A stretch of DNA of 64,000 nucleotides from Gallionella sp. (lineage in GTDB: Bacteria > Pseudomonadota > Gammaproteobacteria > Burkholderiales > Gallionellaceae), in NCBI GenBank assembly GCA_017880865.1, contig JADGRL010000006.1:1-64000 (forward strand), written 5' to 3'. Under the pieces are notes generated by a model, which had not been told where the DNA came from, searched no databases, and saw only the letters and a program-made list of their open reading frames with translations. The translations under genes were made by a program, and so were the position numbers. This document shows, piece after piece, positions 1-64,000 of this stretch (position 1 is the stretch's first letter; each line of letters opens with the position of its first letter).

Positions 1-241
1 TAAAATTACCGGATGCATCGGTCACGGTCTTCGGCTCTGTCGGGCTGCAGATTCGATCATCGTTGATATCCAGCGTCACAGACGCGTTCTTGACGTAGCC
101 GTCGACCAGCCTCCCGCTCAACTTTAATCCGGGGTTGTTAGATGAAGAATTAAAAATTGAACCCGAGCAGCCCGTGAGCGTAGAAAGCGCAATCGCAACC
201 GCACCGTACAAAATACTACTTCTCAATTTTAAGTGGCCCAT
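1..241 (-). CDS. Lipoprotein, N-terminal part only (runs off window start)
   Basis: Read by eye from the reverse complement: MGHLKLRSSILYGAVAIALSTLTGCSGSIFNSSSNNPGLKLSGRLVDGYVKNASVTLDINDDRICSPTEPKTVTDASGNF; lipobox LTGC followed by a 'G-DGYV-A-V-LD-N-D' type repeat. Confidence 0.7.
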   Translation of the reverse strand, partial: MGHLKLRSSILYGAVAIALSTLTGCSGSIFNSSSNNPGLKLSGRLVDGYVKNASVTLDINDDRICSPTEPKTVTDASGNF

Positions 242-418
242 TTCACATCCCTTTAATTCGTTTAACCACGCTACAGCAAAAAGCATTAAGTGTCAATTAT
301 ACAACATAACTTAAAAACATATGTGCATCCTACAAGGATCGTCTGCCACTGCCACACCAAAAAGCTTTTCTCAACACAACCTTATGCCATACAGTCCCGC
401 TAAATTCATTGAAGTGGT

Positions 419-1993
419 TTAGAACTTGAATATACCACCCGCGTACAACAGGCCAGCTGTAGATTTATTGGAAGTTGCATCTCCCACCGGATAGCTATCA
501 AAGCCAACTCGAATACCAAACCTTGAATTGACGTTGTATTGGCCACCCAAACCAAACATCAAGCCAGAATTATTGTGCGTGAAATTTCCTGCAAAGCCTG
601 GCTTGGCCGTTTCTTTCAACGAGGTGCTTGCAATACCCAGCTTGCCAAACAGAGTGAATTGCTGACTGAGCGCGTAATAGCCAACACCGCTTACCCCAAT
701 AGAGCTACCCTTGAGTGTACTCTTTGTACTATCAAATCCACCTAGGCTGTTGTATTCAGCTTCTACGGCAAAATTTTCGTTGATGGCATAGCCACCCAAC
801 AAACCGAATCCTATTTGGCCGTTATTAGTGATATTGCTGTAGCGATAGTTAACGCTACCCAGCTGGGCACCTACATAAAAGCCCGTTGCACCATCTACTG
901 GTGCTGGTGTTAGAACTATTGCTGGTGCTGGTGCTGGTGCTGGTGCTGGTGCTGGTGCTGGTGCTGGTGCTGGTGCTAGAACTATTGCTGGTGCTGGTGC
1001 TGGTGCTGGTGCTGGTGCTAGAACCATTGCTGGTGCAACGGGTTCCTCAACCACAGCTGTGATGCCAGCCGCCTGAGGTTTCTGCGCAGCCTGGGCTTCC
1101 TTTACTCTGGTTTTTTTGGCGACACCTTTGGATTTTTTAGCCACATTTTTCACGCCGGATTTCCTGGCGACACTTTTTACGGCGGATTTTCTGGCAAGAG
1201 TATCCAGCGATTCGAAAGTGTCAGCAGGCGCTGCCGAAATGGTGGTGGTTGGTGCATTGGTTGAAGCGGTCAGCGCGGTCTGCCCGGCAGTGCTTACCGT
1301 TGTGCCAGCCGCATTGGTCATGCCTATACCGCCCGACACCACATTGGTATACACAGTCTTTTTGTCCTTCTCAACCACGACCGAAAACTCGGTGCCGCGT
1401 ACATCAATCGTTCCGCTCGGTGTTGTCAGCTTGAACGCCTTATGATTTTGCTGCCCAATTCTGCCGGTAACAAAACGCAATCCACCCTGAGTTATCGCAT
1501 AATCAATATTATTGTTGCCGGATTGCTTGGGGTCGTAACGATAATCACGTACCTCTAAAGTAGAATTAGGCTGCATGAAAACGATTTGATCATCGTCAAA
1601 TATCAGAACGGCATAACTGTCATCTCCAACATTGATAACTGAACCGGATACCACCCTATCGCTCTTTGATGCGCGACGAGTATCATCCCCAACGTTCGTG
1701 ATCGAAACCTCCCCGTCGATCTTAAAAAAGCGCCCGCCCGCCGCCTTGACCAAGTCCACAGCACTTTGAGCAGAAGAAGATCCAACAGTGGCAGTGGCGC
1801 TAATTGCAGAAGCAGGCGCAACGACAGAGACGACTTTTAGCACTGACGCACTATCGCTAACCACTGGCTTTACGGCATTAGCCTGATCTTCATTTTTCGA
1901 ATGGCTGGTGGCTTCCGGACTAGTACCTAATAACTTCCAGGCAAGTAACCCGACTACCACTACCAGAATCGCCAATACACTTATTTTTTTCAT
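419..1993 (-). CDS. FecR-domain protein with Ala/Pro-repeat linker and C-terminal outer-membrane beta-barrel
   Basis: ORF 524 aa; signal-anchor N-terminus, FecR-like core (TTPSGTIDVRGTEFSVVV), (AP)n linker, barrel GFYVGAQLGSVNYRY...GGIFKF ending in aromatic F. Confidence 0.85.
   Translation of the reverse strand: MKKISVLAILVVVVGLLAWKLLGTSPEATSHSKNEDQANAVKPVVSDSASVLKVVSVVAPASAISATATVGSSSAQSAVDLVKAAGGRFFKIDGEVSITNVGDDTRRASKSDRVVSGSVINVGDDSYAVLIFDDDQIVFMQPNSTLEVRDYRYDPKQSGNNNIDYAITQGGLRFVTGRIGQQNHKAFKLTTPSGTIDVRGTEFSVVVEKDKKTVYTNVVSGGIGMTNAAGTTVSTAGQTALTASTNAPTTTISAAPADTFESLDTLARKSAVKSVARKSGVKNVAKKSKGVAKKTRVKEAQAAQKPQAAGITAVVEEPVAPAMVLAPAPAPAPAPAIVLAPAPAPAPAPAPAPAPAPAIVLTPAPVDGATGFYVGAQLGSVNYRYSNITNNGQIGFGLLGGYAINENFAVEAEYNSLGGFDSTKSTLKGSSIGVSGVGYYALSQQFTLFGKLGIASTSLKETAKPGFAGNFTHNNSGLMFGLGGQYNVNSRFGIRVGFDSYPVGDATSNKSTAGLLYAGGIFKF
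920..1020 (-). repeat. 6-bp tandem repeat (GGTGCT/AGCACC) encoding (Ala-Pro)n in two blocks
   Basis: gctggtgctggtgct... visible in two blocks separated by agaactatt; encodes APAPAPAP. Confidence 0.95.
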
Positions 1994-2336
1994 TATCCCA
2001 CCCCTCTCAATTCCGCAGTTAAGCTAATAAAATGCTGATGAATTGCAATCCAACGTGCATACCGCAGAATTGATTGAACGTCATACTTCTTCATCGTAGG
2101 CTTTCAAGCGCAGTTAAACTGTGCGACAGCGCACATAATGCGAAATGCCCACCGTCCCCTCCTGGCACGCTGCTGCCCTTCATATCCAGAAATATAAAGC
2201 AATTGTTACTTTTCGGCATTAAGGCAACGCTGATTAAGTCCACCCATTCCATGGGTCGTGCGTTCCGTATTAACTAAGGAGGAAAATCACCAAGTGAATC
2301 GCTCCCTCTTCAGTCCAGCAGAATTTACAAGGCGTC

Positions 2337-3596
2337 TTAGAACTTGAATACGCCACCGAAATATAACAAACCAGCGGTAGACTTACTGGAAGCCGTATCT
2401 CCCACCGGGTTTATATTAATGCCAACACGCATACCGACCGCAGGATTGATGTTGTACTGACCGCCAATACCAACTGTCGCCCCGGTGTTGTTGTGCGTGA
2501 AATTCCCAATGAAACCGGGCTTGGCCGTTTCTTTCATTGATGTGCTGACAACTCCCAGTTTTCCAAAAAAGGCGAATTGTGGATTGAGTGCGTAATATCC
2601 AACGCCGCTTACACCAATAGAGCTGCCCTTGAGTGTACTCTTAACGCTGTCAAATCCACCCAGGCTGTTGTATTCAGCTTCTACGGCAAAATTTTCGTTG
2701 ATGGCATAGCCACCCAACAAACCGAATCCTATTTGGCCGTTGTTAGTGATATTGCTGTAGCGATAGTTAACGCTACCCAGCTGCGCGCCAACGTAGAAGC
2801 CTGCGGCCTTATCTGACGCAGAAACAGCAGGAGCTACAATCACTGGCGCTACAACAACGGGGGCGACAACAGGAGGCACACCAGCGACAGTCATGCTAGG
2901 GGCAGCGGTGACGCTATCCTTTAAAGCACTACTTGCCGGCAGTGGTACTGACACAGGTGTGGCAGCAGGCACAGGGATCACAGTGATCTGGCTAAATGTG
3001 TCTGCAGGCAATGAAGCTGCGGGTACCCGCTTGACCAAAACATCGGATGAAGAAATTCGCGCATTGTGACCGGCAGTTAACACGGTCGTCCCTGCCGCAT
3101 TGGTCATCCGAATGCTTCCAGATATTACCTGGCTGTAGGTGACGTTGTTGACAATGACCACCAGAAACTCGGTTCCTTGAACGCTTATCGTGGCATCGGG
3201 AGTGGCGAGCCTGAATGCTTTCGGGTTTAGATGGCCGATTTGCCCGGTGATGAATCGCATTCCGCCCTTAAGCATGGAAAAAACAATATTACTTTTCTTA
3301 ACCTGCTGCGGGTTGTAGATATATTCGCGCACCAACAAGGTTGAGTTGGCTTGCAGGCTGACCACTTGACCATCTTCAAACTTCAACACGGCATGGCTAT
3401 TGTTGCCGGTCCGAACTACTGTGTCTGAATTAACTGCATCGTTTGCTAACGCCGGATGAGGAGCATCTTTGCCAGTGGCAATAGACACCGACCCGTCGGC
3501 GTCATAAATGTAGCCTCCACTGGCCCACGCCAATACCGGAGTGGATGCAATAAAAATGAATGCCGCCGCTCTTACTATATAAAACATCTTGCTCAT
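2337..3596 (-). CDS. FecR-domain protein with C-terminal outer-membrane beta-barrel (paralog of 419..1993)
   Basis: ORF 419 aa; signal peptide, FecR core (ATPDATISVQGTEFLVVI), barrel nearly identical to the upstream paralog. Confidence 0.85.
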   Translation of the reverse strand: MSKMFYIVRAAAFIFIASTPVLAWASGGYIYDADGSVSIATGKDAPHPALANDAVNSDTVVRTGNNSHAVLKFEDGQVVSLQANSTLLVREYIYNPQQVKKSNIVFSMLKGGMRFITGQIGHLNPKAFRLATPDATISVQGTEFLVVIVNNVTYSQVISGSIRMTNAAGTTVLTAGHNARISSSDVLVKRVPAASLPADTFSQITVIPVPAATPVSVPLPASSALKDSVTAAPSMTVAGVPPVVAPVVVAPVIVAPAVSASDKAAGFYVGAQLGSVNYRYSNITNNGQIGFGLLGGYAINENFAVEAEYNSLGGFDSVKSTLKGSSIGVSGVGYYALNPQFAFFGKLGVVSTSMKETAKPGFIGNFTHNNTGATVGIGGQYNINPAVGMRVGININPVGDTASSKSTAGLLYFGGVFKF

Positions 3597-3810
3597 TTAT
3601 TCCTCTGTAGCCCCCGATAATCACTGCAGGTGATGTACATCAAAACAGTGCGGATACCTTTTGCCCATGCTACGACCGCGAAGTATAACAATTTTCCCGA
3701 CCAAACTATCGAATTTTCATATAGTTTCTGAAGGTTGCAGGGTTAATGTGAGAGTCATATTAGGACGCGCCATCTTAAAACAATGCCCTCAACAAACGTA
3801 CCGGCCCGGC

Positions 3811-4812
3811 TCACTGGTAATTACGCAACCGATAGTAATACGCGACGACCAACAGCACAAAACTCCAGAACACAACGAAAGACGGGGCTTGTATCAGATA
3901 CAAACACACCCCGATCCCAACCAGCGCCACTTGCACCAGACTCAACACTAACACGGTGAGCCTGACTGAAAAACCGGAGTGTTCCAGCACATGATGAATA
4001 TGCGTGCGGTCGGCCGCAAACGGTGAGCACTTGCGCCGCAACCGCCGCGCCATCACGGTCAACGTGTCAATCAGCGGAATGCCGAACAGCCACAATACCA
4101 AGGCTGGTTCTGCGGATACATGGCCCCGCGTGATTTGGGCCATGAACCAGCCCAGCACCAATCCCAGCCACATACTCCCCGCATCACCCATGAATACCCA
4201 GGCGCGTTTGACGAAAAGTCGCGAGTTCAGCGGCAAAAAGCCGATCAGCGCCCCGAGCACCGCCCATGACAGCGGTAACAGCTGGGTAGATCCAGAAATA
4301 TAAAAAATCGCCGCCACCCCCATCGTGGTGATCAAAGCCATGTTGCCCGCCACCCCGTCCTCCCCATCGATCATATTGATCGCATTTATCCCGCCGACGA
4401 ACGCAATCACGCTGAACGAAACGGCAAACATACCCAGCGGTATATCACGGCCCAGCAATGCCCCCAGATGCGTGATCGTTCCTTCTGCACCGACAATCAC
4501 CACCGACACCAAGAAGACCTGAATCAACATGCGCAATGAAACCGACAACCCATACTTGTCGTCCAGCACGCCAAGCGCCACCAGCACGGCGGCGCATCCG
4601 AGCAATATTGCAATATTTCCGCGCAATGCATTATCGGTAATCAACGCGGCCAGAACCGCGATAAACATCGCCAGCCCACCCACTGTGGGGGTCGGATGCT
4701 CATGCTGCTTGCGCCCGCCCGGACGATCCACGATGTCAAACCGATACGCCACCTTGCGCAACAGCAAAATCAGAATTGCACAAACCAGCATGGAAACAAA
4801 AAAAACTTGCAT
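3811..4812 (-). CDS. MraY/WecA-family undecaprenyl-phosphate glycosyl-1-phosphate transferase
   Basis: Multi-TM protein with GGRKQHEHPTPTVGGLAMF, NAINMIDGEDGVAG, FMGDAGSMWLG and THIHH motifs; start placed at MQVFF. Confidence 0.88.
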   Translation of the reverse strand: MQVFFVSMLVCAILILLLRKVAYRFDIVDRPGGRKQHEHPTPTVGGLAMFIAVLAALITDNALRGNIAILLGCAAVLVALGVLDDKYGLSVSLRMLIQVFLVSVVIVGAEGTITHLGALLGRDIPLGMFAVSFSVIAFVGGINAINMIDGEDGVAGNMALITTMGVAAIFYISGSTQLLPLSWAVLGALIGFLPLNSRLFVKRAWVFMGDAGSMWLGLVLGWFMAQITRGHVSAEPALVLWLFGIPLIDTLTVMARRLRRKCSPFAADRTHIHHVLEHSGFSVRLTVLVLSLVQVALVGIGVCLYLIQAPSFVVFWSFVLLVVAYYYRLRNYQ

Positions 4813-5352
4813 AACAATCAATCCCTCATCAGTCAGAAAATGATGGCGTCGGTTCACCCAAAGGTCGTCGGGTATAGTACCCATGGCTGAAAGAAACCCA
4901 ATGTAAAAATATCATGCCGCATACTTAGCCCAATACTCAAGCTTATTCCACGCACCCATATTAATCGGCTCACCCAATAAATAAGGCGTAGCAAAGTGTA
5001 TCCAGTTAAAGCCCGTTTATTGCCATATTGCTCTGCCAGAAAAATGTAGTTTCAAGCCTCCATTCAGATGACCGATTGACTAAAGAATGGGAAAGCGAGG
5101 TGGGGAAATTTGAGTATTTTTTGATATTTCATTATACATACTACTGCCTGACAATTACCGACAAGGCATCTCTGTAAAGATCGAATGTTGGGTTTGGGGA
5201 CTCATTCAATTTTTTTACTCTCTGCCCGCGTCTCAAATTCCCTGCAGTTTTCTGGCGCTGCAATACTCAGCTCTGCGTTGCCCCCAGCCACCCGTCCCGG
5301 AATATCGGGGCGGAGCGATTTTGTCATGGGAGTAATGCCGCAATAATTTGTT

Positions 5353-5871
5353 TCACAGCGCCTCGGGCGAAAACCGCTTTGCCGACAAGGCACGGCAACG
5401 GGCAGACACGCTTTTTCCAGAGGCAATGTCGTCCGCCAGCTCCAGCGCCAGATGCTGCAACGTATCTGCCGAGTGATCCGTGCAGACTCGCCCAACACTT
5501 TCTCTTTGTATCAACTCTGCCAGATCATTGCCCGGATTGATGCTCGTCAGCACCGGCAAACCTGACTGTATATAGGACAGGAACTTGCCGGGCAGGTTGT
5601 GAGTTTTGTGGCGCGTGTCTAATGCGACGATACCGACATGGCATTGGGCGTACAGGCCGGGAATTTCCGCAGGCTCGATCTCGTCATGGAATACCACGTT
5701 ATCCAGCCCGCGCGCTTTCGCATCTGCGCGCAAGCGCTGGGCATCAGTGCCGCGACCCACAAACAAAAAACCGATATCTCGACGGTCATGCAAACGTTCA
5801 GCAAAGCCGATTAAGACATCCATACCTTGCGCGACGCCCATGTTGCCGGCGATGGAAGCCGCACTGCACAT
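5353..5871 (-). pseudogene. C-terminal fragment of WbuB-like GT4 glycosyltransferase (5' truncated, 3' frameshifted)
   Basis: NMGVAQGMDVLIGFAERL...FLFVGRGTDAQRLR...HKTHNLPGKFLSYIQSGLPVL lacks the N-terminal domain; another frame continues GAVKQIIAALLP beyond the stop, matching the paralogous fragment. Confidence 0.75.
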
Positions 5872-5877
5872 GAATTG

Positions 5878-6174
5878 CTACTTGTAGTCGTCTTCTCGTT
5901 GGTGCTTGATTGCAAGAATCGTCACGACATCCAAGGATGGTTCGAAGCGGTACAAAGCGAGGTAGCCAGTGGCTCCAAAGTCGATCACGAGCTCACGAAG
6001 ATCACCATAGTCTTCCACTGGCCTGCCAATCATGTGCGATTGTTTGAGAGATATAAATGCCTCGCGGATTGCAAGCACTGCCCGTTTCGCGGCGTTTAAA
6101 TCTTTTTCGAGCAGAAATGCGTGAAGTCGGGATATATCGGATTGCGCTCGTACAGACAGTCTTACGTGTGGCAT
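5878..6174 (-). CDS. RelE/ParE-family toxin
   Basis: 98 aa; RAQSDISRLHAFL...IGRPVEDYGDLRELVIDFGATGYLALYRF...ILAIKHQREDDY typical ParE/RelE pattern. Confidence 0.85.
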   Translation of the reverse strand: MPHVRLSVRAQSDISRLHAFLLEKDLNAAKRAVLAIREAFISLKQSHMIGRPVEDYGDLRELVIDFGATGYLALYRFEPSLDVVTILAIKHQREDDYK

Positions 6175-6470
6175 GCGGTGATGGGCGCGTTAGGATTCTT
6201 TTGTACGTCATCTACCCACGCACTGAACTCATCGAGCGTAATATGCAATCCCGTTTCCTTGTAGTGCTCGAAGGATGTATCGGCGGCCTTGATAAAATTT
6301 TGTCGCGCTTCTTCACGCTGCACGTATTCGAGAATGGCTTCCTTCATGAGGTAGTGCGGGGTGCGCTTCTTCATGGTAGCCAGTGAAGCAATTCGATCAC
6401 GGTCGGAAGGGTCGAGTTTGACCGTGACCGTGCCGGAAGAACGTGGTTTTTCGATAGCAGACGTTTTCAT
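6162..6470 (-). CDS. Ribbon-helix-helix (CopG-like) antitoxin
   Basis: 102 aa; TVTVKLDPSDRDRIASLATMKKRTPHYLMKEAILEYVQREE; overlaps the toxin start by 13 nt. Confidence 0.85.
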   Translation of the reverse strand: MKTSAIEKPRSSGTVTVKLDPSDRDRIASLATMKKRTPHYLMKEAILEYVQREEARQNFIKAADTSFEHYKETGLHITLDEFSAWVDDVQKNPNAPITACHT

Positions 6471-6650
6471 GACATCACCAAGTGTTAAAAGGTAACACCA
6501 TTCTAATTAGCTAGCCAGGTAAGTCAAGCAAAATGGCAAAAAAGCAAAAGGGAACTATCCGCCAATCTGACCGGATGGAGAAAAAACACGCGTACTTTAC
6601 CACTATACTTCACCCGCATTTTGACGATCACGATTCAGTCATATGTGCAT

Positions 6651-7064
6651 TCAGCCCACTAAGGCCGCCGCAATTTGCTTCACTGCGGCCCCCGGCGAAA
6701 ACAGCTTTGCCGACAAGGCACGGCAACGGGCAGACACATCTTTTTCAGAAGCAATCTCGTCCGCAAGTTCAACCGCCAGATGCTGCAACGTCTGTGCCGA
6801 GTGATCTGTGCAGACACGCCCCCCCCCTTCTCTTTGTATCAGCGCAGCCAGATCATTACCCGGATTGATGCTCGCCAGCACCGGCAAGCCGGCCTGCATG
6901 TACGAGAGGAACTTGCCGGGTATGTTGTGGGTTTTGTGGCGCAGATCAAGCGCAACGATACCCACATGGCATTGGCTATATAAACCGAGAATTTCCGCAG
7001 GATCGATCTCGTCATGGAATACCACGTTATCCAAGTCACGCATTTTAGCGTCACCTCTCAAACG
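6651..7064 (-). pseudogene. Second C-terminal fragment of WbuB-like GT4 glycosyltransferase
   Basis: RLRGDAKMRDLDNVVFHDEIDPAEILGLYSQCHVGIVALD...; paralogous to 5353..5871; lies in the same frame immediately after the stop codon of the 7065..8201 gene. Confidence 0.75.
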
Positions 7065-8201
7065 TTAAGTATCTTGAACGCGGCCTGAAACGAGCCCCTC
7101 AATAACGCGCAGGTAACGATTAATAACAATCTTCTCGTTAAACTCCAGTTCCATTTTTCTCCGCCCTGCCAGCCCCATCAGCACGCGTTCTTCAGGAGGC
7201 ATCTCAATCATGCGCAGCAGTTTTTCAGCCAAATCGTCCGCATCGCGCACACAGCAAAGCAGGCCCGTTACGCCGTCATCCACCGCATCGCGACAACCGA
7301 CCGCATCCGTCGTCACGATGGGTCTGCCTATGGCGGCAGCTTCAAGCAACGAACGCGGTACGCCCTCGCGGTAAGACGGCAAAACGACACAATCAGCGGC
7401 AGCCAGATATGGCTTCACGTCATCTGCCACGCCTAGATATTCAACCACGCCCTCATTTTCCCATTCGGACATCTGGGTGCTTGATACGGCAGTCGGATTT
7501 TTCACATCCAGGAAGCCAAGCAACTGAAATTTTGCCGTCGGATATTGTCGGCGAACCATGCGTGCCGCCTCAACGTACTCACCCACACCCTTGTCCCACA
7601 ACAAACGCGCGACCAGCAGAAAGCGAAACGGACGATTTTCAACGGGTAGCAATGGCGCATAACTAAAAACACTCAGATCGATTCCCGAACCCGGCAGCCT
7701 GCTTATCCTATCCGCGGCAACCAAGCCCATATCGACAAACATTTTCATGTCTTCATCATTCTGGAAAAACACATGGTACGAATGCGACAGAGCAGTCTTG
7801 TAAAGCAGTCTCACCAATCGGGTGAGCCAGTTATCGCGAATGAACACCGCCCCCAAACCCGCGATATTATTCACAACGGGAATTCCCAACACATGGGCAG
7901 CAAGCGATCCATAGACATTGGGCTTGACGGTGTAGCCCAGGAATACATCGGGACGCTCAAGTCGCAGCAAATTCAAAAATCGAAACCACAACAATAAGTC
8001 GCGCCCTGGATGAGTGCCCTTGTTGTCCATCGGCAGCGCAACAAACCGGCAGCCCAATTCAGCCAGGCGTGGCGCGTACTCATCATTCGGCGCTACCGCC
8101 ACCACCTCATGACCCTCAGCAACCAAAGCACGTATCAAACCTGCGCGAAAATTGACTAAATTCCAAGCTGTGTTAAGTGCGATAACAATTTTTTTGCTCA
8201 T
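7065..8201 (-). CDS. Glycosyltransferase family 4 (PglA-like)
   Basis: MSKKIVIALNTAWNLVNFRAGLIRALVAEGHEVV...PSYREGVPRSLLEAAAIGRPIVTTDAVGCRDAV. Confidence 0.9.
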   Translation of the reverse strand: MSKKIVIALNTAWNLVNFRAGLIRALVAEGHEVVAVAPNDEYAPRLAELGCRFVALPMDNKGTHPGRDLLLWFRFLNLLRLERPDVFLGYTVKPNVYGSLAAHVLGIPVVNNIAGLGAVFIRDNWLTRLVRLLYKTALSHSYHVFFQNDEDMKMFVDMGLVAADRISRLPGSGIDLSVFSYAPLLPVENRPFRFLLVARLLWDKGVGEYVEAARMVRRQYPTAKFQLLGFLDVKNPTAVSSTQMSEWENEGVVEYLGVADDVKPYLAAADCVVLPSYREGVPRSLLEAAAIGRPIVTTDAVGCRDAVDDGVTGLLCCVRDADDLAEKLLRMIEMPPEERVLMGLAGRRKMELEFNEKIVINRYLRVIEGLVSGRVQDT

Positions 8202-9337
8202 GACCAAATCACATTCTTGTATGGCAACCAAGCAAAAGCTGTTTGGGCAAAAAATAGCCAGACGAACATTACAACCGCACTGTAGGCAACCACCCCAATC
8301 ACCAACATGCTATTCAATCCGTTGGGCTTGCCGATGGCATTGGGCAACCGCGACAACACAAATAATTGCAGAGGTATCCAGTACAAAGCCACCCGATCGA
8401 CCGCCGTGGAAGAAGGTGATGCTGCCAGGATCGGCACGAACGCCAGTGCTCCCAATGACATCCAGGTCCAGAACGTGAGCTCCGCCTGCGGCAAAGCGAA
8501 GCGGTTGCGGTACAACAAAAACAGCATTGCCGGCACCGCGTTCATCGCGACACGTATGCCGGCCCCTTGGGATTGGTAGGCTTGCTCCAGGTAGCCATAT
8601 TTAAGAGCATCGACGGATTCCTGCAGCATCAATCCATAAAACAGCACACTGGCTAAACCCACCCAGAACATTGTCCACATCTTGCGTTTTGTGCCGGCCA
8701 GGATCGCCAGTGGTATCAAGATCACAGCGCTATTGTGGAACGTCGCGGCCAACACCACAAATACCACGAAGCGAGATATCTTGAGCTCTGACAAGGCCAC
8801 CAGACCCAACATCACAAAACCGATGGCAACCCCCTGGCGGGTGTATCCCATGGCGACCACAGTTACCAGATAAGGTATTGCCACCACCATGGCCAGCCAA
8901 GGTCGGGGTTGGGCGCGGCAAAATACGATCAGCCCCCAGGAGAAAAATATCGCACACACTGTGTTGGTAAAGTAAACCCCCAACCCGGTTTCGGCGGCAA
9001 CCCAGTCCAGCAGGCTGTATGCAGGATCGCCTACCTGTAATGCCTCTGCTAAAGACACATTGGTAACCATGTCGATGTGATCGAGGTAAGTCGTCCAATC
9101 GCCGCCGACCTCGTGGCGCAGACCAATCATGAATACCAGCAGCCAGAACAGACCATGCCATGAACCAGACCAGCGAGCTGTTGTTCCGGGAACTGGACGC
9201 AACTGTGACATGGCCAGCCATGCAGGTATTGCAAATAATATCCAATAAGGGATCAAATCAGGTCTTCCGCAACAGATAAAGTCGCGAATCATACTGGGAT
9301 GAAGGACATCGGCCAATAGGCGAACGACAAATATCAC
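8198..9337 (-). CDS. EpsG/Wzy-like polysaccharide polymerase membrane protein
   Basis: Multi-TM ORF; MIGLRHEVGGDWTTYLDHI, FFSWGLIVFCRAQPRPWLAMVVAIPYLVTVVAMGYTRQGVAIGF motif characteristic of EpsG family. Confidence 0.8.
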   Translation of the reverse strand: MIFVVRLLADVLHPSMIRDFICCGRPDLIPYWILFAIPAWLAMSQLRPVPGTTARWSGSWHGLFWLLVFMIGLRHEVGGDWTTYLDHIDMVTNVSLAEALQVGDPAYSLLDWVAAETGLGVYFTNTVCAIFFSWGLIVFCRAQPRPWLAMVVAIPYLVTVVAMGYTRQGVAIGFVMLGLVALSELKISRFVVFVVLAATFHNSAVILIPLAILAGTKRKMWTMFWVGLASVLFYGLMLQESVDALKYGYLEQAYQSQGAGIRVAMNAVPAMLFLLYRNRFALPQAELTFWTWMSLGALAFVPILAASPSSTAVDRVALYWIPLQLFVLSRLPNAIGKPNGLNSMLVIGVVAYSAVVMFVWLFFAQTAFAWLPYKNVIWS

Positions 9338-9384
9338 CGCTTCGTCGCTCCCACGAAACCGGGAGTCCGGTTAAAGAAACCGGA

Positions 9385-11409
9385 TTACGATTTGATGGAA
9401 TGGCTGGTTTTCCGAATGACAGGTTCTGTGATGTTCACAAAACAGGGGGCTTTCTGCTGTTCTTCCAGCCATTCCTGAAACATCAAGACGTTCCACAGAA
9501 AAGACTGGTTGTTATGCTTGCCTTCAAGGTTTGCTTGCCATTTTGCGCGAACAAACTGGGCATCGAAATATCCTTCACGTCGCAAACGTGCCTCATCCAG
9601 CAATGCCTCAGCCCAGTCTCTAAGCGGGCCGCGTAACCAATCGCCCAGAGGAATGCCAAAGCCTGCCTTGGGTCGTTCGATCAATTGCCTGGGAATGTAC
9701 TGATATAACACCTGGCGCAACAGCCACTTGGTTTGTCCATCGCGCATCTTCAACGACATGGGTAAAGAGCAAGCCAGCTCAATCACACGATGATCCAAAA
9801 ATGGGACGCGAGTCTCCAGACTATTAGCCATCGCCGCACGATCAACCTTGACTAAAATATCATCCGGCAAGTAGGACATCTCATCCATAAACATCATGTG
9901 CAACTTGGCATCGGCGAAAGGCATTTTCATGCCCACATCCTTCAGCCAAGTTGCGGGTTCTTTTGCACCCAGCACCACTTGCTCAGGGTGGTCGATTTCC
10001 GAGACCAGACTATAGTAAAGATCGTCGACGCTATTCACCGTCGCCAGTCGTGTCGCCAACTTGCCCATCTTCTCGCCCATGTTAGACGGAAGAGATTTTA
10101 CTTTGGCTACTTGCTGGAACAATCCATCCCAGGTGCTCGGACGCACGGATTGCAACGATCGTCCTGCCATTTTCCTGATGCCAAACGGAATACGCTCGAT
10201 ACGGCTCCAGGTGTCAGCCAGTGCGTAGCGATTATAGCCGCAAAATAATTCATCACCCGCATCGCCTGACAAGGATACCGTGACATGTTGTTTAGCCATC
10301 TGCGCCACCAGAAAGGTCGGAATCTGCGACGAATCGGCGAATGGCTCGTCGTACATGCTGCCCAGCTTGGGGATCACATCCAACGCTTGTGCCGATGAGA
10401 CGTACAGTTCTGTATGGTCTGTTCCCAGATGCTGTGCGACCGCCTTGGCATAGACCGCTTCGTCGTAGCCACTCTCATCAAATCCAATCGAAAACGTCTT
10501 GACCTTCTGGCTGGACTGCGTCTGCATCAACGCAACCACCGTGGAAGAATCCACGCCGCCCGATAAAAATGCACCCAGCGGCACATCTGCCATCATCTGC
10601 AAACCGATGGATTGCTTGAGCTGCTTATCCAGGGCCGCAATCGCATCCGCATCACTGCCAGCGAAGGGCTCTGCCAGTGCTTTGGCAGAGACTTCGGTCA
10701 GGCTCCAATATGCTTTGGGAACCGCAGCTCGCAACACGTCAACAGGTTGCGCCAGCGGCAACTGAAGGTAAGTGCCGGGCAAAAGTTTCTTGATGCCTTG
10801 GTAGATCGAATACGGTGCGGGAATATAACAATGTCGCAGATATAAACAGATCACATCCCGATCGATTTCACCCAGAAAATCCGGATGTGCTTTAATGGCT
10901 TTCAGTTCCGAGCCAAACACAAACGTATCGTTCTGAAAACCATAGTAGAGCGGCTTTTCACCGATACGGTCGCGCGCCAGTGTCAGTATTTTTTCTTCAC
11001 GATCCCAGAGCGCTATCGCAAACATACCGATTGATTTCTTGAGTGTCGCCTCCAACCCCCAGGCCTCAATTCCCGCCAACAACGTCTCGGTATCCGAGTG
11101 CCCTCTCCAGCTTGGCACATGCCCCAGCGCTTCCAACCCTTTGCGAATATCCAGGTGGTTGTATATCTCGCCATTGAATGCGATCACATACCGACCAAAC
11201 GCGGACAACATCGGCTGATGACCGGCAGGAGACAGGTCAAGAATAGACAGACGACGATGTGCCAGCGCAATACCTGCAGCTTCATCAACCCAGACACCCG
11301 AGTCATCCGGCCCGCGATGCGCAATACGGTCAGACATTCCTTTTGCAGTTATTTCAGCAGCTTCAGCAGAAAAACCCCTGCCTTGCCAAAATCCGGTTAA
11401 TCCACACAT
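9385..11409 (-). CDS. asnB: Asparagine synthase (glutamine-hydrolysing)-like amidotransferase
   Basis: MCGLTGFWQG N-terminal Cys glutaminase, HRGPDDSGVW, GAFLSGGVDSSTVVALM PP-loop; 674 aa. Confidence 0.93.
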   Translation of the reverse strand: MCGLTGFWQGRGFSAEAAEITAKGMSDRIAHRGPDDSGVWVDEAAGIALAHRRLSILDLSPAGHQPMLSAFGRYVIAFNGEIYNHLDIRKGLEALGHVPSWRGHSDTETLLAGIEAWGLEATLKKSIGMFAIALWDREEKILTLARDRIGEKPLYYGFQNDTFVFGSELKAIKAHPDFLGEIDRDVICLYLRHCYIPAPYSIYQGIKKLLPGTYLQLPLAQPVDVLRAAVPKAYWSLTEVSAKALAEPFAGSDADAIAALDKQLKQSIGLQMMADVPLGAFLSGGVDSSTVVALMQTQSSQKVKTFSIGFDESGYDEAVYAKAVAQHLGTDHTELYVSSAQALDVIPKLGSMYDEPFADSSQIPTFLVAQMAKQHVTVSLSGDAGDELFCGYNRYALADTWSRIERIPFGIRKMAGRSLQSVRPSTWDGLFQQVAKVKSLPSNMGEKMGKLATRLATVNSVDDLYYSLVSEIDHPEQVVLGAKEPATWLKDVGMKMPFADAKLHMMFMDEMSYLPDDILVKVDRAAMANSLETRVPFLDHRVIELACSLPMSLKMRDGQTKWLLRQVLYQYIPRQLIERPKAGFGIPLGDWLRGPLRDWAEALLDEARLRREGYFDAQFVRAKWQANLEGKHNNQSFLWNVLMFQEWLEEQQKAPCFVNITEPVIRKTSHSIKS

Positions 11410-11494
11410 AAATTTATGAACTTTCTGAAATCAATTTAACAGCTAATATATTTTTAATCCTAGATTTTCTGAAATCGTCAAAAATTCACTCTTT

Positions 11495-11933
11495 TCATTT
11501 GACAAACACCGGCAGAAATTGTGTTTGTGCGGTCATGGCACCTGCATCAGACAGATGTCCCCAATCCCTGTACCACGATGCAGCCCCCATTCCCCCGGGA
11601 CAAACAGTTTTATTGCACAGATCGATTGAAGGATCAACAATATGAACATTGTCGATTTCACGCGAGAGTGAATCAAAAAACAACTGCTCACGACCTTTCA
11701 CCGTTGCATATTCGCCTGATGCGACGAAGGTAGAACCCCTTCAGCGAAAAAGTACCATTGTGCATTTCTGCATTAATAAGGCCGGTAATCAGATATCCGC
11801 TAATTACGAAAAAAATGTCGACGCCAACGTAGCCGCCTGAAAAGCCAGTTACATGAAGATGAAAAAGGAGCACTGCCAACACGGCGAGCGCACGCAGACC
11901 ATCAATATCAGCACGATATGCAGATTTCGTCAA
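11495..11933 (-). pseudogene. Relic of OafA-like acyltransferase (N-terminus joined out of frame to SGNH C-terminus; internal deletion)
   Basis: ORF 11688..11933 has [20 protein letters not shown]...[16 protein letters not shown] 11495..11701 has SLSREIDNVHIVDPSIDLCNKTVCP...RDWGHLSDAGA; both halves present, middle missing. Confidence 0.8.
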
Positions 11934-12187
11934 ACGTTCCCCCTGCGGCTATTAAACCCACAATCACTGCCCATAAAATAACCATGCCAAAAAATAATAA
12001 TAAAAAATCTGCCAGTTCAACTATCACCCGCTCTAAATACGGAACAGTCAGCATACTTACACACATCCCAGATTAATAAAACGCCATAATTTTAAGCGAA
12101 TAATCAGAATCAATTGCTATTTCACAAATAGCTCCATGAACTGGATATCCATATACATGGAACAAAATATCGGCAATCACACCGCTC

Positions 12188-14146
12188 TTAATTCAGCGTT
12201 TTATCCAGGAAGTGTATTTGGGTTCGCACAAATGTCGGACGTAAATGGCCGGCATCTTTATAAATTGGATTTCCAGATTCATCTACCGATGGGCATTTCC
12301 CGTCCTTACACAAAAACAGTTTCGGATCAATAATCACTGCGTTTGTTTTGTGCACAATTTCAATAAGCGATGCATCGATATTCCGATACCGTTCAAAAAA
12401 CTTAGTTTTTACACCTTCTTGATTGATTGAAAAAAATGGGGATTCACTATGCACAGAGCGGTTGACCATATTTTTGGGGTCCATTGCCTCACTACGAGGT
12501 ATATTCAATAAAACATAAGTTGTTTTACCCATGGAAGCCAATTTCATCAACATTGCCTCAAAAGACTTAAAAGACAGCTTTAATCCTTCCGAATCATTGA
12601 GGAATACCCCGCTTTCGGATTGAGATCCTTTAAAAAAATACGGTGAGTCTTTCTCAAAATATCCATACCATTGCGCAGCTATAACTACAGATTTAACTTC
12701 CGGATTGCTTGCATAGGCAATTACATCATCAGCAAACCGGTCGCATTGAGGAAGTTTAGCGTGATAAACGTTGGGGATCGGAGGGCAACCACCTTGCGTT
12801 GAAAATACAATATCTTTCTCGTCTTGATGGCTCAAAACTTCAATATTTGGATAATATTGCTCCACATTGCTGTCGCCAAAAAATACAACTGTTCCTGATT
12901 TTTTTTGTACCGGCGAGCCATTACGGATGCGGTAGAATGTTCTGCCATTAAACTTGAATGGCTGCATTGAGCCGGGATAATCCCACTCCCCCGTTGCACG
13001 CGATATTTTCTGAATATCCTGGCCATCATGGTACGGTTGGAGCCGCCCCATATAAGCAGCCAACCCAACAGCCGTCACTATCAACATGACTGAGATTAAC
13101 CACACAGAACCCTTTTTCAAGCTGAATCGAATAGGCTTCTCGATAAATGCATAAGTAATAAAAGCCAATACAAGACTTACAGCCACGACTACAGTTTTTT
13201 CGTAGACGCCACTCAAACCCAGTATTTTTGTATATACAAGCAAAGGCCAATGCCATAAATATAGCGGGTAGCTTATTAAGCCTATAAATACAAACGCTTT
13301 ATTAGCAAGAATCCTTGAATTGACCCAGGAATCTTTTCCGGCATAAATCAAAAGAAACGCCCCCGTCGTGGGAAGCAAGGCCCACCAGCCGGGAAATTTT
13401 TTATCAGAGTCAATCCAAAAAAAGCCGATAACCAGGAGACAAAAGCCTACTGCCGAAACTGCATTATCGGAAATACGCGGATGAAAAATTCTTATTCTAT
13501 GAAGGGCCGCGAACGCTAAAAAGCCCCCCATCATCAGCTCCCAAAACCGTGTCACGGGCAAGAAAAATGTTGCTTCCTGCCTGAGACTAACTGCGTATAC
13601 ATTAATCAAAAATGAACAAATCAGAATCGGCACCACAATCCAAAGAAAGTTATGCGACCGTTTCCAAATAAACGCCACTAATACCGGCCAGATGATGTAA
13701 TACTGCTCCTCCACCCCCAAAGACCACAGATGTAAAAGAGGTTTTAATTCAGAAGCCGGATTGAAATAACCGACTTCTTTCCATGAGGTTATATTGGAAA
13801 CAAAAAAGGCACCTGAAACGACATGCTTTCCCAAGCTGCTAAATTCACCAGGTAATAAAACATACCATCCGATGAGCAGGCAAACAACGAGCACAAGTAT
13901 CAGCGCGGGAAATATTCTTTTAACTCTTCGAATATAAAAGTCTACATATCCGAAACTACCAGTCTCCAGGCTTTTGAAAATGATGCTCGAAATCAAAAAA
14001 CCCGAAATCACAAAAAACACATCAACGCCGATAAAACCACCGCTAATCACAGCCGGGAAAGCATGGAAAATTACAACGGACAGAATCGCGATTGCTCGCA
14101 GACCGTCGATATCGGGCCGGTACGATGGATGAAAGTTATGAGTCAT
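12188..14146 (-). CDS. OafA/YrhL-type acyltransferase with SGNH domain
   Basis: YRPDIDGLRAIAILSVVIFHAFP...GVDVFFVISGFLISSI...LWSLGVEEQYYIIWP...VVFFGDSNVEQY. Confidence 0.92.
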   Translation of the reverse strand: MTHNFHPSYRPDIDGLRAIAILSVVIFHAFPAVISGGFIGVDVFFVISGFLISSIIFKSLETGSFGYVDFYIRRVKRIFPALILVLVVCLLIGWYVLLPGEFSSLGKHVVSGAFFVSNITSWKEVGYFNPASELKPLLHLWSLGVEEQYYIIWPVLVAFIWKRSHNFLWIVVPILICSFLINVYAVSLRQEATFFLPVTRFWELMMGGFLAFAALHRIRIFHPRISDNAVSAVGFCLLVIGFFWIDSDKKFPGWWALLPTTGAFLLIYAGKDSWVNSRILANKAFVFIGLISYPLYLWHWPLLVYTKILGLSGVYEKTVVVAVSLVLAFITYAFIEKPIRFSLKKGSVWLISVMLIVTAVGLAAYMGRLQPYHDGQDIQKISRATGEWDYPGSMQPFKFNGRTFYRIRNGSPVQKKSGTVVFFGDSNVEQYYPNIEVLSHQDEKDIVFSTQGGCPPIPNVYHAKLPQCDRFADDVIAYASNPEVKSVVIAAQWYGYFEKDSPYFFKGSQSESGVFLNDSEGLKLSFKSFEAMLMKLASMGKTTYVLLNIPRSEAMDPKNMVNRSVHSESPFFSINQEGVKTKFFERYRNIDASLIEIVHKTNAVIIDPKLFLCKDGKCPSVDESGNPIYKDAGHLRPTFVRTQIHFLDKTLN

Positions 14147-14148
14147 AG

Positions 14149-15336
14149 TTATTCCAGTGAACGGATTGTACTAATCCATGATCGCCCAACCGCCTGTTCG
14201 GAAAAAAATTCTAGAGCAACCTGCTGTCCCGCAGCACTTATAAGCTCAAGATCAGTGCGATCTGCCGCCATCGACAAAGTTGCGAGTAGACCATTCAATG
14301 TTCCGTCGTAAGGCAAATAGTGCCGCTCCGCTTGAAGATTAAGGCCATGCAACCTTCGTGGGTCTCCAAAGACAATACAACCACATGCTATCGCCTCAAA
14401 CATCCCCAACGCGGGAAATCCAGTCGCCTCCTCTCCTATCACAGCAAACTTATACTGGTTGTAAACCTCGACGATATCTCTTGAAAAATACTTTTTTTGT
14501 GATACAAAAAAGTGGCTCCACCATTTTTGAAACACAGATGAGGATTGATAATTTCGATATGGTGCAACCATACATTCAACTTGCGGCCTGATTCGTTCAC
14601 GTGCCTCATAAATCTGCTTCCGAACGGGATGGTAGGTATCAAGCCCGGAACGCGACATGTAATCCACATAAGCCTTAGCTGGCCGTTCCTGACGAAGGTC
14701 ATGCACACTACCGGTCGCGATGCAGCGCGATTCGCGTTGAGACGAAGGGGTTTTGTTTATAAAACGTGCCTTCACAGCAAAAGGTAACGTCAAAAAACGT
14801 TTTTCGTACCAACCAAAGAAACTATGGAAATATTCATTGTCGGTAAGATCAGAATCACCAATAAGCCATGCATTCGGCAATTTTTTGATGTTTTCTGCTT
14901 TTTCGCTTGTACTTACGAAGTAATGACTAAGATGAAAAAGAACATGCCGAAATCTCAGCAGAAGGGGCAATCTCGACTCGAAATTACCACTTGCAGCCTT
15001 ATACGAAAAGGCAAGCAGGGTATATTCTTCAAGATCAGGGGAGGATACAGAAACACGATCGAATTTAGTGAAATTATTTATGCGTATCCAGGCGGCATAC
15101 TCCAATGAAGACACTATGTTCCTCAAAAAACCAGGCAACAATCCGAAATAACGTGCCGGAATAAAAGATGACGCAGTGCCGTCAATCATAACTGGCACGC
15201 GGCCTTGAGCCATCAGTAACGCTTCAATAACAAAGCCATATTTCTTAAGAGCTCTTCGTTTAAGCAAACGAAAATGGGGCGGCTCGGCAAGAAAATCATC
15301 AACGTGAGGGTTATACAAAACAATATTAGGCTTCAT
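14149..15336 (-). CDS. Glycosyltransferase-like protein (exostosin/GT1-like C-terminus)
   Basis: 395 aa; EVYNQYKFAVIGEEATGFPALGMFEAIACGCIVFGDPRR resembles nucleotide-sugar binding region. Confidence 0.5.
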   Translation of the reverse strand: MKPNIVLYNPHVDDFLAEPPHFRLLKRRALKKYGFVIEALLMAQGRVPVMIDGTASSFIPARYFGLLPGFLRNIVSSLEYAAWIRINNFTKFDRVSVSSPDLEEYTLLAFSYKAASGNFESRLPLLLRFRHVLFHLSHYFVSTSEKAENIKKLPNAWLIGDSDLTDNEYFHSFFGWYEKRFLTLPFAVKARFINKTPSSQRESRCIATGSVHDLRQERPAKAYVDYMSRSGLDTYHPVRKQIYEARERIRPQVECMVAPYRNYQSSSVFQKWWSHFFVSQKKYFSRDIVEVYNQYKFAVIGEEATGFPALGMFEAIACGCIVFGDPRRLHGLNLQAERHYLPYDGTLNGLLATLSMAADRTDLELISAAGQQVALEFFSEQAVGRSWISTIRSLE

Positions 15337-15354
15337 TATTAATTACTCTGCCTG

Positions 15355-15675
15355 TCAAACTATATATTTGTCATTCGCGACAGAGGGAACTTTCACGACT
15401 ACGGTATCCGCATCTTCTATTACCTGAAAATCTGTAATATCTCCTGGAGCAAGCACCACAACACTGCCCGCCCCCCATTCCTTGCCGCACATCATAACCC
15501 GCCCACTTGCTATCATTGTCACCTCAATGGCCACCTTGTGGTAATGGGCAGCCTCGACATCGCCAGCCTTATAGCGTTTAAAAGCGACTTCACACGCTGC
15601 AGTACTCAACGCGGTTGGATGAAACTCACCGACAAACCATCCCTTCACCATTTGATTCAGGTCAAATGATTCCAT
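15355..15675 (-). CDS. Small cupin-domain protein
   Basis: 106 aa; EAAHYHKVAIEVTMIASGRVMMCGKEWGAGSVVVLAPGDITDFQV. Confidence 0.75.
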   Translation of the reverse strand: MESFDLNQMVKGWFVGEFHPTALSTAACEVAFKRYKAGDVEAAHYHKVAIEVTMIASGRVMMCGKEWGAGSVVVLAPGDITDFQVIEDADTVVVKVPSVANDKYIV

Positions 15676-16400
15676 TAGCGCGCTCCATAAGACTGCTCAA
15701 AATCGCTTAATTGCTTCTCACTCTTGATAGGGTGATAAGAAGTCCGATCGATTTCCTTGATAGCAATTTTTTTACCCGTCAACACAAGCTCATTCAAAGC
15801 AGGTGCAACATAAAAATTACCATCGACTGCCGCGCTATTGCGAATCATCTGCTGCACCGCATAAACAAAATCACCTGCTCGTTTAAACCAAAAAACACCG
15901 GTAGTGGCCATACGACTTATCGGCCGCCGTTCAGCAGCCTCAATAACAAAGTTTTCAGCGTCTATTCTGACGTATGAATATCTGGGATGAGCAGAATCAA
16001 AGACAAACACACCAGCATCAACGTCGCTTTTAACAAAAGAATCAATTTCTTTGCCGAGGTCTACATCGACCAACTGATTGGCATTCATCACCAGCAAGCT
16101 CACCGACGGGTCGAAGTCAACTGCACTGTAAAGCGCCGTACATGCGGCCCCCTGAGATACACCATCAATGGATATGACGGTTGCATAGTCGTCAATCAAT
16201 CGACAAATATCGTCGAGATGGTATTTGGACACCTCTTCGCGATTAAACACGAAGGTAAATTTTGCTCCGGGAATACCTGCACACTGGTTAACGATTTTTT
16301 GCAATAGCATCAAACCATCGATTTCTGTCAAATAAAGAGGATAGTTTTCACCCCCGACTTGAAAAGTTGGCGCGCCGGCCGCAAGAATCAGGACATTCAT
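15675..16400 (-). CDS. Sugar-nucleotidyltransferase-like protein (copy 1)
   Basis: MNVLILAAGAPTFQVGGENYPLYLTEIDG..., SQGAACTALYSAV; NTP_transferase-like fold, degenerate G-rich N-terminal motif. Confidence 0.75.
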   Translation of the reverse strand: MNVLILAAGAPTFQVGGENYPLYLTEIDGLMLLQKIVNQCAGIPGAKFTFVFNREEVSKYHLDDICRLIDDYATVISIDGVSQGAACTALYSAVDFDPSVSLLVMNANQLVDVDLGKEIDSFVKSDVDAGVFVFDSAHPRYSYVRIDAENFVIEAAERRPISRMATTGVFWFKRAGDFVYAVQQMIRNSAAVDGNFYVAPALNELVLTGKKIAIKEIDRTSYHPIKSEKQLSDFEQSYGAR

Positions 16401-16401
16401 T

Positions 16402-17034
16402 TCATTTACCTTTGTTTAAATTGTCTATGGCTAACAAAATTGCAGTCAAAGTAACCTCTTCAACCTTTTCAACTTTTAACAAATGTGCGCCAGATGCGAG
16501 TGCTGCCTTGATCCCATTCTCATTATCTTCAACCACAAGCGTTTCTTCAGGCCGCACCCCAAGTTTCTCCATAGCCTTGATATAAATCTCCGGCGAAGGC
16601 TTCCCATTTTCGACATCCTGACTCGATAACATAAAATCCAGATACTGCATCAAATCAGACTTTTGCATCATTACTTCAACCGTATTGCGTATCGAATTCG
16701 ATGCCACCGCCAGAAGATAATTCATCGACTTTAAATTCGACAGTGCATATTGGTGCACGAACAAGGGTTTACAGTGCTGATAAACCAAATCCATCGTGTA
16801 CTGCTGCTTCATCTCGTTGATAAATGGATGAAGATTTCTTGGCAGTCCATTGATAATACTTAACATTTCCAGCTTTTTTTTCGTTGGTAAACCGTCAAAT
16901 GTCGTTAAATGATCGTAGACTGAAATCTCATGTCCGAACAAGGCGAGGGCTTTATTAAGCGCTTGGTAGTGCCACTCTTTGGCATCTATAAGAACACCAT
17001 CCATATCAAAAATTACGGCTTTAATCATTAACAT
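16402..17034 (-). CDS. HAD-superfamily hydrolase (beta-phosphoglucomutase-like)
   Basis: IKAVIFDMDGVLIDAKEWHYQALN...VASNSIRNTV...GKPSPEIYIKAMEKLG..LVVEDNENGIKAALASG. Confidence 0.9.
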   Translation of the reverse strand: MLMIKAVIFDMDGVLIDAKEWHYQALNKALALFGHEISVYDHLTTFDGLPTKKKLEMLSIINGLPRNLHPFINEMKQQYTMDLVYQHCKPLFVHQYALSNLKSMNYLLAVASNSIRNTVEVMMQKSDLMQYLDFMLSSQDVENGKPSPEIYIKAMEKLGVRPEETLVVEDNENGIKAALASGAHLLKVEKVEEVTLTAILLAIDNLNKGK

Positions 17035-17655
17035 TTACTCCAAAAAAATCCGGGCCTCTTCAGGAAAGTCTGTACACAGGAACAGCCTGTTTTCTGCTTT
17101 ATATTCAGGAATCGTCTTGAGCATATTCCACAATGGCAAATAGTCACGCTTATGTAATTCCGGAGAAACGATACATATGTGTTTGCCCAGCTTGAGAAGC
17201 TTGTCAATCAACGCTCTGTCAAACCACAATCCCTCAAAAGCATCTAACCAGATACCATCGCATTTATCAAACCAGGGAATATCAGATTCGACTTCACTCA
17301 TACGCGCAAACACGGGATTTTTTCTTTCTAAATGATCCCGCATATCCGGTACAGACATATCAAAAACGAACCAGTCTATTTTAGGAAAAAATAGCAGTTC
17401 CTCTTTCATCTTGCGCGACAAACCGTCTGCCTTAATATTGAGAGCCAATGTTATGCCATCCGGACACAATGACAAAAAATCTCGAAATAGCATTTCACAC
17501 CCTGTAGCTGGATCATGCGAAATTACCAGATTTCCACCTAAGTCTCGCACATCTGTCTCAGTGCCAAATCCGAGTTCAAAAGAACGAAGAAAAGCAGTTT
17601 TTGTATTTTTCTCCGATTCATTTTTCCAATAACCGCGATGAGATAATATTTTCAT
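17035..17655 (-). CDS. Glycerophosphodiester phosphodiesterase / PI-PLC-like protein
   Basis: True start likely MKILSHRGYWKNESEKNTKTAFLRSFELGFGTETDVRD...LVISHDP; start at 17655 leaves a short gap after the upstream gene. Confidence 0.75.
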   Translation of the reverse strand: MKILSHRGYWKNESEKNTKTAFLRSFELGFGTETDVRDLGGNLVISHDPATGCEMLFRDFLSLCPDGITLALNIKADGLSRKMKEELLFFPKIDWFVFDMSVPDMRDHLERKNPVFARMSEVESDIPWFDKCDGIWLDAFEGLWFDRALIDKLLKLGKHICIVSPELHKRDYLPLWNMLKTIPEYKAENRLFLCTDFPEEARIFLE

Positions 17656-17659
17656 GTTA

Positions 17660-18403
17660 CTAACACTTTTTGGAAACGGAATGCTCGAGAAAAAAATCAA
17701 GATCAGCCGGAGTACCCAGACCATACATCCCATTTCCGACACTGCCAATATTAAACACGCCAACACGAGCGTTTTTCTCAATCAACATATCGTAAACAGG
17801 AGCAACATAGAACTCGTTATTGACTCGCATATCGAGCGTGATCATTTCTTCCGCTGCCGCAACAAAATCCTTGCCATGCTTGAAATTGTAGATTCCAACG
17901 GTAGCTTCATTAGACACCACTTCTTTTTCGACAACCTTTTTGACGAGGTTATCCTCCCCCAGCATCGCGTATGACCACTTTGGATCGTTCGCGTACATTG
18001 TCATAATTAATCCGTCCAATTCCGCTTCCGTTCCACGTTGCAAATAACGATTAATATCAATATCAGCATACTGATCCGAATTGGCAATCATTAATTCATC
18101 ATCAGTATTGATCAGGTGCCTGGCTTTTAATACCGTGCAGGCAGCACCTTCGGTAACACCGTCAATGACAACGACTTCTGAATCAGGTGCCCAGTTGTTG
18201 AGTTTATCCCTTAAGCCATACGCCTCAACGTGCTCATTTTGACAAATAAAAACAAACCGATGCTCACATGCCGGCCGAAGATTTTCAATGACAACCTGAA
18301 TCATGGGCTTGCCATGCACTGCAATCAACGGTTTGGGATCCTTATAACCTGCTTTTGCAAACCGAGAGCCAGCACCGGCCATTGGAATAACGATGTTTAG
18401 CAT
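17660..18403 (-). CDS. Sugar-nucleotidyltransferase (copy 2)
   Basis: MLNIVIPMAGAGSRFAKAGYKDPKPLIAVHGKPMIQVVI classical NTP-transferase signature; TEGAACTVL shared with 15675..16400. Confidence 0.88.
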   Translation of the reverse strand: MLNIVIPMAGAGSRFAKAGYKDPKPLIAVHGKPMIQVVIENLRPACEHRFVFICQNEHVEAYGLRDKLNNWAPDSEVVVIDGVTEGAACTVLKARHLINTDDELMIANSDQYADIDINRYLQRGTEAELDGLIMTMYANDPKWSYAMLGEDNLVKKVVEKEVVSNEATVGIYNFKHGKDFVAAAEEMITLDMRVNNEFYVAPVYDMLIEKNARVGVFNIGSVGNGMYGLGTPADLDFFLEHSVSKKC

Positions 18404-18420
18404 TTATTCTCCTTGTAATA

Positions 18421-19647
18421 TTAAATTATCGGCAGCAATGATTTGTACACCGACAGATATTGTCTTTCGGCATACTCAAGGCCCAATAATGGACGGGATA
18501 TTTCTCGCAAACGTTGCCCCCCCATCGAGCACAACGTCTCCAACTGCTCCACAGCACCACGCAGATCAACATCCGATCCGGGATCAACAATAATCCCTGC
18601 TCCCATCTGTTCAATTTGCCGGGCGACATCACCCACTCCGTCGTTGCCAATAATCGGAATTCCTTCGGCAAAGCATTCGGCCATTTTGGTTGGCGATGCA
18701 GCCATACGCGCATAGGATGACTGAATAAAACTTACCAGAACATCCATAGCCGGAATCAGGTCAGGCACCTCTCCCCGGTTAGCAGATTTAACATACACGC
18801 GCCCGTGCAAAGCCCGAGGTAAACAACTGTCCATAATGACGCGTAACTCCCTTTCGTCCTGCGTAATAATTAAAGCATGGCAATCTTTCCTGTGCTCAGC
18901 AGCCAATTCGAACAATCGAAAAAATCGATTTAACATGTACATGCGCCCTACCGAGCCCAAATAACCAAGCACTAGCGAATCATCAGGTATTTCTATAACT
19001 GTACGAGCCGAAATCTGCCGCGAACGGGTTGCAAAAGGGAAATGCTCATAGTCAGCACAGCAAGGTATAACTGTGATCTTATCCGGCGGGATAGCGGCCA
19101 GCCTGACAACCTCATCGACAACTTTATTTGTAAGCACGACTACCTGATCTGCATGGCGGAGCAATTGACGTTCCACGCGCTTATAATGACGGTATTGAAG
19201 CCGGTGCAAAAAACGACTTAAATCCCACCCTCCTTTATCCACACGTTCATCAACCCACAATCCACGAAAATCAAAGAGCAATCTTGTTCCGAATAAGCGT
19301 TTGACAAAAAGACCGATTTGCGCGGCCAGATGCCCTCTCGCATGTACAACCTTTACCCGGTACCGCAGGGCGAGCAATACCCCCCAAAAGTACATCTTAG
19401 CCAAATCCCACACCTTGCCAAAAGGACCAAGTCCTGTTGTAAAACGCAATGGCTTCCACACGATATGAGATTTTGAAACCTCCTGCGCCTTTTGCACGGC
19501 ACTACTCGCCAAACGCTCGGGCTTTTCAAAGCTTAAGATCACCACTCCTCCCTGCGATTGAGAGATGATCTTCACATAAGGCAGAATCTGACTAGCTCCT
19601 AGCGGGTCAAGCAAACCATCGTAGGTGATATACAAAACACGAATCAA
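18421..19647 (-). CDS. Glycosyltransferase (GT4-like)
   Basis: VLYITYDGLLDPLGASQILPYVK...RGHLAAQIGLFVKRLFGTRLLFDFRGLWVDERVDKG...TKMAECFAEGIPIIGNDGVGDVA. Confidence 0.88.
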   Translation of the reverse strand: MIRVLYITYDGLLDPLGASQILPYVKIISQSQGGVVILSFEKPERLASSAVQKAQEVSKSHIVWKPLRFTTGLGPFGKVWDLAKMYFWGVLLALRYRVKVVHARGHLAAQIGLFVKRLFGTRLLFDFRGLWVDERVDKGGWDLSRFLHRLQYRHYKRVERQLLRHADQVVVLTNKVVDEVVRLAAIPPDKITVIPCCADYEHFPFATRSRQISARTVIEIPDDSLVLGYLGSVGRMYMLNRFFRLFELAAEHRKDCHALIITQDERELRVIMDSCLPRALHGRVYVKSANRGEVPDLIPAMDVLVSFIQSSYARMAASPTKMAECFAEGIPIIGNDGVGDVARQIEQMGAGIIVDPGSDVDLRGAVEQLETLCSMGGQRLREISRPLLGLEYAERQYLSVYKSLLPII

Positions 19648-19721
19648 AAGAATTCCTATTAAATTATCAGGTAGATTTATCGGATTGGCGTAGAACTACA
19701 GATGTCTAAGCAAAATTACCA

Positions 19722-20663
19722 TTAGCGGTAATACCCCACTAGGCAAAGTACTAAACGTCCAACATATTTAGGTGAAAGTGCAAGTATCAACCCGGCAAGC
19801 TTATAAGTTTTAATAACGGAAAATATAAATTTAATTAGTTCACCATTACCTTTCTTTGAAATACTCACACAACTCCACTGTGCAGAATAAGCAATACACT
19901 TTGCAGAAATGTATTTTGCTAAAAGTGGATTCATACCGCAGGCCAGACCAGCGTTGTATATGGCCGGCCATATAGTCAGATTATCTAAATGTGTTAAAAG
20001 ATTCGACGTACCTGACTCATTCGCCCCATGCTCTCGCCAAATACCAACTTTTTTATCCAGGTATTTAACGACACCCAGCAAAGATAAACGATATAAGGAC
20101 TCCCAATCTGAGCTAATTACCGGCGACCTATAGAAACCAATATCGAGTGCTGGTTTTCTGGCATATATCGTTGCCATGTGTTGAAACAAATATTTACTAT
20201 TAGGTAGTTGCAATAAAATCTCCAGTCCATTTGCACTTGCATGCACTGGAATATCGGAAACAAAATCAATGTGTTGTCCTTTTTTTGTGGATCTTGCTGC
20301 AACGATTACCACACTTTGATCATAATCAATGAGCTTGACCGCCTCCGTTATAAAATCGGGAGCAGTGTAGTAATCATCTCCGTCTAAATTGACGACGTAG
20401 TCACCGGTGGCATGGTTGTATAGCAAATTTCTATAATTGGCGGCGCGACCAAGGTTGCAAGTGTTCCGCACATACTTGAGCCTTGGGTCGTTTATTTTCG
20501 CCACAATTTCTGGTGTGGCATCCGGGGAAGCATCATCCCCAACGATGACTTCCAGATTTGGATAAGTTTGAGCCAGCGCCGAATCAATCGCCTCACGAAT
20601 AAAGGCGGCTTGATTGTAAGTCGGAATCATTATTGTGACTTTTAGTTTGTGATTCTCTGTCAT
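19722..20663 (-). CDS. Family 2 glycosyltransferase
   Basis: KVTIMIPTYNQAAFIREAIDSALAQTYPNLEVIVGDDASPD...YVVNLDGDDYY. Confidence 0.93.
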   Translation of the reverse strand: MTENHKLKVTIMIPTYNQAAFIREAIDSALAQTYPNLEVIVGDDASPDATPEIVAKINDPRLKYVRNTCNLGRAANYRNLLYNHATGDYVVNLDGDDYYTAPDFITEAVKLIDYDQSVVIVAARSTKKGQHIDFVSDIPVHASANGLEILLQLPNSKYLFQHMATIYARKPALDIGFYRSPVISSDWESLYRLSLLGVVKYLDKKVGIWREHGANESGTSNLLTHLDNLTIWPAIYNAGLACGMNPLLAKYISAKCIAYSAQWSCVSISKKGNGELIKFIFSVIKTYKLAGLILALSPKYVGRLVLCLVGYYR

Positions 20664-21616
20664 GACTTAACCCTCGCCCACACTGTCATGCGCCCTGTCT
20701 GACCAAACACACTGAACAGCCAAGCCAGCGGATATAGCACATACATGATCCATCCACCTCGCTCAGGGAAGTCGATAAACTTTTTCCCCAACTTCACATA
20801 GCCCTTGTCGCGCAGAACGTAGCCCATGCTGGCAATCAGGTTACTCAACGTACGCTGGTGATAAATTTTTTCCAGCTTCCATCCGCTAACCGACAGAACT
20901 TTTTCTAATGTTGCCGGTGTGAAATGGTGAAAATGTGTAGGTAACTGCAAGGCGTACCACTTATCTTTGAACAGGCGAAACTCCAATGACCCAGCATTGG
21001 GAATGGACAATACCAGCCAAGCCCCGGGCTTGGCCCATTCGCGCAGCTTCTTCAGGCAACCTAATGGATCGTGGAGGTGTTCCAACACCATCCAGCCGAC
21101 GATAAGATCGAAGGGTTCATCAGGATTTGGGGCGGTTTCCAGCGGTCCCGCATGAACTTGGTAGCCAAGTTGTGCTGCCGCTTGGGCGGCTTTTTCGGAA
21201 TATTCAATACCTTGTACCTGCCAACCTTGCTCCGCCATTTGATGTAAATAAGAACCCGAGGCACAACCCAGCTCTAGCATCCGTCCCGGTGCCAATGGAG
21301 GCACCTTCTGAGAATTACTGTTAACTATCCGATTAACCAAAGGCTTCAAGAGCCTTTTGATGCCAGATGTTGCTGTGAACTGCGGCACTCTTGTGCCAAG
21401 GTAAGGGCCATAATCATCCGGATAATAAAAACCGATGGCATCCATTGTTGGCCTAGGATTGGTCCGCATCAAACCACAAGTACCGCATTTGACAACTGTG
21501 AATTCGCCAGGTAGATCATGAAGCAGATCGCGGCCAGCAAGTACAGTTTTATCACTCTTACTACAGCCAAGAGGACACTTAACATCTTCGAGTAAGATTT
21601 CTTTTGGCGTATTCAT
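20660..21616 (-). CDS. Class I SAM-dependent methyltransferase
   Basis: CPLGCSKSDK..; MLELGCASGSYLHQMAEQGWQVQGIEYSEKAAQAA..; LEHLHDPLGCLKKLREWAKPGAWLVLSIPN. Confidence 0.9.
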   Translation of the reverse strand: MNTPKEILLEDVKCPLGCSKSDKTVLAGRDLLHDLPGEFTVVKCGTCGLMRTNPRPTMDAIGFYYPDDYGPYLGTRVPQFTATSGIKRLLKPLVNRIVNSNSQKVPPLAPGRMLELGCASGSYLHQMAEQGWQVQGIEYSEKAAQAAAQLGYQVHAGPLETAPNPDEPFDLIVGWMVLEHLHDPLGCLKKLREWAKPGAWLVLSIPNAGSLEFRLFKDKWYALQLPTHFHHFTPATLEKVLSVSGWKLEKIYHQRTLSNLIASMGYVLRDKGYVKLGKKFIDFPERGGWIMYVLYPLAWLFSVFGQTGRMTVWARVKS

Positions 21617-22869
21617 AAAATCTGTTTTTTCTCTAATAAGTAAACTTGCAATGATAAATTAGTCATGTAGTAAATACTCGTGGCTATCGCCAAACCTGTC
21701 ACACCCCAAAGATAAAAAGCAGCCACCTTGCCAGGAATATATGCCGTATAGGTCAACATGGACATCCGCGTGGGTGTTATTGTGTCACCACAAGCGTAAA
21801 ATGAAGATGAGCATATCTGCCCCGCGCCCCCCCCCACAAACACTCCGCCAAGCCAGATCATGATCCACCATAATTCTTCCACATTGGCGGCACTGACATT
21901 CCCGTGGCCAACCAATAAATCAAGCATAGTCTGACCAAACAAACCTACAACTAATAATCCTGCGAAGCTTAACGCAGCTACTTGTAATAATTTCCGGTGA
22001 TAAGCACGCCGAAAACCATCTCTATCACCCGCCTTATGAAGCTTGCTTAGTAGCGGCACCAAGGGGGCTGAAATCGCTTTATTGAGTACCTGGTTAACTG
22101 CACCGTAAATCTGCTGCGCAAGATAATACAACGACAGGCTGCCGCTACTGGCAATGGAAAGCAGAAATCGGTCAACCAGCGGATCCGTCTTGTAATAGGC
22201 TGTCCCCAACAGCAGGGGTTTGATGCGCTGCCATGCTGTGCTGATCGCAGGACTTCTCAAATCAGGCCAAACTGGCTGTCCCATGCTGGGGGCAAGCAAC
22301 AAGGTTTGCAGAGCCATGCGCAAGGTACTGATCCAAGCGGCTGCAACAACGCCATATCTCGGAAGAGCCCAAATCAATAGCAGCAAGGCAAAAGCACTTG
22401 CCAGAATCGGGGTGAACTCGGCCCACACAAACTGCTGGCGGGCATGGTAAGTAGCCCACTGCACGCCATTGATGGCGGCAAATACCATACCGATCATTTG
22501 AATACGCGTAAGCTCAACCGTCAATACCTTCCCTGCTTCATTAAAGCCTGGCACGGTGAGCGGTATCCACCAAGGCGCGGTCACGTAGAGGATAGTTGCC
22601 AGCAACCCGAACAAGCCACCGACAAGAACAAAAAATCCCCACGCATCGTGGCGAAGACGATCTTCGTCTTCGCCTGCAAGCAGCGGAACCAATACGTGCA
22701 TCAGCGAGCCGCTGATCACCGCCAATACCAGCTGCGGAAGCGTCATGCCGGCAAATAACGCATCCGTCTCCATTCCAGGTCCCAATTGGGTGAGGACATA
22801 CCACTGGAACAGGAAAGCGATACCGATATTCGCCGCAGAAAGAGTGCCGAGCTGGATTGTTTGCTTCAT
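21613..22869 (-). CDS. MurJ/MATE-like oligosaccharide flippase (Wzx role)
   Basis: Multi-TM; GPGMETDALFAGMTLPQLVLAVISGSLMHVLVPLLA..; PLVPLLSKL. Confidence 0.82.
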   Translation of the reverse strand: MKQTIQLGTLSAANIGIAFLFQWYVLTQLGPGMETDALFAGMTLPQLVLAVISGSLMHVLVPLLAGEDEDRLRHDAWGFFVLVGGLFGLLATILYVTAPWWIPLTVPGFNEAGKVLTVELTRIQMIGMVFAAINGVQWATYHARQQFVWAEFTPILASAFALLLLIWALPRYGVVAAAWISTLRMALQTLLLAPSMGQPVWPDLRSPAISTAWQRIKPLLLGTAYYKTDPLVDRFLLSIASSGSLSLYYLAQQIYGAVNQVLNKAISAPLVPLLSKLHKAGDRDGFRRAYHRKLLQVAALSFAGLLVVGLFGQTMLDLLVGHGNVSAANVEELWWIMIWLGGVFVGGGAGQICSSSFYACGDTITPTRMSMLTYTAYIPGKVAAFYLWGVTGLAIATSIYYMTNLSLQVYLLEKKQIL

Positions 22870-22896
22870 TGCATGAGGTGTCGTTTAACCCGCCAT

Positions 22897-23964
22897 TTAT
22901 GCAGAAACGAAACTGACATACCATTCCATCGCCACTTTCAACCCATCGCCGATGCGGTGGGTAGGCTGGTAGCCCAAGCGCAAAGCGGCTTTACTGATAT
23001 CGGCCAGCGAGTGGCGCACATCGCCTGCGCGAAAATCACGATACACGGGCTTTACGCCCTGCAGATGCGGATAGCCGGGCAGCAAATTGAGATTTAGCTG
23101 CTCGTAAAGGTCGTTAAGCGTAGTCCGATCACCAACGGCAACGTTGTAGACCTGATTGGTGGCTTCAGGATTCTCGGCCGTGGCGGCAAGCAGGTTGATC
23201 TGGCGAACGTTCTCGATGAAGCAGAAGTCGCGGCTGGTTTCGCCATCGCCATTCATATACACCGGCTCGCCCTTGATCATACTGGCGATCCACTTCGGGA
23301 TCACGGCCGCATACGCACCATCTGGATCCTGGCGCGGGCCAAAGACATTGAAGTAGCGCAGGCCGATGGTATTGAAACCGTAAGTGCGGGCAAACACGTC
23401 GGCATAGAGCTCGTTGACGTATTTGGTGACCGCGTAGGGTGACAGCGGCTTGCCGATCTTGTCTTCTACTTTGGGCAGGCCGGGATGATCGCCATAGGTA
23501 GAGCTGGAAGCGGCATAGACAAAGCGCTTTACTTTGGCATCGCGTGCGGCGACCAGCATGTTGAGGAAGCCGTTGATATTGGTATCGTTGGTGGCGATCG
23601 GATTTTCGACCGAGCGCGGCACACTGCCCAGAGCGGCCTGATGCAGGACGTACTCTACTGAGTGCTGAGTGCTGAGTGCTGAGTGCTGAGTAAATGTCAT
23701 CGCACTTTTGCAGTCATCCAGGTTGCGGATGTCGCCCCGGATAAATTGAAAGTTGCCCCATTGCTCGGCAGATACCAAAGACTGAACCTCATCCAGATTG
23801 CGCTGATGGCCGGTGGCGAAGCTGTCCAGCCCGACCACACGCTGATTCAATTTGAGCAGGGTTTCGAGCAGGTTACTGCCGATGAAACCCGCCACGCCGG
23901 TGATCAGCCAGGTGTGCGGTTCAGTGGCAAGGCGGTTCTTGAGTTGAGTGTATGCGTTAGCCAT
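22897..23964 (-). CDS. wbpP: UDP-N-acetylglucosamine 4-epimerase, WbpP-like
   Basis: [91 protein letters not shown]. Confidence 0.9.
23658..23691 (-). repeat. 7-bp tandem repeat (CTGAGTG/CACTCAG), ~4.9 copies, inside the wbpP-like CDS
   Basis: ctgagtgctgagtgctgagtgctgagtgctgagt read directly; encodes [11 protein letters not shown]. Confidence 0.95.
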
Positions 23965-23966
23965 AT

Positions 23967-25247
23967 TTACAGCCGCCACAATGTGATGCCGGCAGCTTCA
24001 ATCGCCTCACACGAGTACGCCGATTTGATGTCGATAAACACGCCGCCCGGCTTCAATTTTGCCAGCAATTGCATAACGGGCTGGCTGGTATATTCGTTGT
24101 GCGAAACCGCCGCAACAATGGCGTCCGCCTGATCAGGTAGGGCACTCCATTCGATCAACGTGATGCCATATTCGTGCATGGCTTCTTTGGATTCGGCCAG
24201 CGGATCATGAACACTGACATCACAACCAAATTCCTGCAGCTCTTTCACCAGGTCAGCGACTTTGCTGTTGCGCAGGTCGGGGCAGTTTTCCTTGAAGGTG
24301 AGGCCGAGTATGATGACCTTGGAGCCTTTAACACACCCACCCGCCTGAATGATTTTTTTCACAGTTTGCTGTGCCACATAGGCCGCCATGCCGTCATTGA
24401 TGCGGCGACCTGCCAGAATGACTTGCGGATGGTAACCCAGCATGTCTGCTTTGTGGGTCAAGTAATACGGGTCAACGCCGATGCAATGCCCTCCAACCAG
24501 ACCGGGGCGAAATGGCAGGAAGTTCCATTTGCTCCCCGCTGCTTTCAACACTTCCAGCGTGTCGATACCGATCTTGTTAAAGATGATGGCCAGCTCGTTC
24601 ATCAAGGCGATGTTCAGGTCGCGCTGGGTGTTTTCGATGACCTTGGCGGCTTCGGCAACCTTGATGCTGCTGGCCGGATAAACACCCGCCGTAATAATGG
24701 AAGCGTAGACTTCGCTGACCGTCTTGAGTGTTTCCGGCGTGTCGCCCGATACCACCTTGACGATCTTGGTGACGGTGCGTTCTTTGTCACCGGGGTTGAT
24801 ACGCTCAGGGCTGTAACCGACAAAGAAATCCTTTTTCCACTTGAGGCCGGAATGCTTTTCGATCAGCGGTATACATACTTCTTCTGTAGCACCGGGATAG
24901 ACGGTGGATTCATAAACCACGATCGCACCGCGTTTGATGTATTTGCCAACCGCCTCAGAGCTCTTGATCAGCGGCGTAAAGTTCGGTTGGTGCGCATCAT
25001 CCACTGGGGTGGGCACGGCAATGATAATGAAATCCGCTTCGCTCAAAATCTGCGGATCGGTATGACAGCTGAGTTGCGTTGCGGCACGCAAGTCTTCCGA
25101 ACTGACTTCGCCGGTCGGATCAACGAAATTGCGATACGCGGCGATTTTCTCTGCTGACAGATCAACCCCGACCGTGGAATATTTTTTACCGAACTCGACT
25201 GCCAGTGGCAAACCGACATAACCAAGACCCACGACTGCGATTTTCAT
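23967..25247 (-). CDS. UDP-HexNAc 6-dehydrogenase (WbpO/TviB-like nucleotide-sugar dehydrogenase)
   Basis: [31 protein letters not shown]..; [34 protein letters not shown]. Confidence 0.93.
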
Positions 25248-25427
25248 TACTATGAGCCTCTAATTATTTTGTGAGTTGAACCGCGAACCAAAAATTGGAT
25301 TTACAGTATTTTTAGGGCAGCGGATATTTCAAATCCGCTTACTTAATCCTTTATGCCAAAAGGCCTAGATATATACTTCAGGCCTCTTGCTGTTTAGGTT
25401 AAACATCAACAAGCGCACATCCCACAC

Positions 25428-27638
25428 TTATGGGCTCTTGGTGTATTGCCGGTAAGCATCGCTGGAATAACGATATTTGCCATAGGTGTAGCCATATTTG
25501 CCGGGGCGTGCGCGCACTGCATTAAATACGATACCGGACGCCTTGGCGCCGACCTGGGTCAGGCGCTTCACGGTTTCGTTCAGATCTCCCAGCGTGGTGA
25601 CGCCCTCTCTGGTTACCAAAATGGTGGTGCCAACATGCTCGATCATCACGATGGCATCGGTGACCGCCAGCACGGGCGGGGTATCCAGCAATACCAGATC
25701 GTATTCCGAGGACACTCTTTCCAGCAGTTGTTTCAAGTTGCCGTGCATCAGCAATAGATGTGGAGCGGAAGACAGAGCACCGGTTGGGATGAAATCCAGA
25801 TTGGGCAGGATGTTGCGGTGCACTACCTGTTCCAGGGTGCGCTCACCCGCAACCAGTTCCGCCATGCCATTGTCGCGCGGCATGCCGACATACTGGTTGA
25901 TGTGGCCCTTGCGCAGGTCAAGGTCCATCAGCAATACGCGCTTGCCGGATGCAGCCAGCACCGCCGCCGCATTCACCGAAACAAACGATTTACCCACGCC
26001 CGGCGTTGGCCCGGTGATCATGACCAGATTGTTTTTGGCATCCTGCATGGCAAACTGCAGCGCGGTGCGGAAGCTGCGCAGGCTTTCAATGGCCGCATCG
26101 TGTGCATCGACGTGTTCCAGCACGAACATGCCCGCCGCCTTCGCATTGATCTTTTCATTCAGGCTGCTCTGCATTGCGCTGATAGGCACGTTGGCGAACA
26201 CCACCAAACCGGTGCGCTCTTCGATCTCATGCGAATCTTCAATGCCACCGAACATGAATTTCCTGACGAAAGCGGCGCCCACGCCCAGCAGCACGCCTAC
26301 CAAAAGGAACAGGCCAAAAGCCATCAAACGTTTCGGCTTGATCGCATCTTCGGGCACCACCGCGCTGTCGACGATGCGCACGTTACCGGTTTTGCCGGCC
26401 TTGAGCAGGCGCAATTGTTGTGCCGTATTCAGCAGGCTGGTGTAGAGCTCGGAATTGATCTTGACGTCACGCGTCAGACCGAGCAATTGGCGTTCCAGAC
26501 TGGGCAGCTTGCGGATCTCTTCATCCACGCGGGCTATTTCTTTTTGCTGCCCGGCGATCTGCGCATCCACCGCTTCCACTGCCGGGTGCGCGAGAGTCAG
26601 GCGATTGAGCAACTCTGCGCGTTTGATCCTTAGCTCGCCCAATTTGGTTTGCGCCTCGACAGAGCGCTTCAGGATCAGCTTCACTTCTTCGCTCAGATCA
26701 ACCGAGCCGCGCGCATTGCGCAGCGCGACGTAGCGCGCCTCCGCGTCTTCCATGCTTTGTTTCACGTCGGGCAGATAAGTATCCAGAAAGGTCAGCGTCT
26801 TCTCGGCTTCGGCCGATTTGCGCTCGATGTTTTGCTGCACATACCCCCGGCCGATCTCATTCAGGATATCGGTGATGCGCAGCGGGTCTGCGCCTTCCAT
26901 GCTGACGCTCAGGATGCCGGACTGCTTGCCTTTTTCGCTGATGTTGAGTTGGCCTTGCAGTCTCTCGACCGTCTTCAGATGGGAATGACAGCGGAGGATG
27001 AAGCGGACCCCGGGATTGGCTGCCAACTGGGCTACCAGCAATGTGATGTTGCCGCCAGCGTAAGGGATCGTTTCGCTCTTGCCCACTTGTCCGTGGAACT
27101 GCAGATCGTCCATGCTCAGCAAGTATCCCCCCTGCTCTTCTGCAGTGAGGGTAAAGGTCTTTTCCTGCGCGCCCGCAGGCACCACGAATTGGCCGATCTC
27201 GATATGCTCGTTGCCCCAGGCATAGCCGCCCAGTCCCAGCAGCCCCGGTTGCGAGAGCGTGTCTCGCTGCTTGGCCAGCCATGCGCCGACGAAGGGGAAG
27301 TAGCGGGGATGCACTTCCATATCCAGATGCAGATTGTCTACCGCATGCGCGACCACCATGCGCGAGCGCAATATCTCGATCTCGGCAGTAGCCGCGGTTT
27401 TGGTATCGTACAGCGCTGAAAGATCGCTCAGCGCATTCTTGGCCGGGTTGCTGGCTTCCTCGATCTGGATCATCATTTCAGATTGATATACAGGGGTCGC
27501 CAGGATGACATACGCCAGCCCCAGCAGCGCGAATAGCGCAACCACCGCCGCGATCAGCTTGCGCTGAAAATACAGGGTATCCAGCAACTGGACCAGATTG
27601 ATTTCGTCTTCTTCCATGGCAAGCTTTTCAGGGTTCAT
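25428..27638 (-). CDS. wzc: Polysaccharide co-polymerase / tyrosine autokinase
   Basis: Wzz domain plus ITGPTPGVGKSFVSVNAAAVLA Walker A, LLMDLDLRKG, LLDTPPVLAVTDA; Tyr-rich tail YGYTYGKYRYSSDAYRQY; start placed at MNPEKL. Confidence 0.95.
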   Translation of the reverse strand: MNPEKLAMEEDEINLVQLLDTLYFQRKLIAAVVALFALLGLAYVILATPVYQSEMMIQIEEASNPAKNALSDLSALYDTKTAATAEIEILRSRMVVAHAVDNLHLDMEVHPRYFPFVGAWLAKQRDTLSQPGLLGLGGYAWGNEHIEIGQFVVPAGAQEKTFTLTAEEQGGYLLSMDDLQFHGQVGKSETIPYAGGNITLLVAQLAANPGVRFILRCHSHLKTVERLQGQLNISEKGKQSGILSVSMEGADPLRITDILNEIGRGYVQQNIERKSAEAEKTLTFLDTYLPDVKQSMEDAEARYVALRNARGSVDLSEEVKLILKRSVEAQTKLGELRIKRAELLNRLTLAHPAVEAVDAQIAGQQKEIARVDEEIRKLPSLERQLLGLTRDVKINSELYTSLLNTAQQLRLLKAGKTGNVRIVDSAVVPEDAIKPKRLMAFGLFLLVGVLLGVGAAFVRKFMFGGIEDSHEIEERTGLVVFANVPISAMQSSLNEKINAKAAGMFVLEHVDAHDAAIESLRSFRTALQFAMQDAKNNLVMITGPTPGVGKSFVSVNAAAVLAASGKRVLLMDLDLRKGHINQYVGMPRDNGMAELVAGERTLEQVVHRNILPNLDFIPTGALSSAPHLLLMHGNLKQLLERVSSEYDLVLLDTPPVLAVTDAIVMIEHVGTTILVTREGVTTLGDLNETVKRLTQVGAKASGIVFNAVRARPGKYGYTYGKYRYSSDAYRQYTKSP

Positions 27639-27649
27639 TATATTAAAGC

Positions 27650-28102
27650 TCAGCGGGCTGTCTTTACGGTGGTCGACCGGATGCGCTCCACCCACGCAGC
27701 CACACCCTGCTGTATCAGTCCGGCTGCCTCGCGAAAGGCATCCAGCTCCTGCCGGTAGGGGTCGCCGATATCGAATTTGCCAGATTCACCCATGCGAAAC
27801 GCCTTGCCCCGGCACAGCGGATATTGCTGTTCCAGATGGCGCTTCTGTTCCATATCCATCACCAGCACCAGATCTGCTGCGACGACCATCCAGCTTTCCA
27901 ATTGCCGCGCCCGATGCGCGCTGATGTCAATGCCTTGCTGCTGCATCAGCGCAACGGCATGCGGGTCTGCCGGCTGGCCCACCAGTGCGCCCAGTCCTGC
28001 CGACGAAACATCATGGCCGGGCAAAGCCTGCTTGAGCAGGCCTTCCGCCATCGGGCTGCGGCAGATATTGCCGATGCACAGGACAAGGATGCGCTTGATC
28101 AT
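27650..28102 (-). CDS. wzb: Low-molecular-weight protein-tyrosine phosphatase
   Basis: ILVLCIGNICRSPMAEGLL P-loop; IGDPYRQELDAFREAAGLI. Confidence 0.95.
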   Translation of the reverse strand: MIKRILVLCIGNICRSPMAEGLLKQALPGHDVSSAGLGALVGQPADPHAVALMQQQGIDISAHRARQLESWMVVAADLVLVMDMEQKRHLEQQYPLCRGKAFRMGESGKFDIGDPYRQELDAFREAAGLIQQGVAAWVERIRSTTVKTAR

Positions 28103-29223
28103 TTGATGATACTGAGGTACTTGCTATCCACCACCAGCTGCGCGGTTGGCAGGATCAGGTTGACCACGCGGTTCCAGCGCGTCAGCGCGGTGGCGTCGAC
28201 ATAGATCACATCCTTGGCTTGCAGCTCGAAGCTTTCCGCCAGCGCCAGCGCCACCGGTGATGCCGCGTCCAGATGATAGACCAGCGGATGTGTATCGCCG
28301 GTATTGCGCACTACATAGATCTGCCGCGGTTCACCGCTGGAGGTGCTGACCCCGCCCGCTTCACCCAGCGCTTCGTTGAGACTCATCCGGCCATTGTGCG
28401 GCAATAAGGTAGTGGGTTTGGTGACCTCGCCCAACACGAACACTTTGCCTTCCTCGCGCGGAGGGACGCGCACCATATCGCCGTTTTCCAGCAGGATGCG
28501 CGACGGGTCGACACCGTGCGCGGCCAGCTGCGGCACGTTGACCACATAGTTTTTCCCGGCTCGGCTCAAGGTCAGCGAGCTCAGGTCGCCCAGGGCTGTT
28601 GCCCCGCCTGCCCGGCTCAATGCCTCGGGCAAGGTCATCGGGATATCGATGATGGGCAAAATGCCGGGGGTTTTTATCTCGCCATCCATATACAGGCGCT
28701 TGCTGCGGTAAGACGCTACCCGCACTTCCAGTTCGGGTTTCTTGATGAATTTTTCGTAGCGCTGAATCAGCAGTTCATGCAGTCCGCGCTCGGTCAAGCC
28801 GGCCACCTGGACTGCCCCGACATAGGGCAGATGGACCTGCCCTTCCGAATCGACCGCGTAGCCCGAGGTCACCAGACTATCCGCCGCACTGTTGGGGATG
28901 GGGGCCATCACGACGGAAACACTCGTCGTCATTTCAGTCAGGCCGAACATCACGACGGAAATGACATCATTGATCCCGACCGTGTACGGCTTGGGATCGG
29001 CGAACAGCAGGCTTGCTTGCTGCTGGATGGATTTATCCCGGGTCGCGCGCTCTTCCTGCAGCAGTTGCGGGGTGATCTCTTTCAATACCGGCTCTACTCC
29101 CGACTGCGCTACACCGCTGCCCATATTCATGCCCGGCGCGGCGCTGCAGGCAGCCAGAACCAGCGCGGTCAGAAATATTCCCAGCTTGGAGACAAGGGCG
29201 GACTTCGATAGATTGCAGGTCAT
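28099..29223 (-). CDS. wza: Polysaccharide export lipoprotein
   Basis: lipobox LAACS; YTVGINDVISVVMFGL...YVGAVQVAGLTERGLHELL; start placed at MTCNLSK. Confidence 0.92.
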   Translation of the reverse strand: MTCNLSKSALVSKLGIFLTALVLAACSAAPGMNMGSGVAQSGVEPVLKEITPQLLQEERATRDKSIQQQASLLFADPKPYTVGINDVISVVMFGLTEMTTSVSVVMAPIPNSAADSLVTSGYAVDSEGQVHLPYVGAVQVAGLTERGLHELLIQRYEKFIKKPELEVRVASYRSKRLYMDGEIKTPGILPIIDIPMTLPEALSRAGGATALGDLSSLTLSRAGKNYVVNVPQLAAHGVDPSRILLENGDMVRVPPREEGKVFVLGEVTKPTTLLPHNGRMSLNEALGEAGGVSTSSGEPRQIYVVRNTGDTHPLVYHLDAASPVALALAESFELQAKDVIYVDATALTRWNRVVNLILPTAQLVVDSKYLSIIK

Positions 29224-29309
29224 AACGGGACTTTTCAATTGTTGAGCATCCCACACAGGATGCCGTGCAAGTTTAAAAAACGCTCGCAACATTAACACAT
29301 TACGTCCAT

Positions 29310-29607
29310 TTAGTGATGCTTGCTTTCATCGCCCGCGCCGATTTTATAAGACTGCGGCGGCAGCATTATTGCGGAAAGGTCGGCGTGAATTCCGGTTCTA
29401 GCCAGCTGTTGCTCTTGCTGTATTAGCTGCGAGGTAATGGTTTTGATGATCGGGGTGACGGCAAGAGCGCCATTGACTGGCTCGACCCTGGCATTGCTGT
29501 CATCGAAGTGCATCCCGAGATGCAAGCGCACAACCCGACAGGAATGCAATCAAAATGCTGGCGATAATTATTCGCGTGAAGCGTAGGTGAGGACTATTAA
29601 ATCTCAT
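29310..29607 (-). pseudogene. Truncated and frameshifted second wza-like gene
   Basis: ATG at 29607: MRFNSPHLRFTRIIIASILIAFLSGCALAS (lipobox) then frame shift into GMHFDDSNARVEPVNGALAVTPIIKTITSQLIQQEQ...PPQSYKIGAGDE, ending within the first export domain. Confidence 0.78.
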
Positions 29608-29866
29608 GCTTGCTTATCAAAACCCATGTTGTATATAAAAACAAATAGTGTGGAGCCCGCACACCTCTTAAACTCCTGCTCTCACTGTAAAAAATGCCGT
29701 TCATCTTAACACCTGACGCGTCTTTTCGCCGAATGAACCTTTGATTGCACACATACCAAGCATGAATATAAGCCGCACCTACGGCGAAATCGAACCAGTT
29801 TAGCCTTATATAATTTCAATTGTAGTTGATATGGCGGCTCGCTTCGTGGATAATGCGCCCCGCTTA

Positions 29867-29953
29867 GCCGGGGTGATGGAATTGGTAGACGTGCCGGACT
29901 CAAAATCCGGTGCCAGAAATGGCGTGGGGGTTCAATTCCCCCCCCCGGCACCA
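29867..29953 (+). tRNA. tRNA-Leu (anticodon CAA), CCA encoded
   Basis: GCCGGGG acceptor paired with CCCCGGC-ACCA; anticodon stem CCGGA-CTCAAAA-TCCGG; T-arm GGGGGTTCAATTCCCCC. Confidence 0.97.
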
Positions 29954-30012
29954 CTAAGCGCTCTTACAAATTGGCTCAGCCCAATTACAAAATGCCTACG
30001 GGATTCTCCCTG

Positions 30013-31257
30013 CTAAATTAAATCTATCGAAGTTTTTTGCCAGGACTGTATCCATGCGGACAGATCGCCGGCGGGCATCGGGCGGGCGATAAAATAACCC
30101 TGCGCGAGATCACATTCCGTTCTGCGCAGAAAATCCCAGTCTGCCCGGTCCTCTACCCCTTCCGCCACGGTCTCCATGCCTAGTTGCTTCGCCAGGCTGA
30201 GGCTGGAATCAAACAGCGCCCGCAGTGTGTCGTTGGCCCAGGCACCGTGCACGAAACTCTGGTCTATCTTGAGCTCATCGAATGGAATGTCGCGCAACTG
30301 GGCCAGAGAAGAATTCCCAGTGCCAAAATCGTCGATGGATAGTTTGAATCGCTTCAGACGCAACCGGGTCAGGATTTCGAGCGGTGCGCGCGCGTCCCGC
30401 ATCAACTGGCTTTCCGTCACCTCCAGCACCACGCTTTGCGGAGACACGCCCGCTGCGGCGACTTGTGCGGCGACAAAATCTGCAAAATCCAGCGAGGCCA
30501 GATTATCCATGGAGACATTGATCGACACGCGCAACTTCAATCCGGATTCTTCCCAACGCCTGATCTGGGCCAATGCGTTATCCAGCACCACGCGGGTCAG
30601 GTCGTCAATCAGTCCGTTCGCTTCCGCCACGCCGATGAACTGGTCGGGGAACACCATCCCGTCCTGCGGATGCTGCCAGCGCACCAGAGATTCAGCGCCC
30701 ACCACTTCACCCGTGGCGATCACCACCTTGGGCTGGTAATAATTGACCAGTTCGCCGTTGGCGATGGCGGCGCGCACCTCGTCCGCAGTATAAATTTTCT
30801 TTGTCGAATTTTTTTTCGGCGCACCGGAGGAATCGTCTTGCGTCGGCGCCGTCCACTTCTCCAGCAACACCGCCAGCCCTTCCGGCGAGGCTGGCTTGTG
30901 CAGGTGGCCCAGCACCGGAATTTTATGCGCCCGCACCAGCTTCTCGACAGACTGCTGCATGCGTTCATCTTCTCCGCTCACCAGAATGAGGGCACCCGCA
31001 TAATGGTGTTCGACCAGGCGGCGCGCGAACTCGACCCCATCCATCTGCGGCATATTGAGATCCAGCAATATCAGATTCGGTGATCGGTCCGAATCATCAA
31101 CCCGCTCCAGCGCGGCGTGGCCGTTGTCGCAGGTGCTGACCTGGGCGTAGCCGAGGTTCGTCAGCATGCGCGCCAACAGTTTGAGCATGAAGGGCTCGTC
31201 GTCGAGCACCAGCACCCTGACTGCGGATTTGTTATTCACGATTTCACCGGTATCCAT
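30013..31257 (-). CDS. Response regulator with EAL (c-di-GMP phosphodiesterase) domain, catalytic motifs intact
   Basis: REC: VLVLDDEPFMLKLLARML...LILLDLNMPQMDG; EAL: AESLVRWQHP, INVS, EVTES, IDDFGTG, ELKID, METVAEGVE, AQGYFIARP. Confidence 0.95.
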   Translation of the reverse strand: MDTGEIVNNKSAVRVLVLDDEPFMLKLLARMLTNLGYAQVSTCDNGHAALERVDDSDRSPNLILLDLNMPQMDGVEFARRLVEHHYAGALILVSGEDERMQQSVEKLVRAHKIPVLGHLHKPASPEGLAVLLEKWTAPTQDDSSGAPKKNSTKKIYTADEVRAAIANGELVNYYQPKVVIATGEVVGAESLVRWQHPQDGMVFPDQFIGVAEANGLIDDLTRVVLDNALAQIRRWEESGLKLRVSINVSMDNLASLDFADFVAAQVAAAGVSPQSVVLEVTESQLMRDARAPLEILTRLRLKRFKLSIDDFGTGNSSLAQLRDIPFDELKIDQSFVHGAWANDTLRALFDSSLSLAKQLGMETVAEGVEDRADWDFLRRTECDLAQGYFIARPMPAGDLSAWIQSWQKTSIDLI

Positions 31258-32455
31258 TGCTCACCCGCTTATGCCAGTCCGTTATCCAGTCGGGTAATTT
31301 GGCGGCAGGCATAGGCCGGGCAATGAAATTGCCTTGTGCGAGATTGCAGCCTGTGCTGCGCAACAGATCCCAGTCGCCCAGGTCTTCCACCCCTACGGCG
31401 ACGGTTTCCATGTTCAATTCCCTTGCCGTGGCCAGACCGGTGTCATATTCCGCTCGTATTGTGACGTCGGTGCATACGCCATGCATGATGTTCCGGTCTA
31501 TTTTAAGTTCGTCAAAGGGAACATCGCGCAACTGGCTCAGGTTGGAATGCCCGGTGCCAAAGTTGTCAATCGAAAGCCGAAAGTGCTTGAGACGTAGACG
31601 TGCCAGCGTTTCCAGCGGCACGCGCAGCTCCTTCTGCAACAGGCGAGCTTCCGTCACTTCCAGCACCACCTGCTGCGGCGGCACATCGGCCCTGGCCGCC
31701 AATTCGGCGGCAGTATCCGCAAAATCCAATGATGCCAGGTTATCCATGGACACATTGACCGCCAGTTGCAGCGACAGTCCAGCCTTTTGCCAAGCCTGTG
31801 CCTGGGCCAGCGCGCTGGTCAACACCACACGGGTCAGGTCGTTGATCAGATCGTGTGCTTCCGCCACGCCGATGAACTGATCCGGCAACACCATGCCGTC
31901 CACAGGATGGTTCCAGCGCACCAGTGTTTCCACCCCCATCACCCGTCCGGTCTCGACATCGACCTTGGGGTGATAGTAATTGACCAGCTCGCCGTTGGCG
32001 ATCGCTGCGCGCAGCTCATCAGCACCATAAATTTTCTTCGTCGTCCCGTAATCCGGTTGCGATGGCGTGGCCCACTTCGCCAGCACGGCCATCAGAGCTT
32101 CCGGCGTCACCGGCTTGTCCAGACGGCCCAATAATTTTATTTTGTACGCCTGTATCATTTTCTGAGTGGTCTGCAACACGTGCTGATCTTCGCCGCTCAC
32201 CAGAATGAGGCTGCCGGCGTAACGCCGCTCGACCAGCTTGCGCACGAACTCGGTCCCGTCCATTTGGGGCATGTTCAAATCCAGCAAAATCAGATTGGGA
32301 GAGTCGGGACCATCAAACAACGCCAGCGCTGCATGTCCATTGTCGCAAGAGGTGATCGAAGTAAACCCCATGTTCGCCAGCATACGTGCCAGCAACTTGA
32401 GCATCGTGGGTTCATCGTCGAGCAGCAAAATATTGATCGCAGTTTTTTTGGGCAT
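31244..32455 (-). CDS. Response regulator with degenerate EAL domain (paralog of 30013..31257)
   Basis: REC: ILLLDDEPTMLKLLARML; EAL motifs altered: IDNFGTG, METVAVGVE, AQGNFIARP; start placed at MPKKTAINI. Confidence 0.93.
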   Translation of the reverse strand: MPKKTAINILLLDDEPTMLKLLARMLANMGFTSITSCDNGHAALALFDGPDSPNLILLDLNMPQMDGTEFVRKLVERRYAGSLILVSGEDQHVLQTTQKMIQAYKIKLLGRLDKPVTPEALMAVLAKWATPSQPDYGTTKKIYGADELRAAIANGELVNYYHPKVDVETGRVMGVETLVRWNHPVDGMVLPDQFIGVAEAHDLINDLTRVVLTSALAQAQAWQKAGLSLQLAVNVSMDNLASLDFADTAAELAARADVPPQQVVLEVTEARLLQKELRVPLETLARLRLKHFRLSIDNFGTGHSNLSQLRDVPFDELKIDRNIMHGVCTDVTIRAEYDTGLATARELNMETVAVGVEDLGDWDLLRSTGCNLAQGNFIARPMPAAKLPDWITDWHKRVSNGYR

Positions 32456-32499
32456 GATTTCTTTCTTTTTATTCCCGTTCTCTCCAAAGGGGAGCGCGC

Positions 32500-35196
32500 C
32501 TATAACTGATCCAGATAATTGTTCACGGCGGACATTTCCGCCTCGAAGCGGGGCAGCAACGCGGCCAGTTCTGCGGTCTGCCCCGCCTTGCCCGCCTGTT
32601 CCATTTCGGCGCACAACTCGCTCAAAGCCAGCGCGCCTACCGAGCGCGCCAATGACTTGAGTTTATGCGCCGCAGCAACACCTGCCGTATTACCTGTCGC
32701 GCAGGCAGTGCGCAGTTCCGTCGCAATTTTATCCGCACTGATGCGGAAGCCTTTCAGGAACTCGGCTATGGTCGCCTTATCGTCGCCTATTAATGCCTTG
32801 AGCACGTTCACGTCAACCGGCACGGACTCGGCGGTAACGGGCAGCCATTTTTCCAGCATCGCTTTCAGGTTGGCCAGTTGCACCGGCTTGCTCAGATAAT
32901 CATCCATGCCAACTTCGCGACAGTGCTCGGCCTCGCCCTTGAGGGCATTGGCGGTGAAGGCGATGATAGTTGTGCGTGGTTTGCCGGCTTCACGGGTCTT
33001 TACCTCACTGGCTCGTATGGCAGCAGTCAGCTCATAGCCGTCCATCTCCGGCATGTGCAGGTCGGTGAGCAGCAGACGGTAATCGCCGCTTTGCCACAGT
33101 TCCAGCGCCTCGCGGCCATTGCCTGCGATGTCTGCCGTTTGGCCGAGCAACTTGAGCTGTTGCAGGATGACTTTCTGGTTGATCTCATTGTCTTCGGCGA
33201 TCAGGATCAAGCGGCCCTGCTGGCGCGCCTCTGCGCGCGACAACGGTGTGGGCGTCTTCCCGGTGCCATCGGGCAGGACGCTCAGGTCTTGCTTCTTGAT
33301 TCGTCCGGCGGCAATCAAAACCGCCTCCAGAAATGCTTTGCGGTGCATGACCTCTGCGTCCAGAGTAACCTGGTCGGCAGCTTCAACCCGGCACTGCCGG
33401 CGTTTGCCGCGCCCGATGATAACGAAACGAACATCCAGTCCGGTTCGGGTGCTTGCAGCAGTGCGTAATCCATCCAGTAGCGAATTGAATTGCGGCGAGT
33501 TGGCGTCCGGTGTGTCGATGACCACGACGCACAATCCGGGCTGGCGGCGATCTATCCATTGCCGGGCGGCCGCAACGTCTTCTGCTTGCTCGACTGGCGC
33601 GCCGTCATGCGCGAGATAAGCGGCCATGTCCCCAGCCATGCTGTCCGCGCCGCCCACCACCAGGCAGCACAGTCCGGCGACCGGCGAGGGTGGTTTATCG
33701 ACGTCGGGTTTTTCCATCGGCAGCGCGAACGGCAGGCGCACAGTGAACACGGCGCCCTTGCCCGGTTCGCTCTGCACAGCGATTTCGCCGCCCATCATCT
33801 CCACCAACTGGCGGCAGATGGCCAGCCCCAGCCCGCTGCCGCCAAAATTCCGGGTGGTGGACGTGTCGGCCTGGGTGAAGGGAGTAAACAGCCGTGCCTG
33901 GGTTTCCGCATCAATGCCGATGCCGTTGTCGGACACGCGAAACTCCAGCTGGATTTGTTTAACATCGCGAAGCGATTCATTCGCCTCCCCGCCCGCAATC
34001 GGGAGAAGATTGAGGAGAGGTAAACGGCTCTGCCCGTCTGCTGTACCTTCAGCCAACAGGGCGCGCACCGACACCTGTGCTTTTCGACCCTGTCCGCTGG
34101 AAAATTTGATGGCGTTGTTCGCCAGGTTGACCAGTATCTGGCGCAGCCGACCGGGGTCGCCGAGTACCCGTGTGGGCAGGGACGGATCGGTGAACAGGTT
34201 CAGCTCCACCTCTTTTTTCAGAGCCAGATGATCCAGTGTTTCGCATACTCCCTCCACCACGTTGGCGATATTCATTGGCAGGCTTTCAATCTGCAACTTG
34301 CCTACTTCAATCTTGGAGAAATCGAGAATGTCGTCAATCACGGCAAGCAGAGCATATGCCGAGTCGTGGATAATATTGCTCATTTCCATCTGTTGGGGAT
34401 TAAGGCTGCTCAATTGCAGCACGTCTATCATGCCGATCACGCCGTTCATCGGTGTGCGTATTTCGTGACTCATCGCGGCGAGGAAATTCGACTTCGCCTT
34501 GTTGGCTTGCTCGGCATCACGCCGTGCCTGCTCGAGATCGGCCATGTTGCGCAGCCGCACCAACCCATCTTGTTCGAGGCGACGGTTGGCTTCACCCAGT
34601 GTGATGTTGAGCTGTTGCAACTCATTCTTTGCGCGGCTCAGATCTTCATTTCGCTGGATGGCGGCGTCATAGGTGGAGAGCAATAGGTTGAGTATCTGCA
34701 AACGGTCGGACGCGATGAAATGCTTCTGCCCCTTGAAGAATATTTCCACTCCCATGCCCGCTTGGTCGGTCTGGCGCATTTCGGTGTTCAGCAGCAAGAA
34801 CTTCACGCGATTCAGCAGGTATTGGTCGTCATAGGGTTTGAGGATGAAGTTGTCCGCGCCGCACTCCAGCCCTCGAATCACGTCCTGCGCATCGGAAAGC
34901 GTGGTGACCAGAATGACCGGTACATCCTTCAATTTTTTATCGGACTTGATCGCCTTGCACAATTCGTAGCCGTCCATTTCCGGCATCATGATGTCGCTGA
35001 TTAGCAGAGTAGGTTTTTGCGCCTGTGCTGCTTGAAGAGCCAGCTTGCCGTTGGCCGCAATGGTTACCTGATAACCGTGCTGCTCGAGCATAAAACCGAG
35101 TTGCTCGGCCTGGGTGCGGCTGTCTTCTGCGATGAGTATTGTAGGTGTGATAAGAGTGTGATCGCCATTTTTCTTGTCCTGCTCCTCGGATTTCAT
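32500..35196 (-). CDS. Hybrid sensor kinase: REC-HisKA-HATPase-REC-Hpt
   Basis: [98 protein letters not shown]. Confidence 0.95.
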
Positions 35197-35266
35197 TGCT
35201 GGTTCCCCTTCTTTGAATTGTTGTCTGCCCAACACGCCGGGCTGTTATTCCATTTCGCAATCAATC

Positions 35267-35330
35267 GTAGGAGCCCGATTTATCGGGCGATTTTGTGGCC
35301 AAGCTATCGCGCAATGAATTGCGCTCCTAC
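35267..35330. repeat. REP/BIME-like inverted doublet (two GTAGGAGC-palindrome-CGAT units)
   Basis: GTAGGAGCCCGATTTATCGGGCGATTTTGTGGCC facing the reverse complement of GTAGGAGCGCAATTCATTGCGCGATAGCTTGGCC. Confidence 0.85.
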
Positions 35331-36394
35331 ATTCCAGATTTGCCATTTGCCAAACTCATCAGCACGGCGGCAATTTTGTCCGGTGCCAGAATAAACGTCG
35401 CCGCATTCAGCTTGATCGCCTCGCCCGGCATGCCGTGTACCACCGAGCTATCCTTATCCTGGGCAAAAGTGATTGATCCTTTTTCCTTCAACAGCCGCAG
35501 TTCCTCGGCGCCATCGCGCCCCATGCCGGTAAGCAGACCAGCGACAGCGTCGCCGCCATACACGGCGGCAAGCGAGCGGAACAAATAAGAGACGGAGGGG
35601 CGCAGCCCGTTTTCCGGCTCGTCATGGGTGAGAACGATTTTTCCGCCTTGCTCCACCTTCATCTGACACTCATCGGGCGCGACATAGACGTGGCCGGGCA
35701 ACATGGTCTCGCCGTGCATGGCCACTTGCACCGGCAGGACGGACGACTGTGCCAGCCATTCGACGAAGGAGCTGATAAAGCCTGCCGCCATGTGCTGGAC
35801 AATCAATACTGGCACAGGAAATTCTCTGGGCAGCATCGCCAGTATCGTCTGCAACACGGGTGGCCCGCCGGTCGAGGCACCTATCGCGATCACTTTTATT
35901 TTGACCCTTTCTTGCTTACCCGCCAGCGCCACCGGGGGCAAGACCGGCTCGCGCCGGGTCTGCGGCCAGCGCCGCACCACCTTTACTTCCGACATCAGCT
36001 TCACTGTTTGCACCAGTTCCTTCGCGGTGGTTTCATGGTCCGGGTGGCCGATGCCGGCCGGACGTATGAGTACGGCCAAAGCTCCCGCTTCCATGGCGCG
36101 GAATGTCTTGGTATTTTCGTGCGCATCCGTGCTCCCGCTGACGATCACGATGGGGATCGGGTCGGTTTCCATGATGCGGCGCGTCGCCTCCAGCCCATCC
36201 ATTTTCGGCATGTGAATGTCCATCGTGATCACATCGGGGCGATAGCGCTTCACAGCCTTGAGCGCTTCCTCACCATTGCCAGCACTGCCGACCACCTGTA
36301 TGTCGGGATCGGAGTTAAGAATGTAAATGAGAAACTCGCGCACCACGGGAGAGTCTTCAACTACCAGTACTTTGATCAAAGGCTTTCCCTCCAT
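35327..36394 (-). CDS. cheB: Chemotaxis-type protein-glutamate methylesterase (CheB/WspF-like)
   Basis: REC VVEDSPVVREFLIYIL..; VIAIGASTGGPPVLQTIL; VQHMAAGFISSFVEWL; GMGRDGAEELRLLKE. Confidence 0.95.
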   Translation of the reverse strand: MEGKPLIKVLVVEDSPVVREFLIYILNSDPDIQVVGSAGNGEEALKAVKRYRPDVITMDIHMPKMDGLEATRRIMETDPIPIVIVSGSTDAHENTKTFRAMEAGALAVLIRPAGIGHPDHETTAKELVQTVKLMSEVKVVRRWPQTRREPVLPPVALAGKQERVKIKVIAIGASTGGPPVLQTILAMLPREFPVPVLIVQHMAAGFISSFVEWLAQSSVLPVQVAMHGETMLPGHVYVAPDECQMKVEQGGKIVLTHDEPENGLRPSVSYLFRSLAAVYGGDAVAGLLTGMGRDGAEELRLLKEKGSITFAQDKDSSVVHGMPGEAIKLNAATFILAPDKIAAVLMSLANGKSGM

Positions 36395-36421
36395 TTATGT
36401 TCGCAGCTCGTAGCTTCATGT

Positions 36422-38854
36422 TCAAATCAGCCGCCGGACAACTTCGAGCAGATTGCTCTGATCGAAACTGCTTTTCACAATATAGGCATTGGCACCGACA
36501 TCGATGCCGCGTTCGCGGTGCTCGCGCGATTCCAGCGCCGTCACCAGTACCACCGGCAATCCGGCAAACTGTTTATCCGCGCGCACCTTGACTGTCAGAT
36601 CGAAGCCGTCCATACGCGGCATTTCCACGTCTGACACGATCAGATCGAACGTCCCGGTCTTGAGTGTCGTGTAAGCATCAACCCCATCCACCGCAGTCGT
36701 GACAACGTAACCTGCCGATTCGAGGATGTTCTTGAGCAATGCTCTCGAGGTAATCGAGTCTTCCACCACCAGGATGGACTGCGTTGCCGCCGCTTCAAAT
36801 TTATCGGCGGCGAATTTCTCGGTGACAAAGGGCGAGGGCGAAGCTGCAGCCCGATTCACCGCAGATTTCAACAAATCAGGCACATTGAGTACCGCGACCA
36901 CTTGACCTGTTCCCAGCACACTCGCCCCAATGATGTTGCGCACGCGAGAGAGCTGTCGGCCCAGCGTCTTGACCAGCACTTCCTGCTCACCCAGAATCTC
37001 GTCCACCCGGAACGCCACATGCTGGTGACCGGTACCGAGAACAACCACCTGTGCCTGCTCCGGCACTTTATCTGTTGCGCTCTGGCGCGGCAGTTCTAGC
37101 ACATCGCCGAGACTGACCAGCGCTATGGCCTGTCCATCGAGCGAAATCGTTGCGCGATTTTCCACCGTCATGATGTCTTGTTGAACCACCCGCGTCACGC
37201 GCTCGACGCTGAGCGCGGGGATGATGAAGCAATGTACCCCGACGCGAACCAGCACACCTCGAAATGTGGATAGCATCAGCGGCAGCGTGATACGGAAGGT
37301 TGTACTGCTCCCATTTGTCAAACCATCGCTGCCGGACTCAAGGGCTACGACACCACCGAGGTGCTCGACTTTTTCCCGCACGATGGCAAGCCCAAGCCCG
37401 CGTCCCGAGATGTCCGTGATGATCTGGCTGGTGGAAAGACCAGAATGAAAAATGAGCGCCTGTGCCTCCTGTTCATTCAATTTTTCCGCCTCCTCGGCAG
37501 AAACGAGACCGAGCTTGAGCGCCGCCGCTTTCACCTTGGCAGCGTCGATGCCCGCGCCGTCATCGGCAACCAGAATCTCGATTTTTCCGCCGTCTTTTTG
37601 CGCAATGGAAACGGTGATGGTTCCTTGCGGCGGCTTGCCCTTGGCCTGCCGGATGGCCGGCTGCTCGATGCCGTGATCGATGCAATTTCGCAGCAGGTGC
37701 ATCAGCGGATCCTTGATCTCTTCCAGCGTACGCCGGTCGATTTCAATTTCGCCGCCCTGGATCACCAGCTCCACCTGCTTGATCTGATCGCGGGCAAGCT
37801 CGCGGGCGAAACGCGGAAAAATTTCGAGCAGCAAAGAAAACGGCAGCAGGTTCATTTCCTTCACGTCATGCAAGAGGTTATCGCTCATGCCTGCCAAAGC
37901 GCGCCGGTCATGCGCGGCAAACTTGCTCAAGCGCAGCAGCCGTTCTTCCAGTGTATGCATAAACAGCTGTTCGGCTTCCAGATGCTCCAGCAGCTTGGGT
38001 AGTGCTTGTGTCAGAAGTTCTGGCAGCCCTCCGACAGCGCCCTTGTCTCCTGTTTCGACGTAGCGCTCGATCAACTGCAGCACGGGCCGCATGCGTGCCC
38101 GCTGTTTTTTCCAGGTTGTGAAAGAGGCCGTGACCTCGCGCAACTCCTTGGCGCGCTGAGCCGAGGCCAGCCGTGGGGCCAGCAGCTCCTCGACCTGCCG
38201 CATTACCGCATCGAGCTTCTGCGTGGAAACCCTGACTGTCCCGTTTGGGAGGATCGGAGCGACGCTGTGAGATGGCGTCGGCGCAGGTGTGACAACCGCT
38301 GTGACAACCGCTGCGGTCGTTTCAGTAGTCACTATGTCCGAGGGCACGAGGAGCGCGATTGGAGTCTGTTGTACCGACGGCATCGTTTGAACGGCTGCGG
38401 GCAGTGTCGCCGAAAATTGGCTTGCCTCAGACGGGAAAAACGACCCCTGTAAAGCATCAGTGAGCCGCCGGGTCAATGATGCAATCACCGTCGTCCCTGC
38501 CATAGTCATCGCCGCCCCTTCCGTCGAGAGGAGCTTGCCAAGATCATCAATCGCCTCCTGCATCAGGTCGAATAGCGGCGGGGAAACGGCGAGTCGCTTG
38601 CCTTTCAGTGCCGCGAACACGCCCTCCAGCGACTGGCAAACCAACTCGACCTCCTTGAAGTTTACCGCCCGCGCGGCACCCTTCAGGCTGTGCGCATCGC
38701 GAAACACGGTCTCGACGATTTCCGCATACCTATCTGCCGCAGGACTATTTTTTAATTCGATCAGCCCCGCCGACATCAGTTTAAGATGTTCGTCCGCCTC
38801 GACCTTGAAGATCGCGAGCAGTCTTTTCTGGAAGTCATCGTTTTGTTTGGTCAT
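36422..38854 (-). CDS. cheA: Hybrid chemotaxis histidine kinase CheA-REC (WspE-like)
   Basis: Hpt DAHSLKGAARAVNF; LLRNCIDHGIE; SGRGLGLAIVREKVEHLGG; CheW-like; C-terminal REC LVVEDSITSRALL..VSDVEMPRMDG. Confidence 0.95.
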   Translation of the reverse strand: MTKQNDDFQKRLLAIFKVEADEHLKLMSAGLIELKNSPAADRYAEIVETVFRDAHSLKGAARAVNFKEVELVCQSLEGVFAALKGKRLAVSPPLFDLMQEAIDDLGKLLSTEGAAMTMAGTTVIASLTRRLTDALQGSFFPSEASQFSATLPAAVQTMPSVQQTPIALLVPSDIVTTETTAAVVTAVVTPAPTPSHSVAPILPNGTVRVSTQKLDAVMRQVEELLAPRLASAQRAKELREVTASFTTWKKQRARMRPVLQLIERYVETGDKGAVGGLPELLTQALPKLLEHLEAEQLFMHTLEERLLRLSKFAAHDRRALAGMSDNLLHDVKEMNLLPFSLLLEIFPRFARELARDQIKQVELVIQGGEIEIDRRTLEEIKDPLMHLLRNCIDHGIEQPAIRQAKGKPPQGTITVSIAQKDGGKIEILVADDGAGIDAAKVKAAALKLGLVSAEEAEKLNEQEAQALIFHSGLSTSQIITDISGRGLGLAIVREKVEHLGGVVALESGSDGLTNGSSTTFRITLPLMLSTFRGVLVRVGVHCFIIPALSVERVTRVVQQDIMTVENRATISLDGQAIALVSLGDVLELPRQSATDKVPEQAQVVVLGTGHQHVAFRVDEILGEQEVLVKTLGRQLSRVRNIIGASVLGTGQVVAVLNVPDLLKSAVNRAAASPSPFVTEKFAADKFEAAATQSILVVEDSITSRALLKNILESAGYVVTTAVDGVDAYTTLKTGTFDLIVSDVEMPRMDGFDLTVKVRADKQFAGLPVVLVTALESREHRERGIDVGANAYIVKSSFDQSNLLEVVRRLI

Positions 38855-38902
38855 GGTTCGAGCTGCAAATATTTTAATTTACAAAAACTGCGATGCGCGA
38901 AG

Positions 38903-40384
38903 TCATGCGACCTTGCCTCCGATCAGGTCACTCAGCTTCCGCCCCAGTTCATGCAGGCTCTGTGCGGCGACCTTGGACTGCCCGGTACCGGCAACGTTCT
39001 GCGCGCTGGCTTGCTTGATATTTTCCATAGCCTGCGCCACTTGATCCATGCCCACCATCTGCTGCTGGCTCGAAGCCGCAATTTGCGTGGCCGCCTGCGC
39101 CGCCTCAACGACGCTGTCAGAAAGCTGCCGGATAGCTTCGCCGGTCTCGGTCGTTTGTTTCACCCCGGCTTGCACCGTCTTGCTGCCCTGCTCGGTGGCC
39201 AGCACCGCAGCGCTGGTCGCCCGCTGGATGTCGCCGAGTAGCGTGCGCACCTGGGCAGTCGCCTGTTTGGATTGTTCCGCCAGGCTCTTGACCTCTTGCG
39301 CGACGACCGCAAAACCTTTGCCCTGCTCGCCCGCCTTCGCCGCCTCAATCGCGGCATTCACAGCAAGCAGATTGGATTGCTCGGCCAGATCGTTGACGGT
39401 TGCGATGATCTCGCCGATGGACTGGCTTTGCTCGGACAGCCGCACGATGCTCTCTGCAATGGATTCCATTTGCTCCTGAATGCGCTGCATGCCGACAATC
39501 GCTTCCTCCACCGATTGCCGCCCAGTCAAAGAAACCTGCGAGGCTTTCTGCGCGATATCGGAAACAGAACGCGCCTTCTGGCTAGACAACTGCGCCGTCT
39601 GCTTCACTTCTTCCACCGTCGCGGTAGTCTCGCTCACTGCACTCGCCGTCTCGGCAGAACCGGCGGCCACTTGAGTCGTCGTGGCAAGAATCTGGGCAGA
39701 AGAGACAGAGAGTTGATTAATGCTTTCGCGAAGTTGGCGAGTAATGATGCGGGTGATCCAGAAACCAACCAGAACCAATAGTGCAAAAGCGAGCGGTATG
39801 CCATAAACAATGACAGAAATCGTAATATTTGAACTCGTCATTACCTCGTTATTACGCCGCTCCAATAACATCCTTTCCTCATTATCCATATCGACGATTA
39901 GCTTCCGGATACTATCCATTGCCTTCTTTCCGTTATCCGTCCGTACCACCTTTACCGCAGCATCCAATCCTTTAGTTTTTCGCAAATCAATCGTTTCCTT
40001 AAGCTCGGAAAGTTTGGCTGCAATCAGGGGGTCAAGAGCCACGAGCCGCTGCTGCTGGTTTGGGTTATCCGAGGTCAACCCCTTGAGATGCTGCATGGTT
40101 TGATTAACGTCTGATATCCCAGCCTGGTATGGATCGAGATAACGATCTTTTCCAGTTATGATATAGCCTCGTTGACCAGTCTCGGCATCCTTCAATGTGG
40201 AAAGCACCTCTTTCAGATTTTCGAGTACTTGGTAGGAATGTGCTTTCATCTGTGCGGCATCGATGAGTGTGGTCGTGTTCCGGTATGAGAACACGCCAAT
40301 GACAACTAGAATAACTATCGCCAGAGCGTAACCCGCGCCAATTTTTGTTCCAATAGACCATTTCATTTTTATTCTCCTTGTCAT
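38903..40384 (-). CDS. Methyl-accepting chemotaxis protein with CHASE3-like sensor (WspA-like)
   Basis: Two TM segments; [21 protein letters not shown]; hairpin tip [38 protein letters not shown]. Confidence 0.95.
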
Positions 40385-40411
40385 TCTGTCAAACTTGAAC
40401 CTAAATATTTC

Positions 40412-41035
40412 CTATCCCTTCACCTGTTCCTGCACGATAAGCTTCTCGTCGCTCAAAAGTTTTTCAGCATCGAGGATGACCACGCGCTCCGCAGTCACCC
40501 CTAGCAAATAATTTTCGCGTATGCCCGTCAGCGTCGGCAGGGATGGCTGAATATCGGCGCGCAGAATACGGCGCACGCCGCTTATCGCATCGGCCACAAT
40601 GCCGAATACCATGCCTCCAGATTCGAGCACAATCAACTTATTAAGGTCAGTCAATCCTTTTTCGGGGAGATCGAAAAATTTCTTGATGTCGATGATAGAA
40701 AGTATCTCGCCGCGCACATTGACGATGCCGAGTACAAAGGCCGGAGTGCAGGGGAGCGGTGTAAACTCTTCCAGCGGATGGACCTCGCGAACGTACTCTG
40801 ATGCGATGGCGTAGCGCTCATGGGCGAGGAAAAATTCAATGACCTCGATTGTTGCGTCGGCGGTATCCGCTGGCACGGCTTCACGGGCGAGTGTCTGTGC
40901 CCTTGCTTTCAAAATCCGTTGAGTATCCCCGGCAGTCGGTGCCCAGATACGCTCGATTGCGACACATGCCGTTTCCAGTCGTTTCTCTATTTCGCGCCAG
41001 TCGATGATCTTGTGGTTTTTTTGTGGGGTATTCAT
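40412..41035 (-). CDS. CheW-like coupling protein
   Basis: IEFFLAHERYAIASEYVREVHPLEEFTPLPCTPAFVLGIVNVRGEILSIIDIKKFF. Confidence 0.93.
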   Translation of the reverse strand: MNTPQKNHKIIDWREIEKRLETACVAIERIWAPTAGDTQRILKARAQTLAREAVPADTADATIEVIEFFLAHERYAIASEYVREVHPLEEFTPLPCTPAFVLGIVNVRGEILSIIDIKKFFDLPEKGLTDLNKLIVLESGGMVFGIVADAISGVRRILRADIQPSLPTLTGIRENYLLGVTAERVVILDAEKLLSDEKLIVQEQVKG

Positions 41036-41048
41036 GACGGTCTTCCTC

Positions 41049-42470
41049 TCAGACGTTTGCCGCAGCCTGCGGCAAACTTGCCAACAAGGACGTGACTATC
41101 TCGGCCAGCCGCCCAGCAGTCAGCCCATCCGCTTCAGGCAGGGTTTCATTCGGCGGGTGTTTGCGCAACAGCAGCAGCACATTGCCGAAATAGCGTTGCG
41201 CTTCGCGGTAGCGTCCCTGCGACTGATGCAGATTCCCCAAGGCAAAGTGGGCGAGCGCGAAATCGGGATCGAGATAGAGCGCGCGCATCAATGACTGTAT
41301 CGCGCCATCATGCTGTCCCTGCTCCTGCAAAATAGTAGCGCTGAGATAATAGTGCGACGGGTTCAGCTTGTCAGCGGCGATGGCCTTTTCGCACCACGCC
41401 AGCGCCTCACTTAGCTGGCCCTGATCGGCGCAACTGCGCGCCATTCTGGACAGGACCTCACGCTCATCCTGCTGTGGGGCTGGTAACGGGTCGGCATGCG
41501 CCACGTGAATATCGGTAGCCGCTGGCACTGGCTGCATGACCGGCGGCATCGGAAGTGCGACTTCGGTCTTCGCAAACAATGGCGGTCGCTGATGCTCGCT
41601 AACGCGTGACGTTGATTCTGTATTTTTCATCTTCCGATACAGCACTGCCCTCGGAAACACAACCGGTGTGAACGAGGAAAGCAAACTATTTGACGCTTCC
41701 GTCAGACTGACAATTAACCACCCGCCGTCAACCAGCGCGCGGTGAAAATGATCGGCAACCTGCTTTGCGTGTTGCGCGGTGAAATACATCAGCACATTGC
41801 GGCAAAGAATCACATCCATCGCGCTGGTGTTGTTAGCCAGCGAGGGATAAATATCATCGGCAAAATTGAGATAGGAAAATGTCACCATCTTTTTAATACG
41901 GGGGTGTATCTCGAAACTCCCGTCCCCATTTTTGGTGAAATAGTGCTCGCGCAGCCAGACCGGCGCATCGCGGAACGACCATTCGCCATATATTCCCAGC
42001 GCTGCCTTACGCAGAAACTTCGGGTTAAAGTCCGTCGCCAGAATGGTGATGTTCCAGTCGTTGAGATCGGGAATCAGTCTGTCGAGCAGTATCGCGAGGG
42101 TATAGGCTTCCTCGCCTGTGCTACAACCCGCACTCCAGATACGCAAGCGCCGCTCATTCTGGCGGCGTGATTGCAACAGCATGGGGAGAATATGCTCCTC
42201 GAAAATCCCCAAGCTTTGCTTCTCCCGGAAAAAATAGGTTTCTCCGATGCTCAGGTGGCTGGCAAGAACCTCGTTCATCTGGCGTGTCAGCGGGGCTGAC
42301 AATAGCCATTGTGCGCATGATTCCCGATCCGAGAAATTGAAATCCGGCGCTGCCGCCACAATCCCCCGCTCAAGATCAGTCCATCGTTCTGGCGGGAAGT
42401 GCAGACCCGTCTGAGTGGCGACCAATTCGCTCAGCCGTGATAACAAATGAGGGGAAAGTGTGAGGCTCAT
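41049..42470 (-). CDS. CheR-type methyltransferase with C-terminal TPR (WspC-like)
   Basis: TYFFREKQSLGIFEEHILP; IWSAGCSTGEEAYTLAILL; ILATDFNPKFLRKA; VILCRNVLMYF; TPR tail. Confidence 0.94.
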   Translation of the reverse strand: MSLTLSPHLLSRLSELVATQTGLHFPPERWTDLERGIVAAAPDFNFSDRESCAQWLLSAPLTRQMNEVLASHLSIGETYFFREKQSLGIFEEHILPMLLQSRRQNERRLRIWSAGCSTGEEAYTLAILLDRLIPDLNDWNITILATDFNPKFLRKAALGIYGEWSFRDAPVWLREHYFTKNGDGSFEIHPRIKKMVTFSYLNFADDIYPSLANNTSAMDVILCRNVLMYFTAQHAKQVADHFHRALVDGGWLIVSLTEASNSLLSSFTPVVFPRAVLYRKMKNTESTSRVSEHQRPPLFAKTEVALPMPPVMQPVPAATDIHVAHADPLPAPQQDEREVLSRMARSCADQGQLSEALAWCEKAIAADKLNPSHYYLSATILQEQGQHDGAIQSLMRALYLDPDFALAHFALGNLHQSQGRYREAQRYFGNVLLLLRKHPPNETLPEADGLTAGRLAEIVTSLLASLPQAAANV

Positions 42471-42478
42471 GTTTTGGC

Positions 42479-42982
42479 TCAGGGAGTTTCGAGCGTCCGG
42501 TTTTTCGGTATCTGGTTTTTACACGCGGGGGTTTCCAGCGCATGATCCAGAGAACTTTCTTCTTCCAGCGAAAGAAACCGATCCAGATCGTGGATCAGGA
42601 TCAAGCCGTCGGTCAGTTTGACCACCCCTGCTACATACTCGACGCCTGGGACAATATTTTCTGTCGCAATCAAATTTTGCGCAGAACTTGAGATCACATC
42701 CATCACCGCATCCGCCACCAGTGCAACAGGCCGTCGTGCCGTGTGCGCGACAACCAGTTGGTCGGTCAGGATGATCTCCCGTTCTGGCAGGCCAAAACGC
42801 CTGCGCATATTGACGACTGGGATAACCTGCCCCTGAAAGTTGACCACCCCGAGTATGATGTCCGGCGCTTGCGGCAACGGAGTAATGGCTACCATGCGCA
42901 CCACACGGTTTACCGCAGACAAAGGCAGCGCGTAGCGTTGGTCGTCCAGAATAAAAACGATGAGAAAATCAGTATCTTTCAT
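42479..42982 (-). CDS. CheW-like coupling protein
   Basis: FLIVFILDDQRYALPLSAVNRVVRMVAITPLPQAPDIILGVVNFQGQVIPVVNMRRRFGLPE; start at MKDTDF. Confidence 0.92.
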   Translation of the reverse strand: MKDTDFLIVFILDDQRYALPLSAVNRVVRMVAITPLPQAPDIILGVVNFQGQVIPVVNMRRRFGLPEREIILTDQLVVAHTARRPVALVADAVMDVISSSAQNLIATENIVPGVEYVAGVVKLTDGLILIHDLDRFLSLEEESSLDHALETPACKNQIPKNRTLETP

Positions 42983-43240
42983 GGCGGCGTAGGGACGGTG
43001 TTCAGAGATTCCAAACAGACAATATCGATAATCACGATCCCAACGCAAAGGTGGGAAGGCCGGGAATCGACTTTTATCAGAAAAATCATTCTCATCGCGG
43101 TAACTCCAGTGAGTTTTTATTTTTTATCCGCCATCAACATAAACCGCGAACAATGGACAGTATCTACGCCCCCGAAGCTAACATCTCCCATCGCCTATGT
43201 TCGGTGCGCTACCGAACATAGGCCAAGCTGAACCACGCTT

Positions 43241-46200
43241 CTACCGCGTTAATTTCAGATACTCATCCACCGCAACCATTTCTGCCTCGAAGCGTGGCAG
43301 CCGCGCGATCAAGGCTTCTAACTGCCCTGTCTTGCCCGCCTGTTCCATTTCGGCGCATAACTCGCCCAGCGCCAGCGCGCCTACCGAGCGGGCCGAGGAC
43401 TTGAGTTTATGTGCTGCCGCAGCAACTGCCGCTGTATTACCAGCCGCGCAGACGGTGCGCAGTTCCGCTGCTATCTTGGCGGCACTGATACGAAAGTCTT
43501 GCAGGAGTTCGTGCACGGTCGCCTCATCGTCACCCACCAGCGCCTTCAGCACATTTACGTCTACGGGTACTGATGCCGTAGCGGTTTGTATGGGCAGTTG
43601 TACGTTTGATGTGGTTTCGGCGGGTATCGGATCAGAAGCAACAACCGGCAGCCATTTTTCCAGCATCGTTTTCAGGTTGAAAAGTTGTACCGGCTTGCTC
43701 AGATAGTCGTCCATGCCGACGGCGCGGCAGTGCTCGGCCTCGCCTTTGAGGGCATTGGCGGTAATGGCGATGATTGGTACGTGCTTTTTGCCTGTTTCAC
43801 TGGCGCTGGTTTCATCGACGAAATTTTCAGCGGCGCGGATTGCGGCGGTCAGCTCGTAGCCGTCCATCTCCGGCATGTGCAGGTCGGTGAGCAGCAGGCG
43901 GTAATCGCCGCTTTGCCACAGTTCCAGCGCCTCGCGGCCATTGTTCGCGATGTCGGCGGTTTGTCCGAGCAGCTTGAGTTGTTGCAGCAGGACTTTCTGG
44001 TTGATTTCGTTGTCTTCGGCGATCAGGATCAAACGCCCCCGTGCGCGAGCCTCAGCACGCGACAGCGGTGTGAGTGTTGCGCTGGCGTCAACGGACAGGC
44101 TTTCGCGGTCGGGTTCTTTAGCTCGTCCGGCTGCAACAGCCACCGCCTTCAGCAAGGCCTTGCGGGTCAATATATTGCCATCCACCAACACGATATCGGC
44201 ATCCCCCAAACGCGGCTCCCGGCGCTGTCCGCGCCGGATGACGACGAAGTGAGTTTCATGTTCCGGGTGGGCGCGGACGGCGGCACGCAGGCTATCCAGT
44301 TGCAACGTGGCCAGCGGCAGGTTGGCTGCGGCTGTGTCGATGACCACAATGCACAAACCGGGCGGATGCTGTGCTATCCAATCCTTGACCGCCGCCAAAT
44401 CCGCCACCCGATCAACCTGCGCGCCCGCATGTACCAGATAGACGGTGAGATCGTCGGCCAATTCCCCTGTGCCGCCCACCACCAGACAGGGCAGTCCTGC
44501 GACAAGGTTGGGATTTTGCAGATCGGGTTTTATCGCGACATGCCGGGCTGAAGCTTGTCCTGCATCAAGCCGTTCCGGTAACAGTTTGAAAGGCAGACGC
44601 ACGCTGAACACCGAGCCTTTACCCGGTTCGCTCTGCACCGTGATTTCGCCGCCCATGATACTGACCAACTGGCGCGAGATGGCCAGCCCCAGCCCGGTGC
44701 CGCCGAAATTCCTGGTGGTGGATGAATCGGCTTGCGAGAAAGGGGTGAACAGTCGCGCCCGAGTTTCTTTATCCATGCCGATACCGTTGTCGGTTACGCG
44801 AAACTCCAGCGTCACTTGCTCGGGTGTACTTACAGACGACCTACTTTCGGGCGGCAGCGCGCGCACCGAGACCTTGCCCTGCCGCTGCTGTCCGCTGGAA
44901 AACTTGATCGCGTTGTTGGTCAGGTTGACCAATATCTGGCGCAACCGCCCCGGATCGCCCATGACTGCGGCGGGAATGGTTGGATCGGTGAACAGCGTCA
45001 ACTCAACCATTTTCTTCAAAGCCATGTTGTTCATGGTTTCGCATGCTCCCTCCAGCACATCGGCGACTGACATGGGCACACTGTCTAGCTGTAGCTTGCC
45101 AGCCTCGATCTTGGAGAAGTCGAGGATGTCGTCGATGATGGCGAGCAAAGCAAACGACGAATCGTGGATGATATTGACCGCTTCTATCTGCGATCCATTC
45201 AAACTGCTTTGCTGCAACACGTCGAGCATGCCGATCACGCCATTCATCGGGGTGCGTATTTCGTGGCTCATGGTGGCGAGAAAGTCCGATTTGGCACGGT
45301 TGGCCTGCTCGGCTTCGAGCTTGGCATGTTCCAGATCGACGGTGCGCGCCGCCACTTTATTTTCCAGCTCTTCGTTGAGTTGAAGCACTATGGCCTCTGC
45401 ATGCTTGCGTTCGGTGATGTCTATAAAGGTGACAAGTGCGCCTATTACCGTACCGTCAGTTTCGATGGGATGCGACCAGTATTCAACCGGGATCGCAATC
45501 CCATCCTTGCGCCAGAATACCTCATCGCTAACATTGCTTGTTTGATTGGTTCGATAAGCGCGATACACCCTGCATTCACTGTCCGGGTAGGGGCTGCCAT
45601 CGGCATGGGAATGATGGATGAGTTCATGTAAATGTTTGCCCAGCACCTCACCGTCGTTCTGGAAACCCAGCGTCTGCAGAAAGGACAGGTTGACGAAGGT
45701 GCAGTTGCCATTGGTGTCCAGCCCATAGGCGCCTTCAGCCATCGAATTGAGCAGGCGATGCAAATTTTCGCGGGAAACACGCTCGGCCGCCTCCGTCCGC
45801 TTGCGCACGGTGATATCTTCGACAGTGATGCGGACAAGCTCACTTTCCGGGACGTAGTAAATGTGTTCCTCATAGCAGGCTTCACCGATGGTGACCTCGC
45901 GCATCAGCTCCGTCTGACCGCTTTGTAGGACGCTGGTATAAACGTCTCCCAGCCCGATGAGCAGGGGATGCCGTCCATTCAGCAAGCGCAGTTCGGGAAA
46001 CTCTTTATCGGCAGCCGGGTTGGTATAAGTCACCTCACCGGAAAGCGCGATTTCGATCACAGGTTGGGGATTAAGTCTGGGGAAGGAAGCCAGACGTCGA
46101 ATTTCTTCCTGCGCCAGCTGCCGATCCAGCGCGTGGTGAATGTGCAGCAACAAGCTTTCGATTTCGTAGGGCTTCAGCAGATAAGCATAAGCACCCTTAT

Positions 46201-46486
46201 TGATCGCCCCTACGGCTGACTCCAGTGATGCATTGCCGGTCAGAATGAGGGCTTCGGTGTGAGGTGACGCGGCTTTGATCCGCTCCATCACCTCGATCCC
46301 GGACATATCCGGCAGCTTTAAATCGATCAGCACAACATTCACGGTAGCCCGCCGCACTTCCACTATCGCGGCCTCCCCGTCAGCGGCGACTACGACCGTA
46401 TAGCCCTTTACCCGCAAGATGTCGGAGAGTGTCTTTCTGAGGTGGGCATCGTCGTCCACCACCAATATTCTGGGATTGTTTTTCAT
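43241..46486 (-). CDS. Hybrid sensor kinase: REC-PAS-PAS-HisKA-HATPase-REC-Hpt
   Basis: [89 protein letters not shown]; Hpt [14 protein letters not shown]; start at MKNNPR. Confidence 0.95.
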
Positions 46487-47059
46487 TTGCAAACCATTTC
46501 TCGTCCAAAATTTCGACACGATTCCTGTCCGGCACCTTACGCTTGATAGTGCGCGTTGTATAACTGCGCGCACTCACCAATATTTACCTATACAAGTAAA
46601 CATTTACCCAGTTCTGTGCGGTGGCGCACTGAACCGCTAATTGGGGCGAGATTCAGCATGGCATCCATATGATATATAAGTATAAATTCACATTCCGCGA
46701 GGGATAAACTTTACATTACTCGATGGATATTCAACGCTTTTGACAGCCAATCCGTAGTCTTTTCAGCGGTTCCATCAACTGGAATGCCGTGTTTAAAGCC
46801 GGCAAGACGCGCGGCGGGTACTCGAAAATGTGGTTTTTATGAGATTTCTCTGGGTAAATAAGTGAGAGGTTTGATAGAATGCGCGCCGTCCCTAACGGGA
46901 TTGGTGCATGGTCAGGCCGAAGTCTTGATGGCTTTTGAAGTCCGCTGAAGTTAAATAACGGCGTGACTTTCAGGAAATAGATGTTGCTCCCCCTGCACCA
47001 CATAACGAATATCGTTTAATAATGTCAACCGAACAAATGTGCCATGCGTTATAGGCACC

Positions 47060-47073
47060 GACACGGTAGTGTC
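47060..47073 (+). promoter_or_regulatory. Upstream palindrome GACAC-N4-GTGTC (copy 1)
   Basis: gacacggtagtgtc 38 nt before ATG at 47112; matching element before the paralog. Confidence 0.5.
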
Positions 47074-47111
47074 TTAAACGTTTATTAATCTACTACAAAT
47101 TGGAGTTCACA

Positions 47112-47330
47112 ATGAGCAAACTGTTATCCGTACTGATCGCTGCTGTATTCGCTGCTGTTTCTTTCTCCGCTGTTGCTGCTGACGCTGCTCCAGCTAAGGC
47201 TGCTGCTCCAGCTGCTGCCGCTGCTCCAGCTGCTGCCGCTGCTCCAGCTGCTGCTCCAACAAAGAAAGAAAAGAAAGCAAAGAAAGCAAAGAAGCACAAG
47301 AAAGCTAAGGCTGACGCTGCTGCTAAGTAA
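47112..47330 (+). CDS. Small exported Ala/Pro-rich protein with Lys-rich tail
   Basis: MSKLLSVLIAAVFAAVSFSAVAADA signal peptide, AAPA repeats, KKEKKAKKAKKHKKAK tail. Confidence 0.8.
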   Translation: MSKLLSVLIAAVFAAVSFSAVAADAAPAKAAAPAAAAAPAAAAAPAAAPTKKEKKAKKAKKHKKAKADAAAK

Positions 47331-47344
47331 TTTAGTACAAGCTT

Positions 47345-47374
47345 AAAAAAGGCAGGGGTGACCCTGCCTTTTTT
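47345..47374 (+). terminator. Intrinsic terminator
   Basis: AAAAAAGGCAGGG-GTGA-CCCTGCCTTTTTT. Confidence 0.93.
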
Positions 47375-47433
47375 ATTTGTTTTAAATCAGACCATCATGT
47401 CAACCCAATAACAACCCAAACGTTGTGGGCTAT

Positions 47434-47448
47434 GACACGGTTAGTGTC
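47434..47448 (+). promoter_or_regulatory. Upstream palindrome GACAC-N5-GTGTC (copy 2)
   Basis: gacacggttagtgtc followed by gtaaacgtctatttaa, parallel to copy 1 (cttaaacgtttattaa). Confidence 0.5.
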
Positions 47449-47493
47449 GTAAACGTCTATTTAACCCTCTCATAAAAAACTGGAGTCCTACCA

Positions 47494-47865
47494 ATGAAAT
47501 TGCTTTCTACTCTGATCGCTGCTGTATTCGCTGCTGTTTCCTTCTCTGCTGTTGCTGCTGACGCCACGGCTCCTATTGCAAAAGCTGCTCCTGCTGCCGC
47601 TGTTGCTCCTACTGCTGCTGTTGCTCCTACTGCTGCTGTTGCTCCTACTGCTGCTGTTGCTCCTGTTGCCAAAGCTGCTGCTCCTGCTGCTCCAGTTGCC
47701 GCTGTTGCTGCTCCAGTTGCCGCTGCTACTCCTGCTGCAAAAGCCAAGGCCGCTCCTGTTGCCAAAGCTAAGGCTGCTCCTGCTGCCACTAAGGATGCGA
47801 AAGCTGCTCCTGCTGACAAAGCTGCAAAAGCTGCTCCTGCTGCCGCTCCTGCCAAAGCAAGCTAA
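47494..47865 (+). CDS. Small exported Ala/Pro/Val-rich repeat protein (paralog of 47112..47330)
   Basis: MKLLSTLIAAVFAAVSFSAVAADA signal peptide nearly identical to the neighbour; 18-bp repeat encoding APTAAV. Confidence 0.8.
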   Translation: MKLLSTLIAAVFAAVSFSAVAADATAPIAKAAPAAAVAPTAAVAPTAAVAPTAAVAPVAKAAAPAAPVAAVAAPVAAATPAAKAKAAPVAKAKAAPAATKDAKAAPADKAAKAAPAAAPAKAS

Positions 47866-47880
47866 AAGCTAAAGCAATCA

Positions 47881-47934
47881 CGACGCCAAGTAACCTTGGC
47901 GTCGTTATAAAAGGCAGGGTTTCCTGCCTTTTAT
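47881..47934 (+). terminator. Two tandem hairpins, second with U-tract
   Basis: CGACGCCAAG-TAAC-CTTGGCGTCG then AAAAGGCAGG-GTTT-CCTGCCTTTT. Confidence 0.85.
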
Positions 47935-47951
47935 ATTTGCAGAGTACAAAT

Positions 47952-48398
47952 ATGATCTGGAAACCCAATGTCACTGTTGCCGCTGTTATTGAGCGCAATG
48001 GAAAGTTTTTACTGGTTGAGGAGGAAACCGCCCAAGGCGTGCGCTTCAATCAACCTGCCGGACATCTCGAAGCCGATGAATCGCTGCTGGCTGCGGTAAC
48101 GCGCGAGGTGCTGGAAGAATCGGCTTATCACTTTGCACCGCAACATCTGCTCGGCATTTATCGCTGGCATTCAGTCGAATCAGACACCACTTTTCTGCGT
48201 TTCGCCTTTACCGGAGCCATCACCGGGCATGAGGCCGAGCGTCCGCTGGATACAGGCATCCTGCAAGCCGTATGGCTGTCAGCCGATGAAATCCGCGCCA
48301 CGCAGGCGCGCCACCGCAGCCCGCTGATTTTGCGCTGCGTGGAAGATTATCTGGCGAACAAACGCTACCCGCTGGACCTGTTGGTACATTATGACTAA
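47952..48398 (+). CDS. NUDIX hydrolase (NudJ-like)
   Basis: [20 protein letters not shown]...[26 protein letters not shown] Nudix box. Confidence 0.92.
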
Positions 48399-49479
48399 AC
48401 GCCGTATCGTGGTCGGTATGTCCGGCGGGGTTGATTCATCGGTCACCGCCTTGTTGCTCAAACAACAGGGCTACGACGTGATCGGCCTGTTCATGAAGAA
48501 CTGGGAAGATGACGACAACAGCGAATACTGCTCATCGCGCCAGGACTTGCTGGACGCGGTCTCTGTGGCCGACACCATCGGCATTCCGATCGAAGCGGTG
48601 AATTTTTCCAAGGAATACAAAGAGCGCGTATTCAGTTATTTCCTGCGCGAATATCAGGCCGGACGCACACCCAACCCGGACATTCTGTGCAATGCCGAGA
48701 TCAAGTTCAAAGCCTTTCTCGAACATGCCATGCAGCTGGGTGCAAACACCATCGCCACCGGGCATTACGCGCAAGTGCGCGAGGTGGATGGGCTATACCA
48801 ATTGCTCAAGGCCGATGATGCCAGCAAGGATCAAAGCTACTTTTTGCATCGTCTGAATCAGGCGCAGTTAAGCCATGCGATGTTCCCGCTTGGCAAACTA
48901 TTAAAATCGCAGGTGCGCGTCATTGCCGAACAACATGGTTTATCCAACTATGCGAAAAAGGACAGCACCGGCATCTGTTTCATCGGCGAGCGCCCGTTCC
49001 GCGAATTCCTGAACCGCTATCTGCCGACTCAGCCGGGCGAAATGCGCACGCCTGATGGTAATGTGGTTGGGCAGCATATGGGGCTGTCGTTCTATACCAT
49101 CGGACAACGCCAGGGTTTAGGCATCGGCGGAGCAAAAGAGGCTTCGGGCGAGCCTTGGTTCGTGTGCGCTAAAGATATGGCGCGCAACCGTCTGATCGTG
49201 GTGCAAGGGCACGACCACCCCGCCTTGTTAAGCCACCGCTTGACCGCGCTGGATAGTCACTGGATCAGCGGCACGGCACCACTACTCGAACATCCCTTTG
49301 CGGCCAAGACACGCTATCGGCAGGCCGATGCGCCATGCCGCCTGACTAGTATCGCAGGCAGCTCATGTGAAATCGCCTTTATTGAGCCGCAATGGGCCGT
49401 CACGCCGGGGCAATCGGTGGTCGTTTATGACGGTGAAGTTTGTCTGGGCGGCGCAATCATCGAACAAGGACACGACTGA
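48391..49479 (+). CDS. mnmA: tRNA-specific 2-thiouridylase
   Basis: [70 protein letters not shown]. Confidence 0.97.
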
Positions 49480-49488
49480 TTCGCGTAA

Positions 49489-50895
<1,407 letters not shown>

Positions 50896-50910
50896 TCCTC
50901 ACATCAAGTG

Positions 50911-50950
50911 CACAACGAACAAGCCCGCGATAGCGGGCTTGTTCGTTGTG
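50911..50950. terminator. Bidirectional terminator between purB and the FecR-domain gene
   Basis: CACAACGAACAAGCCCGC-GATA-GCGGGCTTGTTCGTTGTG, 18-bp perfect stem between convergent genes. Confidence 0.9.
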
Positions 50951-50973
50951 CTAGCCTCCGGCCTGCAGGCTCA

Positions 50974-51819
50974 TCAGAAAACAATCGGGGCTACGGTCAC
51001 ACCTGTAGTCGCCCCACCACCTGTTCCACCTTTAATCGGTATTTGAATCGGTCTTCCCGGCACGGCATTTCCTGGAGCGTGGCTTGGGTCTTGAATAGCG
51101 TTATCCACTACCGCATTATCACGCACCGCCCCCTTATCACCCTTCGCTTGCGGCATTGGTGCCGGTGTCACGGTGAAAATATTGAGGTTAACCGGTTGCA
51201 GTTGCGGCATTTGCTTTAACCCGCCGACAAAGCCCATCTGGTTAGGCAGAATATTGATCGTGCCTTTGTCCGTCGTCATGGTGGTCTCGCCAACATTCAC
51301 CTTATTGTAAGTCCCGGCCGGCACGGTTGCCGCCAATTCACTGCCTGGCACAACGACGAAGGTTTCGTGGTCGGTGCCGCGAATGCCGATAGTCGATGTG
51401 GGTGTGGCAATCCGATAATTACTCTTATTCTTCTGCCCGATCAGTCCGGTAATGGTACGAATACCGCCTTTGATCAATGAGAAGAAGCTTCTTTCACTTC
51501 CGTCTTGTTCACCGCTGTATACGAAGCTGTCGAACTTGAGTTGTGAGTCCGGTCGTATGACGATGAAGCCACCATCCCGCATCTTGATCTGTGCGGAAGC
51601 GCCTTTGGCAGTAATCACCGTATCGCTTTCGTGGACCACATCACTTTTTTGCACAGCATGTGTCTGCCCTGCAGCATTGCTTACCCGAACGCTGCCAATC
51701 GCAAACTGAACATCCCCGGCAATCCCCGCGTATGCGGCCTGGCTCAACACCACCAAGCTAGCCATCAGCGAGCTTTTTAAAAAATTAATCATATATTTTG
51801 CGGCAGTCATGATTTGCAC
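50974..51819 (-). CDS. FecR-domain exported protein
   Basis: AGIAGDVQFAIGSVRVSNAAGQTHAVQKSDVVHESDTVIT...IATPTSTIGIRGTDHETFVV. Confidence 0.88.
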   Translation of the reverse strand: MQIMTAAKYMINFLKSSLMASLVVLSQAAYAGIAGDVQFAIGSVRVSNAAGQTHAVQKSDVVHESDTVITAKGASAQIKMRDGGFIVIRPDSQLKFDSFVYSGEQDGSERSFFSLIKGGIRTITGLIGQKNKSNYRIATPTSTIGIRGTDHETFVVVPGSELAATVPAGTYNKVNVGETTMTTDKGTINILPNQMGFVGGLKQMPQLQPVNLNIFTVTPAPMPQAKGDKGAVRDNAVVDNAIQDPSHAPGNAVPGRPIQIPIKGGTGGGATTGVTVAPIVF

Positions 51820-51834
51820 CTCACTCGAGTTAAA

Positions 51835-53259
51835 TCACCGAAAATCACGGCGAATAGTCAATGAAACATCGATCCTGTTATAGCCATAAATCACGATATT
51901 GGAATTATTCTTTGCGTAGTTCAGTTGCGGACGCAGCGTCCACAACTTGTCCCAATGCCAGTTCGTCCCCATCGTCAGATCATACAGGCGATCACTGCGT
52001 TTCCTCAGGAACAGCAGATTGACCTTACTGTAATTGCCTGTCTGCACACCCGCGTCGACAAACAGCGTCATTTTGTCGGTGTAAGCTGTCTGGCCGCCAA
52101 CACGCAATCCGCTTAAACGTTTGGCACCGTCGCTTCGTCCGCCATTGGGCGTAGCCGGTGTGATCAGCGTCGAAATGTCATTTTCCTTGCCATAATACAG
52201 ATCGCCGAACAGCGACGATTTCCCGCTCGCCAATACATGCAGCCAGTTGCCGCCAATAACCTGCTGATTGAAGTCATTCGGTTGCATGACCACATCGGCA
52301 TAACGATATTTCGCTTGCTGAATAAATACGTTCGATTGATTACCCGGGCTGAACTCATGATGCCATTCGCCGATGAGTCCGGTGATATCGCTGTTGCGCG
52401 CATCGCCCAAACTGTTCTGCCCGCCCAAGATGCCGAAGCGCAAGCGATCGGCTTTCGCGCCAAACATCACTCCGGCTCGTGCATCCAGGCCGAGCGTATC
52501 GAAACGCTGCTGTGTACTGTTGCGGCGCTGCCGCAGATTCGCCCCTGCATATACACCCCAGTCGGCATTCAGCCTGCGCGTGATTTCGCCGCCGGCGTTC
52601 ACCCCATAGTAATTATCTGAAGTTTTAACGTTGGCCGGATCGAGCGTGACGACACTTGCCGGTGCATCGACAAATACCTGAGAAAGGCTGGTGGAGTAAT
52701 TGACGTTGGTATCATGTCCCAGCACTCCCTCGACATATCCGGAGATGCGCGTCTGTTTTCCTGCTCCCTGCGCCGCGATTTCGTCCAGATATTTTTCAAT
52801 GTTGGCACGTGCCATTTCAGAAGGGTTTTGCGTCAAGGCCGTTACAAATTCGGTTTTTGCGCGCGGCAGATCACCCAGTTGATAATAGGCGCGCGCCATG
52901 TCCAACCGTGCCGCAGCAGAATCAGGATTTACCAGCAAGACCCGCTCGAAGGCGAGCGTCGCCTTATCAGGCTTACCGCTGTCCAGTGCGGCAATACCGA
53001 TCAGATAGTCAAAACGCTCTTCACCGGAATGCTCAAACTCGAGCGGCTCCAGCAAGGTATAGGCATCGGCAGATCTGCCGCTTTTTACCAGGGCCTCGGC
53101 TTCACCCATCAGCTTCTCATAGTCCTTGACGCCGACCGGCTTACGAACTATCGGCTCGGCACGCTGGCGCGTCTTCTGCTCCGCTTCCAGCGCATGGACT
53201 CCGTTTGCTGCCGACATCAATCCTATGAATATCAAGGTTGCTGATTTTGTGAATTTCAT
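51835..53259 (-). CDS. TPR protein with C-terminal outer-membrane barrel (Slam/DUF560-like)
   Basis: Signal peptide; TPR ATLAFERVLLVNPDSAAARLDMARAYYQLGDLPRAKTEFVTALTQNPS; barrel ending YGYNRIDVSLTIRRDFR. Confidence 0.75.
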   Translation of the reverse strand: MKFTKSATLIFIGLMSAANGVHALEAEQKTRQRAEPIVRKPVGVKDYEKLMGEAEALVKSGRSADAYTLLEPLEFEHSGEERFDYLIGIAALDSGKPDKATLAFERVLLVNPDSAAARLDMARAYYQLGDLPRAKTEFVTALTQNPSEMARANIEKYLDEIAAQGAGKQTRISGYVEGVLGHDTNVNYSTSLSQVFVDAPASVVTLDPANVKTSDNYYGVNAGGEITRRLNADWGVYAGANLRQRRNSTQQRFDTLGLDARAGVMFGAKADRLRFGILGGQNSLGDARNSDITGLIGEWHHEFSPGNQSNVFIQQAKYRYADVVMQPNDFNQQVIGGNWLHVLASGKSSLFGDLYYGKENDISTLITPATPNGGRSDGAKRLSGLRVGGQTAYTDKMTLFVDAGVQTGNYSKVNLLFLRKRSDRLYDLTMGTNWHWDKLWTLRPQLNYAKNNSNIVIYGYNRIDVSLTIRRDFR

Positions 53260-53305
53260 GATTTCAACCCGGTGATATTCGTCCCCTGTTAGTCATAAAG
53301 TGCGG

Positions 53306-54844
53306 CTAGGATTTGCATTCAAGGGCATCATTATCGACGCCTTGATGAGTCTGTGTATCTGGTTGGACAGACTGGTCTTTGGTGACCGACTGGTCTGGGG
53401 TTTCCGACTCCGGCACGCACGCTACAGGAGCTGGCACTGGTGCGGGTACAGGTGCCGGCACCACTGCCGCAACAGGCCACGAGAGTTTGGTCGCCACAGG
53501 GTACGCATAGGAAACCGCATTCCACGAAATTCCATAATCATAGATCAGCGCACTATATGCAACCGTTCCGGCGAGGGAGTGCGCGCCGGCCGTGACCGGG
53601 ATCGTGCCCACCGAGTAGATGCTGGTGCCGCCCATCGGGGTGAACAACGCCGCATTAACCGCGACGGTGTCCAGCTTCAGAGTTGCCAGCGCGGCGGTTT
53701 CGGTGACGACGTTCATGAATTCCCCCGTAGTTCCGGCAAGGCCATGTACGCCGAACGTCGCGTTGGTCATCCCCATTTCGGCTGGCGTAACCAGAACCAT
53801 GTTCGGGTCGCCTTTGAACGCTGTATCGTCTGCATAACCGCGCATGAATTGAGCCACCATCACAGGGTTATTGGACACGAACTCACCGGCTCCGGTCAGG
53901 ACGACATCCACGAATTGACCGGCATTCAATGTCCCGGCAATCAGACCGGCAGGCATCGTGGCAACAGTGGTGCCGTTCTGGGACGCGATGACGCGCACCG
54001 TATAACGCGCACGGCCGCTGAACAACGAGGTGTGGTAAATCTTGCCCCAGATAGACACATCGGTAAGCTGCTCGACAAGATAGTCGCAGTAACCGGTGCC
54101 GGACGGTATATCGGTACAACGATGGCCGCTGAACACGCCAACGGGCTTATCGGCCGCCACCAGCGTACCCGTCATATCCGCGTTCGCCGGATTTGCAAAC
54201 TGGTAGGTTTCTCCGATATTCAACATGACCGTAAATGCGGCACCGGCTGGCTTGGTCGCACCGGCAGCGGTAGGCGTGATGGTGACCGTGGTGGCGTTCT
54301 GAGTGGCGACCACGGCGAATTCCGACCCGGTGTATCGGGTGCTGGCATAAGACATCACATAATATTGTGTTCCGAGGCCGGGTGTCGGCAAGGCCAAATA
54401 ACCGTCAGCAGAAGTTGCATTTTCAGAAACCACATACACCGAGACGGGCGATAACGCCGTCACGTGGATACCCTTGGCTTGAACCGTCTCGTTCGCCGTC
54501 AGCACCACGGCAGGATCGAGCGTGATCACGGTCTGGGCATTTGCCGCAACCGAAAAGGGCGTAGTCACACCGTTAAATATCACATTGCCTGTGGTCGCGA
54601 CTGCCGCAGCCACAATCATCTTGTTGGTAACGGGCGTGTTATTGCATGAGGCGGGATTGCTGACACAAAGATGGTCGGGCAGCGTTAAATAGAAATCTGT
54701 CCCCGCTGAGGTGATGACAGGTGCGAGAGCTGCGACTGGGGCGGCAACTTGAGTCGCAGCTTTACCGCCACCACCGCACGCGGTCAAAATTAACGATGCC
54801 AGAAACAACACGCTTTGAAAAAGTTTTGTGTTATCTGAACGCAC
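53306..54844 (-). CDS. Lipoprotein with IgGFc-binding-like N-terminal domain
   Basis: GTG start after AGAGAGG; lipobox LTACGGGG; GTDFYLTLPDHL...ATTGNVIFNGVTTPFSVAANAQTVITLDPAVVL...IHVTALSPVSVYVVSE...YVMSY pattern. Confidence 0.75.
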   Translation of the reverse strand: MRSDNTKLFQSVLFLASLILTACGGGGKAATQVAAPVAALAPVITSAGTDFYLTLPDHLCVSNPASCNNTPVTNKMIVAAAVATTGNVIFNGVTTPFSVAANAQTVITLDPAVVLTANETVQAKGIHVTALSPVSVYVVSENATSADGYLALPTPGLGTQYYVMSYASTRYTGSEFAVVATQNATTVTITPTAAGATKPAGAAFTVMLNIGETYQFANPANADMTGTLVAADKPVGVFSGHRCTDIPSGTGYCDYLVEQLTDVSIWGKIYHTSLFSGRARYTVRVIASQNGTTVATMPAGLIAGTLNAGQFVDVVLTGAGEFVSNNPVMVAQFMRGYADDTAFKGDPNMVLVTPAEMGMTNATFGVHGLAGTTGEFMNVVTETAALATLKLDTVAVNAALFTPMGGTSIYSVGTIPVTAGAHSLAGTVAYSALIYDYGISWNAVSYAYPVATKLSWPVAAVVPAPVPAPVPAPVACVPESETPDQSVTKDQSVQPDTQTHQGVDNDALECKS

Positions 54845-54926
54845 GGGATACCTCTCTACTTCATATTTAAACGCTGTAGGGAACAAATGATTAATGCGAG
54901 GGATGCATACGGACGAACATCCGTAT

Positions 54927-55005
54927 CGCAGTCCCGCTACCATAGCTTCCCTTAGGCCGGTGACTTTGCGTCCTTACCTTTCGATAAGTTTGCCAAGTGG
55001 TGCAG
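54927..55005 (-). ncRNA. Cyclic di-GMP-I riboswitch (GEMM-I)
   Basis: Minus strand: CTGCACCACTTGGCAAACTTATCGAAAGGTAAGGACGCAAAGTCACCGGCCTAAGGGAAGCTATGGTAGCGGGACTGCG; GAAA tetraloop on CTTATC/GGTAAG stem, GGACGCAAAG core, CCTAAG...TATGG tetraloop receptor, GTAGCGGG. Confidence 0.95.
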
Positions 55006-55034
55006 ATTATTTAGATAGGCACGAATAGAGTCAA
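55006..55034 (-). promoter_or_regulatory. Possible sigma70 promoter ahead of riboswitch
   Basis: TTGACT - 17 nt - AATAAT on minus strand; spacing leaves the transcription start close to the aptamer 5' end. Confidence 0.4.
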
Positions 55035-55141
55035 AGTCTACCCGACGAGTGGTTGAGTTAACGGACGAGCGGCAAATTTGACAAGCAGGCTGCTGGTTGC
55101 CCATACCCCATCCAAAGCCATGCTGCTACTGGCAACACGCC

Positions 55142-55177
55142 AAAACAAACAAGCCCGCAAGCGGGCTTGTTTGTTTT
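55142..55177 (-). terminator. Terminator after FecR-domain gene 55189..56124
   Basis: AAAACAAACAAGCCCGC-AA-GCGGGCTTGTTTGTTTT perfect stem. Confidence 0.9.
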
Positions 55178-55188
55178 AAAACCGCAGA

Positions 55189-56124
55189 TCAGTGCCGTGG
55201 CTCAGTTACGCCTTCTGTGTGGATCGTGTTGGTACCAGAATGCTCTGTGGAGGGTGTTAGCGAAGTAGCGCCCTCCCCTCCGGTTTTGTTCGTCGTCGTT
55301 TCATGCACTTCGATTTTGTCCACCGTCGCCGTTTCACGCATTTCGTTTTTATCCGTCGTCGCAGTTCCACGCATTTCTCTGGAACCTTCTCGGCCACTTT
55401 CCTTGCCAGCCTCTCTGCTACCGTCCCGGGCACCCTCCTTGCCACCTTCATGCTTGTCACCACCGGCTTGCGATGCAGGCTGGGCGGCTACCGTGAAGAT
55501 ATTGAGGTTAATCGGTTGCAGATGCGGCATTTGATCGGTCGCACCGGCAAAACCCATCTGGTTGGGCAGCACGAAGACCGTGCCCTTCTCGGTCGTCATG
55601 GAAGTCTCGCCCATATTCACCTTGTTATAAGTGCCGATGGGTGCCGTTGCCGTCAATGAGCTTTCCGGCGTGACCACAAATATTTCATGATCCGTACCGC
55701 GAATGCCGATGGTTGTTGCGGGCGTGGTAATGTGATAATTGACTTTATTCTCCTTCCCGATCAAGCCGGTAATGGCGCGAAAGCCGCCTTTGAACAAGGA
55801 GAAAAAGCTCCGTTCAGTGCCGTCTTGATGTCCATTGAAGGTGAAACGGTCAATCTTGAGTTTGGTGTCGGAGCGCATCGCGATGATGCCGCCATCTTCC
55901 ATCCTGATTTGCGCGGAGGCGGTTTGTGTGGAGATCAACGTATCGCCTTCGTTAACCACATCGCCTTTCCTGATCGCATGCGTCACGCCGGTGGCGGTCG
56001 TCAACTGAACCGTACCGTGCACGAACTGTACTCGCCCCGCGACTGCGGCATAAACACTGCCGCTATTACTGACCAGTACCAGCAGCGTAATCAGACTGAG
56101 CAACGCTTTAATAAAGTTTTTCAT
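55189..56124 (-). CDS. FecR-domain exported protein (paralog of 50974..51819)
   Basis: VAGRVQFVHGTVQLTTATGVTHAIRKGDVVNEGDTLIS...ITTPATTIGIRGTDHEIFVV; charged repeat tail. Confidence 0.88.
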   Translation of the reverse strand: MKNFIKALLSLITLLVLVSNSGSVYAAVAGRVQFVHGTVQLTTATGVTHAIRKGDVVNEGDTLISTQTASAQIRMEDGGIIAMRSDTKLKIDRFTFNGHQDGTERSFFSLFKGGFRAITGLIGKENKVNYHITTPATTIGIRGTDHEIFVVTPESSLTATAPIGTYNKVNMGETSMTTEKGTVFVLPNQMGFAGATDQMPHLQPINLNIFTVAAQPASQAGGDKHEGGKEGARDGSREAGKESGREGSREMRGTATTDKNEMRETATVDKIEVHETTTNKTGGEGATSLTPSTEHSGTNTIHTEGVTEPRH

Positions 56125-56146
56125 GTCACATCCTGTTCAAGTTTGA

Positions 56147-57598
56147 TTATTTGAAATTGCGCCGTATCGTCAACGAAATATCGGTACGGTCATAGCTATA
56201 CGCGGCCACATTCGACATATTATTAAAACGCGTCAGTTGCGGGCGCACCGTCCATAGATTATCCAGATACCAGTTCGCTCCCAACGTCCAGTCATCCAAT
56301 TGGTCGGTGCGCTGACCGGAAATTGTCGTGTTGACCTTGTCGAAACTGCCGACTTGTACGCCTGCACTGAAAAACAGTTTCGCTATATCACCGATGGCCG
56401 CTTGCGCGCCGACACGAAATCCGCCGAAACGCTTGACCCCATCGACTCGCCCACCGTTGGGATAGGCCAGCGAGACCGGCCCGACATCATTCTCAACTCC
56501 AAAATACAAGTTACCGGACAGCGTCGACTTCGCGTCGGCCAGCACATGCAGCCCGCCTACACCCGCAGCCAGCTGATTGATGTCATTTGCCTGCATGACC
56601 GTATCGAGATAGCGATATTGCACATACTGGCCGAATACATTCACCTGATTGCTGGCACCCACCGCATGGCGCCATTCCCCATTGAGGCCAGAGGTGTCGC
56701 GATCACGCGCGCCGCCCAAGGTGTGCTGCCCGCCCGACACGCCCAAACGGAACCAGTCGGCACCCGTGCCATAAATAACGCCTGCGCGTCCATCTAGGCT
56801 AAACGCATCAAAACTTTTTTGCTTGTAGTTGCCGCGCTGGTTCAGATCCGCTCCCGCATACAATCGCCAATTGGCATCCGGGCTGTGATTGATTTCGCCC
56901 CCCGCCGCCACGCCATAATAATTATCGACTAACTCCACGCTGTTCAGATTGAGGGTTGGAGTCACGATATTGTTCGGAATTTCGGAAGCGTTGTTGACGT
57001 TAGTGTCGTGCCCCCCGGTTCCCTCAATATAGCCGCTGATGCGCGTCTGCTTCCCGCTTTCCTGCCCGGCAATGTTATCCAGATACTTCTGGATCGTGGC
57101 TCGCGCCGCGTCAGAAGGATTTTGTCTCAACACGGTTTCAAATTCGGTCTTGGCGCGCGGCATATCGCCCAACTGATAATAAGCGCGCGCCATGTCCAGA
57201 CGCGCACCGGCATACTCCGTATCCACCGCCAGCACCCGCTCGAAGGCGAGCGTCGCCTTGTCCGGCTTGCCGCTATCCAACGCGGCAATGCCGATCAGAT
57301 AATCGAAGCGCACCTCGCCCGAACGCTCGAACTCAAGCGGCTCCAGCAGATGATAGGCATCGGCAGGTTTGCCCGCTTTCATTAGGGCTTCGGCATCGCG
57401 CAACGGTTTTTCGAGCGCTTCACTCTCAGCCGGGCTCAGCGCCACTGGTTCGGCAAGCTCGGGCGCAGGCTGTCCGGCTGCTGCTGGCAGGGCTTCGGGT
57501 TGCACGGTTGCAGTTGGCATGTCTTCTTGCGCATAAACCCCGCTTGCCGCCAGCAAAAATCCTGCGCACACCCAACTTGCCGATTTAACAAATTTCAT
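56147..57598 (-). CDS. TPR protein with C-terminal outer-membrane barrel (Slam/DUF560-like), paralog of 51835..53259
   Basis: Start MKFVKSASWVCAGFLLAASGVYA; TPR nearly identical to the paralog; barrel ending YSYDRTDISLTIRRNFK. Confidence 0.75.
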   Translation of the reverse strand: MKFVKSASWVCAGFLLAASGVYAQEDMPTATVQPEALPAAAGQPAPELAEPVALSPAESEALEKPLRDAEALMKAGKPADAYHLLEPLEFERSGEVRFDYLIGIAALDSGKPDKATLAFERVLAVDTEYAGARLDMARAYYQLGDMPRAKTEFETVLRQNPSDAARATIQKYLDNIAGQESGKQTRISGYIEGTGGHDTNVNNASEIPNNIVTPTLNLNSVELVDNYYGVAAGGEINHSPDANWRLYAGADLNQRGNYKQKSFDAFSLDGRAGVIYGTGADWFRLGVSGGQHTLGGARDRDTSGLNGEWRHAVGASNQVNVFGQYVQYRYLDTVMQANDINQLAAGVGGLHVLADAKSTLSGNLYFGVENDVGPVSLAYPNGGRVDGVKRFGGFRVGAQAAIGDIAKLFFSAGVQVGSFDKVNTTISGQRTDQLDDWTLGANWYLDNLWTVRPQLTRFNNMSNVAAYSYDRTDISLTIRRNFK

Positions 57599-57781
57599 GA
57601 TTCTCTGCCCCGCCTTAGTATTGATTTCTGATAATTCCAATTCGCTATGGTAACAAGAATGATGCCGCGCGCATGCTACGCGACCGGCATAATTGTTATT
57701 ATTTGTAACGCAAACTGGAATGAGCATAATACGTTTTCAACGTGCCATGCATTTGAGGTTAATTTGCCGAAAAGTTCCGTG

Positions 57782-58456
57782 CTATATCAATCCTTTTTCT
57801 GCAAACGACAATGTCTGCCCGACCGCCACGATGAAGTGATCCAGCACGCGCACGTCCACCAGACTCAAGGCCTGCTTGAGCGCGTCGGTTAGCAGTTGAT
57901 CCGATTGGCTGGGTTCGGCGACACCGGAAGGATGGTTATGAGCGAGGATGACGGCCGCCGCATTGTGCGCCAGTGCGCGCTTGACCACCTCGCGCGGATA
58001 CACGCTGGTCTGGCCCAGCGTGCCGTGGAACAACTCTTCCGAGGCGATCACGCGATGCTGGGTATCAAGAAACAGCACCAGAAAAACCTCCTGGTCCCGC
58101 CCGCCCAGCAACAGCTGCAAATAATCGCGCACCGCGCGCGGCGAGTTAAGCACATCACCTCGCTGCAACTCTTCCTTCAACGCGCGCCGCGACATTTCCA
58201 GCACCGCTTGCAGTTGCACAAATTTGGCCTGCCCCATGCCCTTAGTTTCGCAAAAATCGGACTCGCTGGCCGCGACCAGAGAGGTGAGATTGCCGAACCG
58301 AGTGAGCAGCTCGCGCGCCAGATCCACCGCGCTCTTGCCCTTCACGCCGGTGCGCAAAAAGATCGCCAGCAACTCCGCATCGGACAACGAGGCCGCGCCG
58401 CGCGTTAAGAGTTTCTCACGCGGACGCTCTCCTTCGGGCCAGTCAGTGATTGCCAT
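57782..58456 (-). CDS. radC: DNA repair protein RadC / JAB-domain protein
   Basis: [50 protein letters not shown]...[17 protein letters not shown]. Confidence 0.97.
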
Positions 58457-58493
58457 ATAACCTCTCAGCCCAGACGGGCTGTTTCTTGTTAAT

Positions 58494-59741
58494 ATGCGCA
58501 GCATTATGAAGCAAGAACCGATAAAGCGTATCGTGCCAGTGAATCGCATCATTCTCGGCATTACCGGCGGCATCGCGGCCTACAAGGCGGCGGAGTTTGC
58601 GCGCCTGCTGATCAAGCAGGGCGTCGAGGTGCAGGTCGTGATGACCGAGGCGGCCTGCCATTTCATCACGCCTGCCACGATGCAGGCGCTCACGGGTCGC
58701 CCGGTGTTGGTCAATCAGTGGGACGCCACCCCAAATGGTATGGCACACATAGCCACTAGCCGCGCCGCCGATGCGATTGTGATCGCACCCGCGAGTGCCG
58801 ATTTCATCGCCAAGCTGACGCACGGACTGGCGGATGACTTGCTCTCCACCTTGTGTCTGGCGCGAAATTGCCCGCTGATTGTCGCTCCGGCTATGAACCG
58901 CGAGATGTGGCTGAATGCGGCGACGCAGCGCAACGTCAAACAACTGGTTGCCGATGGCGTACAAGTGTTGGGGCCGGATAGCGGCGTGCAAGCCTGCGGC
59001 GAAGAAGGCATGGGGCGGATGCTGGAGGCTGCGGAGTTGGCGCGGGATGTAGGTCGGGTTTTAACCCGACACAGTGACAGCGTCGGGTTAAAACCCGACC
59101 TACGAGGCCAGAAAATTATTATCACCGCCGGGCCAACTTACGAGGCGATCGACGCGGTGCGCGGCATCACCAATCGCAGCTCGGGCAAGATGGGTTATGC
59201 GATCGCGCAAGCCGCGCTGGAGCTGGGTGCAGAAGTCACGCTGATTTCCGGGCCGACCGCGCAGCCCAAACCGCAGGGCGCGCAATGCGTGGATGTGCAA
59301 AGTGCCGAACAGATGTTCGATGCCGTCAAACAACACTTGAGTGGTTGCGCTATTTTCATCGGTGTGGCGGCGGTGGCCGATTACCGTGTCGCACAACCCA
59401 GCGTGCAAAAAATCAAGAAAAGCGCGGCCCCGCTCACGCTGGAACTCGTGCCCAACCCGGACATTCTGGCGTATGTCGCCAATCTGCCGAATCCGCCCTT
59501 CTGCGTGGGCTTTGCCGCCGAGAGCGAGAATCTCGCGGAATATGCCGAAGCCAAACGCCGCGCGAAAAAACTGCCATTGCTGGTGGGCAATCTGGCGCAG
59601 CAGGCCATCGGCAGCGACGACAATGAACTGATATTATTTGATGACAGCGGCAGACAGACCCTGCCGCGCGCCGACAAACTCACGCTGGCAAGGCAATTGA
59701 TGCAGCGTATCGCACAACGTAATCAGGGAGTACTGAAATGA
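58494..59741 (+). CDS. coaBC: Bifunctional phosphopantothenoylcysteine decarboxylase/synthetase
   Basis: [71 protein letters not shown]. Confidence 0.97.
59049..59103. repeat. REP/BIME-like inverted repeat inside coaBC (22-nt arms, 11-nt spacer)
   Basis: GTAGGTCGGGTTTTAACCCGAC-acagtgacagc-GTCGGGTTAAAACCCGACCTAC, perfect inverted repeat, each arm itself palindromic. Confidence 0.95.
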
Positions 59742-60229
59742 AACACAATGCCCCAACGAAACATGCCGAGTCCGTGCAACACCTCGCGGTCGATGTCAAA
59801 ATTCTCGACCCTCGCTTGCATGAAAATATGCCCGGTTATGCGACTGCCGGTTCGGCGGGGATCGATTTGCGCGCGTGTATCGAACACAACATCGTGATTC
59901 AGCCCAAGCAGTGCGAACTGATCCCCAGCGGCATTGCGGTACACCTGGACAGCCCGGGTTATGCTGCGATGATTTTGCCGCGTTCCGGTCTGGGGCATAA
60001 GCACGGCATCGTGCTGGGCAATCTGGTCGGCCTGATCGACTCGGATTATCAGGGACAGATTTTCGTCTCGTTATGGAACCGCAGCCAAATCCCTTTCACG
60101 CTGATGCCGATGGAGCGCATGGCGCAACTGGTGATCGTGCCGGTGATGCAGGCGAAATTCAATATCGTGGAAGAATTTCCGGTAAGCGAACGCGGCAGCG
60201 GCGGTTTCGGCAGCACCGGCAAGCATTGA
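59738..60229 (+). CDS. dut: dUTP diphosphatase
   Basis: [55 protein letters not shown]. Confidence 0.97.
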
Positions 60230-60243
60230 ACCCTTTCAGTATA

Positions 60244-60275
60244 AAAAAAGGGCGCGATTTATCGCGCCCTTTTTT
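60244..60275. terminator. Intrinsic terminator between dut and the CBS protein
   Basis: AAAAAAGGGCGCGAT-TT-ATCGCGCCCTTTTTT. Confidence 0.93.
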
Positions 60276-60296
60276 ATTAGAAAACTTGCGCCGAAT

Positions 60297-60851
60297 TTAA
60301 AGTGTGCGCCAATCCGAAACGCCCAACTGACGGGCGATCTGGGCCATTGAAAACACGCCACACACGGTTTGCCTACCATCCGCGCCCTCGTCCACCACCA
60401 AGCCATGCTGCCGGTGAGCTTGTTTCAGCGTGGCGACAATTTGTCCGACCTTGGCATTTTTTATATCAGCCATTTTCAACACTTCCAACTGACGCTGCGT
60501 AGTCATGATGTCGCGCACCAGAATGTCGGCATATTCCCCGCCCATGTTTTGCAGGAAGCGCGTCGGCTTTTCTCCCAGCACATCGGTTGCCGTCAGCAAC
60601 CCGAACACCTGATCCTTGACATCCAGCACCAGCGCCATACGCACCTCAAACCGGATCATCTTGGCATTGGCTTGTTCAATCGAAGTCATGGGACGCACAT
60701 TCACCAGCGCAACCTTGCTCAAATCGGTCATCACGTCCGTTGCCGGATCGCTCAGCTTGACGTGCTCGGGAAGTTTCTGGGTCGGGCGCGCGTATGTCGA
60801 GCCCGCTTTAAACATAGCCAACGGAAGCACACTGTATTCTTTTAATGACAT
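60297..60851 (-). CDS. CBS-domain protein
   Basis: Two CBS-like halves: LVNVRPMTSIEQANAKMI..ALVLDVKDQVFGLLTATDVLGE and VRDIMTTQRQLEVLKMADIKNAKVGQIVATLKQAHRQHGLVVDE. Confidence 0.82.
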   Translation of the reverse strand: MSLKEYSVLPLAMFKAGSTYARPTQKLPEHVKLSDPATDVMTDLSKVALVNVRPMTSIEQANAKMIRFEVRMALVLDVKDQVFGLLTATDVLGEKPTRFLQNMGGEYADILVRDIMTTQRQLEVLKMADIKNAKVGQIVATLKQAHRQHGLVVDEGADGRQTVCGVFSMAQIARQLGVSDWRTL

Positions 60852-60879
60852 TGCCCTGACTCCTTAAAGTTAACGGGAA

Positions 60880-61392
60880 CTACCGATGCGCGTGCTGCAA
60901 ATGTGCTGCGTTATGTTTGGGGACCGGAAGGTAGCCGGCCAACTCATTAAGCGCCATCGTATAAACTTCACGCTTGAATTCGATCACGGCGGCGATGTCC
61001 AGCCAGTAATCGTTCCAACGCCACGCATCAAACTCGGGATGCGTGCTGGCACGTAAACAGACATCACAATCACGACCCACCAGGCGCAACAAGAACCATA
61101 TCTGCTTTTGTCCGCGATAACCACCGCGAGATTCACGCTTGCTCCAGCTTTGCGGAACCTCGTAACGCATCCAGTCACGGGTGCGCCCGAGTATTCTGAC
61201 ATGCTCCGGCATCAAGCCGACCTCTTCGTGCAACTCGCGGTACATCGCCTGCTCCGGGGTCTCGCCGTGCTGAATTCCGCCTTGCGGAAACTGCCATGCA
61301 TGCTGCCTCACCCGCTTGCCCCAAAGCACCTGATTCCTGTCATTCGTGATGATAATGCCGACATTCGGGCGGTAGCCGTCTCGGTCTATCAT
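60880..61392 (-). CDS. rppH: RNA pyrophosphohydrolase
   Basis: [60 protein letters not shown]. Confidence 0.97.
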
Positions 61393-61549
61393 TTTCGATT
61401 CTACTTAAGTTAATTTAATAGTTGGATTCTTTCACATTTCACCTGCAATGAAAAGAGAATCAGCCGAGGGTTAAGTTCCTTAACATACCGAAATACGAGC
61501 ATTCGCTGTAAAATCTAAAACTCACAATCATAATCAGGTCGTAGCCGTC

Positions 61550-63256
61550 ATGCGCGTTTCACAATTTTTCATCTCCACACTCAAAGAAGCCCCTTCCGAA
61601 GCCGAACTTGCCAGCCACAAATTGATGATGCGCGCGGGTTATATCAGAAAGCTCGCCAGCGGCCTGTATACCTGGATGCCGCTGGGACTTCGCGTATTGC
61701 GCAAGGTGGAGCATATCGTGCGCGAAGAGATGGATCGCAGCGGCGGAATCGAATTGCTGATGCCTGCGGTACAACCCGCCGAACTGTGGCAGGAAACCGG
61801 GCGCTGGGAAGTGTTCGGCCCGCAGATGTTAAAAATTAAAGACCGGCACGACAATCAATTCTGTTTCGGCCCCACCCACGAAGAAGTGATCACCGACATC
61901 GCGCGCCGCGAAATCCGCAGCTACCGCCAACTGCCGATCAACTTCTACCAGATCCAGACCAAATTTCGCGACGAGGTACGCCCGCGTTTCGGCGTGATGC
62001 GCGCGCGCGAATTCCTGATGAAGGATGCATATTCTTTCCATGCCGACTATGCGAGTCTGGAGCAAACTTATCAGGTCATGTTTGACACCTACTCGCGTAT
62101 CTTCACCCGCTTAGGCCTGAAGTTCCGCGCCGTCGCGGCAGATACCGGTGCGATTGGAGGTTCCGGCTCGCACGAGTTTCATGTGCTGGCGGATTCTGGG
62201 GAGGACGCACTGGCCTACTGCCCGGATTCGGAATACGCCGCGAATGTGGAACTGGCGGAAGCGGTTGCGCCCGCTACGCCGCGCGCAGTGCCCACGCAGG
62301 AAATGCAAAAGGTCATCACCCCCGGACAGAAGACGATTGAAGAAGTCGCTGCATTTCTGAATGTGACGCCGCAACAGATACTCAAGAGCATCGCATTGAT
62401 TGCTGGGGATGGCGGTTTCGCCCTGCTGTTGCTGCGCGGCGATCACACACTGAATGAAATCAAAGCTGCAAAAGTGCTGGGAGAATTCCGCTTTGCGACA
62501 GAAGCTGAAATAGAGCAGCACATGGGTTGCCGTGCCGGATATATCGGACCGGTTAATACACCTGTGCGCATTTTCGCCGATCGTTCAGCCGCCGCGATGA
62601 GCAACTTTGTTTGCGGTGCCAACGAAGATGGCTTCCATTACACCGGTGCGAATTTCGGAAATCAAATCACATTGCTTGAGGCGGCTATTTTAGACATCCG
62701 CAACGTGGTCACCGGCGACGCTTCGCCGGACGGCAAAGGCTCTCTGGAAATTTGCCGGGGCATCGAAGTCGGGCATATCTTTCAGTTGCGCACCCAATAT
62801 GCCGCAGCCTTGAAAGCCACTTTTCTGGACGCGCAGGGCAAGGCGCAAACCCTCGAGATGGGCTGTTACGGCATCGGCGTGTCACGCATCGTCGCCGCCG
62901 CGATCGAGCAGAATTTCGACGAGCGCGGCATCACGCTACCTGTCGCGATGGCGCCGTTCCAGATCGCCATCGTGCCGATCGGCATGGGCAAGAGCGCAGC
63001 GGTGCGCGAGGCAGTCGAACAGCTTTATGCCCAGCTGAAAACCGCCGATATCGAGGTGTTGCTGGATGACCGCGACGAGCGTCCAGGCGTGATGTTTGCC
63101 GACATGGAGCTGATCGGTATTCCGCATCGCATCGTCATCGGTGAACGCGGCTTGAAGGAAGGCATGTTGGAATATCAGGGACGGCGCGATACCGCAGCTC
63201 AAAGTATCCCCTTGCAAAACGCGCTGGAGTTCGTAAAATCAAGGCTATGCGACTAA
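61550..63256 (+). CDS. proS: Prolyl-tRNA synthetase
   Basis: [54 protein letters not shown]; YbaK-like insertion; [20 protein letters not shown]. Confidence 0.98.
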
Positions 63257-63897
63257 GACGACCACCGCTTTCACGCAATCTTGCCTTGCCACTGTGCATG
63301 GCCGGGTTGATGTTTGCCTGTGCCGCACAGGCTGGCGGACAAGTGTACGCGCCGCTTTCTGCCAGTGTGCACGCGGCGTTGCAGCACAGCGTGTCGGATC
63401 AGGCCTCGCCCAAACTCGCCTTCGCCACGCAATATGAAGCGGATTTCTGGCTGAATGAAATGTCGCGTCGTCTGGAAAAAAAATTGCCGGATGCTGCGTT
63501 TCGCACGGATTTTCTCAAGACCGTGCATTATGAAGCCACCCGCGCCGGGCTTGATCCGGAACTGGTGTTGGGTTTGATCGAAGTGGAAAGCGGTTTCAAA
63601 AAATATGCCGTATCCAGTGTGGGCGCGCGCGGCTACATGCAGGTGATGCCGTTCTGGGTGAATGAAATCGGCACGAAGGAACATGACTTATTCCATCTGC
63701 GCATCAACCTGCGCTACGGTTGCACGATCTTGCGCCATTATCTGGATATCGAAAAAGGTAATTTGTATCGCGCGCTGGGACGCTACAACGGCAGTCTGGG
63801 CAAGCCGGAATATCCGAATCTGGTGCGCGCCGCCTGGCACCGCCACTGGGCTTTGCCGCGCCGCACGGTCGGCAACTATTATTCATCGGCGGGTTAA
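63247..63897 (+). CDS. Lytic transglycosylase (SLT domain)
   Basis: [45 protein letters not shown]...[14 protein letters not shown]. Confidence 0.93.
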
Positions 63898-63898
63898 G

Positions 63899-64000
63899 TT
63901 ACTTCTTCTGGATATAAGCCTCGACGCTGGCGCGTGTCACTTCACCCGTCTGAAAACTCACCAACTCGCCTTTGGGATTGTACAAATAGCTGACCGGCAA
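63899..64000 (-). CDS. C-terminal end of a thioredoxin-like/TlpA-type protein (partial, runs off window)
   Basis: Reverse complement translates LPVSYLYNPKGELVSFQTGEVTRASVEAYIQKK*. Confidence 0.55.
   Translation of the reverse strand: MPVSYLYNPKGELVSFQTGEVTRASVEAYIQKK

Follow-up and report, generated by a model that had tools for sequence, protein, structure and literature searches.

The window, a 64,000-nucleotide stretch of Gallionella sp. DNA, carries on its minus strand a c-di-GMP-I (GEMM-I) riboswitch aptamer followed by the genes for an IgGFc-domain lipoprotein, a TPR and SlipAM (Slam/DUF560) outer-membrane barrel and a FecR-domain protein, which form one predicted operon (Table 1). This three-gene cassette behind a c-di-GMP aptamer had been proposed in an initial annotation of the DNA, and it has been confirmed by Rfam and Pfam profile matches and by the gene order. 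The intergenic gaps are 46 nt (lipoprotein and barrel) and 24 nt (barrel and FecR), and a simple terminator scan found no terminator-like site in either. The neighbours in the list of open reading frames include Nudix, mnmA, purB, radC, and coaBC genes; identified by eye from this list, the immediate neighbours show no dedicated regulator and, as already annotated, no FecI-type sigma factor. Just upstream of the cassette lies a tandem paralogous pair of barrel and FecR genes (57595-55189), which the initial annotation had left unconnected to it. Since this second pair has a terminator hairpin of its own, the riboswitch cassette is probably transcribed separately. Two proteins of the window have FecR fused to an OmpA-like barrel.

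Table 1. Positions of the features of the riboswitch cassette and of the adjoining barrel and FecR pair.
Feature	Position	Strand	Evidence
Sigma-70-like promoter, TTGACT-17-AATAAT, immediately 5' of the aptamer	55006..55034	-	consensus match 10/12
c-di-GMP-I (GEMM-I) aptamer	54924..55004	-	RF01051 full model 1-87, 69 bits, E 1.9e-11
Hairpin directly 3' of the aptamer, GCGATACGGA...TCCGTATGC	54905..54929	-	conserved across nine leaders, compensatory changes present
Predicted helix, UUCCCUAC (54883-54876) with Shine-Dalgarno GAGAGG (54856-54851)	54851..54883	-	consensus fold, nine leaders; few compensatory changes
IgGFc-domain lipoprotein, 512 aa, GTG start, lipobox LTAC	53306..54844	-	PF17517 E 6.5e-65
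TPR + SlipAM (Slam/DUF560) outer-membrane barrel, 474 aa	51835..53259	-	TPR_19 E 5.1e-12; PF04575 34.7 bits
Short FecR-domain protein, signal peptide, disordered tail, without TbpB-like module	50974..51810	-	PF04773 40.7 bits
Terminator-like hairpin, GC core and U-rich 3' arm, between riboswitch unit and convergent purB	50911..50950	-	read from sequence; unlisted by simple scan
Second TPR barrel, paralogous to the first barrel	56147..57595	-	58% identical; SlipAM 13.6 bits, under cut-off
Second short FecR-domain protein	55189..56124	-	PF04773 36.7 bits; 56% identical to first FecR
Terminator-like hairpin 3' of the second pair, upstream of riboswitch unit	55142..55177	-	read from sequence

The riboswitch leader

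The claimed GEMM-I aptamer is borne out by a full-model match that scores 69 bits against an RF01051 gathering score of 35 bits, and no second GEMM-I was found in the genome. It resembles the RF01051 class in its complete aptamer and differs in heading an IgGFc/Slam cassette. Among the related leaders, the aptamers of loci L096 and L074 were found by the Rfam model and missed by a simpler motif pattern. A promoter scan gave a site total across the region no greater than chance; the TTGAC of the site in front of the aptamer stands at the same place in all nine leaders (the window's and the other eight). The start of the lipoprotein gene has been kept as annotated: the GTG at 54844, preceded by the Shine-Dalgarno sequence GAGAGG, is the most likely start, in preference to a longer ATG frame from 54943 whose first codon lies within the aptamer.

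Transcription would start just 5' of the aptamer, and c-di-GMP binding would alter the leader and thereby change the access to the Shine-Dalgarno sequence of the lipoprotein gene, that is, control would be translational. An intrinsic terminator as expression platform was judged unlikely because none of the nine leaders viewed has a U-tract after its hairpins. The direction of switching is uncertain, with a slight preference for OFF at high c-di-GMP that comes from a crude calculation of leader pairing, in which the changes were small or nil in several leaders.

Barrel, lipoprotein and FecR protein

The assignment of the barrel to the Slam/DUF560 family has held up, with a SlipAM score of 34.7 bits against a curated PF04575 cut-off of 22 bits, matches to SlipAM in 29 of 31 barrel relatives, and an AlphaFold model with TPR helices (44-167) and 14 long strands. 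No other full-length barrel family exceeds its cut-off for this protein; at the C-terminus of the barrel there is a weak similarity to EpsL. The structural comparison with Slam has been sustained in part: the TPR and the 14 strands are present in the model, whereas Foldseek gave no Slam match, and no Slam structure was found in the PDB for comparison. Because the matches returned were generic porins and BcsC, along with PelBC, this search speaks neither for nor against Slam beyond the Pfam family and the strand count.

The first gene does encode an IgGFc-like lipoprotein, as annotated: it matches the whole PF17517 (IgGFc_binding) profile with 219.7 bits (cut-off 25.6), and the Cys of its LTAC lipobox is invariant across nine orthologues. 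This domain is rare in the class, and the protein differs from the family in being here a lipoprotein in which a linker and a short C-terminal tail, flanked by two conserved Cys and His/Asp-rich in some orthologues such as those of L074 and L100, follow the IgGFc domain. Known cargo of type XI secretion systems (T11SS) is directed by a TbpB-like C-terminal barrel. As read from its sequence, the IgGFc lipoprotein lacks such an eight-strand C-terminal barrel and therefore cannot be filed as standard T11SS cargo. No useful hit came from PDB sequence searches with this protein or with the FecR pair.

Most relatives have a much longer FecR gene, in whose product the FecR domain is followed by a low-complexity linker and then by one to six modules at the C-terminus, mostly with no lipobox seen. 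Sequence searches of Pfam, NCBIfam, and the PDB with the module found nothing. The AlphaFold model of the module from a long FecR relative (pLDDT 81.7) was matched by Foldseek to TbpB, fHbp, LbpB, hemophilin, and NHBA, with modest values (E 1e-4 to 1e-3, TM-scores 0.3-0.5). Nearly all of these are known Slam/T11SS cargo. The long FecR relatives are thus predicted to end in the eight-strand TbpB-like barrel; their likeness to those five proteins is one of predicted fold, and the differences are that the module has no detectable sequence similarity to them, that it occurs in tandem copies behind a FecR domain, and that the window's own proteins are without it. A module profile had no match anywhere in the genome of the window, whose FecR proteins are judged to have lost the TbpB-like module. 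Because the adjacent FecR protein carries modules of this predicted fold in most relatives, the FecR protein beside the barrel is most likely a T11SS cargo or former cargo, rather than a sensor or an anti-sigma factor. The anti-sigma role was also set aside on account of the signal peptide, the long relatives, and the lack of a sigma gene among the neighbours seen.

Distribution of the cassette

The complete cassette has been found at nine loci in at least two genera of Gallionellaceae, and in all nine the order is GEMM-I, lipoprotein, barrel, short FecR, with the lipoprotein gene directly upstream of the barrel gene within one predicted unit; the co-occurrence on which the original proposal depended is therefore conserved. 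No aptamer was found in eight tested loci without IgGFc. In a tree, the barrels of the IgGFc cassettes form one clade, beside the short-FecR barrels. Across the order, 20 of 30 SlipAM loci have a FecR gene directly after the barrel gene and in the same orientation, and at least 14 of those 20 FecR proteins match the module profile. Pairs of barrel and short FecR without IgGFc are also present (the second pair of the window, L077, L101-L104, and L106), so the barrel there has another use or another cargo. CHASE2-adenylate cyclase genes lie nearby in some relatives.

Possible origin and function

With a probability of about 0.5, the cassette is a derived c-di-GMP-controlled variant of Slam-type (type XI) secretion with an exchanged cargo. 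A fuller version is held more tentatively, namely that within a FecR-headed T11SS class undescribed in the literature searched, a TbpB-like cargo was replaced by an IgGFc lipoprotein of another fold, with a Cys-flanked tail, for which barrels of the unchanged lineage act as exporters and which c-di-GMP switches directly through the riboswitch. The ancestral layout, kept in most relatives, would pair a TPR and SlipAM barrel gene with a downstream cargo gene, whose secreted product starts with a FecR domain, continues with a long low-complexity linker and ends in one to six TbpB-lobe modules. The lineage of the window would have dropped the modules from the FecR protein, and one sub-branch would have gained the riboswitch and the lipoprotein gene directly upstream. 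In Gallionella, the gene set behind the riboswitch probably puts this unusual lipoprotein on the cell surface: the protein would be lipidated, brought by Lol to the outer membrane, and carried to the surface by the barrel, and the short FecR protein may remain as a co-exported or periplasmic accessory.

The cassette is like Slam/T11SS in the TPR N-terminus, the 14-strand barrel, the Pfam family, the adjoining lipoprotein gene and, in relatives, the adjacent cargo of predicted TbpB-lobe fold (PMC5449769, PMC7857515). It differs in that the ancestral cargo would be FecR-headed, with up to six lobes and mostly no lipobox seen in the long forms, and in that the window cassette has a riboswitch and an IgGFc lipoprotein without a lobe. 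FecR is unmentioned in the T11SS surveys consulted, and a literature search found no paper linking the FecR domain with DUF560/T11SS and none joining a c-di-GMP riboswitch and IgGFc. FecR-headed Slam pairs with cargo of TbpB-like fold apparently form a wider undescribed group, of which the window cassette is probably a derived branch. Verification as cargo secretins extends to only seven T11SS outer-membrane proteins, which all belong to one animal-associated cluster, and the cargo of a marine cluster proved hard to identify (PMC12282271). A large set of environmental barrels would now have a candidate family of cargo that is recognised chiefly from predicted structure and offers barrel and cargo pairs for direct tests; the window variant poses the question of whether a Slam barrel can switch to a cargo of another fold. 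If the proposal is true, c-di-GMP would be tied directly to the display of a lipoprotein on the surface of iron-oxidising bacteria.

Against the exchanged-cargo reading stand the lack of a TbpB-like barrel in the IgGFc lipoprotein, the existence of barrel and short FecR pairs without IgGFc, the absence of Slam among the Foldseek matches of the barrel, the modest Foldseek values of the module and the crude calculation behind the direction of switching. The first two favour the alternative that the pair acts on something else, with FecR as the true cargo or as a periplasmic plug, and that the lipoprotein is an outer-membrane lipoprotein co-regulated with the barrel and not moved by it; throughout the order it is the FecR gene, and not that of the lipoprotein, that regularly adjoins the barrel gene. 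This is unlikely, though the strongest of the rivals: all nine cassettes place the lipoprotein gene immediately before the barrel gene in a single predicted unit, the lipoprotein arose in no lineage other than the one whose FecR protein lost its modules, and the accompanying barrels form their own clade, as expected if the barrel adapted to the lipoprotein. Much less probable is that the barrel is a porin of the BcsC/PgaA/PelB type that exports exopolysaccharide, with FecR and lipoprotein as accessory matrix proteins under c-di-GMP. Exopolysaccharides are commonly controlled by c-di-GMP, BcsC and PelBC are among the best Foldseek matches of the barrel, and the EpsL similarity points the same way; against this, none of the loci viewed showed a glycan synthase gene within the cassette, the barrel model has 14 strands, SlipAM is the sole full-length barrel family above its cut-off, and the adjacent gene product of relatives has a predicted T11SS cargo fold.

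The exchanged-cargo reading also departs from the initial annotation in the role of FecR, which had been taken as a periplasmic sensor or cell-wall anchor and would then gate the display by the barrel. The nearby CHASE2-adenylate cyclase genes of some relatives and the fusions to OmpA-like barrels, which would place FecR in the periplasm, agree with such a role, but it is improbable, if a little less so than the export porin, and the evidence does not support it: in most relatives FecR is the N-terminus of large proteins carrying modules of predicted Slam/T11SS cargo fold, and the immediate neighbours show neither a sigma factor nor a dedicated regulator. Finally, there is a likeness in concept to adhesins with a LapA-type retention module, where a surface protein could be retained by a domain at its N-terminus that stays in the periplasm. 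The FecR N-terminus is weakly similar to that module by profile (NF033682, 26.6 and 29.5 bits), below the curated cut-off of 50, and the barrel here is of Slam type rather than part of a type I system.

The cassette and its barrel protein

The initial annotation described a riboswitch-headed cassette on the minus strand, and the aptamer, lipoprotein, TPR barrel and FecR genes are indeed all present there in that order, the proposed GEMM-I aptamer being recovered, with no other found in its genome. The genes are separated by gaps of 46 and 24 nt, in both of which a terminator scan found no terminator-like site. Directly upstream lies a second, paralogous barrel and FecR pair, absent from that first description, which is 58% (barrel) and 56% (FecR) identical to the cassette pair and ends in its own hairpin.

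Features of the window discussed in the text
Feature	Position	Strand	Details
FecR/OmpA-like fusion	419-1993	-	PF04773 + PF13505/PF01389
FecR/OmpA-like fusion, adjacent	2337-3596	-	PF04773 + PF13505/PF01389
Two response-regulator + EAL proteins	30013-32614	-	tandem
Unit-end hairpin	about 50950-50911		GC core and U-rich arm; read from sequence
FecR-domain gene		-	last of cassette, 3' of barrel gene
TPR barrel gene		-	474 aa; 3' of lipoprotein gene
Tail between conserved Cys of lipoprotein	53306-53430
Lipoprotein	start GTG 54844	-	512 aa; lipobox LTAC
GEMM-I aptamer	54924-55004	-	69 bits
Conserved box	about 55036-55050		about CCACTCGTCGG
Second barrel + FecR pair	57595-55189

Assignment of the barrel to Slam/DUF560 was also upheld. 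After its TPR repeats, the protein scores 34.7 bits for SlipAM (Slam/DUF560 family; cut-off 22), which is present in 29 of its 31 relatives, and its AlphaFold model (pLDDT 83.2) shows TPR helices followed by 14 long strands; Slam proteins combine TPR with a predicted 14-stranded barrel (PMC5449769). In Foldseek against the PDB the matches shown were limited to generic porins and BcsC, so the Slam-type identity depends on Pfam family and strand count. By its barrel the cassette is classed with Slam/T11SS, from which it differs in cargo and control.

Layouts and history in relatives

Among named public genomes, nearly all barrel relatives come from Gallionella or other Gallionellaceae, and their gene maps fall into three layouts, often at one shared site between radC and purB. 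In layout 1 (the window and the relatives' loci L071, L074 and L095-L100) a GEMM-I aptamer precedes the IgGFc lipoprotein, barrel and short FecR (225-285 aa) genes; the co-occurrence of these four elements is found in nine cassettes. Layout 2 consists of a barrel and then a long FecR protein (about 450-2900 aa), and layout 3, which includes the second pair of the window, of a barrel and short FecR without IgGFc. One contig (L100) carries layouts 1 and 2 in tandem. The aptamer is found in 9/9 IgGFc cassettes and in none of eight tested loci without IgGFc. Paired GEMM-I aptamers about 2.6 kb apart occur in other members of the family (contigs G054:C136 and G015:C82).

In a maximum-likelihood tree of 52 barrels, the eight IgGFc barrels included form one clade (100/100) that nests with barrels of the short-FecR kind (99/98), those with long FecR falling outside; when a ninth IgGFc barrel from another genus was added, they still formed one group (96/100). 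No TbpB-like module of the kind found in long FecR proteins was detected anywhere in the short-FecR genomes of the family draw (G000, G057, G025, G017). The most economical sequence of events starts with long FecR cargo, followed by loss of the modules and then a single gain of riboswitch and IgGFc lipoprotein.

Long FecR proteins as probable T11SS cargo

In layout 2 proteins the FecR domain occupies only the N-terminus. Beyond it come a low-complexity stretch and a module of about 230 residues, present in one to six copies that often close with a sequence like VNGVAAFHR; searches of the module against Pfam, NCBIfam and PDB sequences gave nothing. Its AlphaFold model, built with 15 relatives (pLDDT 81.7, pTM 0.81), combines a small sheet with a barrel of some eight strands at the C-terminus. 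Every one of the 43 best PDB structure matches is an entry for TbpB, fHbp, LbpB, hemophilin or NHBA, and an unrelated protein first turns up at rank 44; E-values (1e-4 to 1e-3) and TM-scores are modest. The list is made up almost wholly of known Slam/T11SS cargo or proteins discussed alongside it (PMC7857515), and by this match list the FecR-headed proteins encoded next to SlipAM barrels probably serve as T11SS cargo.

Across the order, a same-strand FecR gene lies directly downstream in 20 of 30 SlipAM loci and nearby in two more, three of the 30 loci being from the window's own family; at least 14 of these FecR proteins match the module profile. The five top-scoring loci of this set have no such FecR gene and look like classical Slams. 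FecR occurs in only 5 of 27 further loci drawn phylum-wide, which confines the link to part of the SlipAM family; both sets are the best-scoring loci per search, not random samples. FecR is unmentioned in the T11SS surveys consulted, and no open-licence paper was found that joins a FecR domain with DUF560.

In two adjacent window proteins FecR is fused to an OmpA-like outer-membrane barrel of 8 strands at the C-terminus, which again points to FecR domains here being parts of envelope proteins. In some relatives, CHASE2-adenylate/guanylate cyclase genes adjoin or lie near barrel/FecR pairs (L076:9640-11877, L079:6052-7929).

The IgGFc lipoprotein and its proposed control

The lipoprotein matches the whole IgGFc_binding profile (E 6.5e-65). 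Elsewhere in the class only 1/184 other genomes exceeded the cut-off, with one more weak match, a rarity that would fit acquisition of the domain by horizontal gain. L072 and L073, in G008 and G052, encode IgGFc proteins that are more distant (about 35% identical) and non-lipidated; the neighbouring gene has a PEP-CTERM-like end, and neither barrel nor FecR is present there. Orthologues keep two Cys in the C-terminal tail; the sequence between them is His/Asp-rich in several (L074, L098, L100), less so in the window, which in an iron-oxidiser host hints at metal binding, as a lead only.

The proposed working takes as its observed basis the aptamer, gene order, protein families, lipobox and conservation: c-di-GMP would alter access to the ribosome-binding site, and the lipoprotein, once delivered to the outer membrane, would be exported by the barrel. 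The IgGFc lipoprotein is without the barrel module by which known T11SS cargo is directed. It may be displayed via another signal, or it may not be displayed by the cassette barrel at all, being co-regulated with a barrel and short FecR that act on something else. Short-FecR pairs without IgGFc exist, and the barrel therefore has some use without this lipoprotein; the lipoprotein, for its part, accompanies barrel and aptamer in every layout 1 cassette. No open-licence paper was found on a c-di-GMP riboswitch together with IgGFc.

Promoter-like sites over the scanned region do not exceed the chance rate; one such site, TTGACT-17-AATAAT, lies immediately before the aptamer, and TTGAC recurs at this position in 9/9 leaders. 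A conserved box just 5' of the -35, in the same place in nine leaders, is a possible operator. The nine leaders keep a hairpin 3' of the aptamer and a helix in which CUCC pairs with the Shine-Dalgarno, with some compensatory changes. No U-tract was seen in the leaders, and translational control is therefore more likely than termination. With the aptamer enforced, a crude calculation left the Shine-Dalgarno equally or more paired in 9/9 leaders, which weakly favours OFF when c-di-GMP is high. Two response-regulator + EAL proteins in tandem, which may be c-di-GMP phosphodiesterases, are encoded within a large chemosensory/hybrid-kinase cluster some 20 kb away from the riboswitch.
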